DNA of 64,000 nt, taken from assembly GCF_000312385.1 (NCBI RefSeq), contig NZ_HE997626.1, positions 2,069,503 to 2,133,502 of the forward strand, given 5' to 3'. Position 1 is the first letter of the stretch; the number at the start of each line of letters is the position of its first letter. A program made the translations under genes and the position numbers. Below are positions 1 through 64,000 of this stretch, piece after piece. The DNA comes from Tsukamurella sp. 1534. Lineage in GTDB: Bacteria; Actinomycetota; Actinomycetes; Mycobacteriales; Mycobacteriaceae. The notes under the pieces were generated by a model that searched no databases, was not told the origin of the DNA, and saw only the letters and a list, made by a program, of their open reading frames with translations.

Positions 1-481
1 AGTGCAGCATCGTCATCTTCTGCTCGGTGTGCTGGGCCACCTTGCCCTGCGGGTCCCACCCGTTGGTCATGTGGATCATCCGGGCCTGCTCGAGCTTGAC
101 CGGGTCCACCCCGCGGGTGACGGTCAGGTAGTCGCGCATGACGATGCCGTGCCGGTTCTCCTCGGCCGTCCAGCGGCCGACCCAGTGGCCCCAGGCGTCG
201 TCCATGGAGAAGTTGGCGGCGATCTCCCGGTGGTAGGTGGGGAGGTTGTCCTCCGTGAGGAGGTTGGTGATCATCGCGGCCTTGGCCACCTCGTCCAGCC
301 GGCTCTCCTCGGGGTCGTAATCCTGACCACCGAGCGCGGCGAAGTTCTTGCCGTCGGACCACGGGATGTAGTCGTGCGGGCTCCAGTCCTTCGTCATCGA
401 GAGATGGCGATTGACGTTGTCCTCGGCGACGCCCGACAGCTCCTTGAGGAGCTCAAGCTGGGTCAGTTGACGGGTCGACAT
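1..481 (-). CDS. Acyl-ACP desaturase, DesA1-like (3' end beyond window)
   Basis: N-terminal 160 residues of a soluble diiron acyl-[acyl carrier protein] desaturase, which introduces a double bond into ACP-bound fatty acyl chains in the cytoplasm. The stretch with LLTEDNLP and the ferritin-like EENRHG helix carry the first iron ligands. It is nearly collinear with the complete paralogue at 600-1586, so the two are tandem duplicates on the same strand. Two adjacent ATG codons (484 and 481) follow an AGAGGA ribosome site; 481 has the better spacing and matches the paralogue. The second half of the gene, with the DENLH ligand motif, lies outside the window. The family is clear; the physiological chain length and double-bond position are not. 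Confidence 0.9.
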   Translation of the reverse strand, partial: MSTRQLTQLELLKELSGVAEDNVNRHLSMTKDWSPHDYIPWSDGKNFAALGGQDYDPEESRLDEVAKAAMITNLLTEDNLPTYHREIAANFSMDDAWGHWVGRWTAEENRHGIVMRDYLTVTRGVDPVKLEQARMIHMTNGWDPQGKVAQHTEQKMTMLH

Positions 482-599
482 CATTCCTCTTCCGACGTGT
501 GAATCGCGAAACTATCTGCCCAGCCTACGCAAATCGCCCCTGGTACTCAACGTGACCGGGCCGAGTGTGAGCCATCGGCTGGTGTGAGGCATCGGTGCC

Positions 600-1586
600 T
601 CAGGCGCTGGCGGCGGCCGCCTGGCGCTTCTCCTGTTTGGCGGCCTCGCGGGCCAGGGAGCGGTTGCGCATGTCCTCGAACTTGGTCGCGGAGACCTCCA
701 GTTCGTCGAGGAACACGGCCAGTTCCTCGCGCGCCTTCTCGCCCTCGGGGCCGAAGTCGTCGCGCTCGAAGATCTTCCACTTGCGCAGGACGGGCATGAC
801 GACCTCGTCCTTGTGCTGGCGCAGGTCGTAGATGCCGTGCTTGGCCATGAGCACGCCGTTGCGGCGGAAGTCGGGCATGCCGAGGCCGGGCATCTCGAAG
901 TGCGTCACGATGTCCGTCACCGCGCGCAGCGCCTGATCCGGCGCCAGGTCGATCGCCGCGCCGCAGATGTTGCGGTAGAAGATCATGTGCAGGTTCTCGT
1001 CGGCCGCGATGCGCTGGAGCAGCTTGTCGGCGATCGGGTCGTTGCACGCCTTGCCGGTGTTGCGGTGGCTGACGCGGGTGGCCAGCTCCTGGAAGGTGAC
1101 GTAGGAGACCAGGTGCAGCAGGCTGCGGTCGTCGAGGCCGGCGCCGGTGTGGCCCTCGGAGGTGGCGCCGTTGCCCATGTGGGTCATCCGGAACTGCTCG
1201 AGCTTGACCGGGTCCACGGCGCGGGTGGCCAGCAGGTAGTCGCGCATGGCGATGCCGTGCCGGTTCTCCTCGGCGGTCCAGCGGCCCACCCAGTGGCCCC
1301 ACGCGTGATCCATGGAGAAGTTCTCCGCGATCTCGCGGTGGTAGCTGGGGAGGTTGTCCTCCGTCAGCAGGTTGGTGATCATCGCCGCGCGCGCGACGTC
1401 GGAGAGCTGCGACTGCGACGGGTCCCAGTCCTGGCCGCCCAGCGCCGCGAAGTTGCGGCCCTCCTCCCAGGGCACGTAGTCGTGCGGGTTCCAGTTCTTC
1501 GTCATCGACAGGTGCCGGTTGACGTTCTGCTCGGCTACCCCCGAGAGCTCCTGTAGGAGCTCGAGCTGGGTGAGTTCGCGCTGCAT
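600..1586 (-). CDS. desA1: Acyl-ACP desaturase (DesA1-type)
   Basis: A 328-residue soluble acyl-ACP desaturase, close in length and sequence to mycobacterial DesA1, which is needed for mycolic acid biosynthesis. All six expected diiron ligands are visible: E76 (LLTEDNLP), E107 and H110 (EENRHG), E167 (TFQELAT), E197 and H200 (ADENLH). An in-frame ATG at 1610 is possible, but 1586 aligns with the paralogue at 1-481 and has GGAGGA just upstream. A second desaturase copy lies 118 bases downstream on the same strand. The 186-base gap upstream is AT-rich around 1715-1745 and probably holds the promoter. The response-regulator gene at 1773 points the same way. The symbol rests on family resemblance. 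Confidence 0.92.
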   Translation of the reverse strand: MQRELTQLELLQELSGVAEQNVNRHLSMTKNWNPHDYVPWEEGRNFAALGGQDWDPSQSQLSDVARAAMITNLLTEDNLPSYHREIAENFSMDHAWGHWVGRWTAEENRHGIAMRDYLLATRAVDPVKLEQFRMTHMGNGATSEGHTGAGLDDRSLLHLVSYVTFQELATRVSHRNTGKACNDPIADKLLQRIAADENLHMIFYRNICGAAIDLAPDQALRAVTDIVTHFEMPGLGMPDFRRNGVLMAKHGIYDLRQHKDEVVMPVLRKWKIFERDDFGPEGEKAREELAVFLDELEVSATKFEDMRNRSLAREAAKQEKRQAAAASA

Positions 1587-1772
1587 TATCCTCCGTCGGC
1601 CGTGTTTCACGGCTCCTGGTCAGTCGTACCGTGCGTTGTGGATTCCGTGCCTCCACCGTCGAGCTGTATCGAGGGCGTCCGCTCCAGTGTTACGCCCCCA
1701 TCCCGGATACGGCCAGGAAAGTGAATTATGTGGTATAGATAACGTCTGGATGTCGCTATGGCGAATTCGAGG

Positions 1773-2405
1773 TTAAAGAATCCAACCCAGCTCGCGGGCC
1801 CGGACGACCGCTTCGTACCGGTTCCCCACGTCGAGCTTGGCCATCGCCGACGACAGGTAGTTCCGCGTGGTGCCGGGGCTCAGATGCGCGCGCTTCGCGA
1901 TCTCCTCCACCGACGCCCCGTCGGCCGCGAACTCCAGCACGTCGGCCTCCCGGGCGGTGAGCGGCGAATCGCCCGCGCTGATCGCCTCCGCCGCCAGCTC
2001 CGGGTCGACGTACCGCCCGCCCCCGTCGACGGTGCGGATCACCTGCGCCAGGGTCGCCGCCGGGACCGTCTTGGGCAGGAAGCCCCGCACCCCGGTGGCC
2101 AGGGCGCGCTTGAGGTAGCCGGGCCGGCCGTGGCTGGTCACGATGAGCGTGGCGGCGCCGGGCGTCCGCCGCAGCAGCTCGGCGGCGGTGTCGATGCCGT
2201 CCGGACCGGGCATCTGCAGGTCGATAACCGCGACCGCCGGCGGCAGCCCCTCCTGGGCGCGGCGGTCCCAGAGCGCGATCAGCTCGGTGCCGGACGCGGC
2301 CTCGGCGACCACGTCGATGTCGTCCTCGAGCCGCAACAGGGCGGCGACGGCCGTGCGGATCAGGTGCTCGTCGTCCGCGATCATGACCTCGATGGGGCCG
2401 GTCAT
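1773..2405 (-). CDS. Two-component response regulator, NarL/LuxR family (DesR-like)
   Basis: A 210-residue response regulator. The N-terminal receiver domain has the acidic pair D11/D12, phosphoacceptor D62 (VIDLQMPG) and K112 (FLPKT). The C-terminal LuxR-type helix-turn-helix spans about 149-210, starting LTAREADVL. It overlaps the kinase gene by four bases (ATGA), so the pair is almost certainly co-translated. It is the last gene of a five-gene unit: membrane protein, ABC ATPase, permease, kinase, regulator. Such regulators usually control the adjacent ABC genes, and an inverted repeat upstream of that unit (5678-5693) is a candidate target. The desaturase genes follow on the same strand. 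Confidence 0.93.
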   Translation of the reverse strand: MTGPIEVMIADDEHLIRTAVAALLRLEDDIDVVAEAASGTELIALWDRRAQEGLPPAVAVIDLQMPGPDGIDTAAELLRRTPGAATLIVTSHGRPGYLKRALATGVRGFLPKTVPAATLAQVIRTVDGGGRYVDPELAAEAISAGDSPLTAREADVLEFAADGASVEEIAKRAHLSPGTTRNYLSSAMAKLDVGNRYEAVVRARELGWIL

Positions 2406-3547
2406 CGCTGTTCCTCCCAGGTGGCTTTGAGCGTGAACTCGTCTCCGGTGCGGCGCGCGTCGAGTACGGTTCCGGTCGCCGTGAGGCGGCCCCGCAGGCC
2501 CTCGATGCCCGACGGTGCGCCGTCCTCCCCGTCGGGACGGTGCACGCCGTCGTTGCGCAGCACGAGGCCCGCGGGGCTCAGGGTGAGCACGGCCTCGGTG
2601 GCAGAGGAGTGTTTGACGATGTTGGTGGTGCCCTCGCGGACCACCCAGGCGGCGGCCTCGTGGAACCGCGGCGGAACCTCGTCGGCGCCGCCGATGAGCC
2701 GGAGCCGGCAGCCCGCGGCCGAGAGCAGCGAGCGCGCGCCTTCGACCTCGACGCGGAGGTCGATGTCGCGGTAGCTGCGCACCAGGGCGCGCGCGTCCTC
2801 GAGCGAGGTGACTGCGAGGGCCTTCACCTCGTCCATCTCGGTGGCCGCCCGGTCCGCGGCACCGGCGCGGGCCAGCGTGGCGGCCAGCTCGCTCTTCACC
2901 GCGACCGCGGCGAACGCGCGGCCCACCACGTCGTGCAAGTCGCGGGAGAAGCGCAGCCGCTCCTCGGCGACCTCGAGTTCGGCGGCGACCTTCTTGCTGT
3001 CCTCCAGCTCCGTGAGCACCTGCAGGCTCCACACCGTGGCCTGCGAGGTCCACATCAGGAACACCCCGATCACCAGAATGACGACGACGAACCTGGTGTC
3101 GCCGAGCAGGAGTCCCGTCACGGCCGCCGTCGCGAGGAGCCACCACCACCGGTTCCGCATGAACGGGAGCACCGACATCGCGGCCATGCCGACGGCGAAG
3201 ATCGCGGTGGCCTTCGCGTCGACCCCGTCGACGGTGTCCCGCCGGGCGAGCACGAGGGACACGATCCAGACGCCGGCCAGGCACGCCACCGCGAACCACC
3301 ACGCGTAGTGGCGCTGGCGCTCGGTGGCGCGGACCGACAGTTCGGGCTGGGCCTCCAGCCCCGCGAGCGCCCCGATCCCCGCGATCACCACGCCGACCAC
3401 GGGGAAGGCGCTGCTGCCGGAGATCACCACCGACAACACGATCGCGACGAGCACGCTCTGCAGTACCAGCCGGGTGTACAGGCGGAACTTCTCGGGCCCG
3501 GATTTCGCGTGCCACCAGTCGAGGGAGCGGCCCACGGGGCTGGGCAT
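2402..3547 (-). CDS. Sensor histidine kinase, HisKA_3/DesK-like
   Basis: A 381-residue membrane sensor kinase. Hydrophobic segments fill about residues 25-170, probably four to five helices, with almost no extracytoplasmic domain. This architecture is shared with DesK-type intramembrane sensors. A short coiled linker follows (about 175-200), then the HisKA_3 dimerisation helix with H205 in SRDLHDVVGR, then an HATPase_c domain with the N-box around VVREGTTNIVKH and a glycine-rich IEGLRGRL. It overlaps the permease gene by one base (TGATG) and the regulator gene by four, indicating tight translational coupling. The stimulus is unknown; membrane state or an ABC substrate are both reasonable inferences. 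Confidence 0.92.
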   Translation of the reverse strand: MPSPVGRSLDWWHAKSGPEKFRLYTRLVLQSVLVAIVLSVVISGSSAFPVVGVVIAGIGALAGLEAQPELSVRATERQRHYAWWFAVACLAGVWIVSLVLARRDTVDGVDAKATAIFAVGMAAMSVLPFMRNRWWWLLATAAVTGLLLGDTRFVVVILVIGVFLMWTSQATVWSLQVLTELEDSKKVAAELEVAEERLRFSRDLHDVVGRAFAAVAVKSELAATLARAGAADRAATEMDEVKALAVTSLEDARALVRSYRDIDLRVEVEGARSLLSAAGCRLRLIGGADEVPPRFHEAAAWVVREGTTNIVKHSSATEAVLTLSPAGLVLRNDGVHRPDGEDGAPSGIEGLRGRLTATGTVLDARRTGDEFTLKATWEEQR

Positions 3548-4368
3548 CAGCCGCGATCGTCCCAGCGGAACCACCGGTACGCGAGTGCCAGGGAGATCAC
3601 GGTCCATAGGGCCAGTGTCGCAAGCGGACGCCCGGTGGCGCCGAAGGTCGCCGCGAAGTCGAGCGCGGCGGCGTCGTCGGCGGCGCCCGGCGCGAGGCCG
3701 GCCTGGCCCAGCCGGACGAGGTCGGAGATCGCGGCGAACGGAGTCCAGTCGGCGATCGTGGACAGCCGGTCGGGGAGGATCGGGCGGATCGTGCCCATGC
3801 CCAGCATCGCGATCATCATCACGGGGATCGAGGTGATCTGCGCGGCCTCGGCGTTCTTGGTCATCGCGCTCGTGGCGAGCGCGAGCAGAGTGAAGATCAC
3901 GATGCCCGCGGCGAGCGCGAGCAGCATCAGCAGGGCGTTCACGGGGAGCGGCGCCCCCGAGCCGTACACCGCGGCGGCCACGACCGCGGTGCCGATGAGG
4001 GTGAGGATGGCCCCGGGGATGGCGGGCGCGGTAAGGATCTGGAGATCGGTGGCCTCGCCGGTGCGGAGCCGCTTGAGCACCCCCTCGGACCGCCGGGTGG
4101 TCACCATGGACAGCACCGAGTAGTACTGCACGAACAACAGTGCGCTGAGCGCGAACAGCTCGAAGGTGATGAACGTGCCCATCGGCTTCGGCTCCGCGCC
4201 GCCGCGGCCCACGAAGAAGATCAGCAGCGGCATGCCCACGGGGAAGACGGTTCCCATGAACATGAGTGTCTTGTTCCGGCGGAACTGGAGGTACTCGGCC
4301 TTGGCGAGGGCGCGCAGTGGGTGCCGGCCGTAGCCCACGCCCTTCTGCGTGACGGTGGCGGTGGTCAT
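3547..4368 (-). CDS. ABC-2 type transporter permease
   Basis: A 273-residue membrane subunit of an ABC exporter, with about six hydrophobic segments and an N-terminal cytoplasmic stretch typical of ABC-2 (DrrB/YadH-like) permeases. It overlaps the upstream ATPase gene by four bases and the downstream kinase gene by one. It presumably forms a homodimer with two copies of the ATPase at 4365-5315 to export a lipid, drug or peptide. Nothing in the sequence fixes the substrate. Confidence 0.88.
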   Translation of the reverse strand: MTTATVTQKGVGYGRHPLRALAKAEYLQFRRNKTLMFMGTVFPVGMPLLIFFVGRGGAEPKPMGTFITFELFALSALLFVQYYSVLSMVTTRRSEGVLKRLRTGEATDLQILTAPAIPGAILTLIGTAVVAAAVYGSGAPLPVNALLMLLALAAGIVIFTLLALATSAMTKNAEAAQITSIPVMMIAMLGMGTIRPILPDRLSTIADWTPFAAISDLVRLGQAGLAPGAADDAAALDFAATFGATGRPLATLALWTVISLALAYRWFRWDDRG

Positions 4369-5315
4369 CGTGCGGCTCCGATCGTCTCGGGGGATGCGTC
4401 GGGGGCGGAGGAGGATTCGTCGGCGACGGCGAGGAACACCGACTCCAGCGAGGGGTGCCGCGCCTGGAGGTCGGCGAGGGCGACGCCGTGCGAGGCGGCC
4501 CAGTCGAGCAGGGTGTGCAGGTCCTGCTGCAGGCGGTGCGTCCTGATCGTGGTGCGGCCGCTCGCCGCCGTGGCGACGAGCGCACCGGGAAGGTGGGGCA
4601 GCGGCACGCGAGGATCCTCGAAGGCGATCTGCGCGGGGTGGTCCTCGACGATCTCGCGCAGCGTGCCGAGCCGGGCGATGCTGCCGCGGTGCATGATCGC
4701 GATGCGATCGGCCAGGGCCTCCGCCTCGTCCAGGTAGTGCGTGGTGAGCACCATCGTGACGCCCGAGGCCTTGAGCTCGGCGAGGAGTTCCCAGGTGGAG
4801 CGCCGGCTCTCGGGATCGAGGCCCGTGGTCGGCTCGTCGAGGAACAGCAGCTGCGGCCGGCCCACCAGGGCGCAGGCCAGGTCGACGCGGCGCTGCTCTC
4901 CGCCGGAGAGTGAGCCGACTCGGACGTCGGCCCGCTCGGTGAGGCGAACCTTCTCCAACACCACGTCGGAGGTGGTGGGGTTAGAGCAGGTCCCCCGCCA
5001 CATCTCGAGGGTCTCGCGGACGGTGAGGTCGGAGGGGAGGCCGCCGGACTGGAGCATGATGCCGCAGAGCGGGCGCACCTTCCGGCGGTCGCGGCGCGGG
5101 TCCAGGCCGAACACCGCGAGCTCGCCGGCGGTGGGCTCGGCGAGCCCCTCCAGCAGGTCCAGGGTCGAGGTCTTGCCGGCGCCGTTGGTGCCGAGCAGGG
5201 CGAACACCTCACCGGGCCGGATGTCCAGGTCGATCCCGCGGACGGCCTCGAAGGCGTTCGCACCGGAGCCGTAGGTGCGGCGCAGGCCGGTGGCGGCGAT
5301 GACGGGGGCGGTCAT
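4365..5315 (-). CDS. ABC transporter ATP-binding protein (exporter type)
   Basis: A 316-residue ATPase. Walker A is GTNGAGKT (42-49), followed by a Q-loop (MLQSGGLP), the signature LSGGEQRR, Walker B with LLFLDEP, and the switch histidine in LTTHYLDEAE. The C-terminal extension of roughly 90 residues is typical of DrrA/CcmA-like exporters. The ATG at 5315 overlaps the stop of the small membrane-protein gene by four bases, and the stop overlaps the permease start by four. The reading frame stays open well upstream, but that part overlaps the small gene and has no family similarity, so 5315 is preferred. Confidence 0.93.
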   Translation of the reverse strand: MTAPVIAATGLRRTYGSGANAFEAVRGIDLDIRPGEVFALLGTNGAGKTSTLDLLEGLAEPTAGELAVFGLDPRRDRRKVRPLCGIMLQSGGLPSDLTVRETLEMWRGTCSNPTTSDVVLEKVRLTERADVRVGSLSGGEQRRVDLACALVGRPQLLFLDEPTTGLDPESRRSTWELLAELKASGVTMVLTTHYLDEAEALADRIAIMHRGSIARLGTLREIVEDHPAQIAFEDPRVPLPHLPGALVATAASGRTTIRTHRLQQDLHTLLDWAASHGVALADLQARHPSLESVFLAVADESSSAPDASPETIGAAR

Positions 5316-5599
5316 GCGGCGCCCCACTTCCGGGTGCCGAGGACCCAGCGCACCGCGAGGTGCAGGGCGACGACGCCGGAGACGATCGCGGCGGCGATCA
5401 CCGGGGGCTGGAGGATCGCGATCACTGCTGCGAGGAACAGCACCGAGGTCACGATCACGGCGCCCTCCCGGGCCCGGGTCGGGGCGGGGCCGAGGCGCAT
5501 CGAGTCCATGAGCAGGTCGTGCGCCCCGCCGCGGGACTCGGTCCGGCGGGGTGTCTCGGAGGAGGTGTGGGACAGGGAGTGGAGGTCGTTGGCGTTCAT
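5312..5599 (-). CDS. Small membrane protein, first gene of the ABC/two-component operon
   Basis: A 95-residue protein with a polar N-terminal half and two hydrophobic segments in the C-terminal half (about 48-62 and 66-83), ending with a basic tail. I do not recognise a family. Its stop overlaps the ATPase start by four bases, so it is translationally coupled to the transporter. An accessory or sensory role with the ABC exporter or DesK-like kinase is inference. The operon promoter should lie in 5600-5700. Confidence 0.7.
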   Translation of the reverse strand: MNANDLHSLSHTSSETPRRTESRGGAHDLLMDSMRLGPAPTRAREGAVIVTSVLFLAAVIAILQPPVIAAAIVSGVVALHLAVRWVLGTRKWGAA

Positions 5600-5677
5600 G
5601 GTTCAAGCCTCGCCCGGATCCGGCGCCGTCCGTAGTGCCCGCTGTCACCGGTTCCGCCGGGGTTGTCACCGTTTCGT

Positions 5678-5693
5678 CATGACATTCGTCATG
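5678..5693. promoter_or_regulatory. Inverted repeat CATGAC-N4-GTCATG, candidate operator
   Basis: CATGAC (5678-5683) and GTCATG (5688-5693) form a perfect 6-base inverted repeat with a 4-base spacer, about 80 bases upstream of the ABC/two-component operon start at 5599. Two TGTCACCG direct repeats lie just upstream (near 5643 and 5664). Size and position suit a LuxR-type response regulator dimer. Autoregulation by the product of 1773-2405 is inferred. Confidence 0.45.
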
Positions 5694-5835
5694 CCGCCCG
5701 ACGGGGCCCGGACCTGCGGTTCCGGGGTGTCCGGCGTCCGCCCGCGTGGCATGCGCCCCATGCGATCACGAATTCGTTACCGAATCTCAACCTGATTTTC
5801 GTCCGCCGGACGCCGAAGTGCAGCACGCTACGGCG

Positions 5836-6768
5836 GTGACCGCCACGACCGAACGGGTGGAGCCATCACCCAAGAAGGGGCTGGCCGCCAATCTGGTGCC
5901 CAAGGACAATCTGCTCTTCCTGTTGTTCGTGGTCCCCAACCTGGCGCTGCTCGCCGTCTTCACCTACCGCCCGCTGATCGACAACGTGCGGCTGAGCTTC
6001 CAGGAGTGGTCGCTCGCCAGCGCGGATCCCGCGAGGTGGATCGGGCTGGACAACTACCGTGAGTTCTTCACCAGCGCGGAGAGCTGGAAGGTCGTCACCG
6101 TCACGCTGATCTTCACGATCGGCGCGCTGGTCTTCTCCATGGTGCTGGGCCTGGCGCTCGCGATGCTGCTCGACCAGAACCTCAAGGGCCGCAACCTGGT
6201 TCGGTCCGCGATCTTCGCGCCGTTCGTCATCTCGGGCGCCGCGATCGGCGCCGCGTTCTACTTCGTGTTCAACCCGCAGTTCGGTGCGGCGGCCTCGATC
6301 CTGGGCTGGTTCGGCATCGAGAGTCCGGACTTCTATCAGGAACCGGGGTGGGCGCTGTTCCTGGTGACGTTCACCTACGTCTGGAAGAACCTGGGGTACA
6401 CCTTCGTCATCTACCTCGCGGCGCTGCAGGGGCTCAACAAGGACCTCGACGAGGCGGCGGCGATCGACGGGACGCCGGCCTGGCGGAAGTTCTGGCGGGT
6501 CACACTGCCGCAGCTGCGCCCGGCAACCTTCTTCCTGTCGATCACGGTGCTGCTCAACAGCCTTCAGGTCTTCGACATCGTCAACATCATGTTCCCGGAC
6601 GGCGGCCCGCAGGGCGGCACCACGACGATGGTCTTCGACATCTACTGGCAGACCTTCCGGAACCAGCGCGCGGGCTACGGGGCCACGATCGCGACGATCA
6701 TGTTCATCGCATTGCTCATCGTCACGGTGATCCAGGTCCGGATGATGGATCGGGGGGACGACAAGTGA
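5836..6768 (+). CDS. ugpA: Glycerophosphodiester/sugar ABC transporter permease UgpA
   Basis: About 310 residues, MalF-type inner-membrane permease with six hydrophobic segments. The EAA loop that contacts the ATPase is visible as DEAAAIDGTPAWRKFW. It is first of a four-gene unit in the order permease, permease, binding protein, ATPase, the mycobacterial ugpAEBC order. The start is uncertain: the frame is open from ATG 5746, but that extension is not hydrophobic and looks non-coding, and no strong ribosome site is present. GTG 5836 (or GTG 5818) gives a normal permease N-terminus. It overlaps ugpE by four bases. Confidence 0.88.
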   Translation: MTATTERVEPSPKKGLAANLVPKDNLLFLLFVVPNLALLAVFTYRPLIDNVRLSFQEWSLASADPARWIGLDNYREFFTSAESWKVVTVTLIFTIGALVFSMVLGLALAMLLDQNLKGRNLVRSAIFAPFVISGAAIGAAFYFVFNPQFGAAASILGWFGIESPDFYQEPGWALFLVTFTYVWKNLGYTFVIYLAALQGLNKDLDEAAAIDGTPAWRKFWRVTLPQLRPATFFLSITVLLNSLQVFDIVNIMFPDGGPQGGTTTMVFDIYWQTFRNQRAGYGATIATIMFIALLIVTVIQVRMMDRGDDK

Positions 6769-7598
6769 GCGGTTCGCCCACGAGCGACATCGGTAAGAAG
6801 GCGATCGGTTACGCCGGGATGCTCGCCGCCCTGGCACTGGTGGTCGTGCCGGTGTACTTCATCTTCATCACCTCGTTCAAGGACCGGCCGGACATCTTCG
6901 TCTCGCCCGCCACCTGGTGGCCGCCCACCTGGTACCCGGACAACTACAGCTACGTCACGCAGGAGATCCCGTACTGGGACTACCTGAAGAACTCGGCCGT
7001 CATCACGCTGGTCACGGGCGGCATCAAGTTCGTGCTCGGGGTGACCAGCGCGTACGCGCTGGTGTTCCTGCGCTTCCCGTTCAAGAAGGCGCTGTTCGTG
7101 CTGATCATCGCCGCGCTGATGGTGCCCAACCAGATCACGGTGATCTCGAACTACGCGTTGATGGCCGATATGCGAAACACCTTCCGCGGCATCATCCTGC
7201 CGCTGTTGGGCGTGGCGTTCGGCACCTTCCTCATGCGCAATCACTTCCTCTCGCTGCCCAAGGAGATCGTGGAGGCCGCGCGGATGGACGGGGCGGGCCA
7301 CCTTCGGCTGCTGTTCCGGGTGATCCTGCCCATCTCGATCCCCACGATGGTGGCGTTCGCGGTGATCACCCTGGTGAACGAGTGGAACGAGTACCTGTGG
7401 CCGTTCCTCATGTCGGACAACGCCGCCGTGGCCCCGCTGCCCGTCGGCCTCACGCTGCTGCAGAACACCGAGCAGGGCGTGAACTGGGGGCCCGTCATGG
7501 CGGCGACGCTGCTCACCGCGCTGCCGATGCTCATCGTCTTCCTGATCCTGCAACGGCAGATGATCAAGGGCCTCACGTCCGGCGCAGTCAAGGGCTGA
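6765..7598 (+). CDS. ugpE: Glycerophosphodiester/sugar ABC transporter permease UgpE
   Basis: A 277-residue MalG-type permease with six transmembrane segments. The EAA motif is in the stretch VEAARMDGAGHLRLLFRV. It starts at GTG 6765, overlapping the ugpA stop (GTGA), so the two permeases are translationally coupled and form the heterodimeric channel of the importer. The ugpB gene follows after 38 bases, preceded by AAGGGAGAA. Confidence 0.92.
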   Translation: MSGSPTSDIGKKAIGYAGMLAALALVVVPVYFIFITSFKDRPDIFVSPATWWPPTWYPDNYSYVTQEIPYWDYLKNSAVITLVTGGIKFVLGVTSAYALVFLRFPFKKALFVLIIAALMVPNQITVISNYALMADMRNTFRGIILPLLGVAFGTFLMRNHFLSLPKEIVEAARMDGAGHLRLLFRVILPISIPTMVAFAVITLVNEWNEYLWPFLMSDNAAVAPLPVGLTLLQNTEQGVNWGPVMAATLLTALPMLIVFLILQRQMIKGLTSGAVKG

Positions 7599-7636
7599 CC
7601 GGGATCCACCACCAGAAGTAACCAAGGGAGAAACTC

Positions 7637-8947
7637 ATGGTCGACCTCACCAGACGCGGCTTCCTCGCGGCCGGACTCGCCGCCACCGCGGCCGTCGCGG
7701 CAGCCTGCGCGGGTTCCGGCGGATCCGGCGGCTCGTCGAACTCCGGCGGGAGCGGCGGCGACATCACGCTGCGCTTCCTCACCAATCATCCCGGCAGCTC
7801 GAAGGCCGTGGAGCAGGAGCTGATCGACGCGTTCCAGAAGGCCAACGCGGGCATCAAGATCGAGCTCCTCGACGGCGGCAAGGACTACGAGGAGGTGGCG
7901 CAGAAGTTCCAGACCGCCCTCTCCGGCGGCACCAAGCCGGACATCATCGTGGTCTCCGACGTCACCTGGTTCAACTTCGCCCTGAACAAGCAGATCGCGC
8001 CGCTCGACGACCTGTTCGCCGGCGCGAACCTCAAGCCGGGCGACTACGTCGACTCGCTGCTCGCGGACACGAAGTTCGACGGCAAGCACTACGCGGTGCC
8101 CTACGCCCGCTCGACGCCGCTGTTCTACTACAACAAGGACGTGTGGAAGAAGGCCGGCCTCGAGGATCGCGGCCCGAAGGACTGGGACGAGTTCGTCTCC
8201 TGGGCGCCGCGGATCCAGGAGGCCATCGGCGGCGATAAGAAGGCCATCGTGCTCGCCGATTCGGCGAACTACATCGACTGGGTCTTCGAGGGCTGGAACT
8301 GGTCGAAGGGCGGCGCCTACTCGGACGGCTGGGACCTCACGTTCACCTCCCCGGAGTCGGTCGCCGCGGCGAACCAGCTCAAGGACGTGGTCGGCAAGTG
8401 GGGCCGCCTGACCAGCAAGCCGGAGAACGACTTCGGCGCCGGGCTGGCCGCCGTCACACTGCAGTCCACCGGGTCGCTCAAGACCATCAGCACCACCGCG
8501 AAGTTCGAGCTGGGCACCGCGTTCCTGCCCGGCCCGCAGGGGAAGTCCTGCCCCACCGGCGGCGCCGGCGTGGCCGTGGCGGCCGATATCGCCGACGACC
8601 GCAAGGCGGCCGCGGTGAAGTTCATCGAGTTCCTCACGAACACGGAGAACACGGCCAAGTTCTCGCAGGCGACCGGCTACATGCCCGTGCGCAAGGCGGC
8701 CGTCGACGATCCGTCGATGAAGGCCTTCATCGAGAAGAACCCCAACTTCGGTACGGCCGTGCAGCAGTTGCCGCACACCCGCGTCCAGGACAACGCCCGC
8801 GTGTTCGTGCCGGGCGGTGGCCGCGACATCGGGCAGGCGCTGCAGCAGATCGCCACCGGCGGTGACGCGGCGGCGGTGCTCGGCGCCCTGCAGAAGACGA
8901 TCCAGGGAAAGATCGATTCGCAGATCACCCCGAAGCTGCCCAAGTAG
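7637..8947 (+). CDS. ugpB: Extracellular solute-binding lipoprotein UgpB
   Basis: A 436-residue substrate-binding lipoprotein. The N-terminus has a twin-arginine export signal (TRRGFLAAG) and a lipobox ending in AAAC, so the mature protein is predicted to be folded before Tat export and tethered at its cysteine. The conserved block HYAVPYARSTPLFYYNK and the GGAYSD and CPTGGAG segments closely resemble Mycobacterium tuberculosis UgpB, which is known to bind glycerophosphocholine. A Gly/Ser linker follows the lipobox. Together with ugpA, ugpE and ugpC it makes a complete importer for glycerophosphodiesters, likely for scavenging lipid head groups. The exact ligand is inferred from family. Confidence 0.92.
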   Translation: MVDLTRRGFLAAGLAATAAVAAACAGSGGSGGSSNSGGSGGDITLRFLTNHPGSSKAVEQELIDAFQKANAGIKIELLDGGKDYEEVAQKFQTALSGGTKPDIIVVSDVTWFNFALNKQIAPLDDLFAGANLKPGDYVDSLLADTKFDGKHYAVPYARSTPLFYYNKDVWKKAGLEDRGPKDWDEFVSWAPRIQEAIGGDKKAIVLADSANYIDWVFEGWNWSKGGAYSDGWDLTFTSPESVAAANQLKDVVGKWGRLTSKPENDFGAGLAAVTLQSTGSLKTISTTAKFELGTAFLPGPQGKSCPTGGAGVAVAADIADDRKAAAVKFIEFLTNTENTAKFSQATGYMPVRKAAVDDPSMKAFIEKNPNFGTAVQQLPHTRVQDNARVFVPGGGRDIGQALQQIATGGDAAAVLGALQKTIQGKIDSQITPKLPK

Positions 8948-8990
8948 CCGGCAGCTTTCGTAGCGGAGTAACGAGGAGTCAAGGAACACC

Positions 8991-10061
8991 ATGGCAACGG
9001 TGCGTTTCGACGGGGCGACGGTCCAGTACCCCGGAGCCGACCGGCCTTCGGTCAGCTCGCTCGACCTGGACATCGCCGACGGCGAGTTCGTCGTGCTGGT
9101 CGGCCCTTCCGGGTGCGGCAAGTCGACCAGCCTGCGGGCGCTCGCCGGCCTCGAGGCGGTGACCGACGGCCGCATCCTCATCGACGATGCGGACGTGACC
9201 GCGGTCTCGCCGAAGAAGCGCGACGTGGCCATGGTGTTCCAGAACTACGCGCTCTACCCCAACATGACGGTGGCGCAGAACATGGGCTTCGCCCTGCGTA
9301 ACGCCGGTGTGTCCAAGGAGGACACGGCGAAGCAGGTGGCCGAGGCCGCCGCCATGCTGGAGCTCGAGCCGCTGCTCGACCGGAAGCCCGCGCGGCTCTC
9401 CGGCGGGCAGCGGCAGCGCGTCGCGATGGGGCGGGCCATCGTCCGGCATCCCAAGGTCTTCGCCATGGACGAACCGCTGTCGAATCTCGATGCACGGCTG
9501 CGGGTCTCGACACGGTCGCAGATCTCGGCGCTGCAGCGGCGGCTCGGCGTCACCACCCTGTACGTGACCCATGATCAGGTCGAGGCGATGACGATGGGCG
9601 ACAGGGTCGCCGTCCTCAAAGACGGCCTGCTGCAGCAGGTGGCGCCGCCGCGCGAGCTCTACGACGATCCGGTGAACACCTTCGTCGCGGGCTTCCTGGG
9701 CTCGCCGGGCATGAACCTGCTGACGGTGCCGCGGACGGAGGCCGGCGCGCAGATCGCGGGCGCGACCGTGGCGGTGCCGCGCACCGTCGAATCGGGGGAG
9801 ACGGTGACCGTCGGGCTGCGGCCCGAGGCGCTCGACGTGGTGTCCCCGGATGCCGCCGGCGCCGCGCGCGGGACCGTGGCCCTCGTGGAGGAGTTGGGCG
9901 CTGAGGCGCTGGTGTACGTGACCGTGGACGGGCAGGACAAGCCGGTCGTGGCGCGCGTGGACCGCGCGACGACGCTACGAGCCGGCGAGGAGGCGGGGCT
10001 CATCCCCGCCGCCGAGCAGGCGCTGTTCTTCCACGCGGAATCGGGCGACCGCCTGCGCTGA
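8991..10061 (+). CDS. ugpC: ABC transporter ATPase UgpC (CUT1/MalK type)
   Basis: A 356-residue ATPase with Walker A GPSGCGKST, signature LSGGQRQR, Walker B VFAMDEP and the switch histidine in YVTHDQVEAMT. A C-terminal TOBE/OB regulatory domain (about 240-356) is typical of MalK/UgpC and allows sugar or phosphate regulation. A ribosome site (GAGGAG) precedes ATG 8991. Its last 87 bases overlap the 3' end of the glycosyltransferase gene on the other strand. Confidence 0.94.
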   Translation: MATVRFDGATVQYPGADRPSVSSLDLDIADGEFVVLVGPSGCGKSTSLRALAGLEAVTDGRILIDDADVTAVSPKKRDVAMVFQNYALYPNMTVAQNMGFALRNAGVSKEDTAKQVAEAAAMLELEPLLDRKPARLSGGQRQRVAMGRAIVRHPKVFAMDEPLSNLDARLRVSTRSQISALQRRLGVTTLYVTHDQVEAMTMGDRVAVLKDGLLQQVAPPRELYDDPVNTFVAGFLGSPGMNLLTVPRTEAGAQIAGATVAVPRTVESGETVTVGLRPEALDVVSPDAAGAARGTVALVEELGAEALVYVTVDGQDKPVVARVDRATTLRAGEEAGLIPAAEQALFFHAESGDRLR

Positions 10062-11216
10062 TCCGGTGCGCCGCAGGAACCTCCGGCGGTCGGCGGTGCG
10101 CCGATGCAGGCGCAGCATCGTCTCCACCGCGCGGTCCCAGGTGTACTCCTCGGCGCACGCCCGCGCGGCGGCCCCGTAGTCACCGCGCTCCACCACGGCC
10201 CGCACCGCCGCGGCGAATGCGGCGCCCGTGTCCGCGGCCGGGAGCCCGCAGCCCGCGCCGGCCACGGCGGAGAGGGCGCTGTTGCGGGACACCACGATCG
10301 GCGTCCCCGAGGCCAGGGCTTCCATGGCGCTGAGGCCGAAGGTCTCGTGCGGCCCAGGGCAGATCGCCGCGTCGGCGCAGGCGAGGAGGTCGGCGAGGGC
10401 CTCGCGGTCGTCGAGGTGCCCGGTGAAGGTGACGGGCAATCCTGCTGCCTGCCTGCGGAGTTCACCCTCCATCGCGCCGCCGCCCGCGATCACCAGGCGG
10501 GCGCGGGCACCGTCGGACACCAGGGCGCGCAGCACCTCGATGCCCCGCGCCGGGTGCTTCTCCATCGAGAGCCGGCACGACTGCACGAGCAGGATGTCGG
10601 CGGGGCGCGCCTCGCCCGGGCTCGCCCCGGACGCCCACCGTTCCCGCGCCCGCGGCGTGGCCCGGCCGGGGTGGAAGGTGTCGAGGTCCACGCCGAGCGG
10701 CACCGTCTCGACGTTGGGCGCGTGCACCCGGGCGAACTCCTCGCCCGCGAATCCGGTGGTGCAGACGACGGTGTCGTAGCTGCGCGCCGTGCCGAGGTTC
10801 GCCACGTCGGAAGCCCATGTCGCGACGGCCGGTGGTGCGCCCAGTTCGATCATCCGGTCCAGCCGCTCGTGGCTGATCATGATCGACCCGATGCCCCGGG
10901 CCTTCGCCCACGGGCCCATGCCTCGCAGAGTGAGCCGGTCGGAGACCTCGAGGCTGTCGGCACCCAGCTGGGGGAGCAGCCGGCGGATCCGGACGGGGCT
11001 CGCGGCGCGGTAGCCCTGCACCTGGAAGAACTGCCGGCCGGGCACGGTGATGCGGCGAACACCGGAGTCGAGTACCTCGTCGGCGGGCCGCGCGCCGGCC
11101 ACGACGAGGGTCGCGGCGTGCCCGCGCGCGACGTAGCCCGCGCCCAGTTGGTCGACCGCGGTGCGCAGGCCGCCCGAGCGCGGGCCGTAGAAGTTCGCCA
11201 ATTGGACGATGTGCAT
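9975..11216 (-). CDS. Glycosyltransferase family 4
   Basis: A 413-residue GT-B-fold glycosyltransferase. The N-terminal GPRSGGLRTAV loop contacts the acceptor. The C-terminal Rossmann half has the nucleotide-sugar-binding region with CPGPHETFGLSAMEALASG, the usual GT4 E-x7-E pattern. A likely role is transfer to a lipid or cell-envelope glycan such as a mannolipid; the donor is unknown. The start at ATG 11216 is chosen because the upstream open frame is not protein-like. The 3' end overlaps ugpC by 87 bases (9975-10061), which is unusually long for convergent genes, so the last 29 residues are either real or the result of a lost earlier stop. Confidence 0.85.
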   Translation of the reverse strand: MHIVQLANFYGPRSGGLRTAVDQLGAGYVARGHAATLVVAGARPADEVLDSGVRRITVPGRQFFQVQGYRAASPVRIRRLLPQLGADSLEVSDRLTLRGMGPWAKARGIGSIMISHERLDRMIELGAPPAVATWASDVANLGTARSYDTVVCTTGFAGEEFARVHAPNVETVPLGVDLDTFHPGRATPRARERWASGASPGEARPADILLVQSCRLSMEKHPARGIEVLRALVSDGARARLVIAGGGAMEGELRRQAAGLPVTFTGHLDDREALADLLACADAAICPGPHETFGLSAMEALASGTPIVVSRNSALSAVAGAGCGLPAADTGAAFAAAVRAVVERGDYGAAARACAEEYTWDRAVETMLRLHRRTADRRRFLRRTGSAQAVARFRVEEQRLLGGGDEPRLLAGS

Positions 11217-11316
11217 GGGGCCAGGCTGCCCGGGGGTGCGGACGGCGGGGTGAACGTGCGGGATCATGTGGGCGAACTGTTCTCGTGCACGGGCCTGCGC
11301 GCGCACAATCATGTCC

Positions 11317-11733
11317 ATGACCGTTCGCCTGAATCCGTACATCAGCTTCGCCGACACCGCCCGCGAGGCCCTGGAGTTCTACCGTGACGTGTTCGGGGGT
11401 GACCTCGAGATCTCGACGTTCGAGGGAATGCCGCCGGAGATGGGAATCGATCCGTCCGAGGCGACGAAGGTGATGCACGGGATGCTCACCACGCCGGACG
11501 GCTTCACCCTCATGTGCGCCGACACCCCGTCGAGCATGGCGCGCACCGTCGGCGACGACGTCTCCGTGTCGCTGTCCGGTGACGACCTGGACACGCTCAC
11601 CGGCTGGTGGGAGAAGCTCTCCGCCGGCGGCACCGTGACCGCACCGTTCATGAAGGCTCCCTGGGGCGACACGTTCGGCATGTGCACCGACCGCTTCGGC
11701 GTCCACTGGATGGTCAACGCCGCCGCGTCGTAG
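11317..11733 (+). CDS. VOC family protein (PhnB/glyoxalase-like)
   Basis: A 138-residue single vicinal-oxygen-chelate protein of the PhnB-like subgroup. It begins MTVRLNPYISF and contains REALEFYRDVFGG and the closing DRFGVHWMVN. ATG 11311 is an alternative six bases upstream; no ribosome site is visible and a leaderless transcript is possible. Members of this subgroup are often annotated as DNA-binding 3-demethylubiquinone-like proteins, but a reaction cannot be assigned. The tRNA-Lys gene follows. Confidence 0.85.
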   Translation: MTVRLNPYISFADTAREALEFYRDVFGGDLEISTFEGMPPEMGIDPSEATKVMHGMLTTPDGFTLMCADTPSSMARTVGDDVSVSLSGDDLDTLTGWWEKLSAGGTVTAPFMKAPWGDTFGMCTDRFGVHWMVNAAAS

Positions 11734-11763
11734 CGCGATCCCGCTGCTACGATTTCCGGCGGC

Positions 11764-11836
11764 GCCCCCCTAGCTCAATTGGCAGAGCATCGGACTTTTA
11801 ATCCGCTGGTTGTGGGTTCGAGTCCCACGGGGGGTA
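11764..11836 (+). tRNA. tRNA-Lys (anticodon TTT)
   Basis: Clover-leaf of 73 bases: acceptor GCCCCCC pairs with GGGGGGT, D-arm GCTCAATTGGCAGAGC, anticodon loop CTTTTAA, T-arm GTGGGTTCGAGTCCCAC, discriminator A. The 3' CCA is not encoded. Confidence 0.97.
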
Positions 11837-11873
11837 CGACACCCCGGCTGCGCCCGCAACGGCGCTGCTCGAG

Positions 11874-12350
11874 TCAGGCCTCAGCGACGGCGCGGAAGCG
11901 CTCGAGGTAGAGCGGCCAGCCGTTCGCGCCGTCAAGGGTGTCGAAGGCCTGCCAGCCCTCGCCGTGCCGGTCCAGGTGCCGGTGCTCGACCTCGACCCGG
12001 GTGCGCGACGGGGCCTCGGCGACGAATCGGATCTCCACCTCGCTGGCCCGGGACGGGTCGGTCTCGATCTGGAAGCGCGGGCTGATGTCCCAGGTGAACG
12101 TCAGCGTGTTCGGCGGATCGCAGGCGAGCACGCGCGCCCACGTGCACACGGTGCCGTCGGTCCCGACGTCGTAGATCGTGCCGCCCGCGTGCGGTTCGAG
12201 CACGGTCCGTTCGATGGGCACGGCGAGCAGGTTGTGCTCGCGCGGTTTGATCTCGTCGAACCGTTCGGTGAAGACCCGGAAGGCGAAGTCGATCGGTACG
12301 TCGACGGTGATGTCGACCCGCAACTCGGTGCGTTCGGATGTCGCGCTCAT
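11874..12350 (-). CDS. SRPBCC (AHSA1-like) domain protein
   Basis: A 158-residue START/AHSA1-fold protein, a helix-grip fold with a hydrophobic ligand pocket. Markers are VDVPIDFAFRVFTERFDEI at the N-terminus and the C-terminal GWPLYLERFRAVAE helix. The ATG overlaps the stop of the upstream ArsR gene by four bases, the common ArsR-SRPBCC operon. The ligand is unknown; co-expression with its repressor suggests a detoxification or stress role. Confidence 0.88.
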   Translation of the reverse strand: MSATSERTELRVDITVDVPIDFAFRVFTERFDEIKPREHNLLAVPIERTVLEPHAGGTIYDVGTDGTVCTWARVLACDPPNTLTFTWDISPRFQIETDPSRASEVEIRFVAEAPSRTRVEVEHRHLDRHGEGWQAFDTLDGANGWPLYLERFRAVAEA

Positions 12351-12676
12351 GACGGTGGGTTCCCTTCCTCGGAGTAGGCCTGTTCGGCCAGCTGCTTGAA
12401 CGTGGTCAGCGTCTGTGTCCAGTAACTCTCGAGCTCGCGGCGCATGGCGGCGAGGCCGTCGGGGCGGGGGCGGTAGAGGCGTTCGCGCCCCTGCTTGTGC
12501 ACGTCCACGAGGCGCGCGTCCAGGAGGACGCGCAGGTGCTGCGAGACGGCGGGCCGGCTGACGGGGAGGTCCCGCGCGATCGCGGTGACCGAGCAGGGCC
12601 CGGCGGCCACGCGCGCGAACACCGTTCGCCGGGTGGGATCGGCGAGGGCGGACCAGGGGTCGGCGGTGATGGACAC
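12347..12676 (-). CDS. ArsR-family winged-helix repressor
   Basis: A 109-residue ArsR-type regulator: ALADPTRRTVFARVA, then the recognition region DLPVSRPAVSQHLRVLLDARLVD and the wing GRERLYRPR. The cysteine clusters of metal sensors are absent, so it probably senses an organic ligand or belongs to the non-metal SRPBCC-linked group. The open frame extends to TTG 12712, but those bases form the promoter. GTG 12676 sits at the expected transcription start (see 12673-12712), so the message is probably leaderless. It is coupled to the SRPBCC gene by a four-base overlap. Confidence 0.88.
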   Translation of the reverse strand: MSITADPWSALADPTRRTVFARVAAGPCSVTAIARDLPVSRPAVSQHLRVLLDARLVDVHKQGRERLYRPRPDGLAAMRRELESYWTQTLTTFKQLAEQAYSEEGNPPS

Positions 12677-12712
12677 AATGCGTAAGTTACTACTTACGCA
12701 TTGTGTCGTCAA
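12673..12712 (-). promoter_or_regulatory. Promoter of arsR-SRPBCC operon with a perfect 15-base inverted repeat
   Basis: On the minus strand TTGACG (12712-12707), a 17-base spacer and TAACTT (12689-12684) make a good -35/-10 pair. It would start transcription at about 12676, the GTG start codon. Bases 12673-12687 and 12692-12706 are perfect inverted copies separated by TACT, covering the spacer, -10 and start codon. This is a strong candidate autoregulatory operator for the ArsR protein. Confidence 0.8.
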
Positions 12713-12715
12713 CGG

Positions 12716-13102
12716 TCAGCCACCGTACGGGGCGAGCGCGAACCTGCCCCACGCGATGAAGGCGAACGCGGCGATGAACACCACGTCGCCGGCCATGTAG
12801 GCCCACTCGTCGCGGCGGAAACGCGTGGTGGCCGCGCCCGCCATGAACAGCGCGAGCCCGCACGCGGCGAGCGGCGAGAGCACCTCGGCCACGCCCACCA
12901 GCGGCGGCAGGACGAGGCCGACCCCACCGGTCGCCTTGATCGCCCCGATGGCCTTGAGGTGCCCGTCGCCGAAGTCGTCGACCCAGTGCTGGTTCGCGCC
13001 CAGCGCCCGGTACCGCTCGCGCGGCAGCAGGATCAGGGCGCCACCTCCCGCGACGAAGCCGGCGGCCAGGAGCCCGGTGATGATCCACAGTGCGGTGTTC
13101 AT
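12716..13102 (-). CDS. DoxX family membrane protein
   Basis: A 128-residue protein with four hydrophobic segments and the DoxX-type pattern (GAIKATGGVGLVLPPLVG, then LAACGLALFMAGAA). Members of this family associate with membrane oxidoreductases or redox stress; the role here is not determined. GAGGAG precedes ATG 13102. It is divergent from the ECF sigma gene at 13182, a pairing often seen with ECF41-type factors, so that sigma factor may transcribe it. It ends four bases before the ArsR promoter, so some read-through into arsR is likely. Confidence 0.85.
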   Translation of the reverse strand: MNTALWIITGLLAAGFVAGGGALILLPRERYRALGANQHWVDDFGDGHLKAIGAIKATGGVGLVLPPLVGVAEVLSPLAACGLALFMAGAATTRFRRDEWAYMAGDVVFIAAFAFIAWGRFALAPYGG

Positions 13103-13181
13103 GGGAATTCCCTCCTCGTTACGTTCGCCCGTTCGGGCTCGTCACTGTGATGACGGATCACGACGTGGAAAGGTAACGACG

Positions 13182-14042
13182 ATGGAACGACCAGCTCTGG
13201 CCGAGCGGTTCGAGGAGCACCGGCCCCGGCTCCTCGCGGTCGCCACGCGCGCGCTCGGCTCGCGTGCGGACGCCGAGGACGCCGTGCAGGAGGCCTGGTT
13301 GCGGCTCGCCGCGTACGACGGTGCGCCCATCGACAATCTCGCCGGCTGGCTCACCCGGGTGGTGGGCCGGATCTGCATCGACGCGCTGCGCCGCCGCGCC
13401 TCGCGCGCCGAGACCGGCCTCGACGGGCTGGCGACCGACCCGGTGGTCACCGAGGACGTGGACGGCCCCGAGGACGCGGCCGTGGCCGCCGACGCGGTGG
13501 GCCTCGCGATGATGGTGGTGCTGGAATCGCTGCGGCCCGAGGAGCGCCTGGCGTTCGTGCTGCACGACATGTTCGCCGTGCCCTTCGCGGAGATCGGCCC
13601 GATCGTGGGCCGGTCGCCCGACGCGGCGAAGATGCTGGCGAGCCGGGCCCGTCGCCGGGTCCAGGACCAGCCGCGACCGTCGATCGACAGGCAGCAGCAG
13701 CGCGCGGTGGTGGACGCCTTCCTCGCCGCAGCCCGCGACGGCGATTTCGACGCCCTGCTCGCGGTGCTCGACCCGGACGTCACGTGGACCCGGCACACCG
13801 CGCGCGGCCGGATCACGTCGGCGGGGGCGAACGAGGTCCTGGCGCTCGCCCGGCGCGGTGCGGGCGCTCAGATCGAGGCGCGCCGGGTCAGCGTCAACGG
13901 CGCGCCCGGGATCCTGGTGTGGAGCCCGGCGGGGCGGCCGCTGGCCCTCATGGCCTGCACCGTGGTGGGCGGGGTGATCGTGGACCTCGAGTCCATCGTG
14001 GACTCGCGCCGGCTCGCCGCGATGGAGCTGCCCTCCCTCTGA
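13182..14042 (+). CDS. ECF sigma factor with C-terminal SnoaL-like domain (SigJ/ECF41-like)
   Basis: A 286-residue RNA polymerase sigma factor. Region 2 contains SRADAEDAVQEAWLRL; region 4 contains AFVLHDMFAVPFAEI and the helix-turn-helix SPDAAKMLASRARRRV. The last 115 or so residues form an NTF2/SnoaL-like extension (DGDFDALLAVLDPDVTW). This layout fits the SigJ/ECF41 group, where the extension replaces an anti-sigma factor by modulating activity in cis. No anti-sigma gene is adjacent, as expected. GGAAAGG precedes ATG 13182. The divergent DoxX gene is the obvious candidate target. Confidence 0.92.
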   Translation: MERPALAERFEEHRPRLLAVATRALGSRADAEDAVQEAWLRLAAYDGAPIDNLAGWLTRVVGRICIDALRRRASRAETGLDGLATDPVVTEDVDGPEDAAVAADAVGLAMMVVLESLRPEERLAFVLHDMFAVPFAEIGPIVGRSPDAAKMLASRARRRVQDQPRPSIDRQQQRAVVDAFLAAARDGDFDALLAVLDPDVTWTRHTARGRITSAGANEVLALARRGAGAQIEARRVSVNGAPGILVWSPAGRPLALMACTVVGGVIVDLESIVDSRRLAAMELPSL

Positions 14043-14059
14043 CGGTTTCGACGGTGCGC

Positions 14060-14683
14060 TCACCACCGCCGCGTGCGCCGGCCCCCGAACCGCAGGCGGA
14101 AACGCGGCACCGCCAGTGAGAACACGGGGCGGCGCCCGGCGAGGTGGGCGAGGGGGCCGGCACCGTCGAACTCCCACTCCGCGCGGACGGGCCGCGCCCG
14201 GACCAGGCCCGCCACCGGGGTCCGCGCCCCGCCGGCGTCGTCGCCCTGGAGCAGCCGGAAGGCGATGGGCAGGAACGGGAGCACCCACCGGGGCGGCCGG
14301 GGCAGACGCGCGGTGGCGACCGATTCCGCGGCGTACCGGTCGAGCCGTCGCACCGCGAACCCGTTGAGCTCCTTGGGGATCGACCACAGCTCGCGGCCGC
14401 CGGCGCGCGATGCGGCGCTGTCGACCTGGATGAACGGGATCGTGACGAAGGGGAGCAGGCGGCGCACGCTCACCGTGGTGCACATGATCTCGTTGTAGGT
14501 GAGCGGACTGGGGGGCTCGTAGACGAAGAACGCGGTGGCCACGATGCGCCGGCCGAAGACGGTGAGCGTGCGGGCGCCCGACGGGAGCGGCGGATCCGGG
14601 GCATCGTCGCCGGGCACGAGGAACAGGCTGACGAGGCAGTGGCCGGTCAGGTGCCAGGGCTCGGGCGGGTAGGTCACGTCCAT
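14060..14683 (-). CDS. Acetoacetate decarboxylase-fold protein
   Basis: A 207-residue protein of the acetoacetate decarboxylase superfamily. The signature ELWSIPKELNGF holds the lysine at the place of the Schiff-base lysine of true decarboxylases, and PLTYNEIM is also family-like. Its ATG lies inside the 3' end of the monooxygenase gene (10-base overlap in another frame), so it is co-translated with the BVMO. Decarboxylase, dehydratase or aldolase-like activity on a keto acid is possible; I cannot choose among them. Confidence 0.8.
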   Translation of the reverse strand: MDVTYPPEPWHLTGHCLVSLFLVPGDDAPDPPLPSGARTLTVFGRRIVATAFFVYEPPSPLTYNEIMCTTVSVRRLLPFVTIPFIQVDSAASRAGGRELWSIPKELNGFAVRRLDRYAAESVATARLPRPPRWVLPFLPIAFRLLQGDDAGGARTPVAGLVRARPVRAEWEFDGAGPLAHLAGRRPVFSLAVPRFRLRFGGRRTRRW

Positions 14684-16113
14684 GAGAACTCCTCGGGAGC
14701 GAGCCGCGCGGTGGCGTCTGCGTAGGTGCGGGTGTTGCCCGGCCAGTTCGACGTGATGCGCCCCGACGGGTGGCGGTACCAGCTCTCGCAGTGCCCCCAC
14801 ACGGAGCGCTCCAGGCGGTGCTGCACCGCGTGGTCGAACCGGTCCGCAGCCTCCCGCGTCACCGCGACGCTGCGGTGACCGCCGTCGCGCATCCGGCGGA
14901 GCACGTCCCGGATGTGGCGCGCCTGGGCCTCGAGCATGTAGACGATCGACCCGCCGCCCAGATTGGTGTTGGGGCCGTAGGCGACGAAGAAGTTCGGAAA
15001 GCCGGGCACGTGCATGCCGAGGTGGGCGCGCGCACCGTCGGCCCACGCGTCGGCCAGCAGTCGGCTGCCCGTGCCCTCGATCCGCATGGAGGACAGGAAG
15101 TTCTGGGCGTCGAAGCCGGTGGCGAAGACGATCGCGTCGACCTCGTGGTGGACGCCGTCGGCGACGAGCCCGGTCTCGGTGACCTCGCCGACCGCGGCGG
15201 TGACGAGCCCGACGTGGGGCCGGGTCATCGTGGGGTAGAAGCTGTTGGCGAACAGGATCCGGCGGCAGCCCACCGGGTAGTCCGGGGTGAGCGCCTCCCG
15301 CAGCGCGCGGTCTCGCACGCGCAGCCGCAGATGCGTCAGCGCGAGTGCGCGGATGATCCGGCCGGCGCGGGAGTCGTCGTCGAGACCGCGGGAGAACTGT
15401 TCGGCGATGGACCAGAACGTCTCCCGCTCCCGCTGCAGCGCGCCCGGGACGTTCCGGAACGCGCCGCGGTACAGGCGCCCGTACCGCTGGTCGGGGCGGG
15501 GGAGGATGTACGACGGGGTGCGCTGGAACACGAGGAGTTCCGAGGCCCGGTCGGCGAGGTGCGGGATGAACTGGATCGCGCTCGCCCCGGTGCCCACCAC
15601 TGCGATCCGCTTGCCGGACAACGGTGCCGAGTGGTCCCACCGGGCGGAGTGGAACGCGATGCCGCGGAAACGGTCGATGCCGGGGATGGCCGGAAGCGCC
15701 GGATCGGACAGCTGCCCGACGGCGCTCACCAGCACGTCCACCCGGTCGACGGTGCCGTCCGCGAGCCCGACCTCCCACTGCGAGCGCGCCTCGTCGAACG
15801 TCGCGGCCACCACGGTGGCGCCGGTCCGCACCCGCGGCGTCACGCCGTACTTCGCCGCGGTCCGCCGCAGGTACGTGAGGATCTGGGGCTGGTGGGCGTA
15901 GCGCGAGGCCCACCCGGTGAAGGGCTCGAAGGAGAAGGAGTACAGGGCCGACGGGACGTCGCACGCGGCTCCGGGGTAGGTGTTGTCGCGCCAGACGCCG
16001 CCGATCGAGTCGGAGCGCTCCCACAGCCGGATGTCGTCGTGGCCGTCCTCCAGGAGGGTGATCGCGACGGCGAGCGCGCCGAAGCCGGAACCGATGATGC
16101 CGATCGAGGGCAT
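14674..16113 (-). CDS. Flavin-containing Baeyer-Villiger-type monooxygenase
   Basis: A 479-residue FAD/NADPH monooxygenase. It has an N-terminal FAD fingerprint IGSGFGALAVA, the Baeyer-Villiger fingerprint FRGIAFHSARWD (F-x-G-x3-H-x3-W), and a second Rossmann motif VGTGASAIQFIP for NADPH. Enzymes of this class insert oxygen next to a ketone to form an ester or lactone. It starts one base after the TetR stop (TGACATG) and overlaps the decarboxylase-like gene, so all three are one transcript. The divergent ChoD-like oxidase makes a sterol or cyclic-ketone substrate plausible. Confidence 0.9.
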   Translation of the reverse strand: MPSIGIIGSGFGALAVAITLLEDGHDDIRLWERSDSIGGVWRDNTYPGAACDVPSALYSFSFEPFTGWASRYAHQPQILTYLRRTAAKYGVTPRVRTGATVVAATFDEARSQWEVGLADGTVDRVDVLVSAVGQLSDPALPAIPGIDRFRGIAFHSARWDHSAPLSGKRIAVVGTGASAIQFIPHLADRASELLVFQRTPSYILPRPDQRYGRLYRGAFRNVPGALQRERETFWSIAEQFSRGLDDDSRAGRIIRALALTHLRLRVRDRALREALTPDYPVGCRRILFANSFYPTMTRPHVGLVTAAVGEVTETGLVADGVHHEVDAIVFATGFDAQNFLSSMRIEGTGSRLLADAWADGARAHLGMHVPGFPNFFVAYGPNTNLGGGSIVYMLEAQARHIRDVLRRMRDGGHRSVAVTREAADRFDHAVQHRLERSVWGHCESWYRHPSGRITSNWPGNTRTYADATARLAPEEFSWT

Positions 16114-16114
16114 G

Positions 16115-16708
16115 TCAGGAGCCTTCCCGTGGTGTCCCGGCGTGCGGGCCGAGGATGTGGACGACGGTGCCGGTCACGATGTCGAGAACCTCGTCGCGGG
16201 AGAGGGTCTCGCGCTGGAGCCACTCGCGACACGCGGCCTTGGTGATCGCGGCGGCGGGCCGTAGCCGGGCCCGCAGATGGGCGTCGTCGGGCAGGCCCAC
16301 CGCGTCGAGGACGAGGCGGGCGGCGCGGTCGTCGGCGTCGTCGATCACGGCCTGCACGTCCGAATCGCCGTGCAGGTCGACGCCGCCGCTGGTGTTCACC
16401 CAGTCCTGTCCGAAGGTGGCCGCGGCGTCCAGGATCCACTCCATGACGCCCCGGACCGCCTCGGGCAGTGGGCGATCGCCGAGATCGGGAACCGGCGCCA
16501 GGGGCATGATCACGGCCTCGCGCATCACCGTCAGGAAGATGGCGCGCTTGTCACCGAAGTAGTGGTTGATCAGGCTGCGGCTCACGTTCGCCGCGTCGGC
16601 GAGCTCCTGCGTGGACACCGACTCGTAGGGGCGGTCCCGGTACAGCTCGCGCGCCGCGTCGAGGATCTGCCGGCGGCGTTCTTCGGGGTCGAGTCGGGTG
16701 CGCGTCAC
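16115..16708 (-). CDS. TetR-family repressor
   Basis: About 197 residues, with an N-terminal TetR helix-turn-helix (RRRQILDAARELY, then STQELADAANVSRSLINHYFGDK) and a divergent ligand domain. The frame is open from ATG 16735. GTG 16708 gives the usual TRTRLDPEERRRQ start and lies seven bases past a possible -10, with TTGACA at 16743-16738 as -35. The gene heads the TetR-BVMO-decarboxylase operon and is divergent from choD. It most likely binds the inverted repeat at 16724-16748 and controls both sides. Confidence 0.85.
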   Translation of the reverse strand: MTRTRLDPEERRRQILDAARELYRDRPYESVSTQELADAANVSRSLINHYFGDKRAIFLTVMREAVIMPLAPVPDLGDRPLPEAVRGVMEWILDAAATFGQDWVNTSGGVDLHGDSDVQAVIDDADDRAARLVLDAVGLPDDAHLRARLRPAAAITKAACREWLQRETLSRDEVLDIVTGTVVHILGPHAGTPREGS

Positions 16709-16723
16709 GAGGGCAGCGTCCCG

Positions 16724-16757
16724 CACTATTGTCATTGTGTCAATAGTGGCCTACTCT
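16724..16757 (+). promoter_or_regulatory. Divergent promoter/operator between tetR and choD
   Basis: CACTATTG (16724-16731) and CAATAGTG (16741-16748) are perfect inverted copies around a 9-base spacer. For choD, TTGTCA (16729-16734), 17 bases and TACTCT (16752-16757) form a promoter that would start at about 16764, the ATG itself. The repeat overlaps this -35 and also the TTGACA box read on the minus strand, so one TetR dimer pair could repress both directions. Confidence 0.7.
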
Positions 16758-16763
16758 GCGTCC

Positions 16764-18458
16764 ATGGCACGCACACGTGACGTGGATTACGACGTCGTGG
16801 TGATCGGTTCCGGCTTCGGTGGTTCGGTCTCCGCACTCCGGCTCACCGAGAAGGGATACCGCGTCGGCGTCCTCGAGATGGGGCGCCGGTTCGCGGACGA
16901 CGAGCTGCCGCGCACCTCCTGGAACGTCCGGCGGTTCCTCTGGGCGCCCTGGGCGCGGTGCTTCGGGATCATGCGGATCACGCTGCTCAAGGACGTCCTC
17001 ATCGCGAGCGGGGCCGGCGTGGGCGGCGGCTCACTGGTCTACGCGAACACCCTGTACGAACCGCTCGACGGGTTCTTCACCGACCCGCAGTGGCGCCACA
17101 TCACCGACTGGCGGGCCGAACTCGCACCGCACTACGGCCAGGCCAAGCGCATGCTCGGGGTGACCACGTGGCCCGGCCGCTCGCCCGCCGACGCGCTGAT
17201 CGAGGAGTCCGCCGCGGCCGCCGGGGTCGCGGATACGCTGCACCCGGCCGACGTGGGAGTCCTGTTCGGCGAACGGCCGGGCGCGCCCGCCGGTGACCCG
17301 TTCTTCGGTGGCGCCGGTCCCGAGCGGACCACGTGCACCGAATGCGGCGCCTGCATGACGGGATGCCGTGTGGGGGCGAAGAACACGCTCGTCAAGAACT
17401 ACCTGCACCTCGCCGAACGGAACGGTGCCGTGGTGCATCCGCTGACCACCGTCACGGATGTGCGGCCCGGGCCGGACGGCTACGTGATCCGCGCGCGTTC
17501 CACGGGAAACCCTCTGCGCAGGAGGGTGTTCACCGCTCGGGAGGTGGTGTTCGCGGGTAACGCGCTCAACACCCAGAACCTGCTGCACCGGCTGCGGCGC
17601 CGGTCGTTGCCGCGGCTCTCGCGCCGCGTGGGCGAACTCAGCCGCACGAATTCCGAAGCGGTGCTGGGCGCCCGCTCGTTCGACCGGGACCGCGACGTGA
17701 CGCCCGGTGTCGCGATCACCTCGTCGTTCCACCCCGACGACCACACCCACGTCGAATTCGTCCGGTACGGCAAGGGGTCCGGGGCGCTGTCGCTCATGAA
17801 CGCGCCGCTCATCGATCCCGAACCCGGCGTGGGGACGCTGCGTGCGATCCTGCGCGCCTATCGGGAGTTGGGGCTACGGGGAGCGTGGCGGCTGCACGAT
17901 CCGCGCCGGTGGGCCGAGCAGACCGTCGTGGTGCTGGTGATGCAGGCGCTGGACAACTCGATCACCACGTCGCTGCGCCGCGGCCCGTTCGGCCGGATGA
18001 CCAGCCGGCAGGGAGAGGGCGAGCCGAACCCCAGCTGGATCCCCGTCGCCAACTCCGTCACCCGCGATCTCGCCGAGCGGATCGGCGGCGCGGCGGGCGG
18101 ATCCACCGCGGGCATGTTCGGCGTGCCCCTCACGGCGCACTTCATCGGCGGGTGCGTGATCGGGGAGGGACCGGATGACGGCGTCGTCGATCCGTACCAG
18201 CGGGTGTTCGGATACCCGGGCCTGCACATCGCCGACGGTTCCGCCATCACCGCGAACCCGGGCGTGAACCCGTCGCTCACCATCACCGCGCAGGCGGAAC
18301 GGGCCATGTCCTTCTGGCCGAACCGGGGCGACGTCGACCCGCGGCCGGCGCCGGGGCGGGCGTACCGTCGGATCGACGCGGTGCCGCCCGTCAGACCGGC
18401 TGTGCCCGCAAGCGCACCGGGAGCCCTGCTCCTACCGTCGCCGAAGGTCCGTGAATAG
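16764..18458 (+). CDS. choD: GMC-type oxidoreductase, ChoD-like (putative cholesterol oxidase)
   Basis: A 564-residue FAD oxidoreductase closely resembling mycobacterial ChoD. It starts YDVVVIGSGFGGSVSALRL (FAD dinucleotide fold), followed by SGAGVGGGSLVYANTLY, a Cys-rich CTECGACMTGCRVGAKN segment also found in ChoD, and a C-terminal GVNPSLTITAQAERA. Family members oxidise 3-beta-hydroxysterols to 3-ketosteroids, but mycobacterial ChoD has doubtful oxidase activity, so the substrate is open. The Cys cluster (C-x2-C-x2-C-x3-C type) may bind a metal or cluster. Probably leaderless and controlled by the adjacent TetR. Confidence 0.88.
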   Translation: MARTRDVDYDVVVIGSGFGGSVSALRLTEKGYRVGVLEMGRRFADDELPRTSWNVRRFLWAPWARCFGIMRITLLKDVLIASGAGVGGGSLVYANTLYEPLDGFFTDPQWRHITDWRAELAPHYGQAKRMLGVTTWPGRSPADALIEESAAAAGVADTLHPADVGVLFGERPGAPAGDPFFGGAGPERTTCTECGACMTGCRVGAKNTLVKNYLHLAERNGAVVHPLTTVTDVRPGPDGYVIRARSTGNPLRRRVFTAREVVFAGNALNTQNLLHRLRRRSLPRLSRRVGELSRTNSEAVLGARSFDRDRDVTPGVAITSSFHPDDHTHVEFVRYGKGSGALSLMNAPLIDPEPGVGTLRAILRAYRELGLRGAWRLHDPRRWAEQTVVVLVMQALDNSITTSLRRGPFGRMTSRQGEGEPNPSWIPVANSVTRDLAERIGGAAGGSTAGMFGVPLTAHFIGGCVIGEGPDDGVVDPYQRVFGYPGLHIADGSAITANPGVNPSLTITAQAERAMSFWPNRGDVDPRPAPGRAYRRIDAVPPVRPAVPASAPGALLLPSPKVRE

Positions 18459-18566
18459 ATAGCTGACCTGCCGATTTGGGAACTTGGTACTATCTGTCAT
18501 AGGCTATCCCAGCTCCCAACGGAACACGGAAGCGGTGCGGAGAGCGGCTTCGGTCGCCCGAAGCGA

Positions 18567-18639
18567 GCCCCCTTCGTTTAGTGGCCTAGGACGCCGCCCT
18601 TTCAAGGCGGTAGCGCGGGTTCGAATCCCGTAGGGGGTA
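18567..18639 (+). tRNA. tRNA-Glu (anticodon TTC)
   Basis: 73 bases; acceptor GCCCCCT pairs with AGGGGGT, anticodon loop CTTTCAA within the stem CGCC/GGCG, T-arm GCGGGTTCGAATCCCGT, discriminator A, no encoded CCA. First of three closely spaced tRNA genes. The AT-rich stretch at 18475-18515 probably holds their promoter. Confidence 0.97.
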
Positions 18640-18664
18640 CGTCGCAAGACGCAAAATTGCATAT

Positions 18665-18738
18665 GGCCCTGTGGCGCAGTTGGTTAGCGCGCCGCCCTGT
18701 CACGGCGGAGGTCGCGGGTTCGAGTCCCGTCAGGGTCG
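18665..18738 (+). tRNA. tRNA-Asp (anticodon GTC)
   Basis: 74 bases; acceptor GGCCCTG with CAGGGTC, anticodon loop CTGTCAC, T-arm GCGGGTTCGAGTCCCGT, discriminator G. The bases CCA directly follow (18739-18741), so the 3' end may be encoded. Confidence 0.96.
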
Positions 18739-18786
18739 CCATCCGAGTTCTAGGACTCGGCGGTGACGGTACAGCCGGCATCGGAC

Positions 18787-18860
18787 GGCCAGGTAGCTCA
18801 GTTGGTACGAGCGTCCGCCTGAAAAGCGGAAGGTCGCCGGTTCGATCCCGGCCCTGGCCA
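18787..18860 (+). tRNA. tRNA-Phe (anticodon GAA)
   Basis: 74 bases; acceptor GGCCAGG with CCTGGCC, anticodon loop CTGAAAA, T-arm GCCGGTTCGATCCCGGC, discriminator A, followed by an encoded CCA (18861-18863). A terminator begins immediately after. Confidence 0.96.
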
Positions 18861-18864
18861 CCAA

Positions 18865-18892
18865 GAACCCCCTCATCGCAGGGGGTTTTCTT
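18865..18892 (+). terminator. Intrinsic terminator after the tRNA cluster
   Basis: AACCCCCT and AGGGGGTT form a hairpin with loop CATCGC, followed by TTCTTG. It sits directly behind tRNA-Phe and 26 bases before the converging transporter gene. Confidence 0.85.
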
Positions 18893-18918
18893 GTGTCCGC
18901 GGGCCGGCCGGACGTTCG

Positions 18919-20190
18919 TCATCGCGATCGCGTGACCACGGAACCTCCTTGCGCCGGTGTCGCCCGATCTTCGGTCGGCGATGCGCCCATCGTGGCCGCG
19001 CGAGGCACCGTGAGGCATGCGATGCCTCCGATCAGCGCGACGACTCCGAACGCGACGGCGATCCCTCCGAACGTCGCCCCCGCGCCGAGCAACACGCCGC
19101 CCGCGAGGGGCCCCGTCACTGCACCTAGACGTCCGACACCCGTGGTGATACCGAGAGCCGATGCCCGAACCTGTATCGGATAATGCGTGGCGACGTAACC
19201 GAAGAGCACGATCTGAGTCCCGATCGAGCCGGCTCCGGCGAGCACGACGACGAAGTACATCACCGTTGTCGAAGGGGTCATCGCCATCCCGGCGATCGCT
19301 ACGGACGCGACGACGAAGTATCCCGCCGCGACCGTGCGATTGCCGAATCGGTCCGCCAGGGCCGCCCCGGCGAGCCCGCCGACGATGGCTCCCGCGTTGA
19401 GCAGTACCTGGAAGGTCAGCGCAGATCCCACGCTGTAGCCCGCGGTCCGCATCAGCTCGGGCAGCCAGGTGTTCAGCCCGAACACCAGCAGGAAGCCGGC
19501 GAAGTTGGCTGCGGCGAACAGGCAGAGCGTGAGCGCCGCCCTCCTGCTTCCGACGAGTTCGCGAAGCGCTCCTCGGTGGTTTCCTTCTGCGGTGGCGGCC
19601 GTCGCGGCGTGTGTCGTTTCCGGGATCACCCGCCAGGCCACCGGCACCACCAGGACGAGCGCCGACGCGCCGAGTGCCCACAAACCGCGGAAGCCCAGGT
19701 CGTCGCCCCACGTCAGCGCGAACACCGCGGCTATCACGCCGCCGACGGGCAGCCCGCAGAGCATCAGGGCGTTGAGGAGGTTCCGCTCCTGCGGCCGGGC
19801 GACCTCGACGACGAGCGCGATGGCGACCGGGGCGACACCGCCGAAACCGAGCCCCGCGAGGAATCGGAACACTCCGAGTAGCTCGGGGGTGGGCGCCAGC
19901 GCCACGGCGATCATCGCGACCGAGTACCAGATCAAGCAGGCCATGAACAGGCGGCGTCGCCCGAACCGGTCCGTGAGGGTCCCTGCGAGGATCGCGCCGA
20001 AGAACATGCCGAGCAGTGCGTAACTGCCGATTGCGCCGGCCTGCTGTTTCGACAGTGACCACGCGTCGTAATCCAACAATGCGGGCAGCGTCGAACCGTA
20101 GACGATCAGGTCGTATCCGTCGAAGACGATGGCGGCGAAACACACCGCCACCACGAAGAAGCGGCGATTCGAGTGGTCGTGGGGGTGCAT
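18919..20190 (-). CDS. Aromatic acid:H+ symporter, MFS/AAHS family
   Basis: A 423-residue major-facilitator permease with 12 predicted helices. The first helix carries FDGYDLIVYGSTLP, the D-G-x-D pattern of AAHS benzoate/hydroxybenzoate/gentisate transporters such as PcaK and BenK. The cytoplasmic loop 2-3 motif is TDRFGRRRLF and the repeated loop 8-9 motif is ADRFGNRTV. It is divergent from the aryl-acid ligase gene, and both read out of one control region. It is the likely uptake system for the catabolic island's acid substrate. Confidence 0.9.
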   Translation of the reverse strand: MHPHDHSNRRFFVVAVCFAAIVFDGYDLIVYGSTLPALLDYDAWSLSKQQAGAIGSYALLGMFFGAILAGTLTDRFGRRRLFMACLIWYSVAMIAVALAPTPELLGVFRFLAGLGFGGVAPVAIALVVEVARPQERNLLNALMLCGLPVGGVIAAVFALTWGDDLGFRGLWALGASALVLVVPVAWRVIPETTHAATAATAEGNHRGALRELVGSRRAALTLCLFAAANFAGFLLVFGLNTWLPELMRTAGYSVGSALTFQVLLNAGAIVGGLAGAALADRFGNRTVAAGYFVVASVAIAGMAMTPSTTVMYFVVVLAGAGSIGTQIVLFGYVATHYPIQVRASALGITTGVGRLGAVTGPLAGGVLLGAGATFGGIAVAFGVVALIGGIACLTVPRAATMGASPTEDRATPAQGGSVVTRSR

Positions 20191-20274
20191 GGGTATCGGG
20201 ACTCCTCAAGGGGCGGAAGGGCTTCGCGGCGAGACTCCTGAGATGCCGCTCTCCATGATCAAACGGCGAAAACC

Positions 20275-20304
20275 TTGCCTTGTCAACATTCATGTTGATA
20301 TATT
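20275..20304 (+). promoter_or_regulatory. Control region of the aryl-acid ligase and transporter genes
   Basis: TTGCCT (20275-20280), an 18-base spacer and TATATT (20299-20304) form a promoter that would start at the ligase ATG, 20312. The spacer contains a perfect 16-base palindrome, TCAACATTCATGTTGA (20283-20298). On the minus strand the same bases supply TTGACA (20286-20281) as a -35 for the transporter, 17 bases from TTTGAT. Similar CAACA-N4-TGTTG or TGTTGACA elements recur near 24421 and 29081. Confidence 0.7.
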
Positions 20305-20311
20305 GACTCGC

Positions 20312-22009
20312 ATGTCAACACCTACCTCTCGCCCGGCTCTCCCCCCTGCTGACGCCGGACTCGTGCCCTATCCGGCCGAGTTCGTGGCGAAGTACCGGGA
20401 ACAGGGCTACTGGTGTGGTCGCTCCTTGCCGGACGAACTTCTCGATGCCGCCGATCGCTTCGCCGACCGTCCGGCCCTCGTCACCCCTGAGGTTCGGTGG
20501 AGCTACTCCGATCTGGCGCGCAGGGCGCGGTCGTTCGCCTCGGGGATTCAGGCCGGAACCGACCTCGCCGTCGGCGAACCGGTGATGTTCCAGATGGGCA
20601 ATGTGGCGGAGACCCTGGTCGCCTACCTGGGCTCCCTCGTCGCGGGACTGCGCCCGGTGTGCACCCTCCCTCAGCACCGAGTCCGCGAGATCGGACTGCT
20701 TGCTCAGCATGTCGGTGCGCGCGCGTCCGTCTTGCAGGCGGATCACGGCCGAGGAGAGCCGGCGCAGGTCGCCCGCGAGCTTCACGCGGAGGGCGTGCTC
20801 GACACGATCATCGTCGCTCGGGGCGAGGCCATCGGCGGAGGCCCGACGTTGGAACAACTCGTCGCCGATGGGGCCGGCGGACCCGCGCCCGCGCCGGTGC
20901 ATCCCGAGCAGATCGCGGTGTACCAGCTGTCCGGCGGGACCACCGGACTGCCCAAGGTGGCGCCGCGACAGCACGAGGAGTACGTGTACAACTCTCGCGC
21001 ATGGGCGGAGGCGCTCGGTTGGGACTCCTCCACGCGAGTCCTCTACCCACTTCCGGTGATGCACAACGCCGGTATCGCGCTCGCGGTGCAGCCAGTACTA
21101 CTCACCGGCGCCACCCTGGTTCTCGCGCCCTCTGCGGCCGTCCCACCGTTGCTGGATCTGATCGAGGCCGAACGACCCGTGTCCCTTCCTCTCGTACCCC
21201 CTGCTCTGGCGGTCCGGATGCTGGAGGAGCCGCGGAGTCGTGGTGCGGATCTGAGCTGCATCACGCAGTTCATCGTCGGAGGACAGGCGCTGCCCGAAGG
21301 GGTCTCGCAGCGGTTGCGGGACGAACTCGGTATCGCCGTCATGCAGATGTTCGGGATGGCCGAGGGCATGTTCCTCGTGACGCCCGATGGGGCGGGAGAG
21401 GACGTGCGTCACCGCACCGTCGGGGCACCCGTGTCGGTTGCCGACGAGGTCCGAATCGCGGCGATCGGAAGCGACGATGAAGTCGCCGTTGGTGAAATCG
21501 GTGAGTTCTGCGCGCGCGGCCCGTACACGATCCGGGGCTACTACCGTGCTGCGCAGCATAACCGGGACGCGTTCAGCTCCGATGGCTTCTACCGCACAGG
21601 CGACCTCGCGCGCGCACACGAGATCAACGGCGTCCGGATGTACTCCATCGAGGGGCGAATCAAGGACGTGATCAACCGTGGTGTCGAGAAGATCCACGCC
21701 GAAGAAGTCGAAGAGATCATTCTGCGTCATCCGGATGTGGTGAACGCCGCGTTGGTCGCGATGCCCGATCCCGTGCTCGGTGAGCGCGCGTGTGCTTTCC
21801 TCATCCTCGAGCCGGGGGCTGCGGGGATCACGGTAGCGGCGCTGGGAGAGTTTCTGTTGGCGCAGGGCCTCGCGAAATACAAACTTCCCGAACGGGTCGA
21901 AGTGGTCTCCGAGTTCCCGCTCTCGAACGTCGGCAAGGTCTCGAAGAAGGACCTGCGCGAGAGGATCGCTGACAAACTGCGTGCCGATGCGGCCCGGGAT
22001 GCCCGGTAG
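20312..22009 (+). CDS. Aryl-acid adenylate-forming ligase (salicylate/dihydroxybenzoate-AMP or CoA ligase type)
   Basis: A 565-residue ANL-superfamily enzyme resembling EntE/DhbE and salicylyl-AMP/CoA ligases. The phosphate-binding loop is LSGGTTGLPK, A5 is near MFGMAEGM, A7 is YRTGDLAR, and A10 ends in PLSNVGKVSKKDL with the catalytic lysine. It activates an aromatic carboxylate with ATP, and transfer to CoA is likely because a CoA-ester-type hydroxylase follows 13 bases downstream. The frame is open upstream to 20129, but this part overlaps the transporter gene and the palindromic promoter; ATG 20312 is leaderless-compatible. Substrate among salicylate, anthranilate or a relative is not resolved. 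Confidence 0.88.
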   Translation: MSTPTSRPALPPADAGLVPYPAEFVAKYREQGYWCGRSLPDELLDAADRFADRPALVTPEVRWSYSDLARRARSFASGIQAGTDLAVGEPVMFQMGNVAETLVAYLGSLVAGLRPVCTLPQHRVREIGLLAQHVGARASVLQADHGRGEPAQVARELHAEGVLDTIIVARGEAIGGGPTLEQLVADGAGGPAPAPVHPEQIAVYQLSGGTTGLPKVAPRQHEEYVYNSRAWAEALGWDSSTRVLYPLPVMHNAGIALAVQPVLLTGATLVLAPSAAVPPLLDLIEAERPVSLPLVPPALAVRMLEEPRSRGADLSCITQFIVGGQALPEGVSQRLRDELGIAVMQMFGMAEGMFLVTPDGAGEDVRHRTVGAPVSVADEVRIAAIGSDDEVAVGEIGEFCARGPYTIRGYYRAAQHNRDAFSSDGFYRTGDLARAHEINGVRMYSIEGRIKDVINRGVEKIHAEEVEEIILRHPDVVNAALVAMPDPVLGERACAFLILEPGAAGITVAALGEFLLAQGLAKYKLPERVEVVSEFPLSNVGKVSKKDLRERIADKLRADAARDAR

Positions 22010-22022
22010 AGAGGACGACGAC

Positions 22023-23561
22023 ATGACCTGCAGGACGGTGGCGATCATCGGTGGCGGGCCCGCGGGCCTCGCTGCAGCGAGACTGATCAAGCTGCGCTCG
22101 CCGGATGCATCGGTGACGGTGTACGAGCGGGCCGACTCCAGCACGGGCACATTCGGATTCGGGGTCGGGCTGACCGAGGCGACGATGCGCAACGTCGCCG
22201 CGGTGGATCCTGATCTCGCGGAGCGCATGCGATCGGCGAGTCATGCCGGACACAACCTGGTGCTGCGCACCGATTCCGAGGAGGTGCACCTCCACGGCGC
22301 GCGGAACCTCGCCATCGGCCGGGCTATCCTCCTCGAGGTGTTGGCCGATGCCGCACGCGAAGTGGGAGTGAGCATCCGGATGGGCGCTCGAGTCGACGAA
22401 TCCGAGCTCGAGGCGGACGTGATCGTTGCGGCCGACGGCGCTCGCAGCGCCGTGCGGGAGAAGCTGCAAGCGGAACTGGGGGTCCACGTCGCGTACGGAG
22501 CGCTCCATTACATGTGGTGCGGAACCGATTTCGCGGTGGAGAACGCGCACTTTACGTGGCGTACCCGAGGCGACGGTCTGTTCGTGGTGCACGCGTATCC
22601 GTACACTGACGACCGCAGCACGTTCCTGATCGAAGTGGACGCACACACGTGGGAGAGCGCGCGGCTCGCAGAAAATCACCGCCAGGTGGCCCCGGGCGAA
22701 TCCGACCGACGCAGTCTGGACCTGCTCGAGGACGTCTTCTCCGACGAACTCCGCGGGCGCCCTCTGTTGGCGAACCGAACGCGATGGGCGCAGTTTCCCA
22801 CGGTCTCCCTCGACCGATGGTCCGCGGGCAATGTGGTGCTGCTCGGCGATGCCGCGCACACCGCGCACTACACGATCGGATCCGGCACCAAGCTGGCGCT
22901 CGAGGATGCGATCTCGCTGGCCGACGCGCTCGGCACCCACGCCGACGTCCGTGCAGCGTTCGAAGCGTACGAGGCCGCGCGGAGGCCCGGAGTGGAGAAG
23001 TTCAAGCACCTCGCCGCTCGCTCGCAGGCGTGGTGGTCCAGCTTCCGGGACCGTTCTGCGCGGAGACCGGAGGAGATCGCGTTGTCGTACATGACCCGCG
23101 CCGGCAACATCGGCGTCGCCGACTACGCCCGGGAGTACCCCGACAACGCGCGCATCGCTCTGGCGTACCTGGGTGACGCTCCGGTGCACGAGCTCGAACG
23201 ACTCGACGACTGGGTGCTGTCGCGGCCGCTCGAGACCGACGAGTTCTCGGCTCCTTCGCGGATCGTGAAGGTCGTCGATCTGCCGGAGACGACTGTTCGG
23301 CGGTGGCAGTGGACCGGCGGCGACGCGTGGAACGCCGAGCACGACGCGGCGGTCGAGGAACTGCGCGGCGCTGCGGAACGGATCCTGGTGCTGGGTGGCG
23401 ACGGCACTGCTGCATCGGTGGGAGCCAGGATCGACATCGCGGAACGGGTGCGCTGGGCCGGCCGGCACACGGTGGTGGTCGAGATGCCGGCCACGGCCCG
23501 TTCGGAGGCCGCGTCCGCCGTTGCCGCCCGTCGGGTCGACGCGGCGATCCTGACGGACTGA
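22023..23561 (+). CDS. FAD-dependent aryl-CoA hydroxylase (salicylyl-CoA/2-aminobenzoyl-CoA monooxygenase-like)
   Basis: A 512-residue class A flavoprotein monooxygenase. It has IIGGGPAGLAAARLIKLRSP (FAD), the FGFGVGLTEATMRNV segment that matches the FGWGVVFS region of salicylyl-CoA 5-hydroxylase and 2-aminobenzoyl-CoA monooxygenase, ADGARSAVRE, and LLGDAAHTAHYTIGSGTKLA for the second flavin/ribityl site. The C-terminal 130 residues extend beyond the simple hydroxylase fold. It follows the ligase gene by 13 bases with AGAGAGG upstream, so substrate activation and ring hydroxylation are probably consecutive steps. The position of hydroxylation is inferred only from family. Confidence 0.88.
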   Translation: MTCRTVAIIGGGPAGLAAARLIKLRSPDASVTVYERADSSTGTFGFGVGLTEATMRNVAAVDPDLAERMRSASHAGHNLVLRTDSEEVHLHGARNLAIGRAILLEVLADAAREVGVSIRMGARVDESELEADVIVAADGARSAVREKLQAELGVHVAYGALHYMWCGTDFAVENAHFTWRTRGDGLFVVHAYPYTDDRSTFLIEVDAHTWESARLAENHRQVAPGESDRRSLDLLEDVFSDELRGRPLLANRTRWAQFPTVSLDRWSAGNVVLLGDAAHTAHYTIGSGTKLALEDAISLADALGTHADVRAAFEAYEAARRPGVEKFKHLAARSQAWWSSFRDRSARRPEEIALSYMTRAGNIGVADYAREYPDNARIALAYLGDAPVHELERLDDWVLSRPLETDEFSAPSRIVKVVDLPETTVRRWQWTGGDAWNAEHDAAVEELRGAAERILVLGGDGTAASVGARIDIAERVRWAGRHTVVVEMPATARSEAASAVAARRVDAAILTD

Positions 23562-23646
23562 ATCGGTCGTGGTCGCCATCCGGCGGGCATCCCTGCCCGT
23601 GTGTCGGCGATCCGCTCGGGCGCGAGGGCAGGGGTACGGTGATTCC

Positions 23647-24342
23647 ATGCCGACGGCGGAGAAGACATCCAAGGGAGCCACGTCGAAGCGCCGAGAACTG
23701 ATCGTCAGCGAAGTCCTCGACGCCGCGACCGAACTGTTCGTGCAGAAGGGCTACGACGCCACGAGTCTGCAGGACATCGCGGACGCCGTCGGCGTCTCCC
23801 GTCCGGCGCTCTACCACTACCTCAGCAGCAAGGAAGACCTGCTCGTGATGTTGGTGGAAGGGGTGTCGCAGAGTCTCGCCGACGTGCTGAGCGAGTTGCG
23901 CGAGCGCCCCGATCTGGAGCCTGCGGAGAAGATCTCCCGAGTCACCGAGCAGCTTGTCCGCCAGCGGGTTCAGCACCCCGGCCGTTTCCTCATCCTGGAC
24001 AGGTCCGAGAGTGTCCTTCCGGAACCCGCCCGCACCGATCACGCGGAGGCCAAGCGACGCATCCTGCGTGAGGTCGTGACGATCATCGACGAGGGAGTGC
24101 GCGCGGGCGTGTTCGTGCCCACGGATTCCCGCACCGCAGCCCTCAGTCTCATCGGTATGTGCAACTGGGTCGCCTGGTGGGCACGGCCCGACGATGCGGC
24201 ACGGGTGGAGGCGATCGTCGCGACCGTGGACTCGCTCGTCGGCCGCATGCTGTGCATCCCCGCGCAGGAGGCGGCTGGTGGCGCTCCCGGCCTGGTCCAG
24301 GAGATTCGTGACCGGCTCGACCGGCTGGAGCCGTTGCTGTAG
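23647..24342 (+). CDS. TetR-family regulator of the aromatic island
   Basis: A 231-residue regulator with a strong TetR domain (AATELFVQKGYDATSLQDIADAVGVSRPALYHYLSSKEDLL, about 26-68) and a ligand domain of the TetR_C/KstR2-like type. TACGGT at 23635-23640 stands seven bases before ATG 23647, which suggests a separate leaderless promoter, though its -35 is poor. It lies centrally in the catabolic island and is the best candidate for the protein that binds the repeated TGTTGACA sites. A CoA-thioester effector would fit this subgroup but is inference. Confidence 0.88.
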   Translation: MPTAEKTSKGATSKRRELIVSEVLDAATELFVQKGYDATSLQDIADAVGVSRPALYHYLSSKEDLLVMLVEGVSQSLADVLSELRERPDLEPAEKISRVTEQLVRQRVQHPGRFLILDRSESVLPEPARTDHAEAKRRILREVVTIIDEGVRAGVFVPTDSRTAALSLIGMCNWVAWWARPDDAARVEAIVATVDSLVGRMLCIPAQEAAGGAPGLVQEIRDRLDRLEPLL

Positions 24343-24365
24343 CGCGATGCTCCGAACCACCGACT

Positions 24366-24391
24366 CGGCGGCCCCCATCTGGGGGCCGCCG
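24366..24391 (+). terminator. GC-rich hairpin terminator after tetR
   Basis: CGGCGGCCCCC (24366-24376) and GGGGGCCGCCG (24381-24391) form a perfect 11-base-pair stem with an ATCT loop, followed by TCGTGTTT. It separates the ligase-hydroxylase-TetR part from the maleate isomerase operon, which has its own promoter. Confidence 0.8.
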
Positions 24392-24420
24392 TCGTGTTTG
24401 CGGAACGCGCCGTGACGTGA

Positions 24421-24452
24421 ATGTTGACAATTCAACGGTAACGTCGAATACT
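24421..24452 (+). promoter_or_regulatory. Promoter of the maleate isomerase operon
   Basis: TTGACA (24424-24429), 17 bases and AATACT (24447-24452) make a canonical promoter, with a start near 24459. The -35 lies inside ATGTTGACA, and GTTGACAATTCAAC (24423-24436) is a 5-base inverted repeat. The same TGTTGACA element occurs at the ligase and SDR control regions. Confidence 0.7.
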
Positions 24453-24483
24453 GGTCGTGTCACCACCACCTCGGAGGAGCAGC

Positions 24484-25245
24484 GTGAACCACATGACCAA
24501 ACGCATCGGCCTGGTCGTCCCCAGCTCGAACGTCACCGTCGAGACGGAGATGCCACGAATCCTGGGACGGCATCCGGATGCCGAATTCACGTTCCACGCC
24601 AGCCGGATGCGCATGCAGAAGGTCTCACCGGAACAGTTGCGTGCGATGAACGCACAGCGGGAACGCTGCGTGATCGAGCTCGGTGACGCCGGTATCGATG
24701 TGGTCCTGTACGCATGCCTCGTGGCCATCATGTCGACCGGGCCGGGCGCGCATCGTGAGGCGGAGCTCGCAGTCGCGGAACAGCTCGCGACGGGGGGCTC
24801 CGAGGCGAAGGCCTTGTCGAGCGCCGGAGCGCTGGTCGACACGCTGAACGACATGGAGGCCGAGAGGGTCGCCGTCGTGACGCCGTACCTGCGGCCCCTC
24901 GCGGAGCTGGTGGTGGCCTACCTCGAGAACGAGGGGGTCGAGGTGTCGGACTGGCGCGCGCTGGAGGTCTCCGACAACGCGGAGGTCGGCTGCATCCCGG
25001 GTGACAGGGTCATGGAGGCGGCTCGGAGCCTGGACCTGACCGGTGTTGACGTCCTGGTCCTTTCGGCGTGCGTCCAGATGCCGTCGCTTGACCTCGTGCA
25101 GGCGGCGGAGGACGAGTTCGGAATCCCCGTTATCACGGCCGCGACGGCGGGCGCGTATCAGATCCTGCGGGCGGTGGACGCCCGCGTCGACATCCCAGGG
25201 GCGGGTTCATTGCTGCGTGCCGACGTGGCTCTGGAAGCCCCCTGA
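24484..25245 (+). CDS. Maleate cis-trans isomerase
   Basis: A 253-residue member of the Asp/Glu racemase superfamily, very like the characterised Nocardia farcinica maleate isomerase. It opens with KRIGLVVPSSNVTVETEMP and has both catalytic cysteines, C78 in LYACLVA and C196 in LSACVQMP, at the same 118-residue separation. It converts maleate to fumarate, feeding the TCA cycle. GGAGGAGC just upstream favours GTG 24484 over ATG 24493. It is the first gene of a four-gene operon with the VOC protein, a small protein and the hydrolase, so the pathway encoded here is expected to produce maleate. Confidence 0.93.
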   Translation: MNHMTKRIGLVVPSSNVTVETEMPRILGRHPDAEFTFHASRMRMQKVSPEQLRAMNAQRERCVIELGDAGIDVVLYACLVAIMSTGPGAHREAELAVAEQLATGGSEAKALSSAGALVDTLNDMEAERVAVVTPYLRPLAELVVAYLENEGVEVSDWRALEVSDNAEVGCIPGDRVMEAARSLDLTGVDVLVLSACVQMPSLDLVQAAEDEFGIPVITAATAGAYQILRAVDARVDIPGAGSLLRADVALEAP

Positions 25246-25267
25246 ACGAACCGGAAGGAGCGAGGGT

Positions 25268-25915
25268 ATGACTGAACACGATGAGGCGCACAGGGTCCGT
25301 GGGGTGGACCACGCCGCGTTCCCGACTTTCGACCCGGTGGGCACTGTCAGGTTCTATCGGGACGTGCTGAAGTTCCCTGTCGTGCACTCTATCTGTGCCG
25401 CGGGATGGGGCCCGGAGAAGCATCCGGACTTCATTCACTTCTTCTTCGACATCGGCAATGGCGACCGGATGGCGTTCTTCTACTACTTCGGACTCGAGCC
25501 CTACGGGGATCAGTCCGCCCCGGGCGATTCGTGGGCGAGGTTCGCCCAGGACGTGCCTGTGTTCTTCCGGAATTCGCGCCACCTGGCGATACACGTGGAC
25601 AGTGAGGAAGACCTACTCGAATACCGTCGGCGCCTGGACGAGTCCGAGTGGCCCTGCGAGATGCAGGTGATGCACGAGACGATCGAGTCGATCTACACGC
25701 ACGACCCCAACGGGTACATGCTGGAGATCACTCGGGCGCTTCGCCCCGTGACCGCGCAGGAGGACCTCGACGCTCAGCTCACCCTGGACGCCCTGTGCGA
25801 CGTGGTGACGGCGGGCTCCGCCTCGCTCGACTCCCTGTTGACTCGCAAGGCCGAGCTCATCGTGGAGAGGGCGGAGTCGTGGGCGCGAACGCACGCGGTG
25901 GAGGTGGAACGGTGA
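25268..25915 (+). CDS. VOC-fold metalloprotein, candidate ring-cleaving dioxygenase
   Basis: A 215-residue protein. Residues 10-155 form a vicinal-oxygen-chelate unit with a full set of candidate metal ligands: H15 in GVDHAAF, H105 (or H109) in RHLAIHV, and E153 in DPNGYMLEI. This is the 2-His-1-Glu arrangement of type I extradiol dioxygenases and related glyoxalase-fold enzymes. The DPNGYMLE strand in particular resembles extradiol enzymes. A helical C-terminal tail of 60 residues is extra. GGAAGGAG precedes ATG 25268. Located between maleate isomerase and a hydrolase, it is the only oxygenase-like candidate for ring opening in the island, but it could also be an isomerase or lyase. Confidence 0.78.
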   Translation: MTEHDEAHRVRGVDHAAFPTFDPVGTVRFYRDVLKFPVVHSICAAGWGPEKHPDFIHFFFDIGNGDRMAFFYYFGLEPYGDQSAPGDSWARFAQDVPVFFRNSRHLAIHVDSEEDLLEYRRRLDESEWPCEMQVMHETIESIYTHDPNGYMLEITRALRPVTAQEDLDAQLTLDALCDVVTAGSASLDSLLTRKAELIVERAESWARTHAVEVER

Positions 25916-26157
25916 GCAGGTTGTACGTGCTCGACGTCCCCGAGAACGAGGGTGTGGTCAAGGTGGCGTCCGCGGATCGCGCGGTGACGGTGGACAGGGT
26001 AGGACCGTACTTCCGGTTCTCGGCGGACGGAGACATCGAGATCGACAGGCGAGCCACCGGATGCCGGCATGCGGTGTGGTACAGCGCCGTTGCGGGCCTG
26101 GAGGGCTCGAAGATCGTTCAGCACGACAAGAACGCACTCCGCGTGGTGGCGCGATGA
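25912..26157 (+). CDS. Small conserved-looking protein in the maleate operon
   Basis: An 81-residue protein of mixed beta character (LYVLDVPENEGVVKVAS, then YFRFSADGDIEIDRRA) that I do not recognise. The GTG start overlaps the VOC stop by four bases (GTGA), and its stop overlaps the hydrolase ATG by four, so it is tightly coupled on both sides. That coupling is the main support for it being a real gene. No signal peptide, membrane segment or cysteine pair suggests a redox or export role; residue C51 is the only cysteine. Confidence 0.7.
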   Translation: MSRLYVLDVPENEGVVKVASADRAVTVDRVGPYFRFSADGDIEIDRRATGCRHAVWYSAVAGLEGSKIVQHDKNALRVVAR

Positions 26158-27383
26158 GCTTCGGCGAGAGGGTGGGAGCGGGGCGGTACCTGAGTGCCGA
26201 CGAAGCGCCGGCCGAGACCACGGTGACCGCACACGAGCTCACCACGTCCGACGGGGCCACTGTGGCGGGGCTGTTGCGCACGGTGCCGGGAGCGACGGCT
26301 GTGGCCTTCCTCATGCACCCGCGCAACGACTTCAGCCACCACGTACTGGTGCCGGAGTTCCTGCGTCGCGGCGTCGCGGTATGGACGCAGGGCAGCAGGA
26401 CGATGGGAAACGATCTGACGCTGCTCCACGAACAGGCGCTGTTGGACATGGCGGCGGGCCACGTGTTCCTCCGGCACGGCGGATTCGAAACCGTGATCTC
26501 CGTGGGGCATTCGGGCGGCGGCGCCCTTGCTGCGTTCTACGCCGAGCAGGCCGGGCTGGCACCGTCGGAGAGGCTTGTGGCCACTCCCGGCGGGAAGCCG
26601 GTGTCCCTCGCCGATGCCGAGATGCCGCTCGCCGACCTCATGGTGTTGATGGCACCGCACCCCGGGCAGGGCGAATTGCTGCTGCGCCTGATCGACCCGT
26701 CCGTGACGGACGAGGCAGACCCTCGCTCGGTGGACCCGGCGCTGAACCTGTACTCGGAGGAGAACGGGTTCGCCCCGGCGCCGCAAACGAGTTCCTATTC
26801 CCCCGAGTTCCTGGACCGCTACCGGGCGGCGCAGCGCGCGCGGGTCGCGCGGATCGACGCCGTCGCGCGCGAGCGGGTGGCCCGCGCGCGCGAGGCGCAG
26901 CGACGGTACAAGAAGACCGGGGAGCCGGCAGACCGCCGGGATGCGCTCTCGACCGAGCTGATCACTGTGTACCGCACGGACGCCGACGCGCGGTGCGTCG
27001 ATCTCAGCCTGGATCCCAATGACCGCCCGTACGGCTCACTGTTCGGGTCGCGTCCCGACCTCACCGACTACGGCGTCGTCGGTTTCGGCAGGCTGACCAC
27101 GCCCGAGGCGTGGCTGTCCACGTGGTCGGCCCTGAGCAGCCGTGCAGGTTTCCTCCGGTGCGCACCCGCTGTCCGGGTGCCTACGCTGTTCATCGAGATC
27201 ACCGGCGATCAGGCCTGCTTTCCCTGCGATGCAGCGGCGATGGTCGACGCCATCGGGACCGACCAGGTGCGTCATGTTCGAGTGCGGGGCAAGCACTTCG
27301 GTGCGGCGCTCACTGCGGAGGAGCCGACCGCGGCGGTACTCGCCGGCGCCGAGATCGAGAGCTGGTTGCAGGACGTGACCTGA
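26154..27383 (+). CDS. Alpha/beta hydrolase with large insertion
   Basis: A 409-residue alpha/beta hydrolase. The nucleophile elbow is GHSGGG with S120; a likely acid is the aspartate in ITGDQACFP and the histidine is in RGKHFGAA near the C-terminus. Between residues about 140 and 330 lies a large insertion including a charged helix rich in Arg/Ala (about 225-260), much longer than a normal cap domain. It is the last gene of the maleate isomerase operon. A hydrolase acting on the ring-cleavage product or on a CoA thioester to release maleate would fit the context; this is inference. Confidence 0.82.
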   Translation: MSFGERVGAGRYLSADEAPAETTVTAHELTTSDGATVAGLLRTVPGATAVAFLMHPRNDFSHHVLVPEFLRRGVAVWTQGSRTMGNDLTLLHEQALLDMAAGHVFLRHGGFETVISVGHSGGGALAAFYAEQAGLAPSERLVATPGGKPVSLADAEMPLADLMVLMAPHPGQGELLLRLIDPSVTDEADPRSVDPALNLYSEENGFAPAPQTSSYSPEFLDRYRAAQRARVARIDAVARERVARAREAQRRYKKTGEPADRRDALSTELITVYRTDADARCVDLSLDPNDRPYGSLFGSRPDLTDYGVVGFGRLTTPEAWLSTWSALSSRAGFLRCAPAVRVPTLFIEITGDQACFPCDAAAMVDAIGTDQVRHVRVRGKHFGAALTAEEPTAAVLAGAEIESWLQDVT

Positions 27384-27398
27384 ATCCGTGCGGTACGA

Positions 27399-27432
27399 GA
27401 AGCGCCCATGTCCGGCTGGACATGGGCGCTTC
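27399..27432. terminator. Bidirectional terminator between hydrolase and aldehyde dehydrogenase
   Basis: GAAGCGCCCATGTCC (27399-27413) and its perfect inverse (27418-27432) form a 15-base-pair stem with a GGCT loop, placed in the 69-base gap between two converging genes. Confidence 0.85.
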
Positions 27433-27452
27433 CGCGTCGGTGGATCGGGTTC

Positions 27453-28925
27453 CTACTGGGGAGCGACCTGCGCGTACAGCTTGGTGTCCTGGAACTCGGT
27501 GATGGCAGTCGGACCGCACAACAGGCCGTATCCACTCTGCTTGAGGCCTCCCTCCTCGAACGCCTCGTGGATCACGCCCCAGCAGTTGGTCCAGACGAAC
27601 CCGGCACGCATGTTGCGGGTCACGCGGCGCGCGCGCCACTCGTCGGTCGTGAACACGGCGGCGCCGAGACCGAAGGACGTGCCGTTCGCCAATCGCACCG
27701 CGTCCGCCTCGTCTTCGAAGATCTCGAAAGTCTGTACTGGGCCGAACAACTCGTCCTGCACGAGAGGTACGTCCAGGCGATCGACCTCGACCAGGCTCGG
27801 CTGGTAGTACGCCCCACCGGGGCGATCGGCGTCGTCCACGACGCCACCACGGACGAGGATGCTTCCATACGACGCCGCGGCCGCGACGATACCGTCCACC
27901 CGCTGCGCACTCGCGGCATCGATCAACGGACCGAGGTCGCTGGTCGGGTCCTCGCTCGGACCCACGCGGAGGCCGCTCAGAGCCTCGACGATCATGGGCC
28001 GGAGTTTGTCTGCGATGCTGCGCTGGACCAGGAGCCGGGATCCGGTGAGGCAGAACTGACCGTTCATCAGCGTGCACGCCGCCACGACGTTCTGCATCAC
28101 CACGTCGAGGTCGGCGTCGTCGAACACGACCAGCGGTGTCTTGCCGCCGAGTTCGAGACTCAGCCGTTTGAGTGTGTCCGCGCCCGCCTTGGCGATGGCA
28201 CGACCGACATGGGTGCTGCCGGTGTAACTGATCATATCGACGTCGGGCGAGTCCACCAGCGCCGGAGCGACGGCGTTGCCGCCTTCGGTGAGGATGCTCA
28301 CGACCCCCGCGGGTATGGACGTGGTCTCTGCGATCACCTCGGCGACAAGGGTGTTGGTGAGGGCCGTCTGGCCCGGCATCTTCACGACCATCGTGCAGCC
28401 GGCGGCCAGTGCGGGCCCGATCGATCGCATGGACAGGATCACCGGTGAGTTCCACGGCGTGATGATGCCGATGACTCCCATCGCCTCGCGGCCGGTCTGG
28501 AAGTACACGCCGGGTGCGACCTCGGACGCCCGCCCACCGTCCAGGACGATCGCCGAAGCGGCGGCGTAACGGAGCCAGTCCACGGTCGTGGACACCTCCC
28601 ACTGAGTCTCTCCGATCCGCTTCCCGTTCTCGCGGGACAGGCTCAGCGCGATCTCGTCCACGCGCCGCTCCAGATTGTCGGCGAGCTCACTGATGGCGCG
28701 GGAGCGGCGCCGGGGATCGCGGGACCAGTCGGTCTCATCGAAAGTCCTGCGCGCCGCCTCGATCGCGATGCGCGCCTCGGGTTCGCCGGCATCGGCGTAG
28801 GTCCCGATGCTCCGGCCCGTCGAGGGATTGATGGTCTCGAGGCGATCGCCGGCGTCGCTCCATCGCCCTGCGATGAGGTTACGGCCGACCGATTGTGATG
28901 TCGCGGTGATGGAGTCGGTTGTCAT
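27453..28925 (-). CDS. NAD(P)-dependent aldehyde dehydrogenase
   Basis: A 490-residue ALDH-superfamily enzyme. It shows ITPWNSPVIL, the cofactor-binding SYTGSTHVGR, the general base glutamate in LELGGKTP, and the catalytic cysteine in NGQFCLTGSR. The C-terminal ELFGPVQTFEIF is also typical. It oxidises an aldehyde to a carboxylic acid, here probably the aryl aldehyde that precedes the acid activated by the ligase at 20312. ATG 28925 is chosen because AAGGTGA is five bases upstream; GTG 28934 is also open. It is divergent from the SDR at 29174 across a region carrying TGTTGACA-like operators. Confidence 0.9.
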   Translation of the reverse strand: MTTDSITATSQSVGRNLIAGRWSDAGDRLETINPSTGRSIGTYADAGEPEARIAIEAARRTFDETDWSRDPRRRSRAISELADNLERRVDEIALSLSRENGKRIGETQWEVSTTVDWLRYAAASAIVLDGGRASEVAPGVYFQTGREAMGVIGIITPWNSPVILSMRSIGPALAAGCTMVVKMPGQTALTNTLVAEVIAETTSIPAGVVSILTEGGNAVAPALVDSPDVDMISYTGSTHVGRAIAKAGADTLKRLSLELGGKTPLVVFDDADLDVVMQNVVAACTLMNGQFCLTGSRLLVQRSIADKLRPMIVEALSGLRVGPSEDPTSDLGPLIDAASAQRVDGIVAAAASYGSILVRGGVVDDADRPGGAYYQPSLVEVDRLDVPLVQDELFGPVQTFEIFEDEADAVRLANGTSFGLGAAVFTTDEWRARRVTRNMRAGFVWTNCWGVIHEAFEEGGLKQSGYGLLCGPTAITEFQDTKLYAQVAPQ

Positions 28926-29059
28926 GGGGTTCACCTTTCATGCGTACGAGCCGGTGCACTGGACACCGCCGTCTGTGGAATGGGAATGGCACCGATCCGC
29001 GTTCGACGCGCGTGCGCGCCGTGTGACCCGTGACACTTCCGGACCTCAGCCTGACCCAT

Positions 29060-29121
29060 TTCAACATCAATGTCAATTAACCAACAATACTGTTGACAGT
29101 TGCTCAGTCGCGACTTAGTGT
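29060..29121 (+). promoter_or_regulatory. Divergent control region, SDR promoter with two operator-like elements
   Basis: TTGACA (29093-29098), a 17-base spacer and TAGTGT (29116-29121) form the SDR promoter. Overlapping its -35 is CAACAATACTGTTG (29082-29095), a CAACA-N4-TGTTG inverted repeat of the same form as the palindrome at 20283-20298. A second related element, TCAACATCAATGTCAA, lies at 29061-29076, nearer the aldehyde dehydrogenase gene. Confidence 0.7.
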
Positions 29122-29173
29122 TGCGATCGTCGCCCGTCGGAGAGGCGTGGCAGTCAACGAAGGAGCAACGGAC

Positions 29174-29926
29174 ATGGGTTCTGTCGAAACGCACGCGGGG
29201 CGGGTTGCAGTAGTCACGGGCGCAGGTCAGGGCTTCGGCCGGGCGATCGCCGTGGAACTCGCCCGACGGGGTGCAGACGTCGCGGTGATCGACCTCAACG
29301 ACGCGTCGGAGACGGTGGCGGAGATCGAGGCGCTCGGCACGCGTGCGATGGGCGTGCAGGCCGACGTCGCCCAGCCGGATTCCGTCGCTGCTGCGGGGGA
29401 GGAGATCTGCGGATCGTTCGGCCACGTCGACATCCTCGTCAACAACGCCGGGGTGTATCCGTTCCGAGACTTCTTCGACGTCGACTTCGACTACTGGCGC
29501 ACGATCCAGGCGATCAACCTGGACTCGCAGTTCCTGACGGCGCGTGCTTTCGCCCCGTCGATGCGGGATCGCGCGTGGGGGCGGATCGTCAACCTGGCAT
29601 CGAATTCGCTTGGCCTGGCGGTGCCCGCGCTCTCGCACTACATGGCCAGCAAGGGCGGGGTCGTCGGCTTCACCCGTGGTCTGGCGACCGACCTCGCGCC
29701 GTACGGCATCACCGTCAACGCCGTGGCGCCGACGGCCTCACGTACCCCCGGAGGGGAGGCCAACATCGCCGGCGACGTCCTCGACGGCGTCGCATCGATG
29801 CAGGCGATCAAGCGCGGTGGCGTGGCCGCTGACATCGTGGGCACAGTCTGTTTTCTCAGCAGTGACGACAGCGCATTCGTCACCGGGCAGACGATCATGG
29901 CGGACGGCGGCCTCGTCCGCCTGTGA
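29174..29926 (+). CDS. Short-chain dehydrogenase/reductase
   Basis: A 250-residue classical SDR with cofactor motif VTGAGQGFGRAIA, NNAGVYPF, an active-site YMASK (Tyr and Lys), and the C-terminal FVTGQTIMADGG. An aspartate after beta-2 (VIDLND) favours NAD(H). AAGGAG precedes ATG 29174. Divergent from the aldehyde dehydrogenase and sharing its control region, it probably carries out the preceding alcohol-to-aldehyde oxidation, or handles a dihydrodiol-type intermediate. Confidence 0.9.
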   Translation: MGSVETHAGRVAVVTGAGQGFGRAIAVELARRGADVAVIDLNDASETVAEIEALGTRAMGVQADVAQPDSVAAAGEEICGSFGHVDILVNNAGVYPFRDFFDVDFDYWRTIQAINLDSQFLTARAFAPSMRDRAWGRIVNLASNSLGLAVPALSHYMASKGGVVGFTRGLATDLAPYGITVNAVAPTASRTPGGEANIAGDVLDGVASMQAIKRGGVAADIVGTVCFLSSDDSAFVTGQTIMADGGLVRL

Positions 29927-29948
29927 CGCTCGCTGGCGGCCGCCCGGG

Positions 29949-30746
29949 TCAGCCTCCGCTCGTGTCGGTCCGGTAGCGGCTCGGGGTTGTACCGGTATGG
30001 CGTCTGAACGATGTCGCGAAGTGGCTGGCGCTGGAGAAGCCCGTGACACGGCCGATCTCCGCGACCGACAGGGTCGTCGTGCGCAGGAGGTGCCGGGCTC
30101 GGCCGATGCGTTGTGCAAGGACGAATTGATGCGGCGTCGTGTGGAAGGTCGCCTGGAACGCGCGGCCGAACTCGTCGGCGTGCATCTCCGCGACGTCGGC
30201 GAGGGCTTGCAACGAGGCGGACCCGTCCGGATCGTCGTGGACGCGCTCGAGGACCCGTTGTTGCACTTCGGGCCTCAGTACGCGAGCCGCCCGGTGCTGG
30301 GCCGGGCGGCGCCGGCCGTACACGTCGACGATGTGAAGGTGCAGTGCCTCGATCAGCGTGTCATGCAGTAGTCGGCCCGCGGGATCTGTTCGGGCGGCGG
30401 TACTCGCGATTCGTTCGATCATGTGGTGTACCAGCCGGTCCTGCTTGCCTGCAGACGCTTGGAGCTCCAGCCGCGTCGTGGACGACGTCGGGATCACGAT
30501 CCGGGCGAAATCGCACGAGACATCGCAGGCTGTTGCTGCGGATCTGACTCCCGCGGGGACCACCCACACGTGGCCGGGGGCCGGGGTGAACCTACCTGTC
30601 GGTCCCTGTTCGAATTCGTACTCCTTCGACCTGGCCGTTCCGCGGCGCCAAACCAGGACTTCGTGATTCGTGCCAGCGGAGTGCCATACCGTCGATTTCG
30701 AGAACCGCTGGCGCACGAAAGTGACATCCAGTGAAGGCATCATCAT
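29949..30746 (-). CDS. AraC-family transcriptional regulator
   Basis: A 265-residue regulator with an N-terminal cupin-like sensing domain (about 1-130, including PAPGHVWVVPAGVRS) and a C-terminal double helix-turn-helix (about 165-262: LADVAEMHADEFGRAFQ, then FSSASHFATSFRRHTGTTPSRYR). Three consecutive ATG codons (30746, 30743, 30740) can start it and no ribosome site is clear. It closes the aromatic island, converging on the SDR with a 22-base gap. It is a likely activator responding to the aromatic substrate. Confidence 0.9.
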   Translation of the reverse strand: MMMPSLDVTFVRQRFSKSTVWHSAGTNHEVLVWRRGTARSKEYEFEQGPTGRFTPAPGHVWVVPAGVRSAATACDVSCDFARIVIPTSSTTRLELQASAGKQDRLVHHMIERIASTAARTDPAGRLLHDTLIEALHLHIVDVYGRRRPAQHRAARVLRPEVQQRVLERVHDDPDGSASLQALADVAEMHADEFGRAFQATFHTTPHQFVLAQRIGRARHLLRTTTLSVAEIGRVTGFSSASHFATSFRRHTGTTPSRYRTDTSGG

Positions 30747-31191
30747 CGCAGAGTAGTCGTTGTCGACCGGGGTGACTCGTCGGAGTCGGGGTTGCGTTTG
30801 TCGCCATAGGAGTCCGGCTCCTCCGTGTTCGGGCCGGGGCGCAATCGGGCGGCATCTTTGTAGGCAATCGAACTGTTCACTATTTGCGTCACCAACTCGC
30901 TCTCGAGGGCATGTGGTTATGGGTGAGCCGAGATATGTTAGGAGGGGCAAATTTTCGCGTTCTTGGAAGAGGGGGCGGCGTGGATACAGGGTCGTCGGTC
31001 GCGAACGTGACACCCGGCGATCACCGGTGGTGGTGCGACTACGTCGATGAACCCGCCGGAGTGGCAGCGCTGTGATCGCCGTCGTCGCGCGCGGCGGTTT
31101 CGCAGGACCCGGCGTGGCCGGGAGCGTATGCCGGTGATGCCACGCTCGGCGTCGGACCACGCGAGATAAGAACCAAGGAAAGGGAAATGCT
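30747..31191. other. Intergenic region without a supportable gene
   Basis: About 445 bases between the AraC gene and a lipoprotein gene. Short open frames exist (for example 30884-31075 on the plus strand) but none has a ribosome site plus protein-like composition. The part 30870-30960 is AT-richer than its surroundings and may carry the divergent promoters. AAGGAAAGGGAAATG just before 31192 is the lipoprotein's ribosome site. Confidence 0.5.
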
Positions 31192-31704
31192 ATGGCGCGC
31201 AGGAAATCCGCGGCGGTGATTGGGAGCGTTGCCGCATTCGTGCTGCTCATCGCGGGATGCGCGAATGACGCTGAGCCGAGCTCGACGACCTCGTCCACGG
31301 CTCCGTCGAGTTCCGCAGTCACTCACCACCAGAACCCCGCTGGGGAGCAGTCCGCGCGACCGGGGGTGGGGAACGGAGGGGGAGCGGTCCCGACGAAGAC
31401 CGTCACTCAGCATCCGGGGCCCGCGCGTGCGACGACGAACGCCACGCCCACAAAGCCCCTGGCGCCCGGCAACGGCGGTACGTACGACGTGCCCTGCACC
31501 GGGCCCGATCAGGGCACGGTCTGCACGAACCCGAATCACGGCGCTGGCACTGTTCCCGGGGAGAACGGCGGCGACGGTTCCGCCTCCGCGCCTGAGCAGC
31601 GCGACGACGATCCGGGTGGGAAGCCATGCACTACCGGCAACGGCGACTCAGGCACCTACGTGTACTCGGACGACACCAACGGCTGGGTCTGCCAGATCGG
31701 GTGA
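31192..31704 (+). CDS. Putative secreted lipoprotein, low complexity
   Basis: A 170-residue protein with a lipoprotein signal: basic MARRKS, hydrophobic AAVIGSVAAFVLLIAGC, lipobox LIAGC with C23 as the modified residue. The mature part is rich in Ser, Thr, Gly, Pro and Asn and looks disordered. Four further cysteines cluster toward the C-terminus (VPCTGPDQGTVC and GKPC...WVC), possibly two disulfides. No enzymatic domain is seen. Function unknown. Confidence 0.8.
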   Translation: MARRKSAAVIGSVAAFVLLIAGCANDAEPSSTTSSTAPSSSAVTHHQNPAGEQSARPGVGNGGGAVPTKTVTQHPGPARATTNATPTKPLAPGNGGTYDVPCTGPDQGTVCTNPNHGAGTVPGENGGDGSASAPEQRDDDPGGKPCTTGNGDSGTYVYSDDTNGWVCQIG

Positions 31705-31863
31705 ACGGACCCCGAGTGCTCGCACTAGCGGGAAGTCCGGCCTCTCGTAGGCCTCGGCCATCGCTCAGGCGCGATCGGAGACGTCATCTCGGGTGTACAT
31801 GCCGATGGCGGCGACCGCAGCAGTGAGTCCTAGTGCGGCCTAAAGACTCATCATTACCGACGA

Positions 31864-32436
31864 CTAATGGAAGGAGTCGGCAAGGTCTAGGGTATGAAGA
31901 AAGTCGCGACGATCCCGCTCAGATAACGGATCGCCCGAGACGATCGCATGGCCGAGCCCCCCTTTCGCTCCAGCAAGATCAAACACGTAGTTCTTCATAA
32001 GCCCTTTTCCGTGATTGGTGAATCCACGGATCACGGGCTTTTGATAACCAAAGTAGTTCTCGTCGTCAGGGGTAAAGAACTGCCAATAAAGATTCGGGTA
32101 GCGATCGATGATGATGTCGCCGAGATAGATGGCGATATCGATAACAACGGAGTACCAGCGAGATGACAGCATTCCAGGAGCTTCAGGGATGGGTGGATTG
32201 TGGCCTTCGACGTTGGCGATGAACCAGTCGTTGACCGCTTGGATCGACGCGTCGTCGGTGCCGGTTGGGATACCGTTGAGCTCCAGCAGCTTGCGGAACT
32301 GTTGCTTGCGTTGGGGCTTCTGTGCAAGCCAGTTCTCGTACTGGGCTCGCGCTCCATCGCGTGTGTCATCCTCTGGGCGTGTGGGAGAGATTACAGTGTA
32401 TTCCTCGTAGTCGCCCCAATTTACTGAGCCGGTCAT
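31864..32436 (-). CDS. Hypothetical protein of atypical base composition
   Basis: A 190-residue protein that I do not recognise. It is acidic and rich in aromatic residues, with no signal peptide and one moderately hydrophobic stretch (about 92-110, YSVVIDIAIYLGDIIID). Base composition is clearly lower in G+C than neighbouring genes: the 60 bases from 31981 contain 28 G or C. Codons such as AAA, TTT and ATA-type usage support recent acquisition. It lies 48 bases upstream (same strand order) of an SMI1/KNR4 family gene, a family often acting as immunity proteins, so a toxin-antitoxin or contact-dependent immunity origin is possible. Confidence 0.65.
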   Translation of the reverse strand: MTGSVNWGDYEEYTVISPTRPEDDTRDGARAQYENWLAQKPQRKQQFRKLLELNGIPTGTDDASIQAVNDWFIANVEGHNPPIPEAPGMLSSRWYSVVIDIAIYLGDIIIDRYPNLYWQFFTPDDENYFGYQKPVIRGFTNHGKGLMKNYVFDLAGAKGGLGHAIVSGDPLSERDRRDFLHTLDLADSFH

Positions 32437-32484
32437 ATTTTGATCACCCCGGGATGTCGCGGGTGTGTAGTGGTGGTCCGGGGC

Positions 32485-33018
32485 TCAGGCGGAGAAGGCC
32501 GCTGCTCCGGCGGGCACCGGGCCGACGGCGCCGGCCAGGACGAGCTGCGACAGGTACTCGTCGAAGGTCGGGGCGACGAGGGATTCGATGCCGCCGTCGC
32601 GGCGGTCGGTGTCCACGACGACGACCGACGGTGCGGTCCGCAGCCCGGTGTCGTCGGCGGCCGATCGCCGGTAGTCGAGGCAGAGGTCCCAGTGGCCGCC
32701 ACCGTCGAACGGGATGAGCCACTCCGCGCCGTCGGGGGACGGGGCGAAGGTGGGGTCCGTGTGCCACCACGCGCCCTTGCGGATCGCCCAGAACCCGGGG
32801 CCGATCCCGCGGATCACGCTGTGCGGAACGTCGAAGTTCCGCGGCGCGGGGAAGGTGAAGCGGGTGAGTCCGCCGTTCTGGATTCCCAGGGCCCCGACGA
32901 GCGGTTCGGGCAGGCGAACGCCCAGCTCGCGCTCGGTCTCGCGCAGCGCCTCGACCGTGAGCATCGGCTGAAGGTAGCCGTCGAGCGGCGGGTGCTGCCA
33001 GAGTCGCCAGAGATCCAT
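32485..33018 (-). CDS. SMI1/KNR4 family protein
   Basis: A 177-residue SMI1/KNR4 (SUKH-type) protein. Typical features are the ETERELGVRLPEPLVGALGIQNGG segment, the WLIPFDGGGHWDLCLDYR core and a C-terminal FDEYLSQLVL helix. SUKH proteins commonly neutralise polymorphic toxins. No toxin is encoded in the window. ATG 33018 is chosen because AGGA lies eight bases upstream; ATG 33027 is alternative. The longer open frame to 33219 is not protein-like. Confidence 0.85.
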   Translation of the reverse strand: MDLWRLWQHPPLDGYLQPMLTVEALRETERELGVRLPEPLVGALGIQNGGLTRFTFPAPRNFDVPHSVIRGIGPGFWAIRKGAWWHTDPTFAPSPDGAEWLIPFDGGGHWDLCLDYRRSAADDTGLRTAPSVVVVDTDRRDGGIESLVAPTFDEYLSQLVLAGAVGPVPAGAAAFSA

Positions 33019-33258
33019 ACCCGCCATCCTACTTTGCCCGCATGAAGATTCTGTGGAGGCGAGCGAGTGTTGATCGAAATGTTGACGATTTGATGTATGC
33101 GGGTGTGACGATCGGTCGACGTGAGGCGGTGTTGTGGCCTCGGACTCAGTCCGGGCCTGTGCCGGAGTCCGGTATCCCCGGTGTAACGAGTGTGTGGTGG
33201 TTGCCGAACCAAAGCACATGGCGTGCCGTTCGAGCGCGCTCCTCGTGGAGGTGGACGC

Positions 33259-34185
33259 ATGGCCAGGTCATCAGGAATCCTCGCGCTGGTCTCGGTGGCG
33301 CTGCTCGTGGGCGCGTGCGGGAACGGCGGAACCACGGATGGCGCACCGTCGACCTTCTCGAGCCCGGAGACGACCGCACGGCCGGGCACCGGCGCATCGG
33401 GAACCGGTACCGCCGCGAGCGGGGCGACGGCCGACGAACGGCCGGCGTCGGCGGGCAGCGGGAAGTGCCTGGATCTGGCGTCGCCGGTCGTCACCGACGC
33501 CGTGGCGAAGCTGCCGTCGTTCCGCGGTGTCGGGTACACAGCTCTGCGCGGCACCGACGCGCGGGAGGGCGCCTGCCCGGAGCTGATGTGGGCCCAGGCC
33601 TACCTGCGGGGCGGCACGGGCAGCTCGCCCGAGTGGGTCCTGTTCTTCGACCGGCGGGGATATCTCGGCACCGCCACGGACCGGTACGTCTCGTTCACGT
33701 CCGTCACCGGCAACGCGGGGGACACCGTCTCGGTCCAGTACCGCTGGCTGCGGCCCGGCGACACCACCGCGGGCGTCTCCGGCGGCCCCGTCACGGTGAA
33801 CTACAGCCTGATCGGGCGCACCGTCACCCCCGACCGCGACGTTCCGCCCGAGGTGTTCGACGGTGGCGCGTCCCCGACGGCGACGACCACCACGACCGCG
33901 AGGCCCGCTTCGCACTGCCCCGAAGCCACGCCGGAGACGTTGCGCTCCAACGCCGAATCCAATTGGGGCGACCGGATCGCCAAGCCGTTCACCGTGGACG
34001 ACGTGCGGTGCGCCGACGAGTGGGCGACGGCGCGGATCCCCGCCCGCGACGCGTACCCGCAGAACGCGCGACTGCTGTTCCGCTACACCGGCGGCGGCTG
34101 GAGCGGCGTGGCGTTCGGCAGCGGCTTCTCCTGCACCGAGAAGGGCGTCCCCGCGGCGACGGCCGAGAAGCTCGGCTGCTCTTGA
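33259..34185 (+). CDS. LppP/LprE-family lipoprotein
   Basis: A 308-residue lipoprotein. The signal peptide ends LLVGAC with C20 as the lipid-modified residue, followed by a Ser/Thr/Gly linker to about residue 65. Residues 70-160 match the mycobacterial LppP/LprE pattern (VAKLPSFRGVGYTALRGTD, then WVLFFDRRGYLGTATD). A second domain, about 215-308, begins after a Thr-rich linker and holds four cysteines, likely disulfide-bonded. GGAGGTGG precedes ATG 33259. It presumably acts at the cell envelope; no specific role is known. Confidence 0.85.
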   Translation: MARSSGILALVSVALLVGACGNGGTTDGAPSTFSSPETTARPGTGASGTGTAASGATADERPASAGSGKCLDLASPVVTDAVAKLPSFRGVGYTALRGTDAREGACPELMWAQAYLRGGTGSSPEWVLFFDRRGYLGTATDRYVSFTSVTGNAGDTVSVQYRWLRPGDTTAGVSGGPVTVNYSLIGRTVTPDRDVPPEVFDGGASPTATTTTTARPASHCPEATPETLRSNAESNWGDRIAKPFTVDDVRCADEWATARIPARDAYPQNARLLFRYTGGGWSGVAFGSGFSCTEKGVPAATAEKLGCS

Positions 34186-34212
34186 GTGTCCGGCGCTCCG
34201 GCGCCGACCGCG

Positions 34213-34839
34213 TCACCGGCCGTCGAGTCGCTCCAGGTGTCTGCGGACGACGCCCTCCAGGAGGTCCGCCGAGTAGTGGTCGGGGCGCAGCGCCGCGTCG
34301 GTGGCGAGGCCGTCGAGGAGCGCGGAGAGTCCCTCCACGTCGAGATCGAATTCCGCGTCGCCGCCGGCGAGGTGACCGGCCTCCCGGACGCGGGTGAGGA
34401 CCTCGCGGACGAGAGATCGTACGCCCGAGTGGAATTCGTCGACGATGGGGGAGAGTTCGGGCCTCGTGAGCGCGCTGATGCTGAGCGCCAGCCACGCGCT
34501 CGTCTCGCGCCGGCGGGGTTCGTCGAGCGGCAGTGTCTCGCAGAGTATCTGCACCGTGATCGCGCGCCGGTCCCGCAGATCCGGGGCGGCTGATGCGGCG
34601 AACGCCGGTTCCGCCGTGCGCAGGACCCGGCCGCGGATCCCCTCGGCCAAGCGTCGCATCGCGAACCCGAGCATCGCGGCCTGGCTGTCGAAGTAGTGGC
34701 GGACCGAGCCGACGACGAGTCCGGCCTCCTTCGCGACGTTGGCGAACGTCGCCTGGTCGGTGCCGCCGCGGGCGATCACGGTCACGACGGCATCGGCGAT
34801 GGCGGCCCGCCGCTCCTCCGGATCCACGATCTTCGGCAC
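34213..34839 (-). CDS. TetR-family regulator
   Basis: A 208-residue TetR protein. Its helix-turn-helix is ATFANVAKEAGLVVGSVRHYFDSQ, and the C-terminal domain resembles the BetI/TetR_C_6 type (RRRETSAWLALSISALTRPEL). It is divergent from the membrane protein at 34910 with a palindrome between them, the standard layout of a TetR repressor and its target. Confidence 0.9.
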   Translation of the reverse strand: MPKIVDPEERRAAIADAVVTVIARGGTDQATFANVAKEAGLVVGSVRHYFDSQAAMLGFAMRRLAEGIRGRVLRTAEPAFAASAAPDLRDRRAITVQILCETLPLDEPRRRETSAWLALSISALTRPELSPIVDEFHSGVRSLVREVLTRVREAGHLAGGDAEFDLDVEGLSALLDGLATDAALRPDHYSADLLEGVVRRHLERLDGR

Positions 34840-34848
34840 CTTCTCTTT

Positions 34849-34866
34849 ATAGCATCACGATGCTAT
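34849..34866. promoter_or_regulatory. Palindromic operator for the divergent TetR
   Basis: ATAGCATC (34849-34856) and GATGCTAT (34859-34866) are perfect inverted copies with a 2-base spacer. The site lies ten bases before the TetR start and 44 before the membrane-protein start, in a locally AT-rich stretch. Confidence 0.75.
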
Positions 34867-34909
34867 CTTCTTATTTGGCACAGTCATGCTAAATAAGAAC
34901 GGAGACGTG

Positions 34910-35455
34910 ATGACGGACGCTCTCATCGTCGGGGCCATCTTCGTGGCCATCGTCCTGACCACACAGATCGGCTACCGCCGCCACACCACGCTCCTCGCCG
35001 TGATGCCCTTCGTCACCAGCGCGATCATCGGCTACCTCATCCTCGGGACGGGCGAGCACCATTACGTCTCCGGCGACGGTGCGCTCGCGATCGCCGGGGC
35101 CGCGGCCGGCGTGATGTTCGGACTGGCGCTCAATCCCGTGATGGACGTGCGCCGCGATCCCGAGCGCGGCGGCCGCCTGTACACCCGGGCGGGCTGGGCC
35201 TACCTCGGGATCTGGCTGTTGGTCCTCGGGGGTCGCTGCGTCTTCGTCGCCGCGTTGGAGCGGTCCCCGGCGTTCGCCACCCGGTTCGGGGAGTTCCTCG
35301 ATGCCGTGCACGGGGGGCCCGACGGGGTAGGCGCCTTCTTCCTGCTCGCCGCGCTCGGCATGAGCCTGACCCGTGAGGTGGCGATCCTGGTCCGCGCCAG
35401 GCGCATTCCCCGTCCGCCGATCCGGATGCCCGACCGGGTGTCCGAGCCCGCCTGA
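34910..35455 (+). CDS. Membrane protein under TetR control
   Basis: A 181-residue protein with about five hydrophobic segments (residues 4-20, 30-45, 60-80, 103-125, 145-165). No family is recognised. ATG 34910 (or GTG 34907) follows GGAG; an upstream ATG at 34886 is less likely. Its divergent TetR suggests induction by a small molecule, so an export or envelope-stress role is possible. Confidence 0.75.
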   Translation: MTDALIVGAIFVAIVLTTQIGYRRHTTLLAVMPFVTSAIIGYLILGTGEHHYVSGDGALAIAGAAAGVMFGLALNPVMDVRRDPERGGRLYTRAGWAYLGIWLLVLGGRCVFVAALERSPAFATRFGEFLDAVHGGPDGVGAFFLLAALGMSLTREVAILVRARRIPRPPIRMPDRVSEPA

Positions 35456-35502
35456 CGCGGCGGCCACGGCACCGTCCCGTCGAAATCGGGCACTATGGTC
35501 GG

Positions 35503-36165
35503 ATGACGAAAGTGCACGCCCTCGTGCTGCTCGGCTCGCTGGCTGCCACAACGGCCCTCACCGTCGCGCTCGGTACGAAGGATCCGGCCGCGCCGCTGTC
35601 CTATCCGAGCAGGTTCCTGATCTGGAACCTCTTCCTGGCGTGGATCCCCATGGTGTTCGCCGTCGGTTTCGCGATGGTGCGCCGCCGCGTGTGGCTGGTC
35701 CCTCTCGGCCTCGGGTGGCTCGCGTTCCTGCCGAACGCGCCGTATCTGGTGACCGACCTGGTGCACCTCGGCGAGGGGTACGAGCTGTGGCGGCACGTGC
35801 TGCAGTACGGGTTCGCCGCGTGGACCGGCATCCTCCTGGGCGTGGTCTCCATGCTGCTGGTGCACCGCCGCCTCGACCGCGACGTGGGGGCCGCGTGGGG
35901 CTGGGCCGCCGTCGCGCTGTCCGTCGCGCTGTGCGCCGTCGGCGTGGTGATCGGGCGTTTCCAGCGGTGGAACTCCTGGGACCTGGTCACGCGTCCCGAC
36001 GCCGTCGTCTCCGCGACCTTCGACTGGGTGCGGGCCCCGCTGTCGTCCGTGCAGTCGACCGGGGTCGCCGTCGCGGTGGCCGCGTTCTTCGGCCTCGCCT
36101 ACCTCACGGTGTGGGCCCTGAGCGGCCTTCGTCCCGAGGCGAAGGCCGCCCAGCCGGCGTCCTAA
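35503..36165 (+). CDS. DUF1361 membrane protein
   Basis: A 220-residue integral membrane protein with six or seven helices and two DUF1361 signatures: FLPNAPYLVTDLVHL and GRFQRWNSWD. Function of the family is unknown. The stop overlaps the converging lipoprotein stop by four bases. Confidence 0.88.
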   Translation: MTKVHALVLLGSLAATTALTVALGTKDPAAPLSYPSRFLIWNLFLAWIPMVFAVGFAMVRRRVWLVPLGLGWLAFLPNAPYLVTDLVHLGEGYELWRHVLQYGFAAWTGILLGVVSMLLVHRRLDRDVGAAWGWAAVALSVALCAVGVVIGRFQRWNSWDLVTRPDAVVSATFDWVRAPLSSVQSTGVAVAVAAFFGLAYLTVWALSGLRPEAKAAQPAS

Positions 36166-36635
36166 CCGCCCGCCGGCTCCGGGATGTCGTCGTTGCCCGG
36201 GCCGCTGAACGTCGGCTGCCCCTGGGCGGGCTCGGGCACGTCGCCGTCACCTCCGGGGCCGGTGAAGGTCGGCTGGCCCTGGGCGGGCTCGGGGATGTCG
36301 TCGCCCGCGTCGGGCTGTCGCGGCTGGGTGGCGCCCGGCGTGGCCTTCGGGGCGGTGGCGTGGGGCTTCGGTGCGGCGGTGGTGTGGCCGGGAGTCTGCT
36401 TCTGCCCGCCCGTGCCGCCGTGGCCACCGGGGTGGCCCTGCTCGCCCGTCATTCCGTGGCCCGCGCCCGCGCCTCCGTTCTCGCCCGACGGGGCCTGACC
36501 GGTGACGCCGCTGTTCGGGGCGGACGACGGTGCCGGGGTCGCGTCGTCGCCCGAGCATCCCGCCAGCGCCAGCCCGGGAACGGCGGCGAGGGCGATCAGC
36601 GCGGATCGTGCCTTCATCGATGTGCGTGTGGTCAT
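36162..36635 (-). CDS. Lipoprotein with Gly/His-rich region and PEPAQGQPTF repeats
   Basis: A 157-residue lipoprotein with signal ending LALAGC (C26 or near). The mature protein is low complexity: a Gly/His/Gln segment (about 50-85), an Ala/Pro/Lys segment, and at the C-terminus two tandem copies of PEPAQGQPTF(T/S)GPG plus a third truncated PEPAGG. GAGAGGAA precedes ATG 36635. The repeats are directly visible in the DNA (36183-36300). Likely a disordered envelope-attached protein; function unknown. Confidence 0.78.
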   Translation of the reverse strand: MTTRTSMKARSALIALAAVPGLALAGCSGDDATPAPSSAPNSGVTGQAPSGENGGAGAGHGMTGEQGHPGGHGGTGGQKQTPGHTTAAPKPHATAPKATPGATQPRQPDAGDDIPEPAQGQPTFTGPGGDGDVPEPAQGQPTFSGPGNDDIPEPAGG

Positions 36636-36703
36636 GGCGGTTCCTCTCGTGATGTGCGGGCCCGCCGTGGTCTGGACGGTCCTCGGGGCGTGGTCCGGCC
36701 GCG

Positions 36704-37648
36704 TCAGGGGCGGGGTGCGACGACGGCGCGCGGGCCGTGTTCCGCGACGGTGGTGATGAGGGAGTTGATCGTGGGCCACCACTTGTTGTGCACATCGATC
36801 ACCTCGCCGTGGCCGATCGCCGGTAGTTCCACGAGCGCGGCGGAACCGCCACGCGCCCGGTGCTTCTCGACGTACTCGGCGGCCTCGCGGGGCGGCACCA
36901 CGGTGTCGCCCGTGCCGGTCACCGCGAGCAGCGGGATCGCGGGATCGAGGCGCTCCAGAGGGTCGACCAGCGCGTAGCGATCCGGGACCTCGTCGGGTGT
37001 TCCGCCCAGGGCGCGCTTGACGTGGTCGTTCTTGGTGAGCGACAGCCGCATGTCGAGGACGCCGGCGAGGGTGACGACGGCATGTGGGCGGACGGCGGGA
37101 GCTGCCCCCGGGGCACCGTCGGGCAGTGTGTGCCTGCCCGCGGTCCACGCCGCGAGCTGTCCGCCCGCGGAGTGGCCGACCACGGTGATCCGGCTCGTGT
37201 CCATCTCCGGCGCCGTGTCGCGGAGCTTCATCACGTGGTCCACGCCCCGCGCGAGGTCGGTGAAGGTCGTGGGCCAGCCGCCGCCCTCGCCGACCCTGCG
37301 GTAGTTGACGTTCCACACCACGTAGCCCTCTGCTGCGAGGCTGCGCGCGATGGGAGCCACGTACGAGGCGTCGGGGCCCTTGAGCCAGCCGCCGCCGTGG
37401 ATCAGGACGATGACGGGGGTGCCGCCGGCGGCCTGCGGGGGCGTGGGGCGGTACAGGTACCCGGTCAGGTCGTCCGCTGCGTCCGCCGTCGCCGGGTCGT
37501 AGACGTGCGCGCTCTCGCTGACCCCGGTCTCGGCGGCCCGGGTCGCCGGCTCCCAGGGGCGGACCAGCAGTACGGCGACGATCGCGAGCGCCGCCACGAC
37601 GACCGCCGCCACCCCGATCACGAGCCCGGTTCGACCGCGACTGACCAT
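36704..37648 (-). CDS. Membrane-anchored alpha/beta hydrolase (hormone-sensitive-lipase/BD-FAE-like)
   Basis: A 314-residue hydrolase with an N-terminal uncleaved-looking membrane segment (residues 8-29). The oxyanion motif is LIHGGGW, the nucleophile is in GHSAGG, a likely acid is D in GTGDTVVPP, and the histidine is in AIGHGEVID. The fold resembles carboxylesterase or kynurenine formamidase-type enzymes. The catalytic domain should lie outside the cytoplasm. ATG 37648 is preferred because the upstream frame is not protein-like. Confidence 0.85.
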   Translation of the reverse strand: MVSRGRTGLVIGVAAVVVAALAIVAVLLVRPWEPATRAAETGVSESAHVYDPATADAADDLTGYLYRPTPPQAAGGTPVIVLIHGGGWLKGPDASYVAPIARSLAAEGYVVWNVNYRRVGEGGGWPTTFTDLARGVDHVMKLRDTAPEMDTSRITVVGHSAGGQLAAWTAGRHTLPDGAPGAAPAVRPHAVVTLAGVLDMRLSLTKNDHVKRALGGTPDEVPDRYALVDPLERLDPAIPLLAVTGTGDTVVPPREAAEYVEKHRARGGSAALVELPAIGHGEVIDVHNKWWPTINSLITTVAEHGPRAVVAPRP

Positions 37649-37719
37649 GAGTCGCAATCTAGCCCAAATCGGTCGTGTGCGACAAACATTCGCAAACCGC
37701 AGATAGCGGACAAGCAGGG

Positions 37720-38271
37720 TTAGCCGCGGACGCGGTACCGCAAACAGGTCACACCGTTCGAGAATCCGGTGGCGCCCAGCAGGTCCAGGCGATCGACCCG
37801 GACGTCGTCCGGGAACAGGCCGCGGCCTCGGCCCTGGACCGCGGGGTACACGAACAGGCGGTACTCGTCGACGACGCCGGCGGCGATCAGGCTGTGGCAC
37901 AGCGTGATGCTCCCGGTTGCCACGATATCGTCGCCGTCCGCGCGTTTGAGCGCGCGGACCTCGTCGATCGGGTCACCGGAGAGGACCACCGAGTTCCGCC
38001 AACCGGGATCGGTCATCGTGGAACTCACGACGTACTTCCGCACCTCGTTGAGCTGGTCGGTGATGCCCGTCGTGTCATCGGTCTGCTCGGGCCAGTAGCC
38101 GCGGAAGTCCTCGAACGTCTGCCGCCCGAGGAGGACCGCGTCACAGTGTTCGTCCTGGCGGTGGATCTCCGCGAGCTGGTCCGGGGCCTCCGCCGTCGGG
38201 TCGAACCAATCGTCCAGCATCTCGATCCGGCCGTCCAGGGTGATGTTCTGGGTGATCGCCAACGTGCGCAT
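37720..38271 (-). CDS. Dihydrofolate reductase-like (RibD C-terminal) protein
   Basis: A 183-residue reductase-fold protein: N-terminal ITQNITLDGRIE, AVLLGRQTFEDFRGYWP, ALKRADGDDIVATGS and C-terminal YPAVQGRGRGLFP are the usual RibD_C landmarks. Such stand-alone proteins bind NADPH but their substrates are mostly unknown. Not a canonical folate-pathway DHFR. Confidence 0.88.
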   Translation of the reverse strand: MRTLAITQNITLDGRIEMLDDWFDPTAEAPDQLAEIHRQDEHCDAVLLGRQTFEDFRGYWPEQTDDTTGITDQLNEVRKYVVSSTMTDPGWRNSVVLSGDPIDEVRALKRADGDDIVATGSITLCHSLIAAGVVDEYRLFVYPAVQGRGRGLFPDDVRVDRLDLLGATGFSNGVTCLRYRVRG

Positions 38272-38394
38272 GATGCTCTCCTCTCCCGGGCGGCCCGTCG
38301 ACCGCCCTTTCCCTGTGTAGACCTTCCGAGAGCCGGAAACTCATCGATCTGCGAGGAGATGACATTGTGCCGCGCATTCGGGCACCATGGTGGT

Positions 38395-39396
38395 GTGGCG
38401 GGAACATCACGGCCGGCCGTGGAGATGCTGTGGGAGCAGGGCGATCCCGAGTCGGTGATCACGGCACGCTTCGGATTCGACGATTCCGTGCACGCGGCGC
38501 GGTGGCTGACCGCGGTCGTCCACGAAGACTGGGGGATCACGGTTCGCGCCTGCGACAGAATAGTGATGAGCAGTGCCAACGCGCTCGCGTGGCTCGATAC
38601 CGACGACGGGGCACTCATCGCGAAGTGGTGCGTCGCCGCCGATCTGACCGAGCACCTACGGGAGGTCGCAGAAACCGTCGCCGCGGTCTGTGCGGACGGG
38701 ATCCCTGTGTCGGCGCCACTGCTGACGCGAACGGGTGCGGTTCACCGGGAGCGTGATCGCCTCGGCCTGCAGCGCGTGATACCCGGCCACCTCCTGGACG
38801 TCGCAGATCCAGCGGCGGTCCGCGCGGCTGGTCGGATGCTGGGGCGGCTGCATCGGGCTCTCGCTCGCCGACCGATACACGGTCGCGCCGGTGAGACCGA
38901 TCGTCCCCGCGCCCTGAGCGAGAGGGTCGGGGAGTGGCTCGCCGCGCGTTCCGCGCACGCGCCCGCTGCCGCATGCGCGGAACTCGGACGTTTGATCGAT
39001 GCCGCGCCGTCCGACGATCTGCCCCGGCAACTGGTCCATTTCGACTTCCGCGCGGCGAACCTGCTCTGCCAGGGAGCACGAATCACCGGTGTCCTCGACT
39101 TCGAGCAGCTCGCCGTGGACCACGCGGTCACCGATGTCGCGCGCTCCGCCGTCCTACTCGGGACCCGGTACCACGATTGGGCACCGCTGTCGGGTGCCGC
39201 GAGATCCGATTTCCTGGCCGCCTACCGGAGCGAGCGCCCGCTGACACGGGAGGAGGCGGCGTGGCTGGACATAGCGACCCTCTGGACCTCGTTGGCGATG
39301 ATCCCGGCCGGTGCCGATCCCGCAGGCTGGGCCTCCGCCGCAGACGATCTCGCCGCGGAACTCAGCGAAGGAGGTGGCGGCGCAGCGCGGGGATGA
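38395..39396 (+). CDS. Aminoglycoside phosphotransferase-fold kinase
   Basis: About 333 residues with the APH/choline-kinase catalytic loop HFDFRAANLL (H-x-D-x4-N) and the metal-binding D in GVLDFEQ; the N-lobe lysine is probably in ALIAKWCVA. Family members phosphorylate aminoglycosides, choline, homoserine or other small alcohols; true resistance is not implied. The start is uncertain: GTG 38395 is used, ATG 38359 is also in frame, and neither has a clear ribosome site. Its 3' end overlaps the converging hydrolase by 35 bases. Confidence 0.82.
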   Translation: MAGTSRPAVEMLWEQGDPESVITARFGFDDSVHAARWLTAVVHEDWGITVRACDRIVMSSANALAWLDTDDGALIAKWCVAADLTEHLREVAETVAAVCADGIPVSAPLLTRTGAVHRERDRLGLQRVIPGHLLDVADPAAVRAAGRMLGRLHRALARRPIHGRAGETDRPRALSERVGEWLAARSAHAPAAACAELGRLIDAAPSDDLPRQLVHFDFRAANLLCQGARITGVLDFEQLAVDHAVTDVARSAVLLGTRYHDWAPLSGAARSDFLAAYRSERPLTREEAAWLDIATLWTSLAMIPAGADPAGWASAADDLAAELSEGGGGAARG

Positions 39397-40201
39397 GCGC
39401 GGGCCACGTGGACGGCGGCGGAATCTCGTGGCCGACGCCGGTGAGTCGGATCAGGCGCGAACCGGCGATCATGCGACTGAGGGCGACGCCGTGGCCGATG
39501 GGGAACATCGGGTCGTCGACGCTGTGGACCACGAGGGTCGGCGCCGTGATGCGTGCGGGATCTGTCGGCTCCGCGGATTCGACCAGGAAGTGGTTTCCCA
39601 TGGACGACTGCATGTTCCGGCTCCGTCGTACCTCGGCGGCCGCGAGCGTGCGCACCCGCTCCTCGTCGATGCCGCCCGGCCCGGCGTAGGGTCGTTCGAC
39701 GGCGACGCGGTAGTCGATCACGGCGGCCTCGTCGGACCAGTCGATCTCCGGTTCGGGATCCTCCCAGGAGGCGGCGACGGTGTCCGTCGGCGCGGGCAGC
39801 GGACCGTGATCGCCCCCGGCAGGGCTGGTCTCGATCAACGTCGACGTCAGCACGCGGTGCGGGTGGTGCGCCGCCAGGTACTGCGCGATCCCGCCGCCCA
39901 TCGACATGCCGATCAGGTGCGCCCGCTCGATCGCGAGCGCATCGAGGAGGCGAAGCGGGTCGGTCGCCAGATCGGTGCCGTTGTACTCGGGACGCCCCGG
40001 AGGCGAGCAGGACGACTGCCCCGTATCGCGATGGTCGTACCGGATCACCTGGAGGTCATCGTCGGCGAGCAGGGTGCAGAACTCCGTCGTCCACCACCCC
40101 ATCGACTGCGCGCCGCCGGCGATGAGGAGGACGGCCGGCGCGCCCCGCGGGCCGTGCCGGTCCACCGCCAGCTCCACAGCACCAGCGCTGAGGATCTCCA
40201 T
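39362..40201 (-). CDS. Alpha/beta hydrolase
   Basis: A 279-residue alpha/beta hydrolase with nucleophile S98 approx. in GMSMGGG, acid D in SVDDPMFP, and H in GVGHEIPPP. HG-type oxyanion is replaced by IAGGAQSMGWW. The arrangement resembles esterases of the DhaA/aclacinomycin methylesterase type (YDHRDTGQS). Substrate unknown. Confidence 0.88.
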   Translation of the reverse strand: MEILSAGAVELAVDRHGPRGAPAVLLIAGGAQSMGWWTTEFCTLLADDDLQVIRYDHRDTGQSSCSPPGRPEYNGTDLATDPLRLLDALAIERAHLIGMSMGGGIAQYLAAHHPHRVLTSTLIETSPAGGDHGPLPAPTDTVAASWEDPEPEIDWSDEAAVIDYRVAVERPYAGPGGIDEERVRTLAAAEVRRSRNMQSSMGNHFLVESAEPTDPARITAPTLVVHSVDDPMFPIGHGVALSRMIAGSRLIRLTGVGHEIPPPSTWPALIPALRRHLLR

Positions 40202-40235
40202 GGCCCCTCCCGCCGTCCGGCTCAGCTGACTGTCA

Positions 40236-41519
40236 TCACCGTATCCCGCGCGCGGCGGCCGCGGCGGCGATCAGGGCCTCCGCCTGGTGCACGATGTCCC
40301 GGCGCTGCTTCGCGAACGCCGCGGTGGACAGCTCCGGTCCGGTGAGGGAGTCGTACTCGATGGCCGGGGTGTGCAGGTGGCCGCCGCCGATATCGGTGCG
40401 GCCCAGCGCGGTCCGCAGCCGGTTGACCCGGTACATCGACTCGTTCGACAGGTAGTCCCCTCCGCCACCTTTGACCGCGGTCCAACCCGGCTTCGGCCCG
40501 TCGTCGGTGCACGACGCGGGGCCCGCACCGTCGCGCCCGCATGCGTCGGGGTTGAGCCGCACGGTGAACGGGCCCGTCCCGGCGGCGACCATCGCCCGCC
40601 AGGGCAGCGTGGTCTCGATGAACTGCGGGTTGCTCGCCGGCTGCGCCCACCGGGGCGACAACGGCACCTGACCGCTGATCTCCTCGTTGAGGTTGTCCTT
40701 GCGGCCGCCGCGGTTCGCCCCCGCCCACTGCTCGATGTCGAAGGACTTCCGCGCCTGGCTGACCGTGATCGCCAGGTCGGCGTCCGCGGCGCCGCGGGAC
40801 AGGTGCGGACCGTACGCGTCTTCGACGATGCCCTTGTCGAACTCCGACCAGGTGACGGGCAGCATGACCGCCTGCACCACCGCGGGGCCGTTCGGTGTCT
40901 GAATCGTCTTGCCGTCCATGACGAGCGCGATCGCGCCGGACGGATTCGAGCGACGGATCTGCTCGTCGAGGATGAACGGGTCGAAGCCCGACATCATGAT
41001 CCGCGTGGTCCCGGGGCCACTCGGGAATCCCGTGTCCGTGATCCCGCGGGAGGCGTAGTCGAGGGCGTGCAGCGCGTCGGGCAGCGCCGCCGCGCGGGCG
41101 GGATCCCCTCCCGCCCAGGACTTGAGGGCGGAGGTCATCGCGAGCCGGGCCCAGTAGAGCCCGCGGTCGTCGTGATCCCCGGCCGTCGTCGCGTGTTCGG
41201 ACTGGACCGCCCTCACGGCTTTCTTCCACAGGGCCGCTCCCGATTCCGGAGCGAGGCGCCGCGCTTCGCCGGGGGAGGCGTCACGCAGCCGGGAGACGAA
41301 TCGGGCCACGTCCTGATCGAGGCCGTCGGCCTCGATGAACGCCGCGGAGGCGCGCCGGTCGGTTCCGGGAATCGTCGTGGTGAGTCGCTGTTCTTCGACG
41401 GTGAGCCCCATCGGGGCGGCGGAGGCGAGCCCGGGGGCCGCAGTGGCGGCGACGAGGCAGACTGTGGCGGCGGCCGCGGCGCGGGTGGTGACGCGGCGGG
41501 GCGTGCGGGTGCGGGGCAT
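40236..41519 (-). CDS. Secreted C15 (pyroglutamyl peptidase)-like protein without catalytic Cys
   Basis: A 427-residue exported protein: signal peptide 1-35 ending ASA. Residues about 170-390 follow the C15 peptidase pattern: MMSGFDPF (175-182) and SNPSGAIA, E263 in DIEQWA where the catalytic Glu sits, and the HLHTP block (381-385) for the catalytic His. The position of the Cys in the family's VCNHLMY motif is occupied by V365 (YRVNRLRT), and the only mature cysteines (327, 337) are elsewhere and probably pair. The N-terminal 135 residues are an extra helical domain. Either a pseudo-enzyme or a family with different chemistry. Confidence 0.78.
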   Translation of the reverse strand: MPRTRTPRRVTTRAAAAATVCLVAATAAPGLASAAPMGLTVEEQRLTTTIPGTDRRASAAFIEADGLDQDVARFVSRLRDASPGEARRLAPESGAALWKKAVRAVQSEHATTAGDHDDRGLYWARLAMTSALKSWAGGDPARAAALPDALHALDYASRGITDTGFPSGPGTTRIMMSGFDPFILDEQIRRSNPSGAIALVMDGKTIQTPNGPAVVQAVMLPVTWSEFDKGIVEDAYGPHLSRGAADADLAITVSQARKSFDIEQWAGANRGGRKDNLNEEISGQVPLSPRWAQPASNPQFIETTLPWRAMVAAGTGPFTVRLNPDACGRDGAGPASCTDDGPKPGWTAVKGGGGDYLSNESMYRVNRLRTALGRTDIGGGHLHTPAIEYDSLTGPELSTAAFAKQRRDIVHQAEALIAAAAAARGIR

Positions 41520-41534
41520 GGATGGCCTTCCGTG

Positions 41535-42866
41535 CTACTGGGCGGCGGGCTTCGGCGCGGCGGACAGGAGTTCGAGGTCCTCGTCGGTATCGGGGTCGCG
41601 GCCGAGCATCATGCCGGCGATGGTCAGCGCGGCGGACACGGCGACGTACACCGCGATCGAGACCCAGGTGCCGGTGTTCTTGAACAGCATCGTGAACAGC
41701 AGCGGTGCCATGGCGCCGCCCGCGACCCCGGCGAAGGTGTACGCGAGCGAACTGCCCGAGTAGCGCAGCCGGGCGGGGAACTGCTCGGTGATGAACGCCG
41801 CCTGCGGCCCGTACATGAGCGCGTGCAGGATCATGCCGACGACGATGCTGAGCGTGAGCAGGATCCGGCTGTCGTTTCCGATGAGCACGAACAGGATCGG
41901 GACCCAGACGGCGGTGGCGAGGGCGCCGATGCCGTACACCCACCGCCGGTTGACGCGATCGGTGAGCCAGCCCGAGAACGGCATGACCACGATCTGCGTC
42001 GCGGATCCGATCATCACGGCGGTCAGCACCTCGCTGGTCGCGTAGCCCAGCTGCTTCGTGGCGTACGTGGCGAGGAAGACGGTGAGCAGCGAGTACAGCA
42101 CGTCGGGGCACAGCCGCGAGAAGGCGGCGGCCAGCAGGGCGCGGGGATGCGTCTTGAGCACCTCGATCACCGGTGCGGCGGGCGGTTCCTCGCGTTCCTG
42201 CAGTGCCTGGAACACGGGTGTCTCCTCGAGGCGGAGCCGGATCATCAGACCGAAGGCGACGAGGATCGCCGAGGCGAGGAAGCCGATGCGCCAGCCCCAG
42301 CTGCGGAACGACTCGTCCGTGAGCACCGCCGCCAGCCCGGCGAGCACGCCGTTGGCCATGAGATTGCCGACCGGCACGCCGATCTGGGCCGCGGACGCCC
42401 AGAGGCCGCGGCTGCGCGGATCGGCGAACTCGCTGGACAGCAGCACGGCGCCGCCCCATTCGCCGCCGACGCCGATGCCCTGGGCGAAGCGCAGGAGTAC
42501 CAGTAGCGCGGACGCGGTGATGCCGAGTGTGGCGTGGCTCGGCAGCAGGCCGATGAGCACCGTGGCGCCGCCGATCAGCAGCAGGGTGGCGACGAGAACG
42601 TTCTTGCGCCCGATCTTGTCGCCGAGCCGGCCGAACACGATCCCGCCGATGGGGCGGGCGAAGTAGCCCACCGCGAAGGTCGAGAACGACAGGATCAGGC
42701 CGATGTACGGGTCGCCGGACGGGAAGAACACCGACGGGAACACGACGGCCGACGCGACCGAGTACAGCGCGAAGTCGTAGTACTCCAGCGAGGTGCCGGT
42801 CAGGCTGGCTATGTATGCCTTCACCGCGCCTGGTGAGCGCGCGGGCACGTTTTCGGTGCTGGTCAT
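41535..42866 (-). CDS. MHS-family metabolite:H+ symporter (MFS)
   Basis: A 443-residue, 12-helix transporter of the metabolite:H+ symporter family (ShiA/ProP-like). Marks are the N-terminal GTSLEYYDFALYSVASAVVF, FGRLGDKIGRKNVL, GVGGEWGGAVLLSSEFA and the second-half TDRVNRRWVYG. Substrates in this family include shikimate, alpha-ketoglutarate, proline and citrate. Two TTGTT-N-AACAA palindromes precede it (42922-42966), suggesting GntR-type regulation by a regulator not in this window. Confidence 0.9.
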   Translation of the reverse strand: MTSTENVPARSPGAVKAYIASLTGTSLEYYDFALYSVASAVVFPSVFFPSGDPYIGLILSFSTFAVGYFARPIGGIVFGRLGDKIGRKNVLVATLLLIGGATVLIGLLPSHATLGITASALLVLLRFAQGIGVGGEWGGAVLLSSEFADPRSRGLWASAAQIGVPVGNLMANGVLAGLAAVLTDESFRSWGWRIGFLASAILVAFGLMIRLRLEETPVFQALQEREEPPAAPVIEVLKTHPRALLAAAFSRLCPDVLYSLLTVFLATYATKQLGYATSEVLTAVMIGSATQIVVMPFSGWLTDRVNRRWVYGIGALATAVWVPILFVLIGNDSRILLTLSIVVGMILHALMYGPQAAFITEQFPARLRYSGSSLAYTFAGVAGGAMAPLLFTMLFKNTGTWVSIAVYVAVSAALTIAGMMLGRDPDTDEDLELLSAAPKPAAQ

Positions 42867-42921
42867 GAGGGATCGCCTTCCACGGGGCAGTGCTCGAAGT
42901 GGTTGGCGATCAACGTAGGCG

Positions 42922-42966
42922 ATTGTTGAACAATATTGAAGAGGTATCGCCGAATTTGTTCAACAA
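42922..42966. promoter_or_regulatory. Two palindromes TTGTTGAACAA / TTGTTCAACAA
   Basis: ATTGTTGAACAAT (42922-42934) and TTGTTCAACAA (42956-42966) have centres 33 bases apart, about three helical turns. They lie 56-100 bases upstream of the MHS transporter start and in an AT-rich island. The short odd-spaced palindrome is typical of GntR/FadR-type sites. Confidence 0.65.
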
Positions 42967-43045
42967 TTTTCGCGATCGTTACATCGCCCCAGGTGAGTGA
43001 GGGTGCCTCATGCGCCGGGCGATGTCCGTTCTCGGTGCGGGACCG

Positions 43046-43906
43046 TCAGCCGCGCCACTCGATCCGTTCGACCTGCTCCGGCGGCCACTGCTTCGGCGGC
43101 GCGAACGGCGCGCCCGGCAGCGGAGTCACGGAGACGGCCGAGGCGGGCTTGGCGGCGGGCGTCCCGTCCTCGTCGAGGAGGTAGATCCACTGCCGGTATC
43201 CCGCGTCGTCCCGGACGAACCGCACCTGCACGCTCGACCCCAGCGGAATCGGCGCGAGGTACTCGATGATCGCGCGGTGCGGCGACGCCAGTAGCGGGTC
43301 GCCGTTCAGATCGTCCTCCACCAGCTGCCAGTACGCCGCGTTGTTGAAGTGCTGATACGGATCGAAATCGGTGGCCCGCAGCCGCACGTCGTAATCGCGC
43401 TCCGAGGGCTCCGGCGGCGTCTCGGTGTTCAGGGCCTTCCAGCGCAGCCGGGTCTCCGCCACGTACTGCTGCAGGTACTCCATGCCGCCGTCGGAGATGT
43501 GCGTCGGCATCCCGGATTCGGCGCTGAACCGGATCCAGAACGCCTCCGTCTCGATGTGCCCGCCCGCGCTGCCGCGCAACGTGATCCGCATGTTGCACCA
43601 CCGCGAGCTGGTCGACTCGCACCACCGCAGCAGGTGCACGTCCGAGGGCCAGTGCAGCGGCTCGTGGACGTCGATGATCGACCGTCGCACCAGCCAGTAC
43701 GGGTCGGTGGCGTCGAAGCCGCGGTGGAACATCTCGTCGTTGGCCATGTCCTGCAGATAGCGGGCGACCCCGTCGAGCCGTACGCGGCGCTCGGGATTCA
43801 CGTCACCGGTGCGGACGGGCCACGATCGCTCGAACGAGGGGCCGGGAGGCGTTTCCTGCAGGAATTCGTAGGTCGACGGTGTCGGGCGGGCTCCGGGGTT
43901 CGTCAC
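43046..43906 (-). CDS. Acyl-ACP thioesterase
   Basis: A 286-residue protein with two hot-dog domains, the architecture of FatA/FatB-type acyl-ACP thioesterases. Domain 1 starts SWPVRTGDVNPERRVRLDG. Domain 2 has the catalytic-type motif DFDPYQHFNNAAYWQLVEDDL with Asp, Asn and His. It would release free fatty acid from ACP. The neighbouring genes do not indicate a pathway. Confidence 0.88.
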   Translation of the reverse strand: MTNPGARPTPSTYEFLQETPPGPSFERSWPVRTGDVNPERRVRLDGVARYLQDMANDEMFHRGFDATDPYWLVRRSIIDVHEPLHWPSDVHLLRWCESTSSRWCNMRITLRGSAGGHIETEAFWIRFSAESGMPTHISDGGMEYLQQYVAETRLRWKALNTETPPEPSERDYDVRLRATDFDPYQHFNNAAYWQLVEDDLNGDPLLASPHRAIIEYLAPIPLGSSVQVRFVRDDAGYRQWIYLLDEDGTPAAKPASAVSVTPLPGAPFAPPKQWPPEQVERIEWRG

Positions 43907-43932
43907 GCAGCCGACCCTAGTACTGACACACT

Positions 43933-44853
43933 GTGCGCGTGGCCGAGGTGACGATCGTGGGTGCGGGTGTTGTCGGGTTGTCGTGCGCGGTGCGGCTGTT
44001 GGAGGCCGGGCACGATGTGCGGGTGTACGGACGAGAGTTGCCTCCGCACGTGACGTCCGCCGTGGCCGCCGCGGTCTGGTACCCGTACCTCGCCGAACCG
44101 CGGGACCGCGTCACGGGCTGGTCCGCGGCGGCGCTCACCGAGTTCACCCGGCTCGCGGGCAGCGGGGCCGACGGCGTCGCCATGACCCCCGGCACCGAGA
44201 TCTTCCGCGAACCCGTCGACGAGCCGTGGTGGACCTCCGCGGTCCCCGAGGTGCGTCGCGTCGACGAACCCCGCCCCGGCTACGCCGAAGGCTGGAGCTT
44301 CGTGTCCCCGGTCATCGAGATGCCCGTGTACCTGCCCTGGCTGCTCGGGCGCGTCCGCGAGCTGGGCGGCACCGTCGAACAGCGGGACGTGCGCTCCCTG
44401 ACCGAGTTCGGCGGCACCGTCGTCAACGCCCCCGGCCTCGGCGCCCGCGAACTGGTGGGCGACGCCGCGATGGAGCCCGTGCGCGGGCAGGTCGTGTACC
44501 TGGAGCAGGTGGGGCTGGACCGGTGGTGGATCGACGATTCCGCGATCGAGCTGGGCGTCACGACCTACGTCGTTCCGCGCAGCCGCGACATCGTGGTCGG
44601 AGGCACCGAGGACCACGGCGCCGAGGACCTCGCCGTGGATCCCGCCACCGCCGACGCGATCCTCGAACGCGCTCGCGCCCTCGTACCGGAGCTCGCCGGC
44701 GCCCGGGTGCTCGGCCACAACGTCGGCCTCCGCCCTGCACGCCCGACGGTGCGCCTCGAACGCGAGGGCGACGTCATCCACTGCTACGGCCACGGCGGCG
44801 CGGGTGTCACGCTCAGCTGGGGATGCGCGGACGAGGTCGCCGCCCTCGTGTGA
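43933..44853 (+). CDS. D-amino-acid oxidase (FAD)
   Basis: A 306-residue DAO-family flavoenzyme. It begins VTIVGAGVVGLSCAVRLLEAG (FAD), with AAAVWYPY, GWSFVSPVIEMPVYLPWL, MEPVRGQVVYLEQ, and the C-terminal GLRPARPTVRLE...CYGHGGAGVTLSWG. The residues positioned for carboxylate binding (R in GLRPARP) are present. It oxidatively deaminates D-amino acids to keto acids with hydrogen peroxide. GTG 43933 stands seven bases past TACTGA, consistent with a leaderless message. Confidence 0.88.
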   Translation: MRVAEVTIVGAGVVGLSCAVRLLEAGHDVRVYGRELPPHVTSAVAAAVWYPYLAEPRDRVTGWSAAALTEFTRLAGSGADGVAMTPGTEIFREPVDEPWWTSAVPEVRRVDEPRPGYAEGWSFVSPVIEMPVYLPWLLGRVRELGGTVEQRDVRSLTEFGGTVVNAPGLGARELVGDAAMEPVRGQVVYLEQVGLDRWWIDDSAIELGVTTYVVPRSRDIVVGGTEDHGAEDLAVDPATADAILERARALVPELAGARVLGHNVGLRPARPTVRLEREGDVIHCYGHGGAGVTLSWGCADEVAALV

Positions 44854-45017
44854 CCGGTGCACTCCCTCTGGGGACGGCGTCTCCCCAGAGGCGGCGTGTT
44901 CTCCCCATGATCGTGGTCATGGGGAGAGGTGCCGCCCTATAGGGGGAACGCGGGGGTGGGGGAACGCGGGCGGGGAGAACCGTTCCGATCCTCGCGAATC
45001 GGACGTACCGTGGAGGC

Positions 45018-45299
45018 ATGTGCCGGAACATCACTGAACTGCGGGGACTCGAGCCCGCCGCCACCGACGAGGAGATCGAGGCCGCCGCGCGGCAGTACGT
45101 GCGCAAGGTCTCGGGCATCCAGAAGACCAGCGACGCCAACCGCGAGGCGTTCGAGACCGCCGTCGCCAAGGTCACCGCCGCCACCGAGGAACTGCTCGAC
45201 CTGCTGCCCGCGCGGCGTCAGCCGCCCAAGACGGTGCCCCCGCTGCGCCGTCCCGAAGTGCGCGCCCGGATCGCCGCCCGAGAAGCCGCCGCCGGGTGA
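45018..45299 (+). CDS. DUF2277 protein
   Basis: A 93-residue protein with the family's N-terminal MCRNITELRGLEP and the conserved QYVRKVSGIQKTSDANREAF. Function of DUF2277 is unknown. Its stop overlaps a GTG that opens a 40-codon frame downstream. Confidence 0.9.
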   Translation: MCRNITELRGLEPAATDEEIEAAARQYVRKVSGIQKTSDANREAFETAVAKVTAATEELLDLLPARRQPPKTVPPLRRPEVRARIAAREAAAG

Positions 45300-45418
45300 C
45301 CGAACTCGAGTCGCCCATCGCTGCCAGGATCGCCGTCGCCGGGTGGATCGAGCTCGACGACGGCACCGTCGAGGTCACCTCAGCCGGCGGACGCCTCGTC
45401 GACGGTCTGCCCGGCTGA
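45296..45418 (+). CDS. Possible 40-residue protein coupled to DUF2277
   Basis: The frame GTG 45296 to TGA 45418 encodes TELESPIAARIAVAGWIELD followed by DGTVEVTSAGGRLVDGLPG. Support is the GTGA overlap with the DUF2277 stop and a sensible amphipathic composition. It overlaps the last 39 bases of the converging secreted-protein gene. No family recognised; it may be chance. Confidence 0.35.
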   Translation: MTELESPIAARIAVAGWIELDDGTVEVTSAGGRLVDGLPG

Positions 45419-46360
45419 TCCGCCCGCCGCGGGCCCGGCGTCGGAGTCGCCCGTAGGACGCCCGTCCGTGACCGAGGTGCCCGACGTGGCCGAGGTATCG
45501 GAATCGCTTGCCGTCGAGGACGTTTCGGCCGGCACGTCCTTCTCGTCGGACGCGGACGCTTCCCCGGACGGGGCGGGCCGCTCGGCGGGCGCGGGCGTCT
45601 CCATCGCGTCGGCGATGTTCGACGCCGCCCGCGATGTGGTGTCCGCGACGATCCGCACGTTCTCCTCCGTCACCTCCCGCGCGGCATCCGCGCCCGCGCC
45701 CACCGCGGCGACGGGGTCCCCGGTCGACGCCAGCGTGGACGCGGCGGCGTCGGCGGTCTGCGTCACGCCGAGCAGCGACAGCTCCGGGACGTAGAACGCC
45801 GCCGCGAAGAAGACGTTCGTGGCCTCGACCGCCGTGACCTCGACCGGACCCCGCGGCTGCGGAGTGGTCCCGAAGACCGGGGGCGTGGTGAGCGGGGGAG
45901 GGGTCGGCGCCGTCGGCGGTAGCGGCTCCCGCAGCGCCGCGAGCAGGTCGGACCGCAGCCCGTCGACCGACCCCGTTCCGCCGCCGATCCGCAGCAGGTC
46001 CACCATGGCGATCAGCACGCCGTTCTGGAACCGCGGCACCACCTGGTTCAGGTCGTTCCCGATGATCCCCGTCATCGCGGCGTCGGCGGGCCCGGTCATC
46101 AAGGAGGCGCCCGATCCCAGCGCCGCCAGCGGATCGCCGGACTCCGTCGCCGCGCCCAGGAACGCGCCGGGCGCGGCCACCGCACCCGCAGGCACCGTCG
46201 CCGCGCCCTGTGCCGCGTACGGGCAGATCACCGAACAGTTCTGGAACTGGTTCCGCACGAACTGACCCAGAAGGGACCCCGGCGGCGGCGCGGCCGCTCC
46301 GGCGGGAGCGGCGGCCAGGCTCACAGCCGCCGCGACGGCCAGGGCGATCCGTGAGCGCAT
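45380..46360 (-). CDS. Secreted Ala-rich protein
   Basis: A 326-residue protein with a clear signal peptide (MRSRIALAVAAAVSLAAAPAG, cleavage near residue 23). The mature part has two cysteines (CSVIC) near the N-terminus, an Ala/Gly-rich middle with a Pro-rich linker (LPPTAPTPPPLTTPP) and an acidic Ser/Thr-rich disordered tail of 70 residues. No catalytic motif is seen. Function unknown; surface or secreted. Confidence 0.8.
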   Translation of the reverse strand: MRSRIALAVAAAVSLAAAPAGAAAPPPGSLLGQFVRNQFQNCSVICPYAAQGAATVPAGAVAAPGAFLGAATESGDPLAALGSGASLMTGPADAAMTGIIGNDLNQVVPRFQNGVLIAMVDLLRIGGGTGSVDGLRSDLLAALREPLPPTAPTPPPLTTPPVFGTTPQPRGPVEVTAVEATNVFFAAAFYVPELSLLGVTQTADAAASTLASTGDPVAAVGAGADAAREVTEENVRIVADTTSRAASNIADAMETPAPAERPAPSGEASASDEKDVPAETSSTASDSDTSATSGTSVTDGRPTGDSDAGPAAGGSAGQTVDEASAG

Positions 46361-46477
46361 GGTCCTGAATCTACGCCCGCTGTGATGTGAATCACAGCCC
46401 TGCGAACGCCGATCTCCACCCCCGACTCCACCCGCGGGTGGATCCCTCCGCCGCAGATCAGCGGCACAGTTCTCGGC

Positions 46478-47398
46478 ATGAACCCGCCACCCGGCGCCCC
46501 GGCGCTCACCCTCACCGCGCTCACCAAGGCCTATCGATCGCCCTCCGGCGACCATGTCACCGCCGTCGACGGCATCGACCTCGCCGTCCGGCCCGGCGAG
46601 ATCGTCGCCTTCCTCGGACCCAACGGCGCCGGGAAGAGCACGACCATCGACATGATCCTCGGGCTCGTTCCGCCCGACTCCGGTGCCGTCACCGTCTTCG
46701 GGCTGACGCCGGAGGAGGCCGTCCGACGGGGCCGCGTCGCCGCGGTGCAGCAGACCGGCGGCCTCCTGCCCACCCTCACCGTGCAGGACACCGTCGAGCT
46801 GATCGCCGCCCTGCATCCGCACGCCGATCCCGCCGCCGCGATCGCCCGCGCCGGCCTCGACGAGCTGCGCGGGCGGACCGTCGGGAAGTGCTCCGGCGGC
46901 CAGCAGCAGGCGCTGCGGTTCGCCCTGGCCCTGCTGTCGGATCCCGACCTGCTGATCCTCGACGAGCCCACCGCCGGGATGGACGTGGACGCTCGGCGCC
47001 GGTTCTGGGCCTCGGTCCGCGAGGACGCCGCGCGCGGCACCACCGTCCTGTTCGCCACCCATTACCTCGACGAGGCCGATCAATTCGCCGATCGCGTCGT
47101 GATGATCGCCGCCGGCGGGATCGTGGCCGACGGGGCCACCGCCGACGTCCGGGCGACCGCCACCGGCCGGCAGCTGTCCGCCGTGGTCGGGCCCGACGAC
47201 GCCTCCGCGCTCCTCGCCGCCGTGCCGGGCGTGCGCGTCGCCGAGGTCCGCGGCGACCGCACCGTGTTCACCGCCGAACCGGGCGCCTCCGACGAGGCCC
47301 TGCGCTACCTGCTCACCGCCACCGCCGCACGCGACGTGGAGGCCACCACCCACGGCCTCGAGGACGCGTACGTCCAGCTCACGAAGGATCACCGATGA
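46478..47398 (+). CDS. ABC transporter ATP-binding protein (exporter)
   Basis: A 306-residue ATPase: Walker A GPNGAGKST, Q-loop AVQQTGGLLP, signature CSGGQQQALR (Cys in place of the usual Leu), Walker B LLILDEP, H-switch FATHYLDEAD. The C-terminal extension of about 90 residues is typical of ABC-2 exporters. Its stop overlaps the permease start by four bases (ATGA). Substrate unknown. Confidence 0.92.
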   Translation: MNPPPGAPALTLTALTKAYRSPSGDHVTAVDGIDLAVRPGEIVAFLGPNGAGKSTTIDMILGLVPPDSGAVTVFGLTPEEAVRRGRVAAVQQTGGLLPTLTVQDTVELIAALHPHADPAAAIARAGLDELRGRTVGKCSGGQQQALRFALALLSDPDLLILDEPTAGMDVDARRRFWASVREDAARGTTVLFATHYLDEADQFADRVVMIAAGGIVADGATADVRATATGRQLSAVVGPDDASALLAAVPGVRVAEVRGDRTVFTAEPGASDEALRYLLTATAARDVEATTHGLEDAYVQLTKDHR

Positions 47399-48177
47399 CC
47401 GCGAACCCCACCCTCGACACCGCCCTGCCAGGCGGCGTCACTCCCCGCTACCTGCTCCTCGACGTCCGCCGGCTGTTCCGCAACCGGCAGACCCTCCTCA
47501 TCACCGCCGTGCTGCCCGTGGTGCTCTATCTCGCCCTGTTCCGGCAGCGCGGCGTGGACGCCCGGTTCGCGCACGGCGATTTCGCCGCCTGGATGATGAT
47601 CGGCCTCGCCCTCTACGGCGCCGCCGCCGCGGCCACCACGACCGCCGCGGCCGTCGCCTCCGAGCGGTCCACGGGCTGGGTCCGCACGCTGCGGCTCACG
47701 CCGCTGCGGCCGCGGGCGTACATCGTGACCAAGGTGCTCGGCGCGCTCGCCGTCGCCGCGCTGCCCGTGCTCATCGTGGGCGCCCTCGGCGCGGCGACGG
47801 GCGCGCGCGCCGACGCGCGGGTCTGGGTGTTCTCGCTGCTGCTGGCGTGGCTCGGGTCCGCCGTCTTCGGTGCGCTCGGGCTCGCCCTCGGCCTCGCGCT
47901 CAAGCCGGAGATCGTGCTGCACGTGCCCGGCCTGCTGCTCACGGTGCTCGCGTTCGCAGGGAACGTCTTCTTCCCACTGTCCGGCGCCGCGCTCACCGCG
48001 TCGCAGTTCACCCCGATGTACGGCGTCGCCGCCCTCGCGCGGTACCCGCTCACGGACGGGTGGCAGCTGACCGGCGAGCACACCTCGATCCTCGTGGCCG
48101 TGGTCAACGTGCTGGTCTGGCTGGCCGTGTTCGGGAGCGTCGGGGCCGTGGCCTACCGGCGCGGCGCCGCCCGGTAG
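47395..48177 (+). CDS. ABC-2 type transporter permease
   Basis: A 260-residue membrane partner of the preceding ATPase, with about six hydrophobic segments and the ABC-2 pattern RSTGWVRTLRLTPLRP in the cytoplasmic coupling region. No two-component genes accompany this pair, in contrast to the exporter at 3547-5315. Confidence 0.88.
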   Translation: MTANPTLDTALPGGVTPRYLLLDVRRLFRNRQTLLITAVLPVVLYLALFRQRGVDARFAHGDFAAWMMIGLALYGAAAAATTTAAAVASERSTGWVRTLRLTPLRPRAYIVTKVLGALAVAALPVLIVGALGAATGARADARVWVFSLLLAWLGSAVFGALGLALGLALKPEIVLHVPGLLLTVLAFAGNVFFPLSGAALTASQFTPMYGVAALARYPLTDGWQLTGEHTSILVAVVNVLVWLAVFGSVGAVAYRRGAAR

Positions 48178-48227
48178 GGTGGATCGACGGGATTGTGAGC
48201 CGAATCACAGCGGCGTAGCCTGAGGGC

Positions 48228-48623
48228 ATGTCCACTTCAACCGATCGGTCCACCCCGAACCTCGTCCAGCGGGTGAAGTACCTGATGGGTATGCGCCTGC
48301 CCGATTCGATGCGCGACTGGGTCATCCGGGACGCCACCGGCCCCGGCCACAACCGCCGCTACTTCACGCGCGGGGCGATGATGTTCATCCCGTTCGTCCT
48401 GGTCGCGCTGCTCCTCCCGTCACCCGTGTGGGTCAAGGTGGCGCTCGTCGCCATGATGCTGCTGCCCGCCGTGGTCTTCATCGGCGGCCTGCGCAGCATC
48501 TACCTGCAGGAGTTGCTGGCGGACAACGACCTCGACCCGCACATCGAGAGCGGGGCGCAGCGACGCGAGCACGAGCGCCAGGCCCGGGTCTACGAGGCCA
48601 AGTACCGGCACCGCGCCGCGTAG
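48228..48623 (+). CDS. DUF5313 membrane protein
   Basis: A 131-residue protein. It has the family's N-terminal RVKYLMGMRLPDSMRDWVIRD and NRRYFTRGA, two central hydrophobic helices (about 50-87), and a charged C-terminal helix ending YEAKYRHRAA. The family is restricted to mycolic-acid actinobacteria; function unknown. Confidence 0.85.
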   Translation: MSTSTDRSTPNLVQRVKYLMGMRLPDSMRDWVIRDATGPGHNRRYFTRGAMMFIPFVLVALLLPSPVWVKVALVAMMLLPAVVFIGGLRSIYLQELLADNDLDPHIESGAQRREHERQARVYEAKYRHRAA

Positions 48624-48637
48624 GTACGCTCGCGCGG

Positions 48638-49522
48638 GTGACCGAGCAGCGCACATGGCGACCGGGGCACGTCCTCGACCTGCACGGCACCGTCGGCGTG
48701 CTCCGCCGGGGCCCGCACGACCCCGCGTTCGCCCGGACGCCCGACGGTGCGCTGTGGCGCGCCGTGCACACCCCCGACGGCCCCGGCGCGCTGCGCCTAC
48801 GGCACACCGGAGACGCCGTCACGGCGCACGCGTGGGGGAGCGGCGCCGCCTGGCTGCTGGAGCACGCGCCCGCCATGGCCGGCGCGGACGACGACCCGTC
48901 GGCCCTCGTTCCCCGGCACGCGGTCGTCGAGGCCGCCGTCGCGGCGTCGCCCGGCCTGCGGCTCGCCCGCACGAACCGGGTCTGGGAGGCCCTCGTCCCC
49001 GCGGTCCTGGAGCAGAAGGTGGTCGGTGCCGAGGCCTGGCGCGCGTGGCGCCACCTGGTACGACGGTTCGGCACGCCCGCCCCGATCCCGCACGTCGACG
49101 GCGCGCCCCGGCTCGTCGTCCCGCCCCGCCGCGAGGACTGGGCCGCGATCCCCACCTGGGATTGGCACCGCGCCGGCGTCGAGCCGGTCCGGATGCGCAC
49201 CCTGGTCGGGGCGAGCGCCGTCGCCGTCGAACACCGGGCGGCCCGGCTGGGCGCCCTCCCCGGGATCGGTCCGTGGACCGTGGCCGAGGTGCTGGGGCGG
49301 GCGCACGGGGACCCGGACGCCGTCCCCGTGGGCGACTACCACCTGCCGCGGATCGTGGGAACAGCCCTGGTCGGCGAGGCGTTGGACGATGCGGGCATGC
49401 TGGAGGCGCTCCAGCCCTACGCGGGTCAGCGGGGGCGGGTCATCCGCCTGCTGGTGCGCGGCGGTACGGACCGCGAGCGACGGGGCCCGCGGGTGTCGGT
49501 CCGGGACTACCGCAGGCTGTGA
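48638..49522 (+). CDS. DNA-3-methyladenine glycosylase-like HhH protein
   Basis: A 294-residue protein of the AlkA/HhH-GPD superfamily. The helix-hairpin-helix is LGALPGIGPWTVAEVLGRA, and the catalytic Asp is in VPVGDYHLPRI. An N-terminal beta-sheet domain (1-90) is typical of AlkA-type enzymes. It should excise alkylated bases. The GTG start lies 15 bases after the preceding gene's stop. Confidence 0.82.
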   Translation: MTEQRTWRPGHVLDLHGTVGVLRRGPHDPAFARTPDGALWRAVHTPDGPGALRLRHTGDAVTAHAWGSGAAWLLEHAPAMAGADDDPSALVPRHAVVEAAVAASPGLRLARTNRVWEALVPAVLEQKVVGAEAWRAWRHLVRRFGTPAPIPHVDGAPRLVVPPRREDWAAIPTWDWHRAGVEPVRMRTLVGASAVAVEHRAARLGALPGIGPWTVAEVLGRAHGDPDAVPVGDYHLPRIVGTALVGEALDDAGMLEALQPYAGQRGRVIRLLVRGGTDRERRGPRVSVRDYRRL

Positions 49523-49533
49523 CGGGAACCTTT

Positions 49534-49563
49534 TTGACCGCCGTGAGTTGATGCAGGTAAGCT
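49534..49563 (+). promoter_or_regulatory. Promoter of the str operon
   Basis: TTGACC (49534-49539), an 18-base spacer and TAAGCT (49558-49563) form a strong promoter, with a start near 49570. It leaves a leader of about 275 bases before rpsL (to 49846), in which I see no open frame or riboswitch that I can support. Confidence 0.7.
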
Positions 49564-49846
49564 TGGTCGCCGTGCCTGGTGTGCCAGGACGATCTCTCGT
49601 GTCCATATGGTCAGGCCGGACCTCCGGAACCAACCGTGCGGCACACGACACGCCCGACCTCGGGGTACGCGCGAGGCGGGTAGCTACTTCCCGGAAACGG
49701 GACTGACCAGCGGAAACGGTGCGAGCCGGAATCGCAGGTGGGGCCGCGCTGCGGAGGTCTCGTTCTCTCTCGAGAGCGCGGGACTTGCCCGGAGCTACAA
49801 CCGCAGTACTACACAAAGCCGAAACGAAGAAGGAATCAGCGCTTCT

Positions 49847-50221
49847 ATGCCGACTATCAACCAGCTGGTCCGTAAGGGCCGCCGGGACAAGGCAGCCAAG
49901 ACGAAGACGGCGGCCCTCAAGGGCTCGCCGCAGCGTCGTGGCGTCTGCACCCGCGTCTACACCACGACCCCGAAGAAGCCGAACTCGGCTCTCCGTAAGG
50001 TCGCCCGCGTCCGTCTCACGAGCTCGGTCGAGGTCACCGCGTACATCCCCGGTGAAGGCCACAACCTTCAGGAGCACTCGATGGTGCTCGTCCGCGGCGG
50101 TCGTGTGAAGGACCTCCCGGGTGTTCGCTACAAGATCATCCGCGGTTCGCTCGACACCCAGGGTGTCAAGAACCGCAAGCAGGCGCGGAGCCGCTACGGC
50201 GCGAAGAAGGAGAAGGGCTGA
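49847..50221 (+). CDS. rpsL: 30S ribosomal protein S12
   Basis: A 124-residue S12 with [12 protein letters not shown] and GGRVKDLPG intact. K43 and K88, the sites where substitutions give streptomycin resistance, are wild type. AAGGA lies 14 bases upstream of ATG 49847. Its stop overlaps the rpsG start by one base (TGATG). First gene of the rpsL-rpsG-fusA-tuf operon. Confidence 0.99.
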
Positions 50222-50691
50222 TGCCTCGTAAGGGACCGGCGCCCAAGCGCCCCGTCGTCAATGACCCCGTGTACGGCTCGCCCGTCGTCACCCAGCTGGT
50301 GAACAAGGTGCTGCTGGACGGGAAGAAGTCCACCGCCGAGCGCATCGTGTACGGCGCCCTCGAGGCGACGCGCGAGAAGACCGGCACCGATCCGGTGATC
50401 ACGCTCAAGCGCGCGCTGGACAACGTCAAGCCGTCGCTCGAGGTGAAGAGCCGCCGCGTCGGTGGCGCCACCTACCAGGTGCCGATCGAGGTGAAGGCCG
50501 GCCGTGCCAACACCCTCGCGCTGCGCTGGCTGGTGACCTTCACGCGGCAGCGCCGCGAGAAGACCATGGTCGAGCGCCTCGCCAACGAGATCCTCGACGC
50601 GAGCAACGGCCTGGGCGCTTCCGTGAAGCGTCGCGAGGACACCCACAAGATGGCCGAGGCCAACCGGGCGTTCGCGCACTACCGCTGGTGA
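50221..50691 (+). CDS. rpsG: 30S ribosomal protein S7
   Basis: A 156-residue S7 ([20 protein letters not shown]), which nucleates assembly of the 30S head. Translationally coupled to rpsL by a TGATG overlap. Confidence 0.99.
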
Positions 50692-50694
50692 TCT

Positions 50695-50736
50695 GACCCC
50701 CGCCGGGCCGGACCGCGAGGCCCGGCCGGCGGGGTC
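50695..50736 (+). other. GC-rich hairpin between rpsG and fusA
   Basis: GACCCCCGCCGGGCC and the near-perfect inverse ending GGCCGGCGGGGTC form a long stem. No T-run follows, so it is more likely an attenuation or mRNA-processing element than a terminator. Confidence 0.6.
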
Positions 50737-50780
50737 ACCGGAAGACCATCCATCCTCTCAAGAGAACGAGGCTTACCACC

Positions 50781-52886
50781 GTGGCACAGGAAGTGCTTAC
50801 CGACCTCACGAAGGTCCGCAACATCGGCATCATGGCGCATATCGATGCCGGTAAGACCACCACCACCGAGCGCATCCTCTTCTACACCGGTATCAACTAC
50901 AAGATCGGTGAGACCCACGACGGTGCCTCGACCACCGACTGGATGGAGCAGGAGAAGGAGCGGGGTATCACCATCACCTCCGCCGCCGTGACCTGCTTCT
51001 GGAAGAAGAACCAGATCAACATCATCGACACGCCGGGGCACGTCGACTTCACCGTCGAGGTGGAGCGTTCGCTGCGCGTGCTCGACGGTGCGGTCGCCGT
51101 CTTCGACGGCAAGGAGGGCGTCGAGCCCCAGTCGGAGCAGGTCTGGCGTCAGGCCGAGAAGTACGACGTGCCGCGCATCTGCTTCGTCAACAAGATGGAC
51201 AAGCTGGGCGCCGACTTCTACTTCACCGTGCGCACCATCGAGGAGCGCCTCGGCGCGAAGCCGCTGGTCCTGCAGCTCCCGATCGGTGCCGAGGATGCCT
51301 TCGACGGCGTCGTCGACCTCATCGAGCAGAAGGCCATCACCTGGCGCGGCACCGTCGCGATCGGCGCCGAGCCGACCTTCGAGGAGATCCCGGCCGACCT
51401 GGTCGACAAGGTCGCCGAGTACCGCGAGAAGCTGCTCGAGACCGTCGCCGAGTCCGACGAGGCCCTCATGGAGAAGTACTTCGCCGGCGAGGAGCTCTCG
51501 ATCGAGGAGATCAAGGGCGCCATCCGCAAGATGACGGTCGACCGCGAGCTCTACCCGGTGCTGTGCGGCTCGGCGTTCAAGAACAAGGGCGTGCAGCCCA
51601 TGCTCGACGCCGTGATCGACTACCTCCCCAGCCCGCTCGACGTCCCCTCCATCGAGGGCCACGTCGTGGGCAACGAGGAGGAGATCATCGCGCGCAAGCC
51701 GAGCAAGGACGAGCCGTTCTCGGCGCTGGCCTTCAAGATCGCCGTGCACCCGTTCTTCGGCAAGCTCACCTACGTGCGCGTCTACTCGGGCCACGTCACG
51801 CCGGGCACCCAGGTGCTCAACGCGACCAAGGGCAAGAAGGAGCGCATCGGCAAGCTGTTCCAGATGCACTCCAACAAGGAGAACCCGGTCGAGGACGCCG
51901 CCGCGGGCCACATCTACGCGATGATCGGCCTCAAGGACACCACCACCGGTGACACCCTGTGCGATCCGGCGAACCCGATCGTCCTCGAGTCGATGAGCTT
52001 CCCGGACCCGGTCATCAACGTCTCGATCGAGCCGAAGACCAAGTCCGACCAGGAGAAGCTGGGCGTCGCGATCCAGAAGCTCGCCGAGGAGGACCCCACC
52101 TTCACCGTCGAGCTCGACGACCAGACCGGCCAGACCGTCATCGGCGGCATGGGCGAGCTGCACCTCGACGTCCTCGTCGACCGCATGCGTCGCGAGTTCA
52201 AGGTCGAGGCCAACGTCGGCAAGCCGCAGGTGGCCTACCGCGAGACGGTCCGCAAGACCGTCGACAAGCACGAGTTCACCCACAAGAAGCAGACGGGTGG
52301 CTCCGGCCAGTTCGCGCGCGTCATCATCAAGCTCGAGCCCCTCGAGGAGGCCGAGGACGGCGCGACCTACGAGTTCGTCAACGCCGTCACCGGCGGCCGC
52401 GTGCCGAAGGAGTACATCCCCTCGGTCGACGCGGGTGCGCAGGACGCGATGCAGTACGGCGTGCTCGCCGGCTACCCGCTGGTCAACGTCAAGGTGACGC
52501 TGCTCGACGGTGCTTACCACGACGTCGACTCCTCGGAGATGGCGTTCAAGATCGCGGGCGCGCAGGCCTTCAAGGAGGCTGCGCGGATGGCCGGACCGGT
52601 CATCCTGGAGCCCATCATGGCTGTCGAGGTCACCACCCCTGAGGACTACATGGGTGACGTGATCGGCGACCTCAACTCCCGCCGTGGCCAGATCCAGGCC
52701 ATGGAGGAACGCAGTGGTGCCCGCGTCGTCAAGGCGCAGGTTCCGCTGTCGGAGATGTTCGGCTACATCGGCGACCTCCGGTCGAAGACCCAGGGCCGAG
52801 CGAACTACTCCATGGTCTTCGACTCGTACGCCGAGGTTCCGGCGAACGTGTCGAAGGAGATCATCGCGAAGGTGAACGGGGAGTAA
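50781..52886 (+). CDS. fusA: Elongation factor G
   Basis: A 701-residue EF-G. The GTPase motifs are [13 protein letters not shown] (G1), DTPGHVDF (G3) and NKMDKLG (G4); domain IV contains [15 protein letters not shown] and the C-terminal domain [13 protein letters not shown]. It drives translocation and ribosome recycling. GTG start at 50781. Confidence 0.99.
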
Positions 52887-52983
52887 TCTCCCCGCTCTCC
52901 GGAGCGAGGCGCCCGGGGCCGGGAGGTCCCATCACCGAGCCGACGGCTCGGACACGGCGTCGAAAACAACCGAAAGATAACCC

Positions 52984-53008
52984 CTTGCGGGGCAACCGGC
53001 CCCGCAAG
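52984..53008 (+). other. Hairpin in the tuf leader
   Basis: CTTGCGGGG (52984-52992) and CCCCGCAAG (53000-53008) form a 9-base-pair stem, 25 bases before the tuf GTG and followed by the ribosome site AGGAGGA. It could be an mRNA-processing or regulatory hairpin in the fusA-tuf gap. Confidence 0.55.
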
Positions 53009-53033
53009 CTACGCAAGTCCAGGAGGACATCAA

Positions 53034-54224
53034 GTGGCGAAGGCGAAGTTCGAGCGGACCAAGCCGCACGTGAACATCGGCACCATCGGTCACGTCGACC
53101 ACGGCAAGACCACCCTGACGGCCGCGATCACGAAGGTGCTGCACGACAAGTACCCGGATCTGAACGAGGCCTCGGCCTTCGACATGATCGACAAGGCGCC
53201 TGAGGAGAAGGCTCGTGGTATCACGATCAACATCTCCCACGTCGAGTACCAGACCGAGAAGCGTCACTACGCTCACGTCGATGCGCCGGGTCACGCCGAC
53301 TACATCAAGAACATGATCACCGGTGCCGCCCAGATGGACGGCGCGATCCTGGTCGTGGCCGCCACCGACGGCCCGATGCCGCAGACCCGCGAGCACGTGC
53401 TGCTCGCCCGCCAGGTCGGCGTGCCCTACATCCTGGTCGCCCTGAACAAGTGCGACATGGTCGACGACGAGGAGATCCTCGAGCTCGTCGAGATGGAGGT
53501 CCGCGAGCTGCTGGCCTCGCAGGAGTTCGACGAGGACGCCCCCGTCGTCCGCGTCTCGGGCTTCCAGGCCCTCGAGGGCGACGAGAAGTGGGCCGAGAGC
53601 ATCGTCGAGCTGATGAACGCCGTCGACGAGTCCATCCCGGACCCGGAGCGCGCCACCGATCAGCCCTTCCTGATGCCGGTCGAGGATGTCTTCACCATCA
53701 CCGGTCGTGGCACCGTCGTCACCGGTCGCGTCGAGCGTGGCGTGATCAACGTGAACGAGGAGGTCGAGATCGTCGGCATCCGCGAGAAGTCGACCAAGAC
53801 CACCGTCACGGGCATCGAGATGTTCCGCAAGCTGCTGGACTCGGGCCAGGCGGGCGACAACGTCGGCCTGCTGGTCCGTGGCCTCAAGCGTGAGGACGTC
53901 GAGCGCGGCCAGGTCGTCGTGAAGCCGGGCACCACGACTCCCCACACGGAGTTCGAGGGCCAGGCGTACATCCTGTCGAAGGACGAGGGTGGCCGCCACA
54001 CCCCGTTCTTCAACAACTACCGTCCGCAGTTCTACTTCCGTACCACGGACGTGACCGGCGTCGTGACCCTCCCCGAGGGCACCGAGATGGTCATGCCGGG
54101 CGACAACACCGAGATGAGCGTCAAGCTCATCCAGCCGGTCGCCATGGACGAGGGCCTGCGCTTCGCGATCCGCGAGGGTGGCCGCACCGTGGGTGCCGGC
54201 CGCGTCACCAAGATCGTCAAGTGA
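53034..54224 (+). CDS. tuf: Elongation factor Tu
   Basis: A 396-residue EF-Tu: [13 protein letters not shown] (G1), DAPGHADY (G3), NKCDMVDD (G4), and the C-terminal domain with [21 protein letters not shown] start preceded by AGGAGGA. Last gene of the str operon. Confidence 0.99.
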
Positions 54225-54241
54225 TCTAGGTAGTCAGCCGA

Positions 54242-54279
54242 GAAACGGCGCTCCTCCCTTCGGGGAGGGGCGCCGTTTC
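54242..54279 (+). terminator. Terminator of the str operon
   Basis: GAAACGGCGC-TCCTCCC and GGGGAGG-GGCGCCGTTTC form a long hairpin with a TTC loop, followed by TGCG. It also separates tuf from the converging gene at 54312. Confidence 0.85.
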
Positions 54280-54311
54280 TGCGTTCGGGGGCTCTGCGTT
54301 CGGGGCGGGGG

Positions 54312-55193
54312 TCAGGCCCGGGCGAGGTGCCGGGCGAAAGTCCAGGCGTACACCGCGGACTCCACGTCGTGGTACGCGCCGGCGATCGTCGCCGCGAGCA
54401 CCGCCCGCTCCAGCAGCCGGTCCCGCAACTCGCGGCCGGACGGCGGGGGAGCGCCCGGCGACGGTACCCGCGGGTCGATCCGGCCCAGCGCCAGCGCGTC
54501 GTCGAGGGCCTCCTCATCGCGGTGCAACTGCGCCAGCACCGCCGTCGGCACCTCGCGGCCCGACCCGAGGAACCGCCGTGCCTCGGCGCGCGCCTCCTCG
54601 AGCCCGATCGCGTGCGCGGGTTCGACGGTGAGCCGCTCCAGGTCCCGGAGCAGGGCGCGGGTCTGCCGGTCCGCCTGCTCGGGCGTCATCGCGCGGATCT
54701 GCGCGACGCGGGTGGGGGAGGAGACGAGCTCGAAGCGGCCCGCGCCGCCGTCGAGCACGGGGCCCGGGCGGTCGACGCCGACGAGCCTGCCCGGCGCCGC
54801 GGGGCTGTAGTGCGCGCGGCTGCGGTGCGTGGTGGCGAGCGCCGAGATCGTGAGGCCCTCCGTGGCCGCGAACTCGACGAGCTGGCGCACGGGATCGTCG
54901 ACCGCGGACCAGGGCACGGCGGTGGGCACGTTCCACAGCACCCGCGCGCCGCGGGGGACGAGGACGCCCGGCGGGAGCCAGCCGGCGTCGGTCGTGGTGA
55001 CCACGACCTGATGGGTCCGGTCCCTCGTGACATAGGCGGCGGCCCAGTTCAATCCGGAGTCGGGGAGGTGCTCCGATCCGCGCAGCGAGCCGAGGATGGA
55101 CGCCACCACCGCCCGCACCTGCTGGATCTCGGGCGGGGGCGGCGGCGTCCCGTCGTGCTCGATGCGCCGGACGATGGGAACCGGGATGAGCAC
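54312..55193 (-). CDS. Hypothetical protein (possibly DUF5631/DUF5632-type)
   Basis: A 293-residue cytoplasmic-looking protein. Residues 40-100 (GLNWAAAYVTRD, then AGWLPPGVLVPRGARVLWNVP) resemble the DUF5632 region found in actinobacterial proteins linked with type VII secretion; a helical C-terminal half (160-290) would be the DUF5631 part. The assignment is tentative and from memory. Upstream is a 52-residue DUF5302 gene on the same strand. Confidence 0.75.
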   Translation of the reverse strand: MLIPVPIVRRIEHDGTPPPPPEIQQVRAVVASILGSLRGSEHLPDSGLNWAAAYVTRDRTHQVVVTTTDAGWLPPGVLVPRGARVLWNVPTAVPWSAVDDPVRQLVEFAATEGLTISALATTHRSRAHYSPAAPGRLVGVDRPGPVLDGGAGRFELVSSPTRVAQIRAMTPEQADRQTRALLRDLERLTVEPAHAIGLEEARAEARRFLGSGREVPTAVLAQLHRDEEALDDALALGRIDPRVPSPGAPPPSGRELRDRLLERAVLAATIAGAYHDVESAVYAWTFARHLARA

Positions 55194-55248
55194 GGGGAGA
55201 TCGATGGTTCCTCCTTCACGGTTTTGCAGTTGCGAAGGAGTCTAGTGC

Positions 55249-55407
55249 CTAGCCGCTCTTACGGCGGAACTGCTGCTGGTGGCTCTCCGAGCCGTGCGGG
55301 GCCTGCGGCTTCGTGGCCCCGTCCAGGTGGGCCGTGCCCTGCTGGCTCGCGGCGTTCTTCCGTTCCAGCGCTTCCTTGAACTTGTCGGCGATACCGTCGG
55401 CGGGCAT
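55249..55407 (-). CDS. DUF5302 small protein
   Basis: A 52-residue protein. The N-terminal helix (DKFKEALERKNAA) and the C-terminal QQQFRRKSG are the hallmarks of DUF5302, small hydrophilic proteins conserved in actinobacteria. GAGGAGG lies six bases upstream of ATG 55407. Function unknown. Confidence 0.85.
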   Translation of the reverse strand: MPADGIADKFKEALERKNAASQQGTAHLDGATKPQAPHGSESHQQQFRRKSG

Positions 55408-55462
55408 GGGGGCCTCCTCGTGTCTGTCGATGTCCGTCTCACGCTAAACCTGCCGAATGTCC

Positions 55463-55491
55463 GTGTCATGTGTATTTACGGACGCTACGTT
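55463..55491 (+). promoter_or_regulatory. Leaderless promoter of the SDR gene
   Basis: GTGTCA (55463-55468), 17 bases and TACGTT (55486-55491) place the transcription start at about 55498-55499, the ATG of the SDR gene. Confidence 0.55.
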
Positions 55492-55498
55492 GACCGGC

Positions 55499-56311
55499 AT
55501 GGGGATGTATGTGATCACCGGATCGTCATCCGGTCTGGGAGCAGCGACAGCGGACCGCCTGCATGCGGCGGGTCACGGAGTGATCGGGGTCGACCTCACC
55601 GGCGCCGATGTGGACGCGGATCTCTCGCACGCGGAGGGGCGTGCGGAGGCGGTGCGGGGCGTGGGCGAGCTCGTGGGGTCCGGCGCCGTGGACGGCTTCG
55701 CGGCGTTCGCCGGGCTCGGCCCGGGAGCGGGCCGGGCGGGTTCGACTCTGGTGTCCGTGAACTACTTCGGCGCCGTCGACGTGCTCGCCGGGATCCGTCC
55801 GCTGCTGGCCCGGTCATTGGCGTCCTCAGTGCTTCTGGTGAGTTCGAACTCCACCACCACGCAGCCGGGGTGGCCGGTGGAACTGGCCGACGCCTGCCTC
55901 GCCGGCGACGAGGCGATCGCGTGCGGGATGGCCGACGCCTACGGCGAATACGCCTCGGTGCCCGCGTATCCGGCCACGAAGGCGGCGCTCGCGTACTACG
56001 TGCGCAGCAACGCCGCCGACTACCTGCGGCAGGGCATCCGGCTCAACGCCATCGCCCCGGGGTTCATCGACACCCCGATGACGCGGACCGGCCGCGACGA
56101 TCCGCAGATGGGCGCCGCGATGGACGCGTATCTGAAGCTGATCCCGCTCGGCCGCGCAGGGCGGCCCGACGAGATCGCCGCCCTCGCGCAGTTCCTCCTC
56201 GGGCCGGAATCGTCGTACCTGGTGGGCTCCGTCGTCTTCGCCGACGGCGGCCTCGATGCCCAGCAGCGCCCGACGGACTGGCCGCGGCCTGCGCCGATTC
56301 CGGAGGCCTGA
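55499..56311 (+). CDS. SDR oxidoreductase, 3-alpha-hydroxysteroid dehydrogenase/carbonyl reductase-like
   Basis: A 270-residue SDR with cofactor motif ITGSSSGLGAATA and active site YPATK preceded by SSNSTTTQPGW. The long loop between Ser and Tyr (LADACLAGDEAIACGMADAY) is characteristic of the bacterial 3-alpha-hydroxysteroid dehydrogenase/carbonyl reductase subgroup. The C-terminus has the usual LVGSVVFADGG. ATG 55505 is an alternative start. It converges on the zinc ADH with a 9-base gap. Confidence 0.87.
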   Translation: MGMYVITGSSSGLGAATADRLHAAGHGVIGVDLTGADVDADLSHAEGRAEAVRGVGELVGSGAVDGFAAFAGLGPGAGRAGSTLVSVNYFGAVDVLAGIRPLLARSLASSVLLVSSNSTTTQPGWPVELADACLAGDEAIACGMADAYGEYASVPAYPATKAALAYYVRSNAADYLRQGIRLNAIAPGFIDTPMTRTGRDDPQMGAAMDAYLKLIPLGRAGRPDEIAALAQFLLGPESSYLVGSVVFADGGLDAQQRPTDWPRPAPIPEA

Positions 56312-56320
56312 GGGCGCCAG

Positions 56321-57436
56321 TCAGAAGCGGATCACCTGGCGGACGGCGGTGCCGTCGGCCAGGGAGTCCATGCCCTCGTTGATCTGATCCAGCGTGATGA
56401 CGCCCGAGATCAGCTTCTCCACCGGCAGCCGGCCGGCGCGCCACATCTCCACGTAGCGGGGGATGTCGCGCTGCGGCACGGCCGATCCCAGGTAGCTGCC
56501 GATGATGGTGCGGGCCTCCGCGGTGAGCACCAGCGGGCTGATCTCCGACCGCGCAGCGGGATTCGGCAGCCCGACGGTCACCGTGCGCCCGCCGACGGCG
56601 GTCGCGGCGACGGCGGACTCGAACGCCTTCGGGTGCCCGGCGGCCTCGATCACGACGGGGGCGCGGACGCCGGCCTCGGCCAGTTCCTGTGGGGTGTAGG
56701 CGGCGTCGGCGCCGAGCGCGCGCACCGCGTCGAGCTTCGCGGGCTGCGCGTCCACGCCGATCACCCGGCCGACGGCACCGTCGGCCCGGAGCGACAGCGC
56801 GGTGAGGACGGCGGCCATGCCGACGCCGCCCAGGCCGATGACGATCACGTCGTCGCCGTCCGTGGGCAGCCCGGCGTTGAGCACGGCGCCGCCGCCGGTG
56901 AGCACCGCGCAGCCGAGTACGGCCGCGATCTCCGGCGGCACATCGGAATCCACCCGCGTCACCGACCGGGCGTCCACCACGGCGTGCGTCGCGAAGCCGG
57001 ACACCCCCAGGTGGTGGTGCACGTCCGCACCGTCGCGCGACAGGCGCCGCCCGCCGCCCAGCAGCTCGCCCGCGTTGTTCGCGACGCTGCCGGGAGTGCA
57101 CGGAAGTTGGCCGTCCGTAAGGCAATTGGCGCACTCGCCGCAGCGGGGGAGGAACGCCATCACGACGCGGTCCCCGACCGCGACCCCGGAGACGCCCTCG
57201 CCCAGGGACTCCACGATGCCCGCGGCCTCGTGGCCCAGCAGCATCGGCACCGGGCGCACCCGGTTGCCGTCGACCACCGACAGGTCCGAATGGCACAGGC
57301 CCGCGGCCTCGATGCGGACCAGCAGCTCGCCGGGCCCGGGATCCGCGAGCTCGAGCTCGGACACCGAGATCGGCGACGACTCCGCGTACGGGCGGGAACG
57401 CCCGATCTCCTCCAGCACCGCACCGCGGATCCGCAT
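56321..57436 (-). CDS. Zinc-dependent alcohol dehydrogenase (class III-like)
   Basis: A 371-residue medium-chain dehydrogenase. The catalytic zinc ligands are C in AGLCHSD and H in GHEAAG; the structural zinc site is RCGECANCLTDGQLPC (C-x2-C-x2-C-x7-C); the NAD site is VIVIGLGGVGMAAV. It overlaps the stop of the reductase gene by one base (TGATG), so the two are co-translated. Alcohol oxidation coupled with an oxygenase reductase in one operon suggests alkyl or alicyclic substrate turnover. Confidence 0.9.
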   Translation of the reverse strand: MRIRGAVLEEIGRSRPYAESSPISVSELELADPGPGELLVRIEAAGLCHSDLSVVDGNRVRPVPMLLGHEAAGIVESLGEGVSGVAVGDRVVMAFLPRCGECANCLTDGQLPCTPGSVANNAGELLGGGRRLSRDGADVHHHLGVSGFATHAVVDARSVTRVDSDVPPEIAAVLGCAVLTGGGAVLNAGLPTDGDDVIVIGLGGVGMAAVLTALSLRADGAVGRVIGVDAQPAKLDAVRALGADAAYTPQELAEAGVRAPVVIEAAGHPKAFESAVAATAVGGRTVTVGLPNPAARSEISPLVLTAEARTIIGSYLGSAVPQRDIPRYVEMWRAGRLPVEKLISGVITLDQINEGMDSLADGTAVRQVIRF

Positions 57437-58458
57437 CAGTACTCGACCTCCAACTCCGGCGACGTCGGCTTCGCCTGGCACCCCAGAATGTAGCCGTCCT
57501 CGGCGTCCTCGGGGTCCAGTCCGTCGGTGACGGCCATGTCCACGGTGCCCTTGGTCAGCCGGCACAGGCACGTGGCGCACTCGCCGGACTGGCAGGAGTA
57601 CGGCACGTCGTGGCCGTTGTTGATGAGCACGTCCACCAAGGACTCGCTCTCGGGCCACGGCACCGTGAACGTGGCGCCCAGGTTGTGGACGGTGACCTGC
57701 GGCGCATCGTCGGTGATCTCCACCTCGTGCGGCACGATGTCGGCGAACGCGTCGCCGGTCAGCGACGCGTAGATCTCCTGATGCACCTGCTCGCGCGGGG
57801 TGCCGATGACCTTCGCGGCCTCCTTGCACGCGGCCATGAACTCGTCGCGGCCGCACAGGTAGGTGGGGCGCGAGTGATACGGCGTGAGCAGCGCCGCCAG
57901 CATGTCGGCGTCGGGGATCCCGCGCTCGGACTCCATCCACCAGATCACCGTGAGTCGCTCGTGCTCGGCGTCGAGGCGTGCGATCTCCTCGCGGAAGATG
58001 GTGTTCTCGGCGTCGGCGTTCGCGTAGAGCAGGGTGATCGGCTGGGTGCCGGCCTTGAGGGCCGCCGCGAGGATCGACATGATCGGCGTGATGCCGCTGC
58101 CCGCCGCCAGCAGCAGGATCGGCACGTCCAGACTCTCCGGCACGAACACGCCCGACGGGGGCAGGACCTCCAGCTCGGAGCCCGCGATCAGGTTGTCGCA
58201 CAGCCAGTTCGACGCGTAACCGCCCTCGGTGCGCTTGACCGTGACGCCGGGCGCACCGTCGTCGAACGGCGAGGTGTACAGCGAGTACGACCGGGCCACC
58301 GACCCCGTCTGCTCGGACGGCACCCGGACGGTGACGAACTGCCCGGGCCGGTAGTCCCACTCGGCGTCGAAGACGAACGACTTCGCGAGCGCCGTCTCGT
58401 CGATCACCTCGGTGACGGTGACGATCTGACTGCGGCTCGAATGGGGGGTGAGGCTCAT
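57436..58458 (-). CDS. Oxygenase ferredoxin reductase, KshB-like
   Basis: A 340-residue reductase: FAD domain (RSYSLYTS), NAD domain (LLLAAGSGITPIMSI, then YLCGRDEFM) and a C-terminal plant-type [2Fe-2S] ferredoxin with C-x4-C-x2-C in YSCQSGECATCLC and the fourth Cys in YILGCQAKP. Layout and sequence resemble KshB/Hmp-type reductases of Rieske oxygenases such as 3-ketosteroid 9-alpha-hydroxylase. No oxygenase component lies in the window. First gene of a two-gene operon with the ADH. Confidence 0.9.
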   Translation of the reverse strand: MSLTPHSSRSQIVTVTEVIDETALAKSFVFDAEWDYRPGQFVTVRVPSEQTGSVARSYSLYTSPFDDGAPGVTVKRTEGGYASNWLCDNLIAGSELEVLPPSGVFVPESLDVPILLLAAGSGITPIMSILAAALKAGTQPITLLYANADAENTIFREEIARLDAEHERLTVIWWMESERGIPDADMLAALLTPYHSRPTYLCGRDEFMAACKEAAKVIGTPREQVHQEIYASLTGDAFADIVPHEVEITDDAPQVTVHNLGATFTVPWPESESLVDVLINNGHDVPYSCQSGECATCLCRLTKGTVDMAVTDGLDPEDAEDGYILGCQAKPTSPELEVEY

Positions 58459-58468
58459 GCCGTCCAGG

Positions 58469-59854
58469 TTATCGGTCGGCGGTGCCGCCGCCGTCCGCGA
58501 GCCAGGCGGCGTGCGCGCGGCCGAGCTCCGTCGACGGGGCGTCGCCGTAGATCCACTCCCGGCAGATCCCGTGCCAGTCCGCCGACGCCTCGAGCTGGCC
58601 GATCATGCCGAAGGTGAGCAGTTCGGCCCGGCGGGAGAAGGTGTGCGCCGCGGGCATGCGGAGCGGGGGATCGGCCTCGGGCGGCGACGTGGCGACCGCG
58701 ACCGCGCGCTTCACCTCCGCGGCCGTGATGGTGCTCACCCCGGACCGGAGGTGCCACGGCGCGGACAGCCGGAAGTAGCGCAGCAGCGTCTCCGGCTCGG
58801 GGCGGTCGCCGCGCAGCGTGCCGCGGAGCGCGCCGACGGAGCGCAGCAACTCCCCGAGCTCGTCGCCGCGGCCGTCGTCGGCGGCCCGGAAGCAGGCCCG
58901 CTCGAACGCCGCGGACTCCGCGCCCAGCGTCTTGTACAGCCCGTAGTCGAGGAAGGCGAGCCGGCCGTCGTCGCAGACCAGCACGTTCCCGGGGTGCGGG
59001 TCGCCGCAGAACTCGCCGTCGCCGAACACGCCGCCCACGTAGAACCGGTGCAGGATCTCGCCGGCCCGGTCCCGCGCCGCCTGCGGCGCCGCCTCCAGGG
59101 AGCCGAACCGCTCCCCGTCGACGAACTCGGTGACCAGCACGCGCGGGCCGCACAGCTCCGGCAGCGGCGCGGGCACCCGGACGAACGGGTGGCCCGCGTA
59201 CCGTCGGGCCACCCGGAGCTGCGCGGCGCACTCCCCGGCGTAGTCCAGCTCGGCGAGGATGGTCCCGCTGATCTCCGCGAGCACGGATTCGGTGCGGATG
59301 GCGGTGGCGCGGCGGCCCCGCCACACGTTGAGCAGCAGCGCCAGGTTCTTCAGGTCGGCGCGGATCGCGGCCTCGATGCCGGGGTACTGCACCTTGATCG
59401 CCACGTCGCGGCCGTCGGCCGTGATGCCTCGGTGCACCTGGCCGATCGACGCCGCCGCCATCGGCTCGGGGTCGATATCCGCGAACGCCCCGGCCGGGCA
59501 GTCGGCCGCGATCACGGGCTCCACCTCGGCGAACACGGCCGCGGGCGCCCGGTCCGTGAGCGCAGTGAGCCGCTCCTGGAACGCGGGGAGGGCGTGTTCG
59601 GGCACGATCCCCAGGTCGACGGTGGCGAGGGCCTGCCCGATCTTCATCGCGGCGCCGCGCATCGTGCCCAGCACGGCGACCAGGCGATCGGCCGCCCGCA
59701 GCGCCGCCTTCTCCTCGGCGGCGCGGCGCTCCTCGGGGGTCGCGTTCGGCCGCGCGGAGGCGCGGGAGACGGTGCGATCGACGGCCTGCCGGGCCATCGC
59801 GCCACCCAGCTTCGCCCCGCGCCGCAGGCGCGTGGACGGATCGTCGTCTGTCAT
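58469..59854 (-). CDS. ABC1/AarF-family atypical kinase
   Basis: A 461-residue member of the UbiB/ABC1/ADCK family. The N-terminal KxGQ motif is visible in AAMKIGQALAT, the Ala-rich loop in PMAAASIGQVHRG, the catalytic lysine in VAIKVQYPG, and the metal-binding motifs GDPHPGNVL and FLDYGLYK. It probably acts in quinone or isoprenoid lipid metabolism as an ATPase rather than a protein kinase. ATG 59854 starts a normal family N-terminus; the frame extends to 59902 through the BVMO promoter. Confidence 0.9.
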   Translation of the reverse strand: MTDDDPSTRLRRGAKLGGAMARQAVDRTVSRASARPNATPEERRAAEEKAALRAADRLVAVLGTMRGAAMKIGQALATVDLGIVPEHALPAFQERLTALTDRAPAAVFAEVEPVIAADCPAGAFADIDPEPMAAASIGQVHRGITADGRDVAIKVQYPGIEAAIRADLKNLALLLNVWRGRRATAIRTESVLAEISGTILAELDYAGECAAQLRVARRYAGHPFVRVPAPLPELCGPRVLVTEFVDGERFGSLEAAPQAARDRAGEILHRFYVGGVFGDGEFCGDPHPGNVLVCDDGRLAFLDYGLYKTLGAESAAFERACFRAADDGRGDELGELLRSVGALRGTLRGDRPEPETLLRYFRLSAPWHLRSGVSTITAAEVKRAVAVATSPPEADPPLRMPAAHTFSRRAELLTFGMIGQLEASADWHGICREWIYGDAPSTELGRAHAAWLADGGGTADR

Positions 59855-59873
59855 GCGCCCAGAGTAGCGACGG

Positions 59874-59910
59874 TTGGAAAGCCGTCGGTATTCGAATACC
59901 ATCGGTATTC
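59874..59910 (+). promoter_or_regulatory. Promoter of the BVMO gene with palindromic operator
   Basis: TTGGAA (59874-59879), 17 bases and TACCAT (59897-59902) form a promoter whose start falls at the ATG, 59911. GGTATTCGAATACC (59887-59900) is a perfect 14-base palindrome over the spacer and -10, and a third half-site GGTATTC directly precedes the ATG (59904-59910). Confidence 0.7.
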
Positions 59911-61398
59911 ATGACGCACGACGTGATCATCGTGGGAGCCGGATTCGGCGGCATGGGCGCCGCCATCGAGCTGCGCAAGCGCGGCACCGAGGACATCGTC
60001 ATCCTCGAACGGGAGGACGACCTCGGCGGGACGTGGCACGTCAACCGCTACCCGGGCCTCGCCGTGGACATCGCCTCGGTCACCTACTCCTACTCGTTCG
60101 AGCCGAACCCGAACTGGTCGCGGCTGTACGCGCCGGGCGCCGAGCTCAAGGCGTACGCCACCCACGTTGCCGACAAGTACGGCCTGCGCGGCCTCATGCG
60201 GTTCGGCGTGGACGTCACCGGCGCGCGCTGGGACCCGGACGCCGCCGAATGGGAGGTCACCGTGGTCCGCGCCGGCGGCCTGCAGGAGAAGCTGCGCTCC
60301 CGCTACCTGATCACCGCGACCGGCTTCCTCAGCCAGCCCAAGCTGCCGGACATCGAGGGCATCGACGACTTCGCCGGCACCGTGGTGCACAGCGCGCAGT
60401 GGGACGACGACGCCGACCTCACGGGCCGCCGCATCGGCGTGATCGGCACCGGCGCCACCGGCGTGCAGCTGGTGCCCGAACTCGCGAAGATCGCCGGGCA
60501 CCTCACCGTGTTCCAGCGCACGCCGATCTGGGTGGTGCCCAAGGTCGACTTCCCCGTGCCCGGCCCCGTGAAGACGCTGTTCGGCCGGCTGCCGATCACC
60601 CAGCGCGCTGCCCGCCTCGCCAACTCCGCGGCGCTGGAAGTGCTCAACACCGTGGGCGTGCTCAACTACCAGTACGGCCACCGGTTCAACTCGCTCGCGG
60701 CGCTGCTGGCCAAGGCGCACATGTTCGCCCAGGTCCGCGACCGCCGGACGCGCCGGGCGCTCACCCCGTCGTACTCGTTCGGCTGCAAGCGGCCCACGTT
60801 CTCCAACAGCTACTTCCCGACGTTCGGCAAGAAGCACGTGACGCTGGAGGCGTCGAGCATCCGCCGCGTCCTCCCGGGCGGTATCGAGATGGCCGACGGC
60901 ACCGTTCACGAGCTGGACGCCCTCGTGCTCGCCACCGGATTCTCGTTGTGGGAGAAGAACTTCCCGGCGATCGAGGTGACCGGCCGAGGCGGCCGTGACC
61001 TCGGCGCCTTCTGGCGCGAGGGACGGTTCCAGGCCTACGAGGGCATGGCCGTGCCGAAGTTCCCCAACTTCTTCTCGCTGCACAGCCCGTACAGCTACAC
61101 GGGCCTGAGCTACTTCTGGACCATCGAGGCCCAGATGGTGCACCTGCGCAGGGTGTTCGACGAGATCGACCGCCGCGGCGCGCGCACCGTCGAGGTCACC
61201 GAGGACGCGAACGCGCGCTTCCTGGACGCCATGAGCGGCCGCCTGGAACGGTCCGTGTTCCAACGGGGTTCGTGCGCGGGCAGCCGCAGCTACTACTTCG
61301 ACCCCCACGGCGAGGCCACCCTGCTGCGGCCCAGCTCGGTGATCGGCGCGCGCCGCGCCGCCGCCACCTTCCCGATCGACGACTACGTGTTCGCGTGA
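59911..61398 (+). CDS. Flavin-containing Baeyer-Villiger monooxygenase
   Basis: A 495-residue monooxygenase. FAD motif IVGAGFGGMGAAIEL, NADPH motif VIGTGATGVQLVPEL, and the BVMO fingerprint FAGTVVHSAQWDDD (F-x-G-x3-H-x3-W-D). It belongs to the large group acting on cyclic and linear ketones. A palindromic promoter suggests TetR-type control, but no regulator gene is adjacent. It is the second BVMO in the window, only moderately similar to 14674-16113. Confidence 0.9.
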   Translation: MTHDVIIVGAGFGGMGAAIELRKRGTEDIVILEREDDLGGTWHVNRYPGLAVDIASVTYSYSFEPNPNWSRLYAPGAELKAYATHVADKYGLRGLMRFGVDVTGARWDPDAAEWEVTVVRAGGLQEKLRSRYLITATGFLSQPKLPDIEGIDDFAGTVVHSAQWDDDADLTGRRIGVIGTGATGVQLVPELAKIAGHLTVFQRTPIWVVPKVDFPVPGPVKTLFGRLPITQRAARLANSAALEVLNTVGVLNYQYGHRFNSLAALLAKAHMFAQVRDRRTRRALTPSYSFGCKRPTFSNSYFPTFGKKHVTLEASSIRRVLPGGIEMADGTVHELDALVLATGFSLWEKNFPAIEVTGRGGRDLGAFWREGRFQAYEGMAVPKFPNFFSLHSPYSYTGLSYFWTIEAQMVHLRRVFDEIDRRGARTVEVTEDANARFLDAMSGRLERSVFQRGSCAGSRSYYFDPHGEATLLRPSSVIGARRAAATFPIDDYVFA

Positions 61399-61399
61399 G

Positions 61400-61840
61400 C
61401 TACTTCACGGTGTGGGAACTCGTGCAGCCCGTGGGCGGGACCGCGGGGGTGTACGGGACGGCGTGCGCGGTGATCACCACGCGGCCGGGCCCCGTGGGGA
61501 CCGAGGCGAAGTAGGCCGACGGGTTCGGCGCGCCCAGGTCCACCACGCGGACCACGCCGCCGGTGGCGCCGGTGTCGATGTTCTGCCAGTTCGCGTTCAG
61601 CCCGACGCGGGTGCCGGGAGGGCTCGGCACGGAGGGCCGGGCGACCACGAGGTCGACCTTCCCGGGCTCGGGATGCAGGTACCCGTCGGGGCCCATCGGC
61701 GTGGCCGCCGCCAGCGTCACGGTGTTGGCGCACAACGGAATGCTCGGGCCGGGTGCCGCGTTCGCGGCCCCGGGGAGTGCGAGGCCGCCGGCGAGGGTTG
61801 CACCGGCGGCGAGGGCGATGACGGAGCGCGTGCGGATCAT
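61400..61840 (-). CDS. Small secreted protein
   Basis: A 146-residue exported protein: signal peptide MIRTRSVIALAAGATLAGG to about residue 28 (ANA-AP). The mature domain of about 118 residues is beta-rich with two cysteines (C37, C139) that may form a disulfide. Similar proteins occur in actinobacterial secretomes without known function. It converges on the BVMO with no gap to speak of. Confidence 0.8.
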   Translation of the reverse strand: MIRTRSVIALAAGATLAGGLALPGAANAAPGPSIPLCANTVTLAAATPMGPDGYLHPEPGKVDLVVARPSVPSPPGTRVGLNANWQNIDTGATGGVVRVVDLGAPNPSAYFASVPTGPGRVVITAHAVPYTPAVPPTGCTSSHTVK

Positions 61841-61902
61841 GGGATTCTCCTGTGCTCGGGTGATTGCCTTCACACAGGGGTCGCGGGGGACCGTTGCATT
61901 CG

Positions 61903-62517
61903 TTACAGCGCGTCGAGCGCGGCGATGAGCGCGTCGGCCGCCTTCGCGGGCGCGCCGGACTTCGCCGGTGCCAGGTCGTGCGCCGCCGCGACCTCCACCG
62001 TCGTGGTGGGGCCGGCGATGAGCTCCGCCGCCTCGGCCAGCTCCTCCGGTGTCGCGAACGGGTCGCGCCGGCCGTGCACCAGCACCGTCGGGACGGTGAT
62101 GCCGGGCAGGTGCTCCGTGCGGGCCTTCTCCGGCCGGCCCGGCGGGTGCAGGGGGTAGGAGAGCAGCAGCAGGGCGTCCGGCCGGTCCGGGCCCTCGGAC
62201 GCCGCCATCGAGGCCATCCGCCCGCCGTAGCTGTGCCCGCCCCACACGACGGGCCCGTCGACCTCCAGGACGCGCGCGGCCTCCGCGAACGCCGCCCTGT
62301 CCTCCGCCTGCCCCGACGGCGACGGCGGCCCCTTCGGGCGGCGGCGCCGGAACGGCAGGTCCATCCGGATCGTGCGCACCCCGCGCTGCGCCAGCTCGTC
62401 GCCCAGCAGGCGCAGCATCGCCTGATCGCGGTCGCCGCCCGCGCCGTGCGCGAGGATCAGCGTCGCCCGCGCCGGCGCATCGTGTCCTTCGGGATCGTGA
62501 ATCGAGAGCCACGTCAC
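61903..62517 (-). CDS. Alpha/beta hydrolase (KANL3/Tex30 or dienelactone-like)
   Basis: A 204-residue compact hydrolase: oxyanion LAHGAGGD, nucleophile GGHSYGG, acid D in HGRRDPFATP, histidine in AAAHDLAP. Residues PFRRRRPKGPPSP are a basic loop typical of the KANL3/Tex30 group. GTG 62517 or GTG 62520 starts it. Divergent from mcr with a 33-base gap. Confidence 0.85.
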   Translation of the reverse strand: MTWLSIHDPEGHDAPARATLILAHGAGGDRDQAMLRLLGDELAQRGVRTIRMDLPFRRRRPKGPPSPSGQAEDRAAFAEAARVLEVDGPVVWGGHSYGGRMASMAASEGPDRPDALLLLSYPLHPPGRPEKARTEHLPGITVPTVLVHGRRDPFATPEELAEAAELIAGPTTTVEVAAAHDLAPAKSGAPAKAADALIAALDAL

Positions 62518-62550
62518 CACCCCAGGGTACGGGCAAGTTAACGTGCATTC

Positions 62551-63648
62551 ATGACTGATACGAAGCAGGGCCCCCTCAAGGGGCTCAAGGTGATCGAGTT
62601 CGCAGGTCTCGGGCCCGCGCCGCACGCGGCCATGCTGCTCGCCGACCAGGGCGCCGACGTCGTGTCGGTGCAGCGCCCCGGCGTCGGTGTGGTCGGCCTC
62701 ACCGGCAAGCCGCAGGCCGTCAAACGCGGCCGCACCATCGTCGAGGCGGACCTGAAGAACCCCGACGACATCGCCACCATCCTCGACCTGATCGAGCGCG
62801 CCGACGTCATCGTCGAGGGCTTCCGCCCCGGCGTCATGGAGCGGCTGGGCCTCGGTCCGGACACCGTGCTCGAGCGCAACCCCCGCATCGTCTACGCCCG
62901 GATGACGGGCTGGGGCCAGGACGGCCCGTTCGCGCAGCGCGCCGGCCACGACATGAACTACATCGCGATCACGGGAATCCTGCACGCCATCGGCAGGCAG
63001 GGCGAGCGGCCGGTGCCGCCGATGAACCTGGTGGGCGACTTCGCCGGAGGCTCGATGTTCCTGGTGTTCGGCGTGCTCTCCGCGCTGTACGAGCGCAACA
63101 CCTCGGGCAAGGGGCAGGTCATCGACGTGGCGATGGTCGACGGCGCCTCCCTCATCGGGCAGATGCAGTGGGACTTCCGGGGCCAGGGCATCTGGAGCGA
63201 CGAGCGCGGCGTGAACACCCTGGACGGCGGCGCCCCGTTCTACGACACCTACGAGACCTCCGACGGCAAGTACATGTCCGTGGGCGCCATCGAACCGCAG
63301 TTCTTCGCGGAGCTGCTGGACAAGCTGGGCCTCCAGCAGGAGGACCTGCCGTACCAGCTGGACCAGGCCCGCTGGCCCGAGCTGCGCGCGGCCATCGCCG
63401 CGGCGCTGAAGACGAGGGCGCGCGACGAGTGGGCCGAGGTCTTCTTCGACTCCGACGCGTGCGTCGCGCCGATCCTCACCTACGAGGAGGCGCCGAACCA
63501 CCCGCACATGGCCGCCCGGCAGAACCTGCGGGAGGTGGGCGGCGCGATGGGGCCGATGCCCGCTCCGCGGTTCTCCCGCACCCCCGCCGGGACCCCGCAG
63601 GCACCCACCGCCGACGTCACGGATCCGAACACCATCTGGCGGGACTGA
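62551..63648 (+). CDS. mcr: Alpha-methylacyl-CoA racemase-type CoA-transferase family III protein
   Basis: A 365-residue family III CoA-transferase closely related to mycobacterial Mcr. It has EFAGLGPAPHAAMLLADQGADV and LDLIERADVIVEGFRPGVMERLGLGP (given in parts), with the racemase catalytic residues H in GHDMNYIA and D in GDFAGGS, and a likely E in the GAIEPQFF segment. It epimerises 2-methylacyl-CoA esters for beta-oxidation of branched and sterol side-chain acids. That fits the sterol-oxidising flavour of the window. Confidence 0.92.
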   Translation: MTDTKQGPLKGLKVIEFAGLGPAPHAAMLLADQGADVVSVQRPGVGVVGLTGKPQAVKRGRTIVEADLKNPDDIATILDLIERADVIVEGFRPGVMERLGLGPDTVLERNPRIVYARMTGWGQDGPFAQRAGHDMNYIAITGILHAIGRQGERPVPPMNLVGDFAGGSMFLVFGVLSALYERNTSGKGQVIDVAMVDGASLIGQMQWDFRGQGIWSDERGVNTLDGGAPFYDTYETSDGKYMSVGAIEPQFFAELLDKLGLQQEDLPYQLDQARWPELRAAIAAALKTRARDEWAEVFFDSDACVAPILTYEEAPNHPHMAARQNLREVGGAMGPMPAPRFSRTPAGTPQAPTADVTDPNTIWRD

Positions 63649-63653
63649 ATCCC

Positions 63654-63726
63654 TCGCGAAAATGCGCCCCAGCGGAGCATCGCGGCCATAGTGGCCGCGA
63701 CCGCCCGCTGGGGCGCATTTTCGCGA
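63654..63726. terminator. Two-tier palindrome, bidirectional terminator
   Basis: Perfect 22-base arms (63654-63675 and 63705-63726, reading TCGCGAAAATGCGCC... inward) surround a second perfect 8-base hairpin, CGCGGCCA-TAG-TGGCCGCG (63681-63699). The T-run (ATTTTCG) and A-run on opposite strands suit termination for both mcr and the converging protease gene. Confidence 0.8.
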
Positions 63727-63741
63727 AGAGCCGGGGGAGTG

Positions 63742-64000
63742 CTAGCCCGTGACGAGGGAGACGCCGGCGGCGCTGAGGGCCGAGCCCACGTCGTAGAACA
63801 GCGAGCCGTTGGGCTTGGGTGCGGCGCCGAAAGTGGCTGCGCGGCTAGCGATCCCGAGCGCCGCGTTGTCGCGGGTGCGGATCAGCGGGCCGCCGCTGTC
63901 GCCCACCTGCACGGGGATGGTGGTGGCGATGTAGCCGCCGTCCACGCTGACCACCTTGCCGCAGCGCCATCCGGAGCTGACGCCCTGGCTGCACACCTCG
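63742..64000 (-). CDS. Trypsin-like serine protease (S1), C-terminal part
   Basis: Only the last 86 residues are inside the window. The catalytic serine lies in VGDSGGPL, with a disulfide-type C-x-n-C pair (VCSQG...WRCGKV) before it, as in secreted actinobacterial S1 proteases of the alpha-lytic type. The remaining domain, with His and Asp of the triad and the signal peptide, would be beyond base 64000. Confidence 0.85.
   Translation of the reverse strand, partial: EVCSQGVSSGWRCGKVVSVDGGYIATTIPVQVGDSGGPLIRTRDNAALGIASRAATFGAAPKPNGSLFYDVGSALSAAGVSLVTG

Follow-up and report, generated by a model that had tools for sequence, protein, structure and literature searches.

A putative VOC-fold ring-cleaving dioxygenase with an effector-like partner in an aromatic-acid gene island of Tsukamurella sp. 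1534

How is the ring opened in a gene island that appears equipped to activate and hydroxylate an aromatic acid and to isomerize maleate? The island lies in a 64,000-nucleotide stretch of the Tsukamurella sp. 1534 genome (the window, that is, all of the DNA analysed here), and the start codons of its genes are our choice among the in-frame codons. The initial annotation, every named gene of which was recovered in place, reported no cupin gentisate dioxygenase (GDO) or FAH-type hydrolase in the cluster, and indeed none of the ten window proteins scanned with Pfam was a cupin or FAH protein. It proposed instead that ring cleavage and maleate release depend on a VOC protein (VOC), an 81-residue unknown (U81) and an alpha/beta hydrolase (ABH). 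At the periphery are genes for a major facilitator transporter of the aromatic acid:H+ symporter type (MFS; 18919..20190, reverse strand; TIGR00895, 248 bits, cut-off 418.55; MhpT, 228 bits, cut-off 410), a TetR-family regulator (23647..24342, forward; PF00440, PF17932), an AraC-family regulator (about 29949..30797, reverse; PF12833), an aldehyde dehydrogenase (ALDH; 27453..28934, reverse; PF00171) and a short-chain dehydrogenase (SDR; 29174..29926, forward; PF13561; 240 bits to the pyridoxal 4-dehydrogenase-like NF047923, cut-off 325). Close copies of the ALDH (at least 600 bits) and the SDR (at least 250 bits) occur in 4 and 7 of 80 related loci, respectively. Three tRNA genes, the last ending at 18863, precede the island, whose GC content is 0.67 (0.70-0.71 in the flanks); a tRNA-linked island was considered and rejected, as tRNA-derived repeats of at least 14 nt are absent elsewhere in the window despite the lower GC.

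The upstream steps were assigned to a ligase (LIG; 20312..22009, forward), an aryl-acid AMP ligase/CoA ligase of the o-hydroxybenzoate (DHB/salicylate) type, and to a salicylyl-CoA 5-hydroxylase-like FAD flavoprotein monooxygenase (FMO; 22023..23561, forward). Neither comes close to the curated cut-off of the named family nearest to it: LIG scores 422 bits against TIGR02275 (cut-off 724), and FMO scores 286 bits over residues 6-364 against NF006101 (salicylyl-CoA 5-hydroxylase; cut-off 1078), a 768-residue model that it matches in the monooxygenase half only, with about 145 additional C-terminal residues of its own. The best PDB match of FMO is VioD. The four best PDB matches of LIG are aryl-acid ligases (E 5e-110 to 5e-102), and its His-Asn pair, which we take to be aryl-acid pocket residues, aligns with that of 1md9, PchD and the salicylate ligase 5wm2; the P..HN motif is present in 76 of 76 ligases from related loci.

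The candidate for ring cleavage is VOC (25268..25915, forward), a 215-residue protein with a single VOC domain (PF00903). It carries the 2-His-1-carboxylate site and the signature His and Tyr (His136, Tyr143) of type I extradiol enzymes; the presumed metal ligands His15, His105 and Glu153, assigned that role by analogy, are invariant in 24 aligned proteins. An extradiol signature (a PS00082-like pattern) was found in 78 of 80 relatives, the exceptions being L110, which lacks the signature His, and L109, which deviates at one position; only 3 of the 27 PF00903 places in the window genome carry it. These features suggest that VOC is a putative ring-cleaving dioxygenase.

U81 (25912..26157, forward, GTG start) is encoded by a gene that overlaps those of VOC and ABH by 4 nt each, and in some relatives, Variovorax and Cupriavidus among them, U81 and VOC form one chain. 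A Neorhizobium match spans residues 9-271 of such a fused VOC-U81 protein at 30%; the association of the two proteins had not been noticed in the initial annotation. The 81-residue protein is present as that annotation described, and its label 'unknown' gives way to a predicted and recognizable MmoB/DmpM effector fold: the structure model (pLDDT 97.7) has effector-fold matches by both Foldseek and VIA. PF02406 matches 11 of 20 aligned U81 proteins (best E 2.9e-4) and hhalign of U81 against 11 true PF02406 members gives 92% probability; for the window's own U81, neither PF02406 nor any other Pfam model gives a match up to E 10, PF02406 run against the window genome misses it, with nothing returned up to E 1, and the U81 profile matched only T4moD chains in the PDB, at a non-significant E of 0.27-0.33. 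MmoB and T4moD are effectors that govern O2 and substrate use by diiron monooxygenases, and we know of no other oxygenase with such an effector. A search for the diiron hydroxylase PF02332, whose 14-genome control was silent, found none in the window genome; when 34 related genomes were searched in this way, 19 gave a match and 15 did not. The best explanation is that U81 is a distant MmoB/DmpM relative whose partner is a VOC oxygenase with a mononuclear metal site, to which it contributes either as a subunit of its own or as a fused domain. Our search of the open PMC literature found no effector paired with a VOC or extradiol oxygenase.

Downstream of U81, ABH (26154..27383, forward) contains a long helical insertion and a presumed Ser120-Asp352-His381 triad that is invariant in 25 aligned sequences, with a G[HNI]SGG elbow in 77 of 80 relatives (one locus, L036, was omitted from the alignment used for folding because its ABH frame looks broken). 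The ABH sequence had no useful PDB match; fold matches of its model (pLDDT 91.7) are generic esterases, lipases and thioesterases, so both C-C hydrolase and thioesterase remain candidate roles. The family is wider than the module, as 26 short loci (L005-L030) encode relatives of 30-39% identity with no VOC, U81 or maleate isomerase match. The maleate cis-trans isomerase (MAI; 24493..25245, forward) is homologous to PDB 2xec (E 1e-108, 365 bits over 247 residues) and 4fq7 (E 2e-61) and, as first annotated, has both catalytic cysteines, Cys75 and Cys193, the second being the residue replaced in 2xed. MAI is missing from 11 of 80 related loci.

The initial annotation did not mention a palindrome at the ligase promoter. 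The operator-like inverted repeat TCAACAT-NN-ATGTTGA (20283..20298, exact match) lies upstream of LIG, between the divergent MFS and LIG genes, and two further sites with 2 and 3 mismatches (29061..29096, starting at 29061 and 29081) lie between ALDH and SDR; three matches with at most 3 mismatches were observed, against 0.31 expected. Among 11 scanned related loci, six (L031, L032, L033, L034, L036 and L056) have the operator at the ligase with 1-2 mismatches, L039, L045 and L060 have sites with 3 mismatches only, and L040 and L041 have none. A 15-bp perfect inverted repeat between the convergent ABH and ALDH genes (27399..27432) may be a terminator. The genome does hold the separate GDO and FAH genes that had been named as evidence against the proposal if co-regulated with the island (C1:837081-838933), but the operator is not shared, as no site with at most 3 mismatches occurs in 19 kb there. 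These genes (C1:837-840 kb) adjoin a 3-hydroxybenzoate 6-hydroxylase-like gene, a maleylpyruvate isomerase-type (MDMPI) gene and an IclR regulator.

Across related genomes, the module is scattered: it was found in 4 of 296 sampled genomes of the class (its own included) and 6 of 289 in another class, across many Actinobacteria genera and some Proteobacteria, and plasmid records annotate its proteins merely as 'VOC family protein' or 'hypothetical protein'. With a single tblastn query each, GDO, FAH and MDMPI were found in none of the 80 related loci; outside those 80, all three adjoin the module on a Streptomyces chartreusis plasmid, and a Mycobacterium avium plasmid has an annotated FAH gene near it. 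Variovorax PBL-E5 has VOC-ABH pairs that lack U81 and are accompanied by a different FAD oxidoreductase and by a DUF2783 protein. Mirror-tree correlations (without a species-tree test) tie VOC to U81 (0.90) and LIG to FMO (0.95), with VOC-MAI at 0.91 and VOC-LIG at 0.69; ABH, at 0.89 with FMO, 0.87 with LIG and 0.83 with VOC, is not clearly placed with VOC.

After comparison of about 90 loci, the best reading, partly supported, is that VOC, U81 and ABH would open the ring and release maleate, perhaps with the substrate still bound to CoA. Sequence and structure comparison establishes gene content, conservation, the way VOC and U81 overlap or are fused, the predicted U81 fold, intact presumed metal and catalytic sites and the lack of the operator at the chromosomal gentisate operon, whereas we infer substrate, metal, ring-cleavage chemistry, CoA level and the role of U81. 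The cluster of this soil bacterium probably degrades salicylate-like plant acids. The substrate would most likely be salicylate or a close relative, supplied from its alcohol or aldehyde via SDR and ALDH; LIG would convert the acid to its CoA thioester, FMO would hydroxylate the ring again, para to the existing hydroxyl, to give a gentisyl-CoA-like hydroquinone, VOC with U81 would cleave the ring, ABH would hydrolyse the maleyl ketone and release CoA directly or indirectly, and MAI would convert maleate to fumarate. On the whole, we lean towards a regulon that handles an aromatic acid with an ortho hydroxyl, the ring being cleaved by VOC with U81 and ABH and MAI leading on to fumarate. Counting against this reading are the scores of LIG and FMO below the family cut-offs, the missing Pfam match of the window's own U81, the deviant signatures of L109 and L110, the loci that lack MAI and the GDO matches in 22 of 34 related genomes. 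More tentatively, VOC-U81 could be a new two-component ring-cleaving oxygenase, a mononuclear-metal VOC enzyme with a recruited, in some lineages fused, effector of the diiron-monooxygenase type, that opens a dihydroxyaryl-CoA and takes salicylate-type acids to maleate without gentisate. We found no description of this cluster in the open PMC literature; subscription papers may describe it.

Cleavage may instead use the free acid. It is possible, if unlikely, that a thioesterase, encoded in the cluster in Proteobacteria and mostly elsewhere in Actinobacteria, frees gentisate from gentisyl-CoA, with VOC-U81 as an alternative gentisate dioxygenase and ABH as a maleylpyruvate hydrolase, a sequence that would yield maleate and pyruvate through known chemistry. 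This is suggested by six proteobacterial loci (L109, L117, L118, L123, L124 and L126) in which a hotdog thioesterase gene neighbours that of the ligase or FMO, by an annotated thioesterase gene before ABH on the M. avium plasmid and by a known gentisyl-CoA thioesterase of hotdog fold (PMC516016). However, the L118 thioesterase, used as the one query from one family, matched only the Sphingomonas locus among the 80 of the ABH scan; the GDO-FAH-MDMPI set beside the S. chartreusis module would be redundant; and three genomes that lack FMO (one of them a metagenome-assembled genome; a non-homologous hydroxylase is possible) still carry LIG, although activating an acid only to free it again would be pointless there. 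It is likewise doubtful that LIG serves some other aryl acid with an o-hydroxy or o-amino group, such as a hydroxypicolinate, hydroxynicotinate or anthranilate relative, on whose ring VOC-U81-ABH would act. Ligases of this type take such acids, and a lactam or amide precursor is conceivable from the hydantoinase-like HyuA/HyuB that accompany a second ligase/FMO class (45 of 52 loci) and from the amidase and nitrilase genes near the module copy of Variovorax VAI-C; yet no amidase- or NicX-type family occurs among the ten window proteins by Pfam, FMO is nearest to salicylyl-CoA 5-hydroxylase, and a close ALDH or SDR or an esterase, present in 11 of the 24 loci whose ligase belongs to the same class as the window's, fits salicylate alcohols and esters.

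Improbably, VOC could be an isomerase or epimerase downstream of another oxygenase, with U81 only a stabilizing subunit: the oxygenase role of VOC is predicted, and the fold includes epimerases, glyoxalases and FosA/B. This is difficult to reconcile with an extradiol signature so frequent among relatives and so sparse among PF00903 places of the genome, with a cluster that offers no other ring-cleaving candidate in the Pfam scan, and with a U81 fold that is otherwise an oxygenase effector fold. Least of all would we expect an ordinary CoA-mediated gentisate pathway, in which the island makes gentisyl-CoA or gentisate, the distant GDO-FAH operon finishes and VOC-U81-ABH are accessory. The chromosomal GDO, FAH and MDMPI genes exist, but that operon presumably ends in fumarylpyruvate, which would leave MAI idle, and it lacks the island's operator. 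Moreover, 12 of 34 related genomes searched, all module carriers, have no GDO match of at least 190 bits; the other 22, the three without FMO among them, do have one. A CoA-mediated gentisate pathway via salicylyl-CoA is itself on record (PMC13215587).

Like the SdgA-SdgC pathway, the island pairs a ligase with a salicylyl-CoA 5-hydroxylase-like FMO, but it has VOC, U81, ABH and a maleate isomerase and lacks cupin GDO, FAH and MDMPI. Streptomyces WA46 reportedly degrades salicylate by a CoA-mediated gentisate pathway of this SdgA-SdgC type. ABH and the maleylpyruvate hydrolase HbzF, which we take to be of the FAH family, share a proposed product, maleate; ABH is nevertheless a serine alpha/beta hydrolase and HbzF an FAH-type enzyme (the name HbzF appears in PMC11705938). 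Unlike the MmoB, DmpM and T4moD effectors of bacterial multicomponent monooxygenases, U81 has a VOC protein as its partner, in some cases within one polypeptide, and belongs to a genome that, like 15 of 34 related ones, yielded no diiron hydroxylase. If this holds, it would show that the effector is a control device transferable from a diiron centre to another kind of metal site, and U81 versions that are small and soluble, or fused, would be easy objects of study.

VOC itself resembles type I extradiol and hydroquinone dioxygenases such as BphC and LinE/PcpA, the latter being hydroquinone dioxygenases of VOC fold, in its fold, presumed 2-His-1-Glu site and signature His and Tyr, but differs in having one VOC domain and an effector-like partner; its substrate is likely a hydroquinone, perhaps a thioester. 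As in the hybrid aerobic CoA pathways (benzoyl-CoA Box, phenylacetyl-CoA Paa and 2-aminobenzoyl-CoA), an aromatic acid would be converted to its CoA thioester ahead of oxygenation. In those pathways the ring is opened hydrolytically after epoxidation or reduction, whereas an oxygenolytic VOC enzyme is proposed here, which, if true, would add an oxygenolytic route of ring cleavage, perhaps at the CoA level.

The main new point, as predicted from sequence, is a VOC protein (a putative ring-cleaving dioxygenase) with an effector-fold partner, the 81-residue, MmoB/DmpM-like U81. In the island at 18919..30746, where every gene named in the initial annotation was located, the VOC gene, the U81 gene and that for an alpha/beta hydrolase with an insertion (ABH) run together through 4-nt overlaps (VOC/U81 and U81/ABH). 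VOC and U81 are fused in Variovorax VAI-C (a 293-aa protein whose U81 part matches at E = 1.6e-8) and in L110 (U81 part, E = 0.001), and share one open frame in each of Caballeronia NK8, C. metallidurans CH34 and G610. Among 289 genomes of the class of a Sphingomonas MAG, the six VOC matches of at least 59% identity had the U81 stretch fused (one) or adjacent (five); rows below 45% identity ended before the U81 part, the longest (with internal stops) reaching residue 239. On these arrangements, the predicted partner of U81 is VOC. A profile search, its built-in control silent, found no PF02332 hydroxylase in the window's genome; in 34 related genomes, hand-chosen from those of 80 ABH loci, the same search found it present in 19 and absent in 15. 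In the PF02332-less genomes, U81 should therefore be independent of a diiron hydroxylase if the assemblies are complete.

VOC itself looks like a ring-cleaving enzyme by its sequence: its presumed metal site (two His and one Glu) is invariant in 24 of 24 aligned proteins, and an extradiol signature (a PS00082-like pattern) occurs in 78 of 80 loci (the best 80 of 162 ABH relatives; one match in 8000 shuffles), deviating in L109 and L110. PF00903 matches the window's genome at 27 places, of which three carry this signature: the island VOC, a weak place and one whose motif resembles that of a steroid-type extradiol enzyme. The closest solved structure by profile, 9u42, is titled merely 'Glyoxalase'.

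These loci came from an ABH scan of 84,980 species genomes, which gave 162 relatives, and since ABH was the query and the best 80 were retained, the counts apply to loci whose ABH is closely related to that of the window (nearest, at 84% identity, two Dietzia contigs). By tblastn with fixed bit-score limits, all 80 loci had VOC, 79 U81, 78 TetR (the regulator), 77 the aryl-acid AMP/CoA ligase (LIG), 69 the maleate cis-trans isomerase (MAI), 68 the salicylyl-CoA 5-hydroxylase-like flavoprotein (FMO), 47 HyuB and 46 HyuA, all lower bounds because contig ends cut some loci. Two activation classes were apparent in these best 80 of 162: that of the window's LIG and FMO (n = 24; a close ALDH or SDR dehydrogenase or an esterase in 11, Hyu in 3) and a second (n = 52; HyuA or HyuB in 45). 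The HyuA/HyuB genes of the second class (hydantoinase/oxoprolinase, PF01968/PF02538) are seen, for example, at L037:3578-8032 and L061:1-4151. The module is infrequent in the window's class: 41 of 296 sampled genomes had some ABH match, and only 4 (including the window's own, of 4.5 Mb) exceeded 50% identity, with VOC and U81 adjoining ABH in all 4. Further copies lie on plasmids of Caballeronia, Variovorax, Cupriavidus, Tistrella, Pseudosulfitobacter, Rhodococcus, Streptomyces, Tsukamurella and Mycobacterium. In a Gordonia lacunae contig (L091:8300-21206) VOC-U81-ABH occurs twice, the copies facing opposite ways and separated by about 10 kb. On a Mycobacterium avium plasmid (L121:1235-17876) the copy is split by an IS256-like element: one flank carries P450 and its reductase together with VOC-U81 and an FAD oxidoreductase, the other FAH (an FAH-type hydrolase), a second VOC, a thioesterase, ABH and ligase. 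Linuron-contaminated soil was the source of a Variovorax plasmid (L119:8370-11923) on which a related VOC-ABH pair lacks U81 and is accompanied by an FAD oxidoreductase and a small protein of the DUF2783 family; this may be a sister module for ring cleavage.

A palindromic operator (TCAACAT-NN-ATGTTGA) lies 5′ of the ligase gene and recurs imperfectly between ALDH and SDR (3 matches versus 0.31 expected; 0 of 100 shuffles reached 3), which suggests a single regulon that runs from the aromatic-acid transporter gene (MFS) to SDR. Across 11 related loci scanned, the ligase operator was found with one or two mismatches in six, as 3-mismatch sites only in three, and not at all in two. Genes for tRNA-Glu, tRNA-Asp and tRNA-Phe (18567-18863) end 55 bp ahead of the MFS gene, no att-like repeat of 14 nt or more from them was found elsewhere in the window, and GC is lower in the island (0.67) than in its flanks (0.70 and 0.71). 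To its right, adjoining genes with no Pfam match, lies a SUKH protein (SMI1/KNR4, PF09346; 32485-33219), of a family known for immunity proteins. The window FMO (22023-23561) has ~145 further C-terminal residues after the region that FAD_binding_3 and NF006101 match, and the Variovorax FMO (378 aa) is shorter by roughly that length.

The island had been read as yielding maleate with neither cupin gentisate dioxygenase (GDO) nor FAH. Both do occur elsewhere in the genome, clustered with MDMPI (C1:837-840 kb) next to an IclR regulator and a gene resembling that for 3-hydroxybenzoate 6-monooxygenase, but no island operator was found within 19 kb around them. This set should run from 3-hydroxybenzoate through gentisate to fumarylpyruvate, yielding no maleate. 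Its GDO match (267 bits), like every GDO match in the 34 genomes, falls below the cut-off of 442; matches of at least 190 bits occur in 22 of these module-bearing genomes and are missing from 12. Single tblastn queries for GDO, FAH and MDMPI found none in the best 80 of 162 ABH loci. An S. chartreusis plasmid (L127:4116-14391) carries cupin, FAH and MDMPI genes, then transposase genes, then MAI-VOC-U81-ABH-ligase.

Ring cleavage could act on the CoA thioester or on the free acid. The retention of LIG in 77 of the best 80 loci argues for the thioester, as do three genomes, those with loci L046, L048 and L086: LIG, VOC, U81, ABH and MAI are all present, and the genome-wide top FMO match is 28, 24 and 40 bits (155-716 bits for FMO-like genes in the other genomes compared); these three also carry GDO (313, 253 and 254 bits). 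An FMO-like gene lies away from the module in the genomes of L042, L043, L103, L107, L066 and L088, and L054, L062 and L072 have no FMO in a locus whose contig ends on that side. Against the thioester, a hotdog thioesterase adjoins ligase or FMO in six proteobacterial loci (PF13279 in both scanned), the annotated M. avium thioesterase precedes ABH, and a hotdog-fold gentisyl-CoA thioesterase is on record (PMC516016).

In the proposed route, LIG would convert the acid, ATP and CoA to a thioester, FMO would hydroxylate position 5, VOC-U81 would cut the ring adjacent to a hydroxyl, ABH (Ser120, Asp352 and His381 invariant in 25 of 25 sequences) would split a maleyl ketone into maleate and a C3 unit, and MAI would give fumarate. 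The initial annotation's observation stands; its pathway interpretation is partly supported by sequence and is sharpened, the main addition being U81's predicted effector fold. U81 may sit over the active site of VOC and keep O2 away until substrate has bound, as is proposed for the effectors of diiron enzymes.
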